From positions 234,121-279,039 of the forward strand of contig NW_003106599.1 of assembly GCF_000003605.2 (NCBI RefSeq): DNA of 44,919 bases, given 5' to 3'. A program made the position numbers and the translations under genes. The notes under the pieces were generated by a model, which was given only the letters and a program-made list of their open reading frames with translations, was not told where the DNA came from and did not search any database. Positions within the stretch are counted from its first letter, which is position 1. Each line of letters begins with the position of its first letter. Source of the stretch: Saccoglossus kowalevskii (taxonomy: Eukaryota > Hemichordata > Enteropneusta > Harrimaniidae). Shown piece after piece: positions 1-44,919 of the stretch.

Positions 1-2692
1 ACTCCCCCGCTTTAAGATTCGATCTATAGAAAAAAACAAGGGCGCACTGATCCGGAATCGGCATATTGGCAGTGGATCTGTGAAGAGAAGGCCCTGTCTT
101 GATCGTGGATATGTGTATATCAATCATATTACTTGAGGGTTCATTCAATGATGGTGTGCTCAAACAGGGAAGTCAAATTCACGTGACCGTCACGTGACTT
201 GCCGACGCAGTCACGTGTTCGTGCGTAGTGCGTCAGATGTAAATATAAAAGACAGTTATGAAGATATAGCGTCTCTTGCACCTGCAGTTACATCGATAAA
301 TTGTCACGTGACACAATGAAGTCTCGTTGCCAGCAATCGGAAGTCGTCAGATAATAAATGAATTTAAAGGTATTATTGTAATTTCCGGGGTCAGAAAGGA
401 AAACATGGTTGCACGCCAAGGATATCTAAATTTCAAATACTAGTACGTTTAAAATTTACCAGTTGTTTTACCGAGACCGCTGCCGTATTTCACAATTTTT
501 AAATGTAAATGTGCTTGTTATGTTTCGGTTCAGTTCAGCCAGTTGTAAACCAGGGCGAAGTGCGGAGCCTTTACAGCGCCACGTGAGCATATGTCACATG
601 TTATATTTGTACTACTGTTTAATTGTAGAATATATTTGTTTACTACTATGTAAAAATAACTCTTCCTAATTCTACTGATCATTCACAATAGACGAACACA
701 CAAGCGGATCACGACAATAAGCAGATAACATCGAATGTGATACAAATATAGTATGTACGTAGCCATGTGAACCGGGTACCTTTGCCGTGTGTTTGTTACA
801 TTGTGTCGTTTTAATATTATTCTGTTTGCGTTGACGGAGTTCTGTGCCATCGGTTACAATAACGCTAACAATATCATTGGGCGTATTCCAGTCCGTTACC
901 AGTAGATACGGGGTTTACACACACACTAGTAATGCAGATTTAGCAGTTGTGTTCTATTACGATCTGCAATTTTATCAATTAAAAAAATAAGATCGTGTTA
1001 TTTTTATGATCATTCTAGTTGTCGTTAAATTGTAATTATATTATTAAATGTAAATTTCTGTGTTGTTTTTGTTGTTGCTGGCTTCCCACGTGGGTGACAA
1101 CTGACGGATTCTTGACATCACGGTGCTAAAACTAAGTTGACGGTCGGAAGACAAATTTGTGTTCAGCCCTTTAGATAATTATCGCAGAATTCCCATTGTA
1201 GTTTGTGCTGTGATTGTTTTCAATCTGCATCGCCGTCTTTACACAGCGATATTTTTAAAGCCCCCGACCTAGTAGGCACGCAGCGCGCGTTCCAGCCGGG
1301 ATAAACATGTTGTATATTTCACCCGCGTTGTATGTGTCACATGGGACTCACATCGAAGGACGACGTGGCGCGGTTACTGTGCCGATTTAATTAATCGGTT
1401 CCTACACGTACTTGATATTGTTCTCTGAGTCTCCTAGGATGGGCGGGGGGAGATACAGTCGTCCATCATGAAGCAAGAACAGTTAAATTTGTAAAGTGTT
1501 GTCAATAAAATGACCTGTTATTGTTTACTACTTCGTTACGCATTGGGATGAAGGTCGGTCAGTCAGTCCAGAGTCTCTCGTAGTAGTGTACATCGATGCA
1601 CACGCACACACAAACAGAACGGTGTTTGTAAAACCGGGCAATAATAAAACGAACGAAATACAGGCGTGTGTGTGTTGTGCTTATCTCTAATCTGGAAGAA
1701 TGGAGACAATGTCGGGTAGTCACGTGGTCATCGTAAATTAAACGGAACTGTCTGACTCTCCCTCTCTCTGTTAAATTGGTTATCCTTTCATTGTCCGATA
1801 AGCTATATTCTCAGTAAAATTAATAGAAATTAACCAGAGCTGTGAGTTCAAAAACAACAACATCCGTACGTTAGATATAAGCGTTTTTATAGAACGTTGG
1901 CGAAAAGTCAGCGATTTTTTTGCAATCGCAATTTGAATTTATTTGTTCAGGGTCACACACTCACGGGTCGGTATGCCGTTGAAAATACACATGGCACAAC
2001 AACTTTATCTGAGCGCAAAGAAACAATGATAATAATTTTGATGTAAAAATCCTAAAAAAATTGAATATCGGCACCAAAATTCAACCTTGTGACTATCTAG
2101 TGCTACTCGTAAGGTAGGACCGCCGACAATTTCAAAGACAGCTCCATTGAATATTGATGAAGTCTGAAAAATCAGACAAAAATAAAACGTAATCAACTTT
2201 ATTGTGCATGGCATCTTGGATTTTATGGTTTTTATTTGCACGGAGGTAATCTCGGCTACTTAGACGTGTTTAAAGTCTCGTTTTCTACCTCTATAAAATT
2301 ACCCATTTACGAGTCTAGAGAGATTTTTTACGCAACGACTACATGCAACTGTAGTAGCTCAATATTAAAGAACTGAGTAATTTGAAAAAAAAAATCGTGT
2401 ACTGTGGATTTATGATTTAGTTCATTGTAGAATGATTTAAATTGGTTGGTTCGTGTTGAGCAAAAACTAGTTGACATCCCGCCTTTTTCAATACGTGGTA
2501 AGCGAGCGAAGGAATCTAGGGTCAGTGCGCACGAAAGCGGTACTGGAACGGTGTCGATTTGCTCCATGAAATTCGCCCCATCGATCGTTTTAATACATTT
2601 TTTACTCGAATTACAAAGAAATCAACTATTTTACTACAGTATTTCTTTGTTTCTCGTATCAGCAATTAAACGGAACAGCGTGTGTGTGTTAT
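1..2692. other. Upstream flank of Hox5, non-coding
   Basis: I see no convincing gene here. Short open frames on both strands lack recognisable domains and look accidental. The stretch is A+T-rich with scattered CACGTG E-boxes at 180, 191, 212, 305, 580, 1087 and 1721. By Hox-cluster order the next gene to the left should be Hox6, but none of it is visible. The region most plausibly holds distal regulatory DNA for Hox5. Confidence 0.6.
180..310. promoter_or_regulatory. Cluster of four CACGTG E-boxes
   Basis: CACGTG occurs at 180-185, 191-196, 212-217 and 305-310. Three of the four sit in the longer palindrome TCACGTGA, and two of these are close to GTCACGTGAC. This core is bound by bHLH and bHLH-Zip factors of the USF, MITF/TFE, Myc/Max and clock families. 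Four copies in 131 bp of A+T-rich DNA is unlikely by chance. Which factor binds, and whether Hox5 is the target, cannot be read from sequence. Confidence 0.45.
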
Positions 2693-2706
2693 TGACCTAT
2701 GGGTCA
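2693..2706. promoter_or_regulatory. Everted nuclear-receptor half-sites (ER2-like) in the Hox5 promoter
   Basis: TGACCT-AT-GGGTCA is a pair of RGGTCA half-sites in everted orientation with a 2-bp spacer, about 96-109 bp upstream of the predicted Hox5 start site. RGGTCA is the core bound by RAR/RXR, COUP-TF, HNF4 and related receptors. Everted repeats are used less often than direct repeats, and ER2 is not a classic retinoic-acid element. The call is a motif match only. Confidence 0.35.
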
Positions 2707-2721
2707 TGTACACGTTCGCTG

Positions 2722-2804
2722 ATTGGTATATTTTGTTCACGTGACTGACCACCTATCCTTATTTGGCTTTTATAGCTTCTAGTGGGTGTGCTCAAGACTT
2801 CAGT
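2722..2804 (+). promoter_or_regulatory. Predicted Hox5 core promoter: inverted CCAAT, E-box, TATA box, initiator
   Basis: Elements in order are ATTGG (inverted CCAAT) at 2722-2726, TCACGTGA at 2737-2744, TTTTATAG (TATA-like) at 2768-2775 and TCAGT (initiator-like) at 2800-2804. The distance from TATA to the initiator A at 2802 is about 31 bp, the standard spacing for RNA polymerase II. This would give an 83-nt 5' leader before the Hox5 ATG at 2885. No transcript evidence is available, so the start site is predicted. Confidence 0.55.
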
Positions 2805-2884
2805 GTAATACATCAACGGTACGACCATCATCATCGACATTGCAGTAATTCAGCAGCCACAAATCAAGCTAATAAAGAAGACAA

Positions 2885-5130
2885 ATGAGCTCGTATTTCG
2901 TAAATTCCTCGTTAACAAGCCGATATCAAAATGGCCAAGATTTCCAAGTACAGCACTACAATACGACAGGAAGATACAATCCGGCACCGGCAGCGGCAGC
3001 GGTGAACTACAACACCGGCTACCAATACTCAAATCATCATGACGCTAGCTACTATCCCAGCGATGCTACTACGGCGCTCCTGCAGCCCCAGCAGCCGACA
3101 ACAACAAATCGGCTCAGTCATACCCCGAGCTCGCACCCTTCATACTCCCTGACTGGGAACTTGGAAAACGTCACAATGTCGGCGAATAGCACGTCGTCAC
3201 CCTCTCCAAACTCCGACAGCAGTCTTTGCAGTGGAGTACACGGGAAGGAAAAAATCGGCACTGGCAGCACTCAGGATGGGGTTTACCCATGGATGCGTCG
3301 CATGCATATGAGCTCAGGTAAAAAAAAAATCTTTTTTTACAGTTACTAAAACTTGCTTTGGCATTGAGATCTTTATTGTACAATATGATCGTTTCATAAC
3401 ACCGTTACGTTACGACGGATAGTTGAAGTGCTGTGCAAACAGGGTATGTAGATTCCGAGTTAAAGATTACCACTCTGTCATTCACATGGCTATGTGCACT
3501 GCTCTTCAAAACGTCACCACGGATGGGCGAAAAGACAAATTATCCCGCCTGTCAAACTTACGCCAGACATACAATCCGTTTTTGGAGCAGAATAACTGCA
3601 AATACTATTCTTAATAATTATTGTCCAAAATAATTCCGTATAAACTAGGCTGAAAATTTTCCCGCGCAAACTGGATGACGAGAGGCGAAAGTTACGTTAT
3701 TACTACCGTGGGAGTTTTGTTAGCACATTAAGTTAATCATATGGTCATTCCGACTCCCTTCCATAGATTTATTATTTTGGAAGATTTATTTCAGCCGGCA
3801 ATGTTGCAACACAACACGTGGAACTCTTGCCAGTGTCGTTCTTGTCAAAATAATACATATTTTCATGGTTAGAACGAACGGAAAATTTCCTTCGCCAGTT
3901 TGTATCATCCTTCAATGGAAGACACCCGCCAGCGGTCATTTTCAACTTTAAAATTTGGTCAGCTTTGTTAGTATTTTTTTTAGTTTATCCGAAACGCAGA
4001 CGATAACAAAAGTACCATAAATGTTTAAAATATATTATAAATAAAGTGTTTGTTTTTGTTTGTTTGTAAATCATTCCGCCACTTATTATTTTCAACTCCT
4101 TTTTAATCAACCTAATTCACGGCAGACGGTTAATTGTCTTGCTTTATATCGTCTGCCGTAGGACGCTGATTCTAAGTTGGATGTTGTTAATGCACGACAA
4201 TCCGGTAACATCTCTTGCCTGGCAATTGTACACACAAATGATAACGGGGTGATAGATGGGCGATGTAGACGTATGCTAACATACACGTATTAACGATGCC
4301 GTATGTCTGCTACTTTGTTTCATTTTTGAACAGGACATGTACAATTTGATATTATTCGCTATTAAAAACAACACACAGTTGGTCGTCCGTTATGCATATA
4401 CCATTTTAAAATAGGAAGGCTTCAATGTACAGAGAATAACGACATTGTCTACGAAGATAATTGTATCTGGATATTGTAGTGTCATGATATCATGATGGAG
4501 TTCTGTTTTTAACAGAATATTTATTGTTGTCACTGAACTGTTTAATTATATATCCGACCAGTTGTGAAAACTAAGAAAGAAAACGCCTGTCTCTTTCGTA
4601 AATCATTTGCGTTCACGACGAGTAATGTTTTGTTTGCAGAAAAAAATAACATGTTTGCCGTTAATAAAACAGTCCATCATTCATATTAATTCTAAAAATA
4701 AGAGTCGTTTTCAGTATGTTTCAAATAATTACACTGACGTGTTCCAACATGGAGCCACAACGCGCCCATGCACAAAAGAATATGGCGTTTTTATTGACTT
4801 GTGTTTTGGTTCTGTCTTTTTTCACACACAGGTACGAATGGTATGGAGGCGAAGCGCAGTAGAACGGCATATACACGGTACCAGACGCTGGAGCTGGAGA
4901 AGGAATTCCATTTCAATCGCTACTTAACTCGACGTCGACGAATCGAGATCGCACACGCGCTAGGGTTGAGCGAACGACAGATCAAAATTTGGTTCCAGAA
5001 CCGACGAATGAAGTGGAAAAAGGAGCACAATGTAAAAAGCATATCACAAATCATGAACCCCGATACAAAGGACAATTCGTGCGAGACCGGTGGACTGTCA
5101 GCGACAGGGTCAGTAAGTCCAACCAACTGA
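2885..5130 (+). CDS. Hox5: Hox5 homeodomain transcription factor (Scr/Hox5 group), two exons
   Basis: This is a nuclear DNA-binding factor that patterns the anterior-posterior axis. Exon 1 is 2885-3317 and exon 2 is 4832-5130, joined across CAG|GTAAAA and a pyrimidine-rich ...CACACAG acceptor. The spliced frame is 732 nt, 243 residues. Residues 1-8 are MSSYFVNS, the N-terminal signature of Hox5-type proteins. An Ala/Tyr/Ser/Pro-rich linker follows. YPWM, the PBC/Exd cofactor contact, is at 134-137 ([12 protein letters not shown]). The homeodomain spans about residues 151-210 with [20 protein letters not shown] in the N-terminal arm and helix 1, and [15 protein letters not shown] in helix 3, including invariant W48, F49, N51 and R53. 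A 33-residue tail follows. The intron lies between the YPWM motif and the homeodomain, as is usual in Hox genes. The ATG has C at -3, a weak context, but the conserved MSSYFVNS fixes the start. The homeodomain alone could fit several middle-group Hox genes; the N-terminus and the downstream mir-10 settle it as Hox5. Confidence 0.95.
3318..4831 (+). other. Hox5: Hox5 intron
   Basis: A single 1,514-bp phase-1 intron splits the glycine codon 145 between the YPWM motif and the homeodomain. The donor is CAG|GTAAAAAA and the acceptor is TTTTTTCACACACAG|GT. The intron is A+T-rich, has one CACGTG at 3815 and shows no recognisable nested gene or mobile element. Exon 1 can be read through the donor for 11 more codons before a stop, which would give a truncated YPWM-only protein if the intron were retained. 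Confidence 0.9.
4849..5028 (+). other. Hox5: Homeobox of Hox5
   Basis: These 180 bp encode the 60-residue homeodomain of Hox5. Helix 1 has the Antp-class [10 protein letters not shown], helix 2 has [15 protein letters not shown], and helix 3 has the WFQNRR recognition core with Gln50 and Asn51. All positions expected for DNA contact are present and no indel is visible. This is the only homeobox I can find on either strand of the window. Confidence 0.95.
5104..5110 (+). promoter_or_regulatory. miR-10 seed match in Hox5 coding sequence
   Basis: ACAGGGT is the exact complement of miR-10 positions 2-8 (ACCCUGU). It lies in exon 2, 17 nt before the stop codon. miR-10 is encoded downstream on the same strand, and Hox mRNAs are known miR-10 targets in other animals. 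One 7-mer in a coding end is suggestive only; by base composition it would occur by chance roughly once in several tens of kilobases. Confidence 0.3.
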
Positions 5131-8100
5131 CCAAAAGCAACACCAACGAAAACAACATCAACATAGAGACTGTAGTGGATATGACGTCATTCATGGCTTC
5201 AAGTCCCAAGTTTGTTGTTCATCCGGGGTCACGTGTTCTGCCGCAGCTTGGCCCGAGCTTTTGAAGCCAGTGGTAACCACCTTAAAAAATACAAGAGGCT
5301 GACTAGTTCTGTACATATATTATCCCCGAAGTTGTTAGTTTTTCTTTATATATTCTTAACTTTGATTTTTTTTATTTATTTTTGAATACGTGTTTGTTTA
5401 TAGTTTGGTTGACTCAATGAGCAGCGCTATATGTGTTATTGTGCGTGTTTCTACAAAAACACACACACACGTAAAATACAAAAAAAAAAAAAAAAAAACA
5501 TCTCGAGCTTGAGTTGCACCGTAACTACATATTCAAACATGTGTTTCAAGCTAGATTACTGCTGCTGGTTTTAAAGTCTAATTCTATCAATTACTCGGTG
5601 AAATTCAATGCTTATAATATAGCCAGAAACACGTGATTTGGACGTGTTTTGGAAGCATATCAAATCTCACTTATTTGAGACTACTTACATATATGTATCG
5701 TACAGCCAACGTTTACCAGGCTTGGTTGACATATATCCCGCGAGTCAAACAATAAGCTCCACAAAGCGTTCCAACAAATTAATGGTAACACCTTACCATC
5801 AGCCGCCGCGCTGCCCCGGGCGTTGGCGAACACACGGACGCTCGTTCACTGTTTTACATACACGCATGCCTCCGACAGCTACATCTTCCACGTCTCGCTA
5901 TACCTTGGGAAAACTGGGTAGTATGTCATTTATGTAATTGTTGGTCGTAATCCTCAAAGAGGGGCTATAAAGTTTATATAGAGCCTATTTATTGGTGTGT
6001 GCTATTTTGCCGTTAAATGTTGTAACAGACGCCCTCAACTTGAGTCAAATTTAGGGCGCCTAGCGATATGAATAGAAGTACAGACTACCCATATTTATAT
6101 TTAACAAGATATAATTTTGTGAGTATGTCTGTCTGAATCTGATATTCCTCTGTCAGATATCACAAATTAATTTTTTGGGGTACATTTGAAATATTTAAAT
6201 CCGTCTATGGTTCACTTTATAGTATTTTCACATTATAATTCTTCTTTTTTTAAAACGCAGACTTGAAAAAATTATAATCATAGAAAAAAGAAATAACTGT
6301 GATGTCACATTTCATCCATGTTTTGTGTATACATAATATGTTGGTGATTATTATCATCATTTTTTGTGTTTTTAGTCTTATTTTGTCTATGTACATTTTT
6401 TTACGTTGGAAAGTATTAAACTCTGTATTGTTCAAACACATTCATTTTATTCTAGGACAATTGTATGACCTACATGAGTTGCGTTTTGTTGCCAATATCC
6501 CAAATTCAAATCGCCATATATAGCCAAAATGAGCTTTACGGTATCAAATGAAGACAGAATAATATGCTAGGATGTTTGTATTTAATTATTTGGTAGGTAA
6601 TGGTTTCATGAATAACAAAATGTAAATAATGCCCTTTTTTAATCCATTTGGAAAATTCTAAACATAGAATACCGATAACTTGGAGGAGCGGAGTGTGTAA
6701 TGATTCTAAACAAAAATATTGTAAGGCGACGTCGAAGGAACAGACTGCTATGGAGGAGCCCCATTTTAGGTTTTGGTGTGATCTGAGAAAGCATGCGAAG
6801 CAAAGCGGCGATGTTGCAATGATACCACTGTATAGTGGGCGTTTAGTAAGCGTAGTTTCCCGAAGATTTAGGCCGCCAGCCCCCCCAAGCCTCTTCTTTG
6901 TACTGTACACAAATTTGTCTACGTTTGAGTCTACCATAGTCTCCCGTCAATGTATAAGCGCTTATGTTACTAGTATGTTATGTGGATGGAACAAAGACGC
7001 AGGCCATTCCAACGACCAACTAGGTCTACAAAAATTGGGGATCGTGATCGGTATAATTTAAGGCAATTATGAAACTCGAGCTGTAACACATACCGGAATT
7101 TGATAATTACTCCGTCTGTTACATATAAAGTACATACACGTACGGCTACAAACAATATCAAATATCGCTATTTCTCGGGTCCCTAACTATATTTTCTAAC
7201 GAATCTTATTTTCAAGTTGTTGAAATCGACAACAAAAATGATGAGTAATCGTGGGGGGAGTGGAGATGATTTCTGGCGACACCTCGGAGAGATTTCCGTC
7301 TCGTCGTTATGAAAACAAATGGAACGTGACCCCAGAATGCCTGCCCGAACACATCGGCGCTACAGGAAATATGAATGAGTGTAATTCATTTGCATCTTTG
7401 TTGCTTTGACCCTGTATGATAGCGTAGAACACACACCGAGTGGCAGGACAGTGACGTGATTTCCCGACAGACTAAGAGGGGCTAACAAATGTTATGAATT
7501 GAAAAATAATAATCTCAATAAACTGCGATATTATTGTTCTCTGCGTCGCGCGTGTTTGTTTTGTTCAAGTTGACGAACCCTGCTTATCGTCGCGTGGAAT
7601 CTTTATATAGGTGATACATTGTAACAAACTGACAATGACATTGAGATTCTAAGCGCGAACACACAGTAAAATTCACCCCTGCAAATACGAGTAAACAATG
7701 ACACAAACGTGTCGTAATTCGACAGTATGGTTCAATTTCTATGTTGCTCGAGCAGAAAGACGCCTCATTTGCATAAACGACATTAGCATATTGTATGACC
7801 TGCCTACCTAAGGAATTGCACTGTACTGTCTGAATATCGCATTTTTTGTGGTTAGAATTTATTGTTCACCGACTTCATGTACTCACTTCATGTCTTGAAG
7901 ATGACCCTGGTTTTCGGTTGAATTTCTGAAATTAGTCAGAGCAGAAATTGAATTGTCGCATATTCCCAACAAAATTTATCTCCAAAACGGATACGTAGAT
8001 TCTGACAAGCTCGGTTTATTGAAGCATGAACGATGTAATTGTTAAAATAAATAAAATATCCCGATTTGGGGTAAATTTCCTGGACCAGACATAGTCAACT

Positions 8101-10356
8101 CGGCTAGTATGCCACCGGGGTCAGCTGGCAGTGGCAGGGTAATTTACATATCAGGTTTGTTATTGAATTAGGATCGGACTTTGTTTTCAACGGCAATTAA
8201 CGATGGAAAAAAGGACGAACTTGTCAAAACAAATTCTGCTACTAAAATACGACTTTGGTTTGACAGCAGCCTTATTAGTTTGTTGAATAATTTATGGAAC
8301 AACATGCAGTTGGATGAGCAAGGTCACGGCGATGGGAAAGCAACAAATGTGAACAGGTCGTAAAATGTACATTACCGATCGGCCCCGCTCGACATCAAAG
8401 TTGCCGGCGGGGTGTCACAGATGTCGAGTCGAATCCTGGATGGAAAAATGCTACGTCCCTTTGTTAGTGCCCCATACAAGCTGAGGTCCACAGTGTTGTG
8501 ATAAAAACCATCCGTAAAGTTTAAAATTGAAGAATGCGGGATTTAAGATTTATGGGTCACGTGGTAATATGAAATCGTCGTTTTCTTACATTTTTAAATT
8601 AAAGAAATAATCATAATAACATTATTTTATACTGTGTATGTGTGCGCATTGTATTGTAATCTATAGTACAGAATATTCCAGTCATTTCTAAATTGCAGAA
8701 TATTTTCAATCATATCAAAAATCAAAATTAATGAGAACAGTTAAGATTGTCAAACAACAGAGTACAATTATAGAAGGAGAAATTCATTCCAAAATGAACA
8801 GAAACTCATTCAAAAATATCACGTGAACCTTTGTATTAATCGTAACAGGCGAAGTGTAGTTTGATTGAACACCTTTTTGGTTTGAGTATTATAAAGTTGA
8901 TGTATTACTACCCCAGCTGTGGGCAACGGAGCTGGTAGCCATGTTGCTTAGCTGACTGGCTGGCTGACGAGTTCATAGTACGCACACACACAGAATATCG
9001 AGTAGCCGTCGCGATATTAAGCGTTTAATTTGCAGTTTTTTGCTGCTGACACCGCTAACATGTGAAAACACACGTAAACAGATTGACAGGGAAAGGAAAG
9101 TTTTCCAAAATTTCGAATTTTCGATTCACGGAGGAAGCGGGAACTCGGATGCAGGAGACGGAAGGATTCTGCAGAGGTTGGTGTTCCCGGCAATGAATAT
9201 TTCATAATATTTTTCCGTTTAATACAAATCATAGTTGACGTGTCAACGGTGTATGTAACAGGAGCTCCGGATTTGTCGTTATTTGAGACACTGATTCCGA
9301 CAAGTTAACCCGACGGGTTGCCATGCCTGCTTCTTGTAATCTGTGAAACGTTGAGATTCAAACATCCTATCTATCCACACATGGTAATGTTGAAGAGACA
9401 GTATTTCTGCTTTTAAAAAAGAATCACTGATAAAACAACCAGTTATTAAAAATGAGAACAGCTTTTCCGCTTCTTTGATGATCGTTGCAGTTATTGAATC
9501 CTCTGTTCAACGCAGATATCCAAAATAAGCAAGTCTGTCTTTTTCCCCAGCCATACGTCGGGGATAATTAATTATTAACGGTCTCTAAAAGTACTGGTAC
9601 AAGTACGTGGGATGTAGATGTATATTTCAGTTTTGATAGACACGGTCAAAACTTCATGTTTATTCAGTCGGTAATTTCAACCGTCAGCCACGTCGTCAAA
9701 AGGCGGGAAGTTCATCTTCTCATGAAGATTGCTTAAATATTACCTCATTATGATATTTGTGTAGAAATTCACGCATAATTCCAGTATTTTGATTTAATAC
9801 TGCGTCAATAACAAGGAATGTCAATCTGTATTGAAAAAAATTAAAAAAAACAACAACATAAAATTCAAAAGCACGAAAGAGAAGAACAAAAAACGCAGAC
9901 CAACTCGTACTGTTTGGTTTAACTGTTGTTCCCAAAATGACAGCGGTGTCTGTTTGCTCCGACAATATCATGTATTGCATGAATTATCGATAAGTCACCT
10001 CACAAAGTTTTGAACTGTGCGTAAATTGAAGAACGTCAGACCTCAGGTCAGGCTTACTACTAACTAAAATACTGCGCACAGTTACCGACAATTTTTTTTT
10101 GGCGCCAATTGTCCGCAATCGCAGGACTCACTTTTTTTATAGATTTCGGGGAACTTTCTATATTCCAGACACTCTGATGGTTAGTAAATTTGCAAACTCT
10201 TAGCAAATGAAGCTAAGACTAACCACTCCTTCGAAATACGGAATTTACTCGTATATTTTCAAAAATATAGAGATATTTTGTTTGGAGATGATGGACTCGG
10301 AGTTTACGGGCATGTATTTCTTTGTTATGAGTGACGGGGTTATAAGCGTGGTTTAA
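5131..10356. other. 3' flank of Hox5, untranslated and intergenic
   Basis: The Hox5 3' untranslated region must begin here, but its end is unclear. The nearest polyadenylation-type hexamers I see are ATTAAA at 6415 and AATAAA at 7517, neither decisive. CACGTG occurs at 5230, 5630, 8558 and 8820. Overlapping opposite-strand frames at about 6536-7061 resemble no known protein. No mobile element is recognisable. Confidence 0.55.
5461..5498. repeat. Short AC run followed by a poly-A tract
   Basis: An (AC)n run at 5461-5470 is followed by a short spacer and 19 consecutive A at 5480-5498. It lies about 350 bp past the Hox5 stop codon. It could be a simple genomic homopolymer inside the 3' untranslated region. 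No target-site duplication or retroposed body is visible beside it. Confidence 0.7.
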
Positions 10357-10365
10357 CATTCGAAG

Positions 10366-10860
10366 ATGTTAGGAATTTTCACTGATTCAGTGGAAAACAG
10401 GGAATTTGATGTGAATGTCGGGTTCATGGATAAATCGGATACATACATTGTCGACACGATATCACCAGACAAGTACAAGAAAGACAAGAAAGAAAATACC
10501 CATGATGCATCATGTCGCATCACTGAACCTCATACAGTAACCAGGTTCTTCAATTTTTGATTTCCGGTCCTGCTGATGACAGAGATTTCGGACCTTCACA
10601 ACCACCGTGAAATGGACATCCATTCAATGGAAAGCCTCCGGAGACATTATTCGGGCCGAACACGAGAATGGAATTCGATTTATTCGTTTTATCGCGTGCT
10701 CAAGAAGGCGTGTAGGAAATTCAATTACATCGCAGACAAAACATGGTTACCCGGCATGCATGTAGACTGGAGCAAAGTACGGGCCGACACTTTTCCGAAT
10801 TTCGTTCAAAACCCAGCCAACTGGAGACAAAACGACGTTTCTAGTCTGTCTACTGAGTGA
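10366..10860 (+). pseudogene. Unrecognised coding-like ORF interrupted by one TGA
   Basis: Starting at ATG 10366, one frame stays open for 64 codons, meets TGA at 10558-10560, then continues from ATG 10576 to TGA 10858-10860. That is 165 codons with a single internal stop, in DNA where stops are frequent. The second half is visibly richer in G+C than its surroundings and has protein-like composition, with four Trp and several Arg/Lys/Asp/Glu. I recognise no family, signal peptide or membrane segment. It could be a decayed gene, a retroposed fragment, two small ORFs or chance. An in-frame stop lies just upstream (10354-10356), so the frame does not extend further left. Confidence 0.25.
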
Positions 10861-13800
10861 GCAACCGTCAAGGCCAGATACTACATAAAACACATTCTTT
10901 TAATCAACCTAGAAATTGTTATCGATCCAACGAGATAACAGAATCATCCTCTCAATAAATAACTGTGCATATGTTTAAATGTCACGTGTTACATCCATGG
11001 TTATTGCCGATGATCCATACTTTCGATTTCTAACAATTTTCTTCTAAATTAGATCAAAAATGATAATCCCTCGATAATCCAGCCTAGGATAAGCCCACTC
11101 CGTCATGCATGTGGGAAGATCGTATATCATAAACGGAAGAAAATGTCTACTTTGCGTATTTTGTTCTCAAACACAAGCATATTTTGAGTTGAAATTGAGA
11201 ACATTTCGTACATATGTGTGTATTTCATGTATTTTTGTCTTCATGGTGGCGCCCTGCCCTCAGATGTATTCAATATGGCGGCGCTCGCCGCGGTGAGTCA
11301 AGCCGGCAAATCACTATTTAGATATCTTGTATTTATGTTTATTTTTCATGTTCCCACTGACAAATTTTGGACGTATACATGTATTGTAGAATCAAATAAT
11401 AGAAAGTTTATACAAATCAAAAACTATGTGAATAAGTTTTGTTATAATTATTGCTTTAATACGTTGTTTAACGTGTTTTTTTTAAAGGTTTGTTTCTGCA
11501 GGATGGAGCGGCGTATGAGACGGAATCACAAAAAACAAATCCCACATTTTCGCTATGTTCTCTGGATTAACAAAATGCATTTATTTATACAATGATATTT
11601 AGATACTCATAAGTTTTCACATGTGGATTAGTCGATAACTGACCACTCATCACATTAGCTAGTAGTCAAATTATTTTCAGTTTGACAAAATACAGAAATT
11701 ATAGAACACCAGCACGAGATACATTCAAAGCTGCAATCGTTATCACCACCATCACACCGGGTCAGTTTGCAAAAAATAAACAAATCGAGTAGTGTTATGT
11801 GATCTGACTTTGTCGGGAATATTTTTTCAATATATTCTGAGCGACTCTTACTACACTATAAGAGAAACATAAGATTTGGTTTAACAATATAAAACGTACG
11901 TAAGTAGGAAATCTCTAAAATAAATGTCTTAAACTGAAAAACAGTAACTACCTAGATAAGTCTTCCTGCGCGCAAATCAACAAGTCGCTCGGAATCAAGT
12001 TCATAGAAACGTGTTTTTTTTTTTTTTTAAATACCGTTTTATACCACTGAAAAATTAATGAACGCTTATTTCGATATCGGTAGGTTATGCCATCTTCACG
12101 AGACACTTTCTAAGTTGAAACATATTGATTCGGTGAAGCTGAATCGCAATGGACAGTTTATGTGATTCGCGTAAAAGTAATCCGAGGGAACATCAGTGAC
12201 GGAACAAGCAACGCGGTCAGATGTCTAAATCGCGTGCAGCTGCCGTGTATCAGGCCAGCCATCGCATCCTGTTTTAACGTGTATACCTCATAGTCATTGA
12301 GATATAATTTAAACCGGTTGCGAATATATATATCATATTACTTATTTTAAAAACTATTTAGAAACGAAATTTATTTTAGGTATACATACAATAGTACAGT
12401 TCACACGCGCTGCTTTCTAACGAGTATTAGTTAAAAACGAATAGTGAAACAGTGCTGTTTTATTGAAAGAGTGTTTTTCGATTTTGTCAATTTTATATAA
12501 AAAAAAAAAAAGAATTGAAAATTTGCGTCTGTCTTTAAAGGTATCTTAGTAACGACGTTGACTGTTAACTAACATGGGACTCGGTTTTGGAAATATCGCG
12601 AATTGAAACAAAAACAATACTTCAGTTGGACCAGACGAATGTAAATGACCAGTAGATTGTCGTTGAAAAGCATTGTGAGTTGTTTCTTCCGTAAAATAAC
12701 GAAACTACAAATTTCAATTGGCTTAAAAACTAACAACTATATGTAGAACGTCTCACTTAGGTGTTGGCGTCGGTTAACTTCGCATTACATTAACACCCGG
12801 ACTGTTCTTTTGTGATAAAACCGAGAATATTTTACAGCAAGCAATATTATTTAGAATGAAAATTAACATTAACTGTATTTATTTTGTCCCTATTTTCGCT
12901 AGTTTTCACCCTAATTCCCTTAACTATGCGCTAAGATGTAAACGCCAGTATATAGTACACTGTGCTGCGTCGGAAAATTGAAATGTGGCCCTGGTTCTGA
13001 CACGAATAAGCCAGCTGACATTTATAGGAAAATTATTTTTAATTTGTTGATATTATTATTGATTTCGACCTCGTAAAATATCAGCTATGAGTTGAAGGGG
13101 ACCCCCAATATTATAGGAATGGCATACTATCTCACCAGAACATAAAATTTCAACAAGCAACACAGAATGTGTTTACTGTGCGTTATTGATAACGCGACCT
13201 GCTGGATTTACTATGGAGAACGTAACAATCGAATTTTTCAATTTTTCTGAAATGTTCTACATATTTTAAGTTTATTTTAGAGGAAAGTGAACTCATAATC
13301 TCTTATATCAGTATTTTTGGTTAAATATTTTATCAGAAGGCGTAAGAATCTTTGGTTGTTGTCTGTGTGGTCGTTCAATCAGACACAGCTAGACACCGGC
13401 AGGTCACAAAATGGCGCCGGGCGCCGTGAATCGCCGATAACCGTGCAAAGACAGTGATAATGTCGCAGCACGGATCGGGGGATATTGAATTAACTATAAT
13501 TAAATGTATTGCGCATTTTTTTGTTGAAAAAATGTGAAATTAAGATACAACATTTGGAGGCTTTTGATGTAGGGCGAGTGGCGGTAAAAGTCCAACTTTA
13601 CCGTCTGAATCGAGAATGCGTTCAACACCAGATAGCGATACCTGTGTTGAACGATGTTTTTTTCGCGCGACGTTTTTATTCACTTATTCTTGTTTCCATC
13701 TGTAGTGTAGTTCGTTGTCGGGGGCTCTTCAAGTCGTTGCGATATTGCTCGTGTGTTGATCATTAAATACATTTATTTTGACACCGGTTCTTAACAGGTG

Positions 13801-16800
13801 GCACCTCATGTTTAGTGATGTTTACTGTCGTCAAGTATTCGCACCTTTCAGGTAGTAGCTACGTTATACATTTATCTCCATGAACCTCAAAAGCTTTGAT
13901 CAGTACCTGCCACCAATTTCAAATTATGCCAGTGTTGTTCAAAATAAAAAAGCAACAAACTATTTTCAACTTTTGATCTTGTATTGGCGATATATTGAAA
14001 TTTAAAAATAAATAATATACATTAATTATATTAGAAACTTTTTATCGAAACCTGTACGCAATGTCAGCATCTATCTGTTTCTAAAATTAATATTTTTATA
14101 TTTCATATTATAATTTATGAATATGTTTTTATTAAAATTTCTGCGAGGCTAGTATGGCGGCGAAACACTGGCAGGGAACGTTGCGTTAGATGAGTGTAAG
14201 CGAGATGTTCATTCAGTAAACGGGCAGACGATTATCTGATTTGTAAGGAAACAAAAGAAAAATGGTTGAAAATCCAAGGCATTGAATAGAATTTACAAAT
14301 TTAAAAATAAAATTTACTTGTCTTTCCTATTTCTCAACCCGCGAAAAATCTACAGGTATGGGAGTATAAGATGCGCTATCAAAAATGATGTAAATGTGTT
14401 TCGATACACTACATGGAGTTAAAATGATTATAATATAGATATATAACGAATCCACGCAAGTAAACATACTTAAAATGCATGCCGCGTCGTGTATGTTATA
14501 CGGCAGTCCCCAATTGCCCTCTGTCCCACTGACCTGTAACTAGCCGACTCCAGAAAATACGTAGGGCGGGGGAATAATAGAACACGACGTGAATGTTCGA
14601 AAGTGAACACAGCACGATAAACACCGGTGACGATACGATGAAGCGAATTAGCCGGCGAGCCCCACGAATCGGAGGCAATGTGAACAACAGAGGAGTCACT
14701 CCCAAAACAAAACAGACATTAACACAATATAATAAATCAATAAAAATAGACCCGTATTTTACGCTGTGCTGGCGAAGTTTACACTTTATACTAGTTCAAT
14801 ATTTTAAAATATAAGCATCTTAACAGTAGTCTGACATATAAACCACTGTTGACTGGCGTGTAGATAATCTGTGAAGTAGTCGCATGTGTTTTCACCTCCC
14901 CCTGAACATATCTATTTGAAGTGTTTGGCAGTAAAAAGCTTAACTGGGTCACACTGATACTTTATCCAAGTTCACGATGGTCGCGCAAATCATGAATATT
15001 TAAATTTGTTCATTAGAAGCTCACGGGTATGGAGTGTCTTTTATGAGAAGATATGGTAAATAAAACCAAGCGTTCCAGCATTGGAATATATGAACTATAC
15101 ACGGTGGTTTTATATGTAAATAGTTATAAATGGAAGCAATTCTCAAAGAACGTCCAGACAACTTGTCTTAAAATTAGCATAAATTGAAATGCAATTTAAA
15201 TATAAACTAAATTATGGTAAAATATGTATCTATCCATCAAGTCAGCTACTAGTTAAGAGTTTGTTTTGTTTTTGCTGTTTTTTTTGTTGTTTTTGTTGTT
15301 GTTTTTATTCGTTTTTCAAATTTGACTTTTAGAGGAAATACCCCCCCCCCCCCCTAAATATGGATGAGACCTGGCTACTTAAGACAAGTGGTTGGTAACG
15401 CAAATCCACATTTGGGCCGGAAAGTTTTTTTTAATCAGGCTACCGATACAGGGAGACCAAATGTATGAATTAATCGTCTGTAAATTAATGATCGTTACAT
15501 GCGAAATTATTAATATGCCGCGGTTTCGTCTTTCGTGGACTTTCTGCCCTTCTAAGTCGATATTGACCACATAGAAGTAAACTTCACACGACATAGTTTG
15601 ATAAAAAAAAGAAAAAAAAGAAATATGTTTCTGTTGTTTTTATACGAATCGTGAAAGGAAATGACGGACAGGTCGATTGATTGAAGAGTCCGTTGTTAGG
15701 TCGCTTAAAATTACGCACTCCTATTAGTTGAGTGGTGTGAACTTGACGCGAGATTTGGAGGATTCTAACCGCGCCCGCAGTCATAACCTTTCACGTCACT
15801 CTGTCCATGTTAACTATAATGTCATGTTGTGGATAATAATATATAAACCCTACCTAGCTGACTGTGAGGTAACTCCAGCTGGAGGCAGCAGAGACCGTGG
15901 GTTTTGGGGCTATAGTAATCCGAATGAAGGGTATAGTAACCCAACGAAGAAGAAGACTTCCACCGAATGGGCTCTAATTAGGAAGACAGGGAGGCTGGAA
16001 TGGGAAAACGCGACAAACAAACGGTACGTATATCTCGATTAGAAGAGAATTTTATGAGTTTCACAAGGCCAATCTATTCAGAAAAGCAGTAATAAAATTT
16101 ATGGATTTTTGGTAAAACTCTGTTGAATGATTTGTACTTTTACACAGAAACCACGGCTTGTGATTGGCCGCGTTACGTCACGTGATCGCAATAAATGTAC
16201 ACTTTTTGCCTCTATGGGACACTAAATCAGACAATTTATGAGATAATAAAACTCGTCTGGACTTTCTCGGGACAGAAAAATTTGACTGAAAAATTCCGCG
16301 TGTTTTCGCCGTAGTCGTTGCGTGTATTCCGGCGGCAAATCACCTGATTTAGGGGGTCGGGAGCGCGCGCCAACCTACCAAGACGACGAGGCTTCTGTGT
16401 AAAACATGGCGGACGGAAACAGTCGCGGAGTACGTTTGGAAATTTCCACGAGAAAACACCTCGCATCGTGACCCGTACCGAATGCTGCGAATAGCTACAA
16501 TGGTGAGACAGTTTTCTCTTATTTTTTCTCCCGCAATTTTTTTTTTTTTTTTTTTCACCCGACTGATTATCAGCGTGTGTGTTTACTATATCTACACGGA
16601 GACGTAAACAATGGGGCAGGTTATCGTGGATCTAGGGACGAAAACATCTTTTTTTTCTCATCCGACAGTATTTATAATTTAGGTCACTAGATGCTTCATG
16701 GTAGCACATTCCGGGTCGATTTATCGGTCTCCAACCATCCGTTCTGTTAGATCAATATTCTAAAGCTTCGTGTTTTTTTTTCCTACTGAATGGTACGTGT

Positions 16801-18179
16801 ACCCTAACCTACCTTATCAATATCTAAATGATAGCTTTTGTTACATAGAACTGCCTCTCGAATTGTTGCAACTTTCACAAATGAGCAGTCGGTACGTTGT
16901 ACTTTTCCGCCCTGTCTTTGATGCCTGTATGACTAACACCGATTTAATCTTCGCTACAGCAGATATAGCGCCAAATTCCACATTTTTACCGATTTGTTGT
17001 TGTTGTTTTCTATCCTGAATTAAACATTTGCATGTAAATTGACAATCCTATTAAGGCTTTATCTCGTTTGAAGTTGGATTCCACTTTTATGGAATACAGG
17101 CCCCGAAATTGTAGAAATGTTGGACTAATTTTTTTCGAACTGTATTTTCCCACGCGATTTTGCTTAAGATGATTAATATCGAACTGAATATTTATTTCGC
17201 ACGAAAATTGACTACAAATAAACATATAATTCCATTGCATGAATTGAGAGCGCATAGCGTCTGTAAAGTTAACCTTGAATGCGTGGACGTTGTCACGTTT
17301 TCATCATAAACACATCCTGGTGAACCGTGACCTTACTCTATATTCAAACTTGACACAACACTACCGAATGTTCATCTCATACCAATGTCTGTTCAAGTCA
17401 TTCGCTGAAATTAGAGCGATATGGCCAACTGCCCTGGCGGTGTCAAATGTCCTCCCTACGGGCAGTTTAACTACAATCTTGTATTGATTGGCCGTCATTA
17501 GACTTGTTGTTTTTCACGGCCTTCAAATTTGTACTTGTGAATGACCGAGTCTGTTATCGGCCTGTAAACAAAGACAACATAATGGTATGTTTTACACCCT
17601 GGACAAAACAGACGGCTTCGATAGGGTCGGGCGATAGGGGCCCATTTACGTTATATAACATTACTTGAATAATCCAATCGCACTGAAAGGGGGAGGTGCT
17701 ACTTACTCGAATTAGCAGTCAACTGACTGAACGTGGGAAAATGACACTGAGCGATACGATAGGGGCATTCGTTAGTCTAGCCGCTAGTGGTCTCGGTGGC
17801 TTGTGTAATCGGAAGTCCAAATTCACAAGCGCGTCACGTAATAAAAACGTAATTTTTTTAACGTGAAATTATGTATTGAAGGAAAATAACGCTGATTATT
17901 ATAAAAACATATTGAAATTTGTTTGTAGAAGCGGGAGAGTTCGTAATTTTCCAAAAAATTATTGTAACTTCGAGAAAAAATGTAATATTACAAATCGCAG
18001 TGTTATTACATTATGTAAATTTACATCGTCTCCAAGTCCCTGTTCTACATCGGCCATCAAGGGGGGGGGGTACACTCAATGCTGTATAAAGGTCGGATCT
18101 ATTTTTAGATAAGAATCTGTCGCCCCAGTCTAGACCTATCTTTAAGCGTAAATGGTGCATTTCCATATTCATAAAAGCG

Positions 18180-18214
18180 TGTGTGTGTGTGTTTTTTTTT
18201 TTTTTTTTTTTTTT
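18180..18214. repeat. GT microsatellite plus poly-T tract
   Basis: About six GT repeats run into about 23 consecutive T, followed by GCAG. The pyrimidine tract plus CAG looks like a splice acceptor, but no open frame or partner donor supports it, so I treat it as simple sequence. Confidence 0.75.
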
Positions 18215-20475
18215 GCAGAGCTGAATCTAAAAAAAAGACGATATCGTGTCTGTGTTGCATTACGGTGTGTTTCTGTTTCCATTATATGTACGTGTTCATT
18301 TGATGTAACAGCGGAGAACGGTTAGAGCACTCAGCTGCCCCATTGATTGTAACGCATATACTGTTTGCACCTAACGCGTAGGCATTTCGGATTGCTATCA
18401 ACAGACTAATGTGTAACAGGGCTAGCGATTGAATTATTTGTTGTATTTACATGCACAAACCTGCATCCCTATGACTGGACTTTTGTGATTACGATTATGC
18501 ACATTAACATTGAAAAGGTATGTAGTCGGCGATCACCATTAGACTGGACCACTCCGCTGACGTGTACTAAATATTTACGTATATTTGGATTGTCGCTGTA
18601 GAAGAGTTTAACGAATTTACGAAAAATCATCATTTTTTGTTACATTTCATTGTTTTCATTTATTGGGAAACATCCTAGGAATATTCCCGAATAGGCAGGT
18701 ATTGACACTTCGATGGAGAAAATGAACAAAAAGCGCGTCGCCTGCATCAACGGAATCCGTACAGTGAGTGAGTGAGTGGACCCATAGCAAGCGGCTGCAT
18801 TCACCGATGTGCATGTTGAGGGATACTGATTCTGATAAACATCAACGAAACTATTTACAAGAATTAAGACGAATTTACGAATATATTAACGCAACATCTG
18901 TGTAATTAAATGATATGATCACGTGTGTGGTGAAATTATGCTAATTATTACATAGTAATTTGCATCGATTCAAATATTGTTTTCAGTGTAAACACACAAC
19001 TTTGAGGAATACACCATGACGCGCATTTGGGCGAATAATATGATGTATATTTCACTATCTTGTACACTACAGAACTGTATAAATGTGATTATCATACGAT
19101 TGTCGATATTTAAAGTATCCAGATTTTACAACTGTGGCACAACGCGACATGTCAATGCCGAATCATCATGGTCAGTGTTACTGCTTCCACGATTCGGACG
19201 TCCACTGACTGATTTCAAATACCGAATAAACCAAATAATGGGTTTGTCATTAAAAAAATATTTGAACGAAATACAATGTACGGACGATGATGCACATTCA
19301 CGCGTGTATATTATATGGTAAAGGAAATATAACCTGTCGTTTTTATTTTTATATTTTTTTTTGCCATGCAACATTAAGTCAACATGGTATTTAAAATACC
19401 GAATGAACAAACACAAGACCATGCTAAGCATTAGCAAACATCACATTGATAGAATAGTCGTACAAATTTATTTTTGCTATTTGCAAAAAAATATGTTTTA
19501 TTACATGGCATATCACTATGTATTTACTAAGTCCAAGTTGGTATCACACAAAGGCAATTTTGTTCAGAATCAGTACTATTTTGGATTAAAAAGTAGATTA
19601 AAAAAGTAAAAAAAAATGCAGTTGATGTCCCTTTACACTATATAGATGATATACGGCCAATCTCACAGATTAAAATAATAATTGGAATAAAACTAATAAA
19701 AACGTAGACACTGGTGTCCGATGGACCAGTCCCAAGGGATAAATATTCCCAATTTTAAAGCGACACTTCCGAATTCAGGTCACGGTTAATACATACTATT
19801 AATTCTATTTATGTTATTTCTTGCTATTCTGAAACTTAAAAGCTAGTTGAACAAAATAACGTAAATACAAAGTCGGGGCTTACACTGAAACATCAATAAC
19901 TTTGTTTGAAAATATTAGAAGTTAAACAAAGACACAATTTCGAAGGAAGCTCGTTCTACAAAATTGAAGTGACGATAGAATATATTACTTAAATACTTGA
20001 ATTACAAGTAACTTTACAGTAAACTGATTAAGTATTAAGTAGTTGTTTAATATTCTATTTTGAAATTACGTACATGATAGACAACTCGATGTTTTCTATA
20101 CAAGGGACTGTGAGTTGTAAAAGACAACGAGTCGGAATTGAAATTAAAGTACACTGAGTTAAAGATTTGAAAACGATTACCATGATATGCTGTGCGGGGT
20201 AACGTTTCAAACTAATTTTTGTCTAGATACCTTAGAATTTCTTGATCCGTGTAATATTGAGGCCAAAATTACGTCTGTGATTCCAAATAAACTCACACAC
20301 ATCATAGGGTATAATGTTAGAATGTTAATATTACACATATGCAAACAGCACCAAGTCAGAGTGTGATTGGGGGGGGGCTGGATTAATTGCTAATCGTAAC
20401 TATTTTCGACCCCTTTTCCATTTGTATATTTTTGTTTATATATATTTTGTGTGTTGTAAAGACTAACTTTTTTTT

Positions 20476-20523
20476 TTTGGAATAAACATCTATATATTTT
20501 GTTTGTTTGGAATAAACATCTAT
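20476..20523 (+). repeat. Duplicated 18-bp unit carrying AATAAA
   Basis: TTTGGAATAAACATCTAT occurs at 20476-20493 and again at 20506-20523, a 30-bp offset. Each copy carries AATAAA, with TTTTGTTTGTTTGG between them and several TGTA motifs upstream. This combination resembles a + strand cleavage and polyadenylation region, although no transcript ending here is known. Confidence 0.4.
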
Positions 20524-21790
20524 GTATCTTTCTTGGGAGTGGTCAACAATTCAGTCCATGTTTATTTTCATTTGACTGTCATATATGCCACATTATAGGA
20601 GTTATCGCCGCGTGTTCAGCTCGGATGATATTGTTCCTAATCCTTATCTATTTAAGCAAGGGGGCTCTACTATTTCTCTACAGATGAGGCATTATCGGAC
20701 TCCAAATCCAACAAACAACTTATATATCACTAATATAAACTAAACATGACCTGTTTGCGCTGTATCCAAGAAAATGTTTATCATAGAAGAGAATTACCTC
20801 GTCATCGCCTAAACTGTATATAGTGAAAACAACGAAGTGATCAATGAGAATTTCATTTGGTAGCAATCTGATTGAAAAAGAATGTAACCTCAACTACGCA
20901 TTTTTTTTTTAAAACTGATAGACACATTTATTTCAAAATTGTATCTCACTCCAACATGTGCTAATTTATTTCGTTTAATCAAAATAACAAATTTTCGTAC
21001 ACGCGAAAATATAGACAAATTATTTTCTACTTAATGAAGTGAGGAATGGCAGCAATTCCTGGAAAGTATATAATTTATTGCACTCCGTACGTCCATGTTG
21101 TATTTGTATATTCATTTATAGCGGTGTAAATGAATAGCCCATGGCCTTTATATATATATATTTATATATACTGAACATTACTACATTATATATTTAGTCT
21201 ACTAGTACTCACAACGGAGAGTAGTAAATGAAAAAAATAAAATAATTAAAAAAAACTTAGCTCCTATCAGTTCAATTGTACTGACATTCAATATCCATGT
21301 ACAATCAGTTATTTCATTTATTGACACTACACTGGCTTCGAAAAAAAATACTACAGAATTAAAAACGGTTTTCATAATTTAAAATAAATTGAAAGGAGTA
21401 AGCTTTCTGACGTGTTTCTATAACGCAAAACTCTTTTTACATTTGTTCGTTATTTTTTTTTTCAAATTTCCTTCTTATATTTAAGAATTTCTACATTTTA
21501 ATGGTGTCGTGATTTTTACTTTTATTCCTAACATATAATTTACATATTGGCTAGTTACGGGATGTAATGGTAACGTCCCGGCTCAATTGAGATTAAGTTT
21601 GTGGTAGTTGTTTGACGATATTGCGTTACGAAGTCCATATAGTATGAACTTACTGTCATTGAGAATTCAATGCCGGCATTCACTGATTTATTTGATTAAT
21701 TTATACTCGTATCAACATCGGAGTTGAGTCGGTGCACCAGGTGAATAGTATCACTCAGCGCCAACGTGAAACACTGTGGCATCTTCGCAG

Positions 21791-21988
21791 ATGTTACCCT
21801 CCCTTCGTTCTTCGTATTCTAACTTCTCCTGCATAGGGGGCGATTCTGGCCACCACTATTTGGTAGCGGACAATGGTCAGTTCATCAATGTTGACGTCCC
21901 TATTTACCAATCTGGCCATCAACTTGAATTTGGAATGGAAGGAAGTTGTGTAAATTGCCAAGATTATAAACATAACACATTCCAGTAA
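21791..21988 (+). CDS. Unrecognised 65-residue ORF, possible exon
   Basis: From ATG 21791 to TAA 21986-21988 the frame gives 65 residues of balanced, protein-like composition (for example DSGHHYLVADNGQF and a CVNC pair near the end). The codons look less A+T-biased than the flanks. TCTTCGCAG directly before the ATG could be a splice acceptor, so this might be a terminal exon. I recognise no domain. It does not match the N-terminus expected of Hox4. It could equally be chance. Confidence 0.2.
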   Translation: MLPSLRSSYSNFSCIGGDSGHHYLVADNGQFINVDVPIYQSGHQLEFGMEGSCVNCQDYKHNTFQ

Positions 21989-22371
21989 ATTCAGGCATCA
22001 TCATCATCATAAAAGAAAAGAAAAAAAACTACTCGAGTTGAAACGGACTCGCCTTTATGCAGAACAGCCAGAAGAAATAGTGACTACCACTTGGTGCCAG
22101 TGTATGAGCAAATCGTGCCTCGTGATTTCGATTTAATATTCCCGACCCGGTAGTTTTATATTGTACTGACCACGTCTTTTTTCTCGAGTAAGGTCGTAAC
22201 GCCGCTGTCAAAAATTGCGTAAGAAGCGAAAGCCCATCAATCAAGATGACGGATCGCCTGACCTAGCACCACTAAGCTAAGTAAAATTCGTTTGACATGG
22301 GAAGTACTCACTTATTAAAAGTCTGTGGCAGACGACAACAAAGAATGATGACGCGTGATTGAATATGTGTC

Positions 22372-22385
22372 TGACCTCTTGACCC
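22372..22385 (-). promoter_or_regulatory. Perfect DR2 nuclear-receptor element (candidate RARE)
   Basis: The + strand reads TGACCT-CT-TGACCC, so the minus strand is GGGTCA-AG-AGGTCA. Both half-sites match RGGTCA exactly with a 2-bp spacer, the DR2 arrangement recognised by RAR/RXR heterodimers. DR2 and DR5 elements control several vertebrate Hox genes. The site lies about 6 kb upstream of mir-10. It is a motif match without binding data. Confidence 0.45.
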
Positions 22386-22545
22386 CATTCAGCCTCGCGC
22401 CTATTTGTCATTACAGTATCAGTACGATCGTTCTCTTGCTTGGCATCTGAAACAATTATGCCAATTTTCGTCGTATAATATTTTCATATACATGCTATTC
22501 GTGTGAGAGAGGAATTTGGGACGGAATAGATACCGCGGGGAAAGC

Positions 22546-22558
22546 CGCCATCTGCTGT
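22546..22558 (-). promoter_or_regulatory. CTCF-like site
   Basis: The minus strand reads ACAGCAGATGGCG, which fits the bilaterian CTCF core CCASYAGRKGGCR with one mismatch at the first base. It overlaps a CCGCCAT (YY1/PHO-type) motif and lies 160 bp from the DR2 element. CTCF sites partition Hox clusters in several animals. A YY1-only reading is equally possible. Confidence 0.3.
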
Positions 22559-22977
22559 AAACATTTCGCCGGAGACTGGCACATGTCAGAAAAGCTAAGG
22601 AGTGCGGACAATGCATGAAGGGTCTTGATTGAATTCCTGCCGTGACATCTCGCCCCCATCGTATCACAAGTTGTCAGTTGTTGCTTAGTTGTCATTACTT
22701 GTTACACTGTGCCAACCTACTGAAAGTGGACACGCGTCTTGCACCAGTGTATTCTCCATCTATCATCCATCATCATCATGTCACCGCCTCGTTCAACAAC
22801 CATTAATAATCCCCCCAACATTCTCACGTTGACAGCGGAAATTATTCGCAGGTTATATTGCTCAGGACGATCAGCGCTTTCTGATATGTGAGCTCACCCA
22901 AGGCCTGGAATTTCCGATGTCCCTGAAGTGACGACACGTCCACAATGTCTCATTCGTTTTATAAAACCTATACTTAA

Positions 22978-23102
22978 AGGGCGGCAGTTGTCGTGCCGCG
23001 TCCTGTTCGATATGGGACTCATAGCGACGCATACAACGAGTGTAAAATACATTGTTTATTTACATGAAATTCGAACACGCGCTGCGCGACTAACACCGCG
23101 CT
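22978..23102 (+). mobile_element. 125-bp TTAA-flanked MITE, copy 1
   Basis: The copy begins AGGGCGGCAG and ends CACCGCGCT, and is flanked on both sides by TTAA (22974-22977 and 23103-23106), consistent with a TTAA target-site duplication. The two ends are inverted repeats that remain alignable for roughly 38 bp, including a shared TGTTCGA block. It is too short to encode a transposase, so it is a non-autonomous miniature element. TTAA duplication is typical of piggyBac-like mobilisation, but the ends do not show a recognisable piggyBac CCC terminus, so the superfamily is open. The centre reads as an open frame, which I attribute to chance. Confidence 0.8.
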
Positions 23103-23106
23103 TTAA

Positions 23107-26100
23107 CAAGGTAGAGGAGAAAGTGTCTCAAAATCTTACACAATACAATAGCAAAAACGATAGCTTAACAAATTCGTGCGAGTCCACACGGCCAGCCACC
23201 GTATTGTTTAGATTTTCTCTGAAAGTATGGATAAAACCGCGTTATGATACAAGGATTTCCCAGACTGCTTTGCGAATGTGTTCTGTAATTCACCGCGACG
23301 GCCACCCTTGAACCATAGACTGAAAATCGTCTGTTAACAACAACTAATATATTATCAGTCGTTGCATCATATTAGGGAAAATAAGAAACATTTGTTGCTG
23401 CGAAAGTCAAATTTTGCCACTTATTTTCCCGATGTGAATAGACGTAGAAGCAATACTATGCAAAGTAGATAACTTGGCTATACCATAATGCAGTGCGATT
23501 CACCCACAAGCTGTAATAAGTAGTCTCGAAGGGAATTTGAAGTTCATTAAAATAACAATTTCTGACCGGTGATGGGGCAGAGTGGGTTAATAGCTAATGT
23601 ATAAATTAATTTGAAAACCAAGTACTTATTGTAATTACTACTAGTATATATTTATGGAGAAATTGATATTACTGGTTATTATTGTATTGAACTTGAAGAA
23701 TGTGTTATTTTTCTAAAAATCTTCTTTAATCGTTAACTTCAACATTTTTTTTCCGTATAATTTTTCGATATTTTATTTTAAAACAATAATAATAAAGAAA
23801 ATAATATTTCGTCCAGAATTAACAAACAATTATTGAAAAATATTCATGAAAAACAATTTTTGTCTTGAAAATGGTTGTCGTTCAGCGAGTTGAAGATAAA
23901 AAAAATGATTAATTAAATTTCTGCATAGTACAGTTTCAACAAAGCTGTGTGTATATGAACCAGGCTGTGTATACTTATGAATAATTGGTAACCTATCTTA
24001 CGATTTTTCCCGCCAAATGAAAAAACTCCTGATTGTGAATGAGGTGTTCAACATTAACTATTACAGTCACGTGTTTCTTCCGATCCGAGTACGATAAACA
24101 AAATACGAAGATTTGAACTCGTGTAATTATAAACTTCAACGGTATTTCTCATTTTTTGTCAACTTTAATGTCCTTGACACGCAATGAAATTTGTTGTTGG
24201 CGCTAACATCTCAACTGCAATGCCACATGGGAAAAATTAATCAAAAAGTTGACAAGCGTAGAGCGAGAAATACGCGACCTGACCCGTTATGATAGTCCAC
24301 CCCTGCGAATGACGGGAATGAACTTGGACTCATTTGTCAATTCTGGTGATGACAGACTCGTCAGAGTAATTAGACGGCGGGTTGCTGTACCATAAATTTA
24401 AAAAAAAACCGGTTTGTCGTTCGTCATTACACGATGCCATTGACCCTGCGATATTCACAGGTCAAACCATACGGCACGAGTCGCCATGTTAATTCCATTA
24501 CAACGCAACTTTTAGTTCATTATCGTGTTCGCCATATCTCAACCCTTCGACAGAGTTGAGAACTGTGACCTCGTTTCGTTCACCGAAGATTGCTCGGACA
24601 CCCTGGTATACTGCCACCAGTCAGCCATTTCTGCCTTTTGAGAAAACGATCCATTCTTTAATTTTGCCGGCGGTTTTTTTCAAGTTCGAGTAGAAACAGG
24701 TCGCTATCAAATATTAATCCTCACGCAATGACCATTTATCTCTAATTATCTATCTACTATTAATATTATTACCTCAGTACTTTGGATGTAGCTAGCTATC
24801 CGGGAAAGGCGGGAAAACACACACCGATTGGCAAGCGCCGTTCTTTTGTTAAAAAAAAAAAAAACGGCACACACATGACCGCCCTCCCGTGTCGAGTTGA
24901 CGCTGCCAAGAGAGTATATGGAATACAGATCAGGCTACCGTGACCTACGTGCATAGTATTCACAGACTACGCCAAACAAAATGGCGGCCACCAGTTTCCC
25001 GCGAGACAGATACAACTAACCCAACCTACAGTTCAGCTAGCAGCTCTTGTTACTTACCGTCTGCGCGTGTGTGTTCGCGTTGACGTCCTCTTCTCAAATC
25101 GACCCCGTTCAAGAATCCGAACTAAAATGAGCTAGAATAAATAATTTTTTTATCCTACACAAGATCGGTAATAAAATATAAATTATCATTTGACGTGTGT
25201 TGTGCAAACAGTTTGGCAAAAGTTTAACTTGGACTTGGTCATATGTTTATCTACCGTCTGCGATCGACTTGATACGAATTAATTTATTTCTTAAATTTCC
25301 ACAAAATATTTTTTACATTTGTATTTCTGTTTCAAGCACAGATTAATATTCGTCAAACTTTTTGGCGCGTGGGCGATTTTGTTATTTTTTCGCCAATGTA
25401 ATGTCTGTGTTTACTCAGGCCACCGATAGTGGCAGATGCGGTTACATTATGCAAATTAGGTGACCCGTGTCAATGATCGGTCCGAACTTGCCACACATCG
25501 CAGACAGTACAAAACGTACCAACAATCACACAGACTAAGAGGTCATTCTTTCGTTTTCTCAAGGAAATGTTTCCAACGACAACGGATCTCCTTTAATGGC
25601 AGCGTCGCATTCTCGTCTCGACACGTCTTAAATTCTCGTTAAGTTTTGTCTGTTTTATCGTCAATAATTCAGTTTTTTGGCAATTTTATGCTCTCCTGTC
25701 GAATCCGGAATTTACAGTTAACGATATGGAGCTTGTAAAACCAGTACCGCCTGCGATAAGGGGGTATTAAACTTTTCCGTTGCTAGGCCACGGATAAATG
25801 TCAATGTGTGCTTCACCCCAAGGTACTGCCTGTACCACCCTATGTCCCATCGCCGTTTTTATTCACATTCTTAAATAATTGTATTCAACTTGAACGTTTC
25901 TAAATACCAGAACCACTTAATATTCAATGTAAACAGCTAGTATGCAGAAGTATTAAAAAGGCGACAATAACAATTTATAAATATTTATGAATTGTTTTAT
26001 TTCAATAAGTGAATCACACTCGTAATAATCGCAACACGACAAAATGGCGGATTAACTACACAACTATGAGACCTAAATACAACAATTTTAAACTATTTTC

Positions 26101-28407
26101 GTTATCGGTTACACATGTTATCACGTCTTAAAATCGAAGATAAGAGATGTGACTGTGTATAACCGAATACGTCTTTTGTCTACAAATATTTTTACAACCG
26201 AATTATATGTCGTATTTCATCGCTTACCGACGTTTGATGTGACTGGGGCCTAGAGGGTGTCCCCTTGTCCCCAATATCGGTGGGGTTACTGAGCAAACAA
26301 GACTACAATTTATAACCAATGCACACTCATTGCAAAGCTTTAGATACAGCCTTGAAGCGATTTATAAATGAAATAGGACATTTGGTCGGCCCAAAGGTCG
26401 CGCTCGTAGCCGATTTATTTTATTTATAGCGTTGTTAGCAGTCCGGACCCGCAGTCGAAGCCCCGATCATCAGCCCGAACGCAGGTGTGCTGGCCTCCCG
26501 ATCAAGTCACCGCGATGCAGCTACGTTTTTTTATCTTTCTCAGGCGAAGATGTCTGATTGCTTCCTGCGATGGTCCACTAAGGCAGACGACCACTCCACA
26601 ACTGTTGATGTTTTGCTTGTGCCGCCAACTTGACAAGTTCGGGCTGCTGTTGATACGATGTGAGAGGTGACGAAGATACATAGTCGTTTGAACAGCTCTG
26701 CCACGCCTAGCATATTCTTCTTGATGCCCGGTAAACTCAATCAGGCATACTGACAGCGCATTGACGTAGTCTGTGTCGTATTGACACCGCTGTGAGATTT
26801 TGATTTGGTAATTGTACATCATTTTGCTTTCAAATTTGAAATTTCGTTGAAAAAACCTGACTATAGTAAAAGCGGGAATCTCCGCCGAAGCTGATCGTTT
26901 TCTTTTTCATTTCTAGCGTTTCAAAATGTAGTCTTATATGGTGCCTTTTATTATCCTAAAGCCCATTTTAACAATGATAAGTCCGTTGTGTCGAATAATT
27001 ACAGTTCGCAAAGCTGCAATTTCTAAAACGCGCCGAGATTGAAACGCGGGATTGACACACCCCGATTTGTTAACTGGAGTAGGGTTAGGACTTTCTATCT
27101 ACGAACGATGTGTGCATATACTAATGTAGTGCGGACGTGTGGAACGTGTCACCTTTATGACCCCTTAGCATAGCTGCCCTACATTGTATTTTGACATTGA
27201 AGCGGCAGTCGCATTTTATCAAAAAAAATATACAAAAAAGGGGAACAAAAAAAGTAGTCAATCCGTGTATATTCAATCGCATGTGTAAATATATTCCTGA
27301 ATTTGATAATAAATTAGTAGACGTACTATATGCAGGAGAAGGGGTGACAAAGCGACATTACGCGAATATATCAGTATAAAATAATTTATTATGATCAGGA
27401 ACCCTCAAATTTGTAAAAAAAAAAAAATATATGTATGTATTTCTGAATACGAGTTTCCATATTTCGCGTTCGCGTTTTTGTCCCGCGGACTGATACGCCG
27501 ACCAATGCCTCGGGCTTTGCGTATCTTGATCGACTCGGAAAACTGATGAAGGCGACTTCTGTCTTGACAAGGATTCCCAAACTGCCTCGATTTTGACCTG
27601 TAATGAGAACAATGCCGAATTAATTATGTGTGTTACCAATCTTTGACTACCTTCCCAACTAGCGATGCATGCATAGCAAGTCCCGTGGCAAACCAGATGC
27701 AATCGGCTAGCGATTCATTCATTAAATAAATTGTTTTTAATTATGAAAAGTACCAGTTTACGTACGCGGTCGCCGTTGCTGTTCGGATGCCCTGTTCTCG
27801 TGTGGATATTTCTCAGTTTCTACACAAACTTATATAACATTTCGGAAAAAAAATCTCTTGATAAGTCGACAGGGGCGATACAATGAATTTAATATTATCA
27901 TTTTTTGACGCAGTTTCGTGAGACATGGTGTCCACCCTTTGTATAGATAAACATTTCAAATTTCGAACTACATACTACCCACTCCCTGCTCGGATGATGC
28001 TTAACCATAAACCGTTCTTTGAGCAATAAAATAACCGCTGTGCATAGCTATCCCAACAAAATGGGGTCGGGCAAAAATGAACACTATAGTTATAACCTAC
28101 CAACTGTAAATTCATGCGTAATGTTTTTTGTACTTTACAATCTGTTTGCAAAATATTCGTGTTTCTGAATGTATGTTGCACTTATTGGACATTTTTTTTT
28201 TCTTTTTGCATTCTAAGTACGAATTGCAAACTTATCATAGTGCGCAATTCGGTGAAACAGTTAAACAGTTACATGCTGTTGAAGCGGGAGTTATTTGACA
28301 TAGACATTGAACAAAATTTTTAAATAAATGTATGTTTTGCACCAAAACGATGGCGGGAAAAAAATACGTCTTTTGTGCAACGAAGACGCCAGGTGATATA
28401 TCTCCAC
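23107..28407. other. Intergenic DNA upstream of mir-10
   Basis: I see no supportable gene. ATGGCGG occurs at 24981 (inside AAAATGGCGGC, a full YY1-type match), 26044 and 28350, and CACGTG at 24068. The primary mir-10 transcript probably starts somewhere here or further upstream, but no convincing promoter can be chosen by eye. Confidence 0.5.
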
Positions 28408-28480
28408 CAACCTCTACCCTGTAGATCCGAATTTGTGGTACGTACATTTTCACGAATTCGTTTCTACCGGTGACAGGTAG
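28408..28480 (+). ncRNA. mir-10: mir-10 microRNA precursor
   Basis: The hairpin carries the mature 5p arm at 28415-28437, beginning UACCCUGUAGAUCCG and matching the canonical bilaterian miR-10 over its full 23 nt as I know it. The opposite arm, about 28452-28473, begins ACGAAUUCGUUUCUACCGG and pairs with it: CGAAUUUGUG with CACGAAUUCG, and UAGA with UCUA. A loop of about 13 nt lies between. miR-10 post-transcriptionally represses Hox and other mRNAs. Its position downstream of Hox5 on the same strand is the ancestral bilaterian placement and supports both calls. The first base is U, as in chordate and protostome miR-10. Precursor edges are approximate. Confidence 0.96.
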
Positions 28481-29432
28481 CTGCGAGGACACAACAACAC
28501 CGAGGCCGCGGCCTAATTCGTCATCATAGTCCCGCCATTGTGATACGATGTGACACATCTTTTATCTTCTGTATTTACTAGCGTTATTCACTTTTTTTCA
28601 AGCGAATAATAATATGAATCTATATAACACAGTGGTGTAAGTTGTCGTTTGTGTGTACGTGTAGCCAGCGTTTCTGAACGCGTCGATGATTGGTAAAACG
28701 GACGGGTGTCAGACTAACACGATGCCCAAGGTGGGCGCAACATGCGACCGCGTTGTGTACTATTTCTTTAAAACAATAGATCGACTAAAAGGGGCAATAA
28801 AACAGTGACAATTATCATTACAATCGGAGCGCTAAACATCAAAGTGAACGGAGTGTCATTACCACTACCCTAGTTACTTTTTATTTGAAACGCACACGCC
28901 AAGGAAAGTCGCATTTATTTAACAGCTGCGTCGTCAACTAACTGTGTCTTCAGCTCACCTTGAAAATCGATCTTTGTGTGTGTTTTTTTACGGAAAAATC
29001 AATTTAAATGGAAAACAAATTCGGCAACGAGATATTAGCTTTGTACGCCTCATTCGGGCAGCGACTTTTCAAATAAAACACGCACATTTTGCCCGATTTC
29101 GATCGCGAAAGCAATTTTAAGCAAGTAAAATAATCTCTGTATTTTGTCGTTAACGAATACGTAATATTAACTAACTGCCGCTATCATTGTCATGCATGGA
29201 TGGCAATTTAAAATTGTTGCTGTTAGTTTCAAATGAGTCGAACATGTTATATCCCTGCTTGGCTTGCTTAAGTCGGAACTTTCCCGCCAATAAAGGCGCT
29301 TTGCATAGAGAGATACTCTAGCTATTCTCGATTTATATAGACATTTAACATTGACGATATTCCTCTGATTCGAATAAAATCGTGTATATACATAAATTGT
29401 CATTTATTTATTTATTTTAAAAAAGATAGAAC
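28481..29432. other. Intergenic DNA just downstream of mir-10
   Basis: I see no gene. CCGCCAT at 28532-28538 forms an inverted pair with ATGGCGG at 28350-28356 on the other side of the hairpin. The rest is A+T-rich single-copy sequence. A minus-strand open frame over mir-10 is a shadow. Confidence 0.5.
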
Positions 29433-29448
29433 GAGAGAGGGGGAGAGG

Positions 29449-29518
<70 letters not shown>
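29433..29518. repeat. (GA)n microsatellite
   Basis: An impure GA/GGGGA stretch runs into 34 uninterrupted GA units at 29451-29518. On the minus strand it reads as a Ser-Leu repeat, which is not a protein. GA tracts can bind GAGA-type factors in arthropods, but no such role is supported here. Confidence 0.95.
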
Positions 29519-29522
<4 letters not shown>

Positions 29523-30971
29523 TTCGTACTCGACACGACATAATGATGGGCTGCTACGGTATATCACAGTGTCAAATAACATTATATACATTGTCAGTGA
29601 CAACAGTTACCACACTATTGCGACAGTTTCAGCAGTCCTATCACATCACACTCCAGTCAGTTACACCTGTGTCGGCAAATATGCCGCCAACGAACCCATT
29701 TTCGTTCAAAACGGATGCAACATCCAATGTACCTAGTAAAATACCGACGGTTCGACAGAGTCAATAGTTGTATACGAAATTATACTACGAATTATTTTGT
29801 GGGGTTAAAATGTGAATTACAAAATGCAGAATTTGCAGTGTCGCCTTGTTCAAATTTGATAAATTCCTTGCCATGGAGACGGGGAGATTCGAAGGACGCA
29901 GGAAAACCCACACGTAAGAATCATGGTGTCGATCGCCTCAGCTATCTATCCATGTAGAACAGAACGTGGAAAACAGCTTTTGCAAATGTTGTGTCGGCTT
30001 CGAAGATGAAACACAAATGTTTTTTTTTTTCTGTTTTTTTTTTGTTTTTTTCAAGATGCAGTTTTTCTGTTTAACATGGTTTTTTCTCTACACATGCTTA
30101 CTGCCTCGCTTCATGGCCCACCATATTGTCTGCTTTCTGTGGCTGAGATCAACCCTCTCACAAATGGCTGTCTAATATCATACCCAGAATCGCTGTCATA
30201 TTTCACCACTTAAATGCGATTTTAAAATTTGGCTGATCGAGGTATTTTTTATAGAGTGAATTACGACATCACAGTTCGATAACAACACAATTTCGTTAGT
30301 TTAGTCAGGGGGGGGGGTGCAAGGCATACTTTGATGTTGACGTAGACCCGGCCTTGCAATGCTCACTATGCCGTGCAATGTTTTGAAACTGCGTTACCTG
30401 TATCTCGAGTGATAGATGTTGTTAGGACATATCCCTCGTTTCACAATTAAAGTGCGTATTTAAGTCACAGAGCGACGGGAGACGGTCCGATTTCGGGTAC
30501 AGAGTCGACAGGTGGAGAGCACAATTGTGGTGTACAGCGCACCCGAATTTGAATCAGTTCTAGACTGTTTGTAGGGTAACCCCGACTGATAAATGCTGGA
30601 CTAACTCGGACAAATATCAGAAGCCAGTTAAAAACAATAAATTTTACAAAGGGTCGAAGACGTCACAAGACGCCGGGTCAGTCCCCGACCGGCGGACCAG
30701 AGTCCGTCCGATAAATCTTCACCAACCTTGGAAACCTCAGAAATGCGCCTTTTCATTCAGCCCAAACCGACTCGCATTTTCACACGTATTTGTTAAAGTT
30801 GTTCTCGCAAATTGTACATTTTTTATTAGGTTTCGTTCGTTTGTTTAAGGTTTTATTGACGGGAAGAACTTGAATTATGTATGACGTCGACTGACGTGAA
30901 GGTGGTATTCTACATATTCAGAGTTAGTTGTATGTAGATTTGGTCGACATTTTCTCAGATAAAGGATGCAT

Positions 30972-30985
30972 TGACCCCGTGACCA
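30972..30985 (-). promoter_or_regulatory. Near-perfect DR2 element
   Basis: The + strand reads TGACCC-CG-TGACCA, or TGGTCA-CG-GGGTCA on the minus strand. One half-site is perfect and the other departs from RGGTCA only at its first base. It lies about 2.5 kb downstream of mir-10. A lone AGGTCA follows at 31017-31022. Confidence 0.3.
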
Positions 30986-32170
30986 GACAAGTAAACTGCG
31001 TACACAAATTCACCAAAGGTCATTTTTTCCTTCACGATTGTCGTCTGCTAAAATAACATGTATATTTCTGACGGCCTTAGCATAAAAAAGATGAAGATGT
31101 ATATATATACTTTTAGATTGCAAATAGAATATTCAAAAATGACAAATTTTTAAGTAAAAATATAACTGATATAAATAAAAACGTCAAAGAGTTTTTTTTT
31201 GTTTTTTTTTTTGGTGGAATTTGTTTCACTTCGTGAGTCTGGATCATACTAAGCCGGTCATGTCACTTACAAACTCATAAATTCAGCTTTGTTTATGTCG
31301 CGTTCAATTATCGGGCGGCAGACGACACTCAAAAACTAGAGCCACATAAATGTTCCCCGATTTTCCGATAGTGACGTGTTCTTGCTTCTTGCATACTAAT
31401 TAGTCCGTCTTTTTCATTTCATCCACCTCATCGAAGTATAATTACGGATTTAGCCTCACTTATGTCTGTCTCGGGGTCAACTCCAGTTGAAATCCGCTGT
31501 AAGTCGTAAAACTTTACGACCATCTCCTCAATGTTTTCACAATGATCGTATGTATGTTTGTTTGTTAACACATTCCTCAGGTAAACCAAAAAAAAAAAGA
31601 GAGCACGGGTGTGTGTATATCCCGTGTATCGTCCTCGTCCGAGAAATAACGGCATTTGGTTTTGAGAAAGTTGTCGAAAAAGTCGAAAATCTTGAATATG
31701 GTTTCTATAATGTATTCACAATTAACAATTCATGGATGGAGACAACCCATTCCTACTGATATGTTTTCTATATATATCCATAAACTTATCCTACTAGATT
31801 ACAATTTGCGATAGAAGCTACCAATTTGAATCCAGAGATGCCGCACCACGTCGAATCTCCCCCCACTTTCAATTATTTGTAAATAATTGTGTGCAATATA
31901 ATCAGAACAATGTTGAGTTTTGTTGGTTTTATTTATAGATAGTTGGCTCAGTCTGCGCACGCGCACTGGAGCAAGTTTTGCACGTCCATGGCGACGGGCT
32001 GCACTTGTGCGTTGACATCATATTTGCAGTTGCGTATTTCAAAAACATCGCAAGGAGAAATGAATGACTCTATATTTTTATACTGAAATGAAAGATGTGT
32101 GAGTGTGACATCGAGTGTTTGTTCGATGTCTGGCCTTGACACATGTGAGCTACTTCTCACTAAATTTTCT

Positions 32171-32194
32171 TCACGTGACGGGGTCACGGGGTCA
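32171..32194 (+). promoter_or_regulatory. TCACGTGA E-box abutting a perfect DR2 (candidate RARE)
   Basis: TCACGTGA (32171-32178) is followed two bases later by GGGTCA-CG-GGGTCA (32181-32194), two perfect RGGTCA half-sites with a 2-bp spacer. The arrangement arises from a tandem GGGGTCAC. DR2 is a standard RAR/RXR element. The site lies about 3.7 kb downstream of mir-10 and upstream of the expected Hox4. Binding is inferred, not shown. Confidence 0.45.
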
Positions 32195-33754
32195 CCGAAA
32201 CCAACATCGTGCAAACACATCGGATGATTTATAACATTTACACCTGTGTTTGTCGTCATAGTAACAACTATCCTCGACAGTTACCGAGGTGGCGCAGTTC
32301 ACAAAAAGTCTCAGGGATTTAGTTGTCGTGCTCCCCTTCGCGACAGGTGTGCCGGCATAGTATTGACGGGGGATTTTTCTCGGGGCGGGGGGGGGGGGGG
32401 CTATGACGTATCATTGTAAGACACGTGTGGCTGGAGAGGGCAGTCGTCATGTTTTTCCTGTTACAGAGTATTACCCGGCGTAACACCCTTTTATGTAACA
32501 AAAACGTAAATTTTTATTAAGTGAAAGTTCTTTTTTCATCGGTTCTCATTATGAATATGTGCACGTTCTTGTTGTTATGGAAACACGACAGTACATGTCA
32601 TTCACAGCAAAATGCGTGACCACTTTGATCTTTTGGTATTATATTTATTTATTTTTTTTTTTTATTAGACGCATAAAATCCTTAGGAAAGGATAAAAAGG
32701 GTCTTACAGAAAGAAATTAAAAAACTACAATCTAAAAATAAAAACAAAAAATAAAAACTTTTCTAAAAATATAAAACAAATCAAAAACAATAAAGACAAT
32801 TTGCAGTCAATGATGAATATAGAATATAGAATGAACACACAATGTAGCCTAATACACTGATAGTTGTTGCTGTTTTGTTCCATAGCTGTTTTTTTTAGGA
32901 AGACAGCTAAGGCTGGTGCTAGAGTATGGTTTCCCCGAATCAAAATGAATTTATTCTGACTATTTTCTTTATCAAAATTTGGAACTTTATTTTGTGCTGT
33001 CAGGAATAATTCGTCTCTATGGTGATTGTAAGCTGGACATTACATTACAAAATGTTGATCATCCTCATTAAGACGACGATGTTCGGACGGTAGATGATTA
33101 TGGTGCGAGCCTGTTTTTGTTGGTTGGGTGGTTTCTTTTTTTTTGTTGAAGTGTTTGTGGTAATTATATACAGTATATATATCTTCAATCATTATCGAGA
33201 TTCTCGTTGAATAGATCCAATCTTTCTTGAATATAGGTTGTTATCGTCGGCGTTTCTCCGTTCGATTTAAACTCGAACTTTGTTTGACTAATTTGCGGTT
33301 TCAGATATTTTTAAATTATGACTAACAATGTATTGTACCTCATTCCCTCATTGCCTTCCCGAAACACCAGATCCAAATAATATTTTAAATTAATCTGTTT
33401 CGCTGTCAATAGTATATTTACAAATTTCTTGATATTCGAGGAAAACAATTGTTGAGAAATCAAACATTTGTTCTTTGAAAAACGAATATTTAGGCCCGAA
33501 TAATTTAAGATGATATCATTTTGACAACACGCCGCACGAGGGCGCTATTATAAATATGGACAACCTGGCACTACATACATACACTCGCCCAATGGTGGTG
33601 ACATATTACGGGCTGCCCCGAGGCGGACGGGAAATGTTTAATTTACAGTAACCAGTTCCGCTCAGTCGCCATACAGACATCGCTATTAAAATACAAAAAC
33701 TACAAAAGTACATTTCACGGTCAAAAAGACTACTATTTTTTTATTCAAAGAAAG

Positions 33755-34094
33755 TTTCTGCAATGTTACATGCATTTATGTTTCTGCAATGTTACATGCA
33801 TTGATATTTCAGCAATGTTGTATACATTAATGTTCTGTAATGTTACATACATTAATGTTTCTGTAGTGTTACATACATTAATGTTTCTGTAATGTTACAT
33901 ACATTAATGTTCTGTAATGTTACATAGTTTAATATTTCTGCAATATTTCATACATTTCTTTGATGTTTCACACATTAATGTTTCTGTAATTTTACATGCA
34001 TTTTTCATATAATAATGTTACATACATCAAGGTATGTAATGTTGNNNNNNNNNNNNNNNNNNNNNNNNNNNNNNNNNNNNNNNNNNNNNNNNNN

Positions 34095-34133
<39 letters not shown>

Positions 34134-34198
34134 ATGAATGTGTCTGTATTATTACATACATTAATGTTTCTGTAATGTTGCATACAATTCTGTAATGT
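33755..34198 (+). repeat. About 25-bp minisatellite containing an assembly gap
   Basis: Imperfect tandem units of about 25-26 bp, typified by TTTCTGTAATGTTACATACA, start at 33755. The array is interrupted by the N gap and a poly-A run and resumes after it to about 34198. Units vary by a few substitutions and small indels. True array length is unknown because of the gap. Confidence 0.9.
34045..34094. other. Assembly gap (50 N)
   Basis: Exactly 50 N lie inside a tandem repeat and are followed by 38 consecutive A (34095-34132). The round number suggests a placeholder rather than a measured size. Any open frame crossing it is an artefact. Confidence 0.98.
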
Positions 34199-34679
34199 CA
34201 CGATATACACGATGTCATGTTGTGTTTCTCCACGCACCACATGGAACATGTGATGGAAATGATGGAAATGCTTCAAAGAACCGATAAAATGACGACCAGT
34301 GCTCTAATTATCACTAATACTGTCTCCGTCGATTTGTGGGGGGGGGGGGCATAAATATAATGACTCTCAGTAAAATATGACGTCATCTAATACAAAAATC
34401 GAAAACGGATCGAAAAAAATTTTGTAAATATAATCTAAAACGTCAGTGTTTTTGTTTACGTGCTGGATAACGTATTCCACTTTCTGCTAAGAATGTAATT
34501 TGTATGTTGATAACAGAACAAAAGTCTGTTTCCACACACACTTGTTATCTAACTACATCGATATGTATAACGTTGCTTACAGTCCACATGATGTACATTC
34601 CCCAAATTATATTTGAATCAATTATTTTTCAACTCTACTCAAAACTACACATAAGGAAATAAAGAATAGTAACATTTAA
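34199..34679. other. Short intergenic segment
   Basis: I see no gene or recognisable element apart from a poly-G run near 34337. It ends at the second miniature transposon. Confidence 0.5.
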
Positions 34680-34804
34680 AGGGCGGCAGTCGTCGTGCCG
34701 CGTCATGTTCGATATGGGACTCATAGCGACGTATACAACGCGTGTAAAATACATTGTTTGTTTACATGAAATTCGAACACGCGCTGCGCGACGATAACTG
34801 CGCT
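34680..34804 (+). mobile_element. 125-bp TTAA-flanked MITE, copy 2
   Basis: Same length and orientation as the copy at 22978, flanked by TTAA at 34676-34679 and 34805-34808. This copy has GCGCGACGATAACTGCGCT at its right end, which pairs slightly better with the left end (GTCGTCG block). It differs from the other copies at a handful of positions, and its internal frame is broken by TAA near the right end. Confidence 0.85.
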
Positions 34805-34808
34805 TTAA

Positions 34809-36739
34809 ACAAATCCAGGATATTATTAGTTACTCTAGATACTGTATGACTGAAGGCGCATTAACTGCGTTTGCCGCCATTTTTTCATATTTTTAATCTA
34901 ATATTTAGTAATCTGTTACCCATATTTGACCTTTGACACGCCAAATGAAAAGAAACATCGTGGTGTGTCGTATACCATGGCTTGTATTCATGATTATAAT
35001 ATGCAAATAGCTAACAAATATGATTTTGGGTTGACAAGCCAAGAAAGAATGTCCCATTTTTTTTACCTCATCCGAGTTCACAGGTCATAGGTCAAATACA
35101 TAGTTGAAATCGAAAGTTGTATTGTTTGTAGTCTAGAGGTCATGATTCACTAACAATGACATTTTCTCAGTTATTTACTAACCCCCCTCCCCCCGTAACA
35201 TTTCAAGTAGGATATCAACTAAGTTGAAACATTTTTAAAAAAATACTAAACAAAAATGAAGTTAAAAAGAAAAATTATTGCTGGTATATGGAGGCAAAAA
35301 CACCCCCCCAATAAAGTACCCGGATGTGTGACCTTTATGGACTATACTGATCAACAGAATGTTCCGTACCAGTCCCGATGTCATTCAGTGTGCTATCAAC
35401 CGTGAAACCACATACCGCGTCTACAATGTGAGATATTATTATTATTGTTCACAAAAAATAAAAAAAAACGTTGATACACATAAATGGCGGACATGCTAAT
35501 GTTATTATGACTCACATTTCCCTTGCACGAAACTGAAAATTTGCGATTGAAATGACCCCGCCCTTTTTGTCAGTTAACACGTGAACGCCTATGTATTGAT
35601 CACGTTGTCTGTTAAACAAATAAATTATGAAAAAAATATGTGCAAAATAGTGCACAACCAATTTATAGAAAAACGCTTACAGCATTCTGTAATTGACGAG
35701 CTCAAAATAGAGTGGACGTTCGGAATGGTTATCAGAAACACACGCGGATGGTTAACATTTCTAGCACATTCAATCCCGATGTAATTTAGAGGAAATGGTT
35801 GTCTTCTAGTTAACAGACACGTGACACCTGTTTCAACCCAGCTGCTCTATATTCGTGGTTTGTTCAAATAGCTGGGCTTCAGTGCAGTCAACATTTTATC
35901 TGATTGACAAAGCCTCCAGCCATTAGCCAATCACATTTTGAGATCAAATGACGTCACAGACAGGTGCCATTCTTGTGGTTCATACTTAGTTATTTGCGAC
36001 AGTAAAAGAGTAATGTAAATAATTATTTTTATTTGTTTGTCTATGCTGGATAACTTGGCAACGCTATGCCTGAGACTAAAAAAGATCAGCGCTAATGCGC
36101 ATGGGCTTCGAATTTTTGGTACATACTATAAATTCGTGAAAAAAAAACCGTCGGCATTTTTTACATTGGTTTCCATAGTGAAATTACGTCATCATATTTT
36201 GAAACTTTGCCTGTATATGGTTACTGAAAGGTGAATATTTTTTAGAATTCAAGTTGTCAAAACAATCGCGCATAACACCAATATTATAGCATATTCAAAG
36301 GAAATTCCACTCTCACAATGCATTGTCAATGGCAAGCCCAGAATTTATCTTAAACATAAAAATGGCTAAAATATGATTAAAATAATAAATTGTCAGCAAC
36401 CCTAAACAAGTTGGGGTCTATGATACTATAATATTTTTAAAAATGTTAGTTATAAATACAATAATGAGGGCCATTAATTTTGACAGTTTTGAAACCGATC
36501 AATCATGTTAGTTGTCATGGTAATGATATTGTCTCATTTCTCACATATTCCGCGCGGTTACTTGGGATGAACAGTATGTACAGTAACTGGAAGACTAAAC
36601 ATTTCGACGTCAAGAGATTAACAATAATAATAATAATAATTATGAAAATTATGAATTTAATTATGCAAAATTATGAATTTCGTAAAAAAAAAATAGTATA
36701 CTCACAATAATGCATAAAATTAAAAGGCGCTGCAAATAT
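34809..36739. other. Intergenic DNA with nuclear-receptor half-site cluster
   Basis: No gene can be supported. Notable motifs are CCGCCAT followed by TTTT at 34874 (full YY1-type match), several nuclear-receptor half-sites at 34927-35142, ATGGCGG at 35484 and CACGTG at 35578 and 35818. The remainder is A+T-rich. Confidence 0.5.
34927..35142. promoter_or_regulatory. Cluster of DR1-type nuclear-receptor sites
   Basis: TGACCT-T-TGACAC lies at 34927-34939, a DR1 on the minus strand with one imperfect half. At 35075-35094 there are three half-sites in a row, AGTTCA-C-AGGTCA-T-AGGTCA, each with 1-bp spacing. A lone AGGTCA follows at 35137. DR1 repeats are bound by RXR, HNF4, COUP-TF and PPAR-type receptors. 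Six half-sites in 216 bp is dense. Confidence 0.4.
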
Positions 36740-37262
36740 TTTGTTTATATTCATCCTCGTTCGTAGGTAGTCTTGTTACAGTCTCTACAAGAGTCTCCCA
36801 ATATGTATCATATTTCTACTTGGCAAATTTTTGTCAGGGTATCTCATCAAATCCGACATTTTGTTTATTTATCCTCGTTCGTAGCTAATCATGCTATAGT
36901 TTCAACAGTAGTCTCCCACATGTGTATCACATCTCTACTTGGAAAATTGTTTGTCAGGGTACCTCATCAAATCCGACATTTTTTTATTAACCTCGTTCGT
37001 AACTAGTCATGCTATAGTCTCAACAGCAGTCCCCCACATGTGTATCACAACCGTACTTGAGAAATTGGTTGTCTAGGTACCTCATCGAATTCGACATTTT
37101 TTTTCATTCTCGTTCGTAGCAAGTCATACTATAGTCTCAACAGCAGACTCCCACATATGTATCGCATCTCTACTTGGAAATTTGTTTGTCAAAGTGCTTC
37201 GTCAGTTTTCTTTTATTCATCGTCGCCCGTAGCTAGTAATGTTATAATCACTAAAACAGTCT
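36740..37262 (+). repeat. 118-bp tandem repeat, about 4.5 copies
   Basis: Units begin near TCCTCGTTCGTAG at 36754, 36872, 36990, about 37108 and about 37220 (partial), a regular period of about 118 bp. Each contains ACAG.AGTCTCCCACATGTGT-like and CATCAAATCCGACATTTT-like blocks. Divergence rises toward the right end. An open frame across the first two units is a by-product of the repeat. Confidence 0.9.
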
Positions 37263-37657
37263 ATATATCCATCTATCACCACGATTTGGCGGCTAAAGTT
37301 TCCGCGACATGTAAAATAATCGCTGGTCGAACTGTATCAATGCGGCGTGAATTGACTAGACGAGCATGAAATTGCAAACGTACAGGAATTACATCAACAA
37401 TGACTGCCTCGAGCTGTGTTTGCAATTTGTACAATTATGCAACAAAATATCCATCGAGTTTTGATAATACGAACCACATTTGTCACATTTTAAATGATTA
37501 ACTATTTCGTTTAAGATTTCCTTCAATAATTTACTGTTCGCTATTACATAATAAGTTGTGATTTATCGTTAAGAGTAACCGACATTGCAGTGCACCAATC
37601 ATTTGACGAAACGGACATAATACACTTTCTTGTTACATTCTTCATTATAATTATTCT
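37263..37657. other. Spacer between two tandem arrays
   Basis: A+T-rich single-copy sequence with no gene or recognisable element. Confidence 0.5.
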
Positions 37658-38030
37658 TCAAATACACTACGTTTTGACTCAAATACACTACGTCTTTAAC
37701 TCAAATACACTACGTTTTGTCTCAAATACACTACGTTTTGACTCAAATACAGTACGTCTTTAACTCAAATACACTACGTTTTGTCTCAAATACACTACGT
37801 TTTTTACTCAAATACACTACGTTTTGACTCAAATACACTACGTCTTTAACTCAAATACACTACGTTTTGACTCAAATACACTACGTTCTGTCTCAAATGC
37901 ACTACGTTTTTGATTCAAATACACTACGTTTTGACTCAAATGTACTATGCTCTTCGACTCAAATGCATTACGTTTTTTTTTTTTTACTCAAATTGTACTA
38001 CGCTCTTTGACTCAAATACATTTACGCCTG
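37658..38030 (+). repeat. 21-22-bp minisatellite, 17 units
   Basis: Units of the form TCAAATACACTACGTTTTGAC are repeated 17 times. Variant endings (TTTTGAC, TCTTTAAC, TTTTGTC) recur in the order A-B-C-A-B-C, then D-A-B-A, which indicates a three-unit higher-order repeat. The last four units are degenerate and carry a long T run. Confidence 0.95.
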
Positions 38031-38098
38031 TGGAGAATGTTTTTGTTTTTTAAAGTAACAGGAACTGACGAAAAATTGAATCGACCTGTCGCGTCACG

Positions 38099-38434
38099 GT
38101 GTTCAACACACCGGGGAGTCTGAAAAACATCGATACTAGGTCGGACTTTTTTCCAAGGTGTCCGGGATCTTTGAATCAACTCGTCCATTCTCCACTACAT
38201 TACCGCTGTACGTCGCCAAGGACCAAGTCGCTTATTGATAATGTATCGATTTATGGTTGTTCTTCAACGTTCCGTATCATACTACTTTTTTCTAATTACA
38301 TATTACCGGCTTTCTGTGATTGTGTGGAAAACTGCGTGAAATGCACGCAATCATATGAAATCTACCCTGACTACGTAGAAAAAAAAAATGGCGGATATAA
38401 GACAAACGTACGAAATCTCCGCTGGTGTAGTTGA
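38099..38434 (+). other. Unrecognised 111-codon open frame
   Basis: The frame runs from a non-ATG start at 38099 to TGA at 38432-38434. It contains a Cys-rich stretch (CDCVENCVKC) and a G+C level above its flanks, but no ATG near its start and no domain I recognise. It directly follows the minisatellite. It may be a fragment of an old gene or chance. Confidence 0.12.
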
Positions 38435-38937
38435 TGTGCTGTCACCTCTCAGCGTAGCGATCGATCGACCGTCTGAGAAGAAACGACTGCCTGCTCATCA
38501 ACGGTGTCGAAATCAGGGTTAAGCTAAGTTTGGCAGTCAGTCGAGTGTGGATTGTGTGTAGAGAATACGAGGTGACAGGCGCAGCTGCTCACACTGACTG
38601 ACAGAGAGGGCAGGAATGCTAGCGCAGCGTGACAAATTTGACAGCATTGGGCAGGTGTCACGTGATCCAATCATGTGACGCTTCAACAAGCAAACTTGCT
38701 TGAGATGTTCGGTGTGTACATTCTTGTGCACGCGCTGAAGAGCGGCTTGGTGACTGACAACAATTACTATTACGGTGTTGATTTCTACCACTCATGACTG
38801 TCTGGCACTTTCAAGTGTGAAATGTAAACTTTAAATTCAGAGGCAGTCTCAACAATGAATGTCGACCTCGAAGCCACGAAATATACGTTGTCAAATACGC
38901 CCCAAGATATAACGGTCGTTTTACCGATTTTTTGTAA
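38435..38937. other. Short intergenic segment
   Basis: No gene is visible. It contains GTCACGTGATC at 38657 (TCACGTGA E-box) and ends at the third miniature transposon. Confidence 0.5.
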
Positions 38938-39062
38938 AGGGCGGCAGTCGTCGCACCGCGTCCTGTTCGATATGGGACTCATAGCGACGTATACAACGCG
39001 TGTAAAATACATTGTTTATTTACATGAAATTCGAACACGCGCTGCGCGACTAACACCGCGCT
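38938..39062 (+). mobile_element. 125-bp TTAA-flanked MITE, copy 3
   Basis: Same length and orientation as the other copies. The right flank is TTAA (39063-39066); the left flank is GTAA (38934-38937), a one-base decay of the duplication. It is closest to the copy at 22978, sharing GCGACTAACACCGCGCT at the right end. Confidence 0.85.
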
Positions 39063-39066
39063 TTAA

Positions 39067-39888
39067 ATCTACGGAATGCTTAGTTGCATATGTGTTCTCA
39101 AATATTACTCCTTGTTTTCTCTCATTTTGGATCATAAAAATACCGATGCGATTGAAATTACCAAAAACACAGCTAATTAAAAATACAGTATGGACAAGTC
39201 TAAATATATTATACTATCAATATTATGATGGCGGGAGATATTATTTTTAGCACTCCGGAATAGTTTCTATTAAATTTAAAATGGATTCACAAATGTCAAA
39301 GATTGCAGTATGGAGCTACTTAAATAGAGTTTAATATGATTAAAAAAAAATATTTCACAACAAATCTCTTTCAGTTTTAACACGTGATCAGTGTGTTGCA
39401 TAGTGTCCCAGCAGCAAGTGCTTGTCACTGTAACGCTTGTTAGCCAAATCCCAGAGTTGTGCCAGTGTTTTAATGACATTTGAATGACATTGAATTTCTG
39501 TTGGATGTTATTATGGGTGTTAATTATGCAAATTGGTTATGATCCAGGTTTTATTTCTTGTTTTACAATCAATTTCCGATACAGATATTAACCTTCGAAA
39601 TGATAAAGTATTAATTGTCTCAAAGTCATGGAATTTCCAAAAATATAGCTGCGTTTTTTTTGTGCTGGCACCTATTGTTTTCATGGCTACTTAACTCTTC
39701 GGGCACAATTATTTTTCTCATTAAAAAAGCAATATTTAAAATTTTAAAGTTTTTTTTTATGAATTAATTAACCCAAAAACTGTTGAAGTTATCGAAAAAG
39801 GTTATGCACGTGTTTTTGAATGAAATTTGACAAACGTCATTATATCACATTTTTTGGAGGGATGATATTCCTTTTCCCGAAGAGAATT
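39067..39888. other. Intergenic DNA
   Basis: I see no gene. ATGGCGG at 39228 and CACGTG at 39381 and 39807 are the only notable motifs. The rest is A+T-rich. Confidence 0.5.
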
Positions 39889-39892
39889 GAAA

Positions 39893-39955
<63 letters not shown>

Positions 39956-39956
39956 A
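39889..39956. repeat. (AAAT)n microsatellite
   Basis: About 17 uninterrupted AAAT/TAAA units. It has no coding meaning. No retroposed body is visible beside it, so it is scored as simple sequence. Confidence 0.95.
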
Positions 39957-40446
39957 CACTTTTATCGTTGAGTCTAAAAAAATATGGTGGAGATATCTTG
40001 TTTCATATCTCCAATTGAAGGCTCGTGAAATACATTATTATTGATTCAAATTGTGCCCAAAATAAGCATATTAATAAAGTTGCAATTTTCTTTTCTTCAG
40101 CTCGGTGTTCAGGGGAATTGTTTTGAAAAATAGCATAATATTTGGGGGAAATTCCTCAAAATACGAGAGTGTTACATACACGAGAGTGTTGTCCCGGATT
40201 ACCATGGAGATTGTACATAATAAACCAAGGGAGCTTGTCATGCAATTTATGACAAACTTCGAATGGTATAAGTTATATGAGTAGTCTTCCGCCTCAAGTC
40301 CGATATTAATTATGCCTTTAAAAGTCAATAACTAAGAATAAAGTGTTCTGCAATGTTGTATAATAGTTAAATCTTTGCGTAGACAATTTCATAACAATTT
40401 CATAGTGAAGAATTAGCATCTTTCTAGTCTCATGTTGGTTCTTTGT

Positions 40447-40460
40447 GCTCCCATGGCAAC
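40447..40460 (+). promoter_or_regulatory. RFX X-box-like palindrome
   Basis: GCTCCCATGGCAAC fits the RFX consensus GTTNCCATGGNAAC well, with a perfect right half (CCATGGCAAC). RFX factors regulate ciliary and neural genes. Only the motif is visible. Confidence 0.3.
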
Positions 40461-40954
40461 GACTAATCACTGCACCAAGGTGTCTCTATTTATTAGTCCG
40501 CTTTGTTATGCTAATGAGGGTCATTATAATGCTAACTATTAACGTCACCGAAATATGTTCATTTCACCCGGAGCCGTAAATTGTTTGCAGATTTGAAAAG
40601 AGTTGAAAGTAAACAACCAAAATGTGTCGATTTAGAAGCGTTGTCATGCCAGTGTGTGGTATTGTCGACAAAAGGTGTAAACAGTCAATTTTAGGCGCGC
40701 TCACAAAACGTGTAATTAAAGTAAAAATAATCACCCGGGAAAAGATACAGTTGACCTTCAGCACCTCCCGGGCAATGAAGCCACGTATCGTTCGTGTAAT
40801 GGTGGTGTTCCCGCCAAAATACAACATTGAATGGGAATTCTTGGCTACCCATAAATCTAGCGATTGAATTTGACGGGCCATTTGTAACGGGACCGGAATC
40901 CTAACATTAGCATATCTCCCTGGCAACCAATGATACATGTCACATCGTGGTGTC

Positions 40955-40967
40955 CGACCTCTGACCT
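40955..40967 (-). promoter_or_regulatory. DR1 nuclear-receptor site
   Basis: The + strand reads CGACCT-C-TGACCT, or AGGTCA-G-AGGTCG on the minus strand: one perfect and one near-perfect half-site with 1-bp spacing. This arrangement is bound by RXR, HNF4 and COUP-TF-type receptors. Confidence 0.3.
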
Positions 40968-41716
40968 TTGCAGTGGCTGGGCAAAAAACAACACGTACTG
41001 CCCCTGGCTATTAAGATTCCTCGTCAGAAAACGATACATAAATCGTGCCTAGTTTTGAAAACATGGGTAATACTACTGACTGAGTATCACGCTATACGTC
41101 ACTTCCGTTATATGAACCAGGATGCACCCTGACGGTATTGCGAATAAAAGAATATTTTTTTAAAAAACTTTGACTAGATTCACTCCCTTTCATCTTAATC
41201 CGTATTATGCGTTTTATATTATATCACCCACTTAAAAAAATGTAAAACTTAAAATTGTTTTTATGGCAACCAATATCATATGCTAGTTTAACGATCGGAT
41301 GGAGTAGATGGAAGCCGCCGGTCTGGCACTGTGATATAGACAGTTGTTATCTTAATAGTTTGTAAATTAAATTGAAATTTAGAGTTTAATAATATCTACA
41401 TCAAGGTATCGTAGCACAAGTCTGTGTCTTACATTACAAATTAAGTTTCTATAAAATTACTCCACAACGTAAGCGTAATAAAATAATTTATGAATTGATC
41501 AATTTGATATTTACCATTATGCTTTTTTTGAAACTAAAAACGACGTGGATTCCACCACGTGCAAATATTTTTGAATAACCTGCGTGCTTCAGTGATGTCT
41601 TTCCAGTGAACTTTTGTAAACAGCAATGAGATTATTGAAGTAGACGTATAAAAAAACATAACTGACATGTCATTAATTATTTGCATAAAGAAAATAACAG
41701 AGACAAACTAAATTAA

Positions 41717-41841
41717 AAGGCGGCAGTCGTCACGCCTCGTCCTGTTCGATGTGGGACTCATAGCGACGTATACAACGCGTGTAAAATACATTGTTTATTT
41801 ACATGGAATTCGAACACGCGCTGCACGACGACCACCGCGCT
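41717..41841 (+). mobile_element. 125-bp TTAA-flanked MITE, copy 4
   Basis: Flanked by TTAA at 41713-41716 and 41842-41845, with the same length and orientation as the others. The left end is AAGGCGG instead of AGGGCGG. The right end has GCACGACGACCACCGCGCT, whose GACGAC block pairs with GTCGTC in the left end. Confidence 0.85.
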
Positions 41842-41845
41842 TTAA

Positions 41846-42546
41846 ACTAAATTATTATAAAAAAACAAAAAAACAAAACAGTTAATAGTTATAAACAATT
41901 ATAGTGAAAATTCCAGAAGCAGTTTTTCTACAACAACCAAATAAATCATTCAATTAAATTTGTATATACATTGTAACTGAGCAGATGACGTCACTGCTTT
42001 CAAGTCTGTATTACTGAAGAACAACAGTCCATCTGAATGTAACTACCTTTAATTTATTTCTAGTACTTTGTGACCAACAACACTCACATTGTTTTGAGAT
42101 ATACAGACATGGGCCCCTAACCCATACAGTACAGACACGTCCCAATAACAATCATACTTGTGAGAGGACGAACCTCACAGAACACCACATTATACCAGAT
42201 ATATGTATTAGTACAGGAGCCTTTCCCAAATATATTTTCAGAACAGCGCAATTTCGCTTCTTGTAAAAATAATTTACACTCCGTGAAATGATAGACAATG
42301 GTATCTCAGCGCTGCCTGACGTTGATATATCGGCTAATGGTGGTGTGATACCTACAAATAATGTGTTATAAAGAGAGCGTGACACCATGGTGATGACACC
42401 AATTATAAACAACACGTCCACGCTTGTATCATAGTAACATCCGTTGCTATGGCCAGAATTAAATTATGTTTAGTCGTACATAGAGAAATACGAGCGCGCT
42501 AACAATATGAATTTGTAGGTTTCACACTACCATTTGAGTTTTATCC
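41846..42546. other. Intergenic DNA
   Basis: No gene or recognisable element seen. A minus-strand frame at 42152-42421 has no domain. Confidence 0.5.
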
Positions 42547-42719
42547 AGGCGAAACAGTGGCGGACCCAGAGGGGGGGGGGGGCATGGCCCCTCCCAAACG
42601 CATGACGATTCATACCATCTGGATTACGCATAGCTTCTCTGCAATTTACGCTCCGTATATCTTAAGCGAAGCTTGGACCCCCCCCCCCCAATACATTTTG
42701 CTGGATTCGCGAGGCGAAA
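42547..42719 (+). mobile_element. hAT-like MITE with 8-bp target-site duplication
   Basis: An exact 8-bp direct repeat AGGCGAAA lies at 42547-42554 and 42712-42719. Between them is a 157-bp body that starts CAGTGGCGGACCCAG and ends CTGGATTCGCG. The reverse complement of the right end, CGCGAATCCAG, aligns with the left end except for a short loss at the terminus. A G run (about 42571-42582) and a C run (about 42678-42689) form an internal inverted pair. An 8-bp duplication and CAGTG-type ends suggest the hAT superfamily. It has no coding capacity. Confidence 0.65.
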
Positions 42720-43002
42720 TGTACTGTTAAAGTAATTTTATTTTCACTCAAGTCATATTTGAAGTCAAACTTTAATATTATGTGTAATATAAAAATACAA
42801 ATTCAATTTGTTTGTGTTTTTTTTTTTTTGGTGAGCAACTGACATTTCTACAATTAACAGCTATGCGTATTTTGTCAGTGACAGTAAGGCTTCATTTCTT
42901 TTTAAAGAAACTTGCGTACTGTGGTGATATATTACTATCAATCATTTAACGCATAATGGCATTGTCATTGTAGTATGACACATATATGTAGTATATTTTA
43001 TT

Positions 43003-43172
43003 CCATGGAGATTTTAATTGTATCGCGAGACGTACATTGTCGTCTATGGGGGAATTTAATCGTAGTAGGAGACCTGGACAGTGTCGTCTATGGGGAGTTT
43101 AGTTGTAGTATGAATCCTGTACATTGTATTTCCTGTGTATTGTTTTCTACGGAGGCTTTTATTGTAATATGA
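43003..43172 (+). repeat. Degenerate tandem repeat of about 44 bp
   Basis: GTCGTCTATGGGG recurs at 43039 and 43083, a 44-bp step. Related blocks CCATGGAGATTTTAATTGTA upstream and CTACGGAGGCTTTTATTGTA downstream extend the array to about three or four diverged units. Confidence 0.65.
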
Positions 43173-44919
43173 TTATTCAGAATTATATTAATAATTATAC
43201 ATGTTACCGGGCCTATCACAGATTCGCTTAAAATAAATGCTATTTTTTAAGACAACGATAAGAAACAACATGAAATGGGAGATTTCAGCGTGATATGTTC
43301 ACACAACTACAAACAGATAATTCGATGGATTTATCAAGTACAAGATAAAACAAAACGTAATTTGTCGAGTTGTGGAGTAATGTTTTGAGTAATGGCTTTT
43401 GCAGCTCTATCTAAGCTGCGTCGAGTCAGCGATATGCCAGGCAGTCAAACCTCACCCCATCCCATCACAGTACAAGAACAGCCATATTTGTTATATTTTC
43501 TTTATCAGTTTGGCGGAGAAAGGATAATTTTTTAACGTAGAATCGATCAGCAGCATGATGTTTTTAGTAATTGCTCGAGTCCGGCAAATTGTCTTATGTC
43601 ATATTAGTCTGGCGTTTTTTTTTTTTTAAAGTTCCACAGTGAATCAATCACTGTCGGTGCTACCCTGATATCGTTACTTCGATCTCATTCTCTGCAGTGG
43701 CGTCCTCGCCCCAAATCATCGACTACATCGTGTAATCAATGATGATAATTATAATGGCGCGGAATATAGTTAATTTCCGATGCCCGAGATACTAAAACAA
43801 TATCTCACTCGGGAACAAAATCATCATTCAGTAAATGGTAGTTGTGTTGCATTGCGTCATGTTGGATGCGGTTTCTAGGCAACGACACATAACGCGTGGA
43901 CATTACACTGCTTGTATAACGCGTATTTCTGGTGGTCGTTTTTTTTTTAATTCACTTGGTTAGGTCATATACTTAGGGTAATTAGGGTCCGAGATAATTT
44001 TTATACTATCAATATTTATTCCTATGTAATAAAACACATTTGTTTTATTTTATGGGCAAATTTCTAAATGATGACTTGTCAATGTTTAATATTTGTCAAC
44101 AGCGAAAAGCGTTTTGATGTGTGATTTAAAACATTTTTTTAAAAATAATCGACCAAACTACTTTCGAGATCTCGCGGAGTAGGGCAGAGTCACGCGACTT
44201 TTGTTCGCCCCTTCTCAATGTTCCATTTTTTACCGCCATCGCGTCCAAAAGAATAATGACCATCAATTGTACTTAATTGAGCCAATATTCCATATTAGTT
44301 CAGAGTCCGGCAATTTGGACACGTTCTGGAATTCTTAATAGCCTACTCACAAGGACACCTCAAATAACGAAAAGAATTTGCAATCATAGTTTCTACCTAG
44401 GCTGTACGCCTAGCTAAACTGTACTCTTTCCATTCAGAGTCATTAGGAAAAATCACTAGACCAACTAATCGCCACGTATCCGTGCCTGTCGTCTCTGCAC
44501 GACTCGGTTTAAATATTTGAAACCTTGGGATCAGAGCAGAACAAACCACATAAAATACGTAATATATTATTCACAAATGCGGACTGTGAAACAAGCGAAA
44601 GAATCAAATAATTTCGGTGTTCTGGAACAGGTGACGTTTGTTCGAATATGCCAGGAACTTGTTTGCTCGTTCGCAGCTGGCTTATAACGGACCGGCTCAC
44701 CGGTTCATGTCCAACACATTTTACAACAAATAATGAGAAATGTTTACGGTATTTCAAATGTTTAGTTTATCACTAAGATGTAATATGGTGGTTGGGTATT
44801 AAGACAAGTATTTTAGTGATTCAAACTAGACTAGACTCGAACGAGGATGATACAAAATTGCCGACTTGGTACGTACTCGTGCAATAATACCCGGTGACAA
44901 TGAAACCCGCTACATATGT
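43173..44919. other. Right-hand intergenic DNA
   Basis: I see no gene to the end of the window. CCGCCAT occurs at 44233-44239 and an imperfect X-box (GTTTCTAGGCAAC) at 43871. The expected Hox4 gene is not reached. Confidence 0.5.

What the first reader, a model, noticed from the sequence alone, without database searches (positions are those of the whole stretch)
22372..32194. Two perfect DR2 elements bracket mir-10 in the Hox5-Hox4 interval
GGGTCA-AG-AGGTCA (minus strand, 22372-22385) and GGGTCA-CG-GGGTCA (plus strand, 32181-32194) are exact RGGTCA-N2-RGGTCA repeats. A third near-match lies at 30972-30985. With roughly 36-38% G+C, perfect DR2 sites should occur far less than once in 45 kb, yet two are present either side of mir-10. 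Vertebrate Hox genes are controlled by DR2/DR5 retinoic-acid elements, including around Hox4. Conservation of retinoic-acid input at this position in an invertebrate deuterostome would be notable.
Basis: partly seen in the sequence, partly recalled or inferred. Interest (0 to 1): 0.7.

Follow-up and report, generated by a model that had tools for sequence, protein, structure and literature searches.

The report
Two retinoic-type DR2 sites near mir-10
Two short DNA sites that a vitamin-A (retinoic acid) receptor could bind really do flank the mir-10 gene in this animal's Hox cluster and are rare in its genome, but nothing yet shows that they work.

Summary
GGGTCAAGAGGTCA (22372-22385, minus) and GGGTCACGGGGTCA (32181-32194, plus) are the only perfect RGGTCA-N2-RGGTCA repeats in the window, 6.0 kb before and 3.7 kb after mir-10. 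The genome (572 Mb) holds 517 perfect DR2, so 0.041 are expected per window; two gives a nominal P of 8e-4. That P is optimistic: the pair was picked after the fact, and DR2s cluster in this genome (among the first 100 listed, 5 consecutive pairs lie within 9.81 kb, this one included).

Two points need correction. No Hox4 was found: the next homeobox found 3' is 92 kb from the Hox5 one and looks Hox3-like. The third site (30972) is within chance.

The genome encodes RAR and RXR, so a reader exists. Conservation could not be tested: no relative is held. In mouse at least 150,000 good DR2/DR5 matches are unbound, and most predicted amphioxus RAREs were not conserved (passages). Verdict: probably background matches (0.55), with a minority chance (0.23) of functional RAREs.

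The parts
22372..22385 (-). perfect DR2 GGGTCA-AG-AGGTCA
   Evidence: no repeat found around it inside the window. The genome-wide check of its flank did not complete.
32181..32194 (+). perfect DR2 GGGTCA-CG-GGGTCA; also a perfect 8-base tandem duplication (CGGGGTCA twice) beside a CACGTG at 32172
   Evidence: the 251 bp 32060-32310 gave one match in the genome, itself
28408..28481 (+). mir-10 precursor
   Evidence: Rfam RF00104, 52.3 bits, gathering score 47.5
2876..3349 (+). open frame holding the Hox5 first exon (MSSYFVN... YPWM)
   Evidence: motif reading recalled; no Pfam match
4837..5040 (+). Hox5/Scr-class homeodomain
   Evidence: PF00046 E=9.1e-25; best solved match is Sex combs reduced, 119.1 bits; C132:238957-239160
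35075..35094 (+). triple half-site AGTTCA-C-AGGTCA-T-AGGTCA (two overlapping DR1), not mentioned in the finding
31474..31490 (+). DR5-like GGGTCA-ACTCC-AGTTGA (second half-site imperfect)
2693..2706 (+). everted repeat TGACCT-AT-GGGTCA (ER2) upstream of the Hox5 first-exon frame

Best explanation
The two DR2 repeats are real sequence but most likely background. They are two of 517 perfect DR2 in this genome and happen to lie 9.8 kb apart around mir-10. The 32181 copy may have arisen by local duplication of the 8-mer CGGGGTCA (inferred). Neither has a shown regulatory role, though RAR/RXR could bind them (inferred from the consensus).
For: DR2 occurs 517 times in the genome. Of the first 100 places listed, 6 consecutive pairs fall within 45 kb (about 4 expected) and 5 within 9.81 kb (about 0.9 expected), this pair counted in both, so close DR2 pairs are commoner than Poisson and the nominal P is optimistic. 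Both exact 14-mers recur: GGGTCACGGGGTCA at 3 and GGGTCAAGAGGTCA at 1 of the other 98 listed places (counted by eye). The 32181 site is a perfect tandem 8-mer. Half-sites are not unusually clustered round either site: 6 lie in 30675-32194, while the window's maximum in 1.6 kb is 7, P 0.32. No perfect DR5 is on C132 (the first 100 of 546 places run in contig order past C132). In mouse at least 150,000 high-similarity DR2/DR5 matches show no RAR binding (passage); most predicted amphioxus RAREs were not conserved between two species (passage).
Against: Local DR2 density is about 50 times the genome mean (nominal P 8e-4). The contig has 3 perfect DR2 against 0.30 expected (P 3.8e-3; 1.4e-2 with 38% N). 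Half-sites are 1.47 times as dense here as in C132:1-200000 (Poisson P 0.0045 with the background rate taken as known; Mann-Whitney P 0.009 on 8 and 23 5-kb bins), and the window is also above 15 homeobox loci off C132 and the flanks of 8 other DR2 (12.0 against 7.9 and 8.9 per 10 kb). Against the mean of its permuted motifs RGGTCA is 2.0-fold in the window but 1.3-fold in C132:1-200000. Yet 22 of 360 permuted motifs reach a window/contig ratio of 1.47. The flank of 32181 is single-copy.
Confidence: 0.55

Rival explanations
1. One or both sites are functional retinoic acid response elements: RAR/RXR binds the DR2 and, with RA, changes transcription of Hox5, mir-10 or the neighbouring 3' Hox gene, as the RAREs in the mouse Hoxb4-Hoxb5 region do.
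For: Perfect RAR/RXR consensus; local excess over the genome; RAR and RXR DNA-binding exons are present; mouse DE, B4U and ENE RAREs act in a 15-kb region with Hoxb4, Hoxb5 and mir10a (passage); amphioxus RAR/RXR binds a DR2 in vitro (passage).
Against: No conservation or binding data; no perfect DR5 on the contig; no Hox4 found; no reported RA control of Hox genes in extant echinoderms as of a 2022 review (passage); the sites lie 9.8 kb apart without an unusual half-site cluster.
Confidence: 0.23
2. The sites are bound by other nuclear receptors that use close direct repeats (COUP-TF, HNF4, TR2/4, RXR dimers; recalled), and the window carries a modest general nuclear-receptor input rather than RA input.
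For: Among 20 of 40 nuclear-receptor stretches read, COUP-TF-like, HNF4-like and TR2/4-like DNA-binding domains are present (names recalled). The tightest half-site group in the window is 34927-35553 with 6 half-sites and a triple DR1. Half-site density is 1.47 times that of C132:1-200000.
Against: The 35-kb group is marginal (scan P 0.049 at 700 bp, the lowest of 4 sizes tried). Perfect DR1 is common even outside tandem arrays: by eye 49 DR1 against 10 DR2 on C1-C96, so a DR1 is weak evidence.
Confidence: 0.18
3. The sites ride on transposable or satellite DNA that carries DR repeats.
For: DR1 AGGTCATAGGTCA occurs in long tandem arrays of about 945 bp on C74 and C113, and DR5 in arrays on C50 and C689.
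Against: The 251 bp round 32181 match only themselves in the genome. No repeat round either site inside the window. The 22372 flank was not tested genome-wide, because that search did not complete.
Confidence: 0.04

Closest known systems
Mouse DE, B4U and ENE RAREs in the Hoxb4-Hoxb5-mir10a region
   Same: Central Hox cluster near mir-10; retinoid-receptor elements (passages).
   Different: Those are called conserved and were tested by mutation, with RAR occupancy in the Hoxb4-Hoxb5 interval; that they are DR5-type is my recollection. Here only sequence matches exist, 9.8 kb apart, with no Hox4 found.
Amphioxus predicted RAREs near Hox6 (one DR2, three DR5)
   Same: Motif predictions beside central Hox genes in an invertebrate deuterostome (passages).
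   Different: Those were kept because they are conserved between two amphioxus species; that filter could not be applied here.
Sea urchin putative DR5 upstream of hox1 and DR2 upstream of cyp26
   Same: RARE-like repeats in an echinoderm whose recognition by RAR/RXR is unknown (passages).
   Different: Other genes, and the cyp26 DR2 has AGTTCA half-sites.

Membership tests
RAR/RXR retinoic acid response element (DR2 type) | two RGKTCA half-sites in direct repeat with a 2-base spacer | tested here: met
   both sites perfect; consensus as given in passages
RAR/RXR retinoic acid response element (DR2 type) | cognate receptors in the genome | tested here: met
   RAR second-finger exon on C4723 (its five best solved matches are RARs, best 88.0 bits); RXR exon on C372 (best match RXR-alpha, 122.7 bits). 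20 of 40 nuclear-receptor stretches were read; only DNA-binding exons.
RAR/RXR retinoic acid response element (DR2 type) | more frequent at the locus than in the genome | tested here: inconclusive
   nominal P 8e-4, but chosen after the fact and DR2s cluster in this genome
RAR/RXR retinoic acid response element (DR2 type) | conservation in related species | not testable with these tools
RAR/RXR retinoic acid response element (DR2 type) | occupancy by RAR/RXR and RA response | not testable with these tools
   needs experiment
Hoxb4-Hoxb5-type shared RARE enhancer | lies between Hox5 and Hox4 | tested here: inconclusive
   no Hox4-like homeodomain among 39 matches (20 loci read; the other 19 score 54.3 bits or less); the next homeobox found 3' is Hox3-like. 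N runs and unread stretches leave room for a missed gene.

The most novel reading that the evidence does not exclude
A non-chordate deuterostome keeps direct retinoic-acid input into the central Hox cluster through a DR2 pair around mir-10, so that RA control of Hox genes predates chordates and could persist in an animal whose assembled Hox cluster shows no Hox4.
Probability: 0.08. Interest if true: 0.75.

Novelty: new member of a known kind. Interest (0 to 1): 0.27.

Why it matters
Whether retinoic acid controlled Hox genes before chordates is open; [quoted passage not shown] Two exact candidate sites in a genome that has RAR and RXR make the question testable with one species comparison or one occupancy assay. 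If that test is negative, the pair is an ordinary motif coincidence.

Tried and rejected
The third near-match (30972) as part of a DR2 cluster: rejected, within chance. Shared descent of 30972 and 32181: rejected, only 13 bases align, E 0.94.

A dispersed repeat carrying the 32181 site: rejected. The same check for 22372 was asked 11 times and never answered.

The open frame antisense to 32181 (31948-32280, minus): no Pfam family, not pursued.

The half-site excess of the window: not dismissed. RGGTCA runs at 12.0 per 10 kb here, against 8.19 in C132:1-200000, 7.85 in 15 homeobox loci off C132 and 8.86 in the flanks of 8 other DR2. It is modest, and 22 of 360 permuted motifs show as large a ratio. 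One dense 5-kb bin of C132 (16 half-sites) owes 8 of them to a 28-bp minisatellite.

A neutral-spacing control (DR7 genome-wide) was asked 7 times and never answered, so DR2 (517) is compared only with DR5 (546) and DR1 (5135, inflated by tandem arrays). Comparison DNA: one 22-base mir-10 pattern in two collections, nothing found; the search for related loci was not tried.

A slip put right: one search read three minus-strand loci (L014, L017, L018) on the wrong strand; one search read them correctly.

Full report
What is there. The window carries a Hox5/Scr-class gene (first-exon frame 2876-3349, homeodomain 4837-5040) and one mir-10 precursor (28408-28481, Rfam 52.3 bits against a gathering score of 47.5). 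RGGTCANNRGGTCA matches twice and only twice: 22372-22385 minus, GGGTCAAGAGGTCA, and 32181-32194 plus, GGGTCACGGGGTCA. They lie 6.0 kb before and 3.7 kb after mir-10.

Chance within the window. Dinucleotide shuffles give 0.03 expected and 0 of 100 reach two. RGGTCA half-sites occur 54 times where first- to third-order models predict about 27. A fifth-order model that keeps the 54 gives DR2>=2 in 1 of 400 runs, and two at any one spacing DR0-DR8 in 4 of 400. Among 360 orderings of the same letters only RGGTCA has two DR2; 5 of 360, RGGTCA included, have two at some spacing.

Chance within the genome. The window is C132:234121-279039 of a 572,110,611-base assembly with 233 + 284 = 517 perfect DR2; the same pattern read backwards gives 134. 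That is 0.90 per Mb, 0.041 per window, close to the shuffle value; nominal P 8e-4. With 38% N in the assembly (the share in C132:1-200000; the genome's own share is unknown) P would be 2.1e-3. The 100 places listed run in contig order past C132, so C132 has 3 perfect DR2 (83287, 256492, 266301) against 0.30 expected, P 3.8e-3 (1.4e-2 with 38% N). Among those 100 places 6 consecutive pairs lie within 45 kb (about 4 expected) and 5 within 9.81 kb (about 0.9 expected), this pair included. DR2s therefore cluster more than Poisson and these P values are optimistic. Both 14-mers recur elsewhere in the listing (3 and 1 places, by eye). The pair is unusual for a spot named in advance, less so in a genome, and it was named after seeing the sequence.

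Other half-site repeats. A triple DR1-type array lies at 35075-35094, an ER2 at 2693-2706 and an imperfect DR5 at 31474-31490. Half-sites are 1.47-fold denser here than in C132:1-200000: P 0.0045 by Poisson, 0.009 by Mann-Whitney on 8 window bins and the 23 contig bins with under 10% N. Against permuted motifs RGGTCA is 2.0-fold in the window and 1.3-fold in the contig part. But 22 of 360 permuted motifs show a ratio of 1.47 or more. Clustering is marginal: 6 half-sites at 34927-35553 (scan P 0.049 at 700 bp; the other three sizes give 0.22, 0.32 and 0.81), and 6 in 30675-32194 round the plus-strand DR2, below the window's maximum of 7 per 1.6 kb. Perfect DR5 occurs 546 times in the genome, none on C132. 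Perfect DR1 occurs 5135 times, with many of the listed places in tandem arrays (51 of the first 100, by eye).

Sequence context. The 251 bp round 32181 match only themselves in the genome. The site is a perfect doubling of CGGGGTCA, which a slippage event could make (inference). The 22372 flank has no repeat inside the window; its genome search did not complete.

Which animal and which interval. One search gave 39 homeodomain matches; its 20 cut-out loci were all read, the other 19 (54.3 bits or less) were not. On C132, all on the plus strand, come two Abd-B-class genes, one central gene, Hox5 and, 92 kb 3' of the Hox5 homeodomain, a gene that I read from memory as Hox3-like. Its best solved match is a chain labelled engrailed with two matched stretches (6m3d_C, 99.3 bits; I take it for an engineered construct, not checked), then Pdx1 (77.5) and Scr (74.3). 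Hox1- and Hox2-like genes are on C1423 and two posterior-class genes on C2346 (class names recalled). Four posterior-class genes fit an ambulacrarian (recalled); a review passage names ambulacrarian-specific posterior genes in hemichordates and says the sea urchin lacks a Hox4 member. No Hox4-like homeodomain was found. A 55.7-kb N run lies between the central gene and Hox5, and C132:279040-337294 was read only in the 3.2-kb locus L016, so a missed gene is possible. 'Hox5-Hox4 interval' is not established; 'between Hox5 and the next homeobox found, Hox3-like' is.

Can the sites be read? In principle. PF00105 gave 40 stretches; 20 were fetched and read. One is a RAR second-zinc-finger exon (C4723; its five best solved matches are RARs, best 88.0 bits), one an RXR DNA-binding exon (C372; best match RXR-alpha, 122.7 bits). 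COUP-TF-, HNF4- and TR2/4-like domains are there too (names recalled), so a DR2 need not mean retinoic acid.

What is known (passages seen, not whole papers). In mouse, conserved DE, B4U and ENE RAREs act in a 15-kb region with Hoxb4, Hoxb5 and mir10a (PMC10233718; PMC4510006). [quoted passage not shown] one DR2 and three DR5 near Hox6 and two DR1 in the Hox14 locus were kept (PMC3534614). [quoted passage not shown] PMC5247814). In mouse at least 150,000 high-similarity DR2/DR5 matches show no RAR binding (PMC3091300). A lamprey paper places the coupling of RA to Hox genes later, in the deuterostome lineage (PMC10879103). In nine library searches no listed title or abstract opening reports RAREs at this position in an ambulacrarian; several listings were cut (20 of 109, 15 of 23, 15 of 31, 12 of 18, 12 of 23), and the library lacks most subscription papers.

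Verdict. I hold background matches at 0.55, functional RARE at 0.23, other nuclear-receptor input at 0.18 and a repeat-borne site at 0.04. Shown: the sites, their rarity in this genome, the presence of RAR and RXR, the single-copy flank of one site. Inferred: everything about binding, ligand and target. 'New member of a known kind' applies only if it works, when it would be a RARE; membership is not shown.

Noticed in passing
G000 C74, C113, C124: Tandem arrays with a unit of about 945 bp, most units carrying AGGTCATAGGTCA (DR1), run for about 32 kb on C74 and 19 kb on C113 and inflate the genome's DR1 count.
   Followed up: no
window 22975-23106, 34677-34808, 38935-39066, 41714-41845: A dispersed repeat of about 132 bp in four copies; three are 91-96% identical to the first.
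   Followed up: no
window, 25 places (e.g. 180, 191, 305, 2738, 32172): CACGTG is frequent (5.6 per 10 kb), about as in C132:1-200000 (5.9) and 15 homeobox loci off C132 (5.5), but only 1.8 in the flanks of 8 other DR2 sites.
   Followed up: partly
L035 9705-9746 (C132:69705-69746): Three RGGTCA half-sites plus an overlapping imperfect DR1 within 42 bp, some 1.7 kb 5' of an Abd-B-class homeodomain exon; a tighter nuclear-receptor group than either DR2.
   Followed up: partly
L035 6489-6765 (C132:66489-66765): A 28-bp minisatellite of about 10 copies with 8 TGACCT half-sites.
   Followed up: yes
C132:112637-168308: A 55.7-kb run of N between the central Hox gene and Hox5; missing Hox genes may lie there.
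   Followed up: no
G000, listing: AGGTCAAAGGGTCA makes up about 22 of the first 100 perfect DR2 places (counted by eye), which suggests a repeat family or a favoured element.
   Followed up: no
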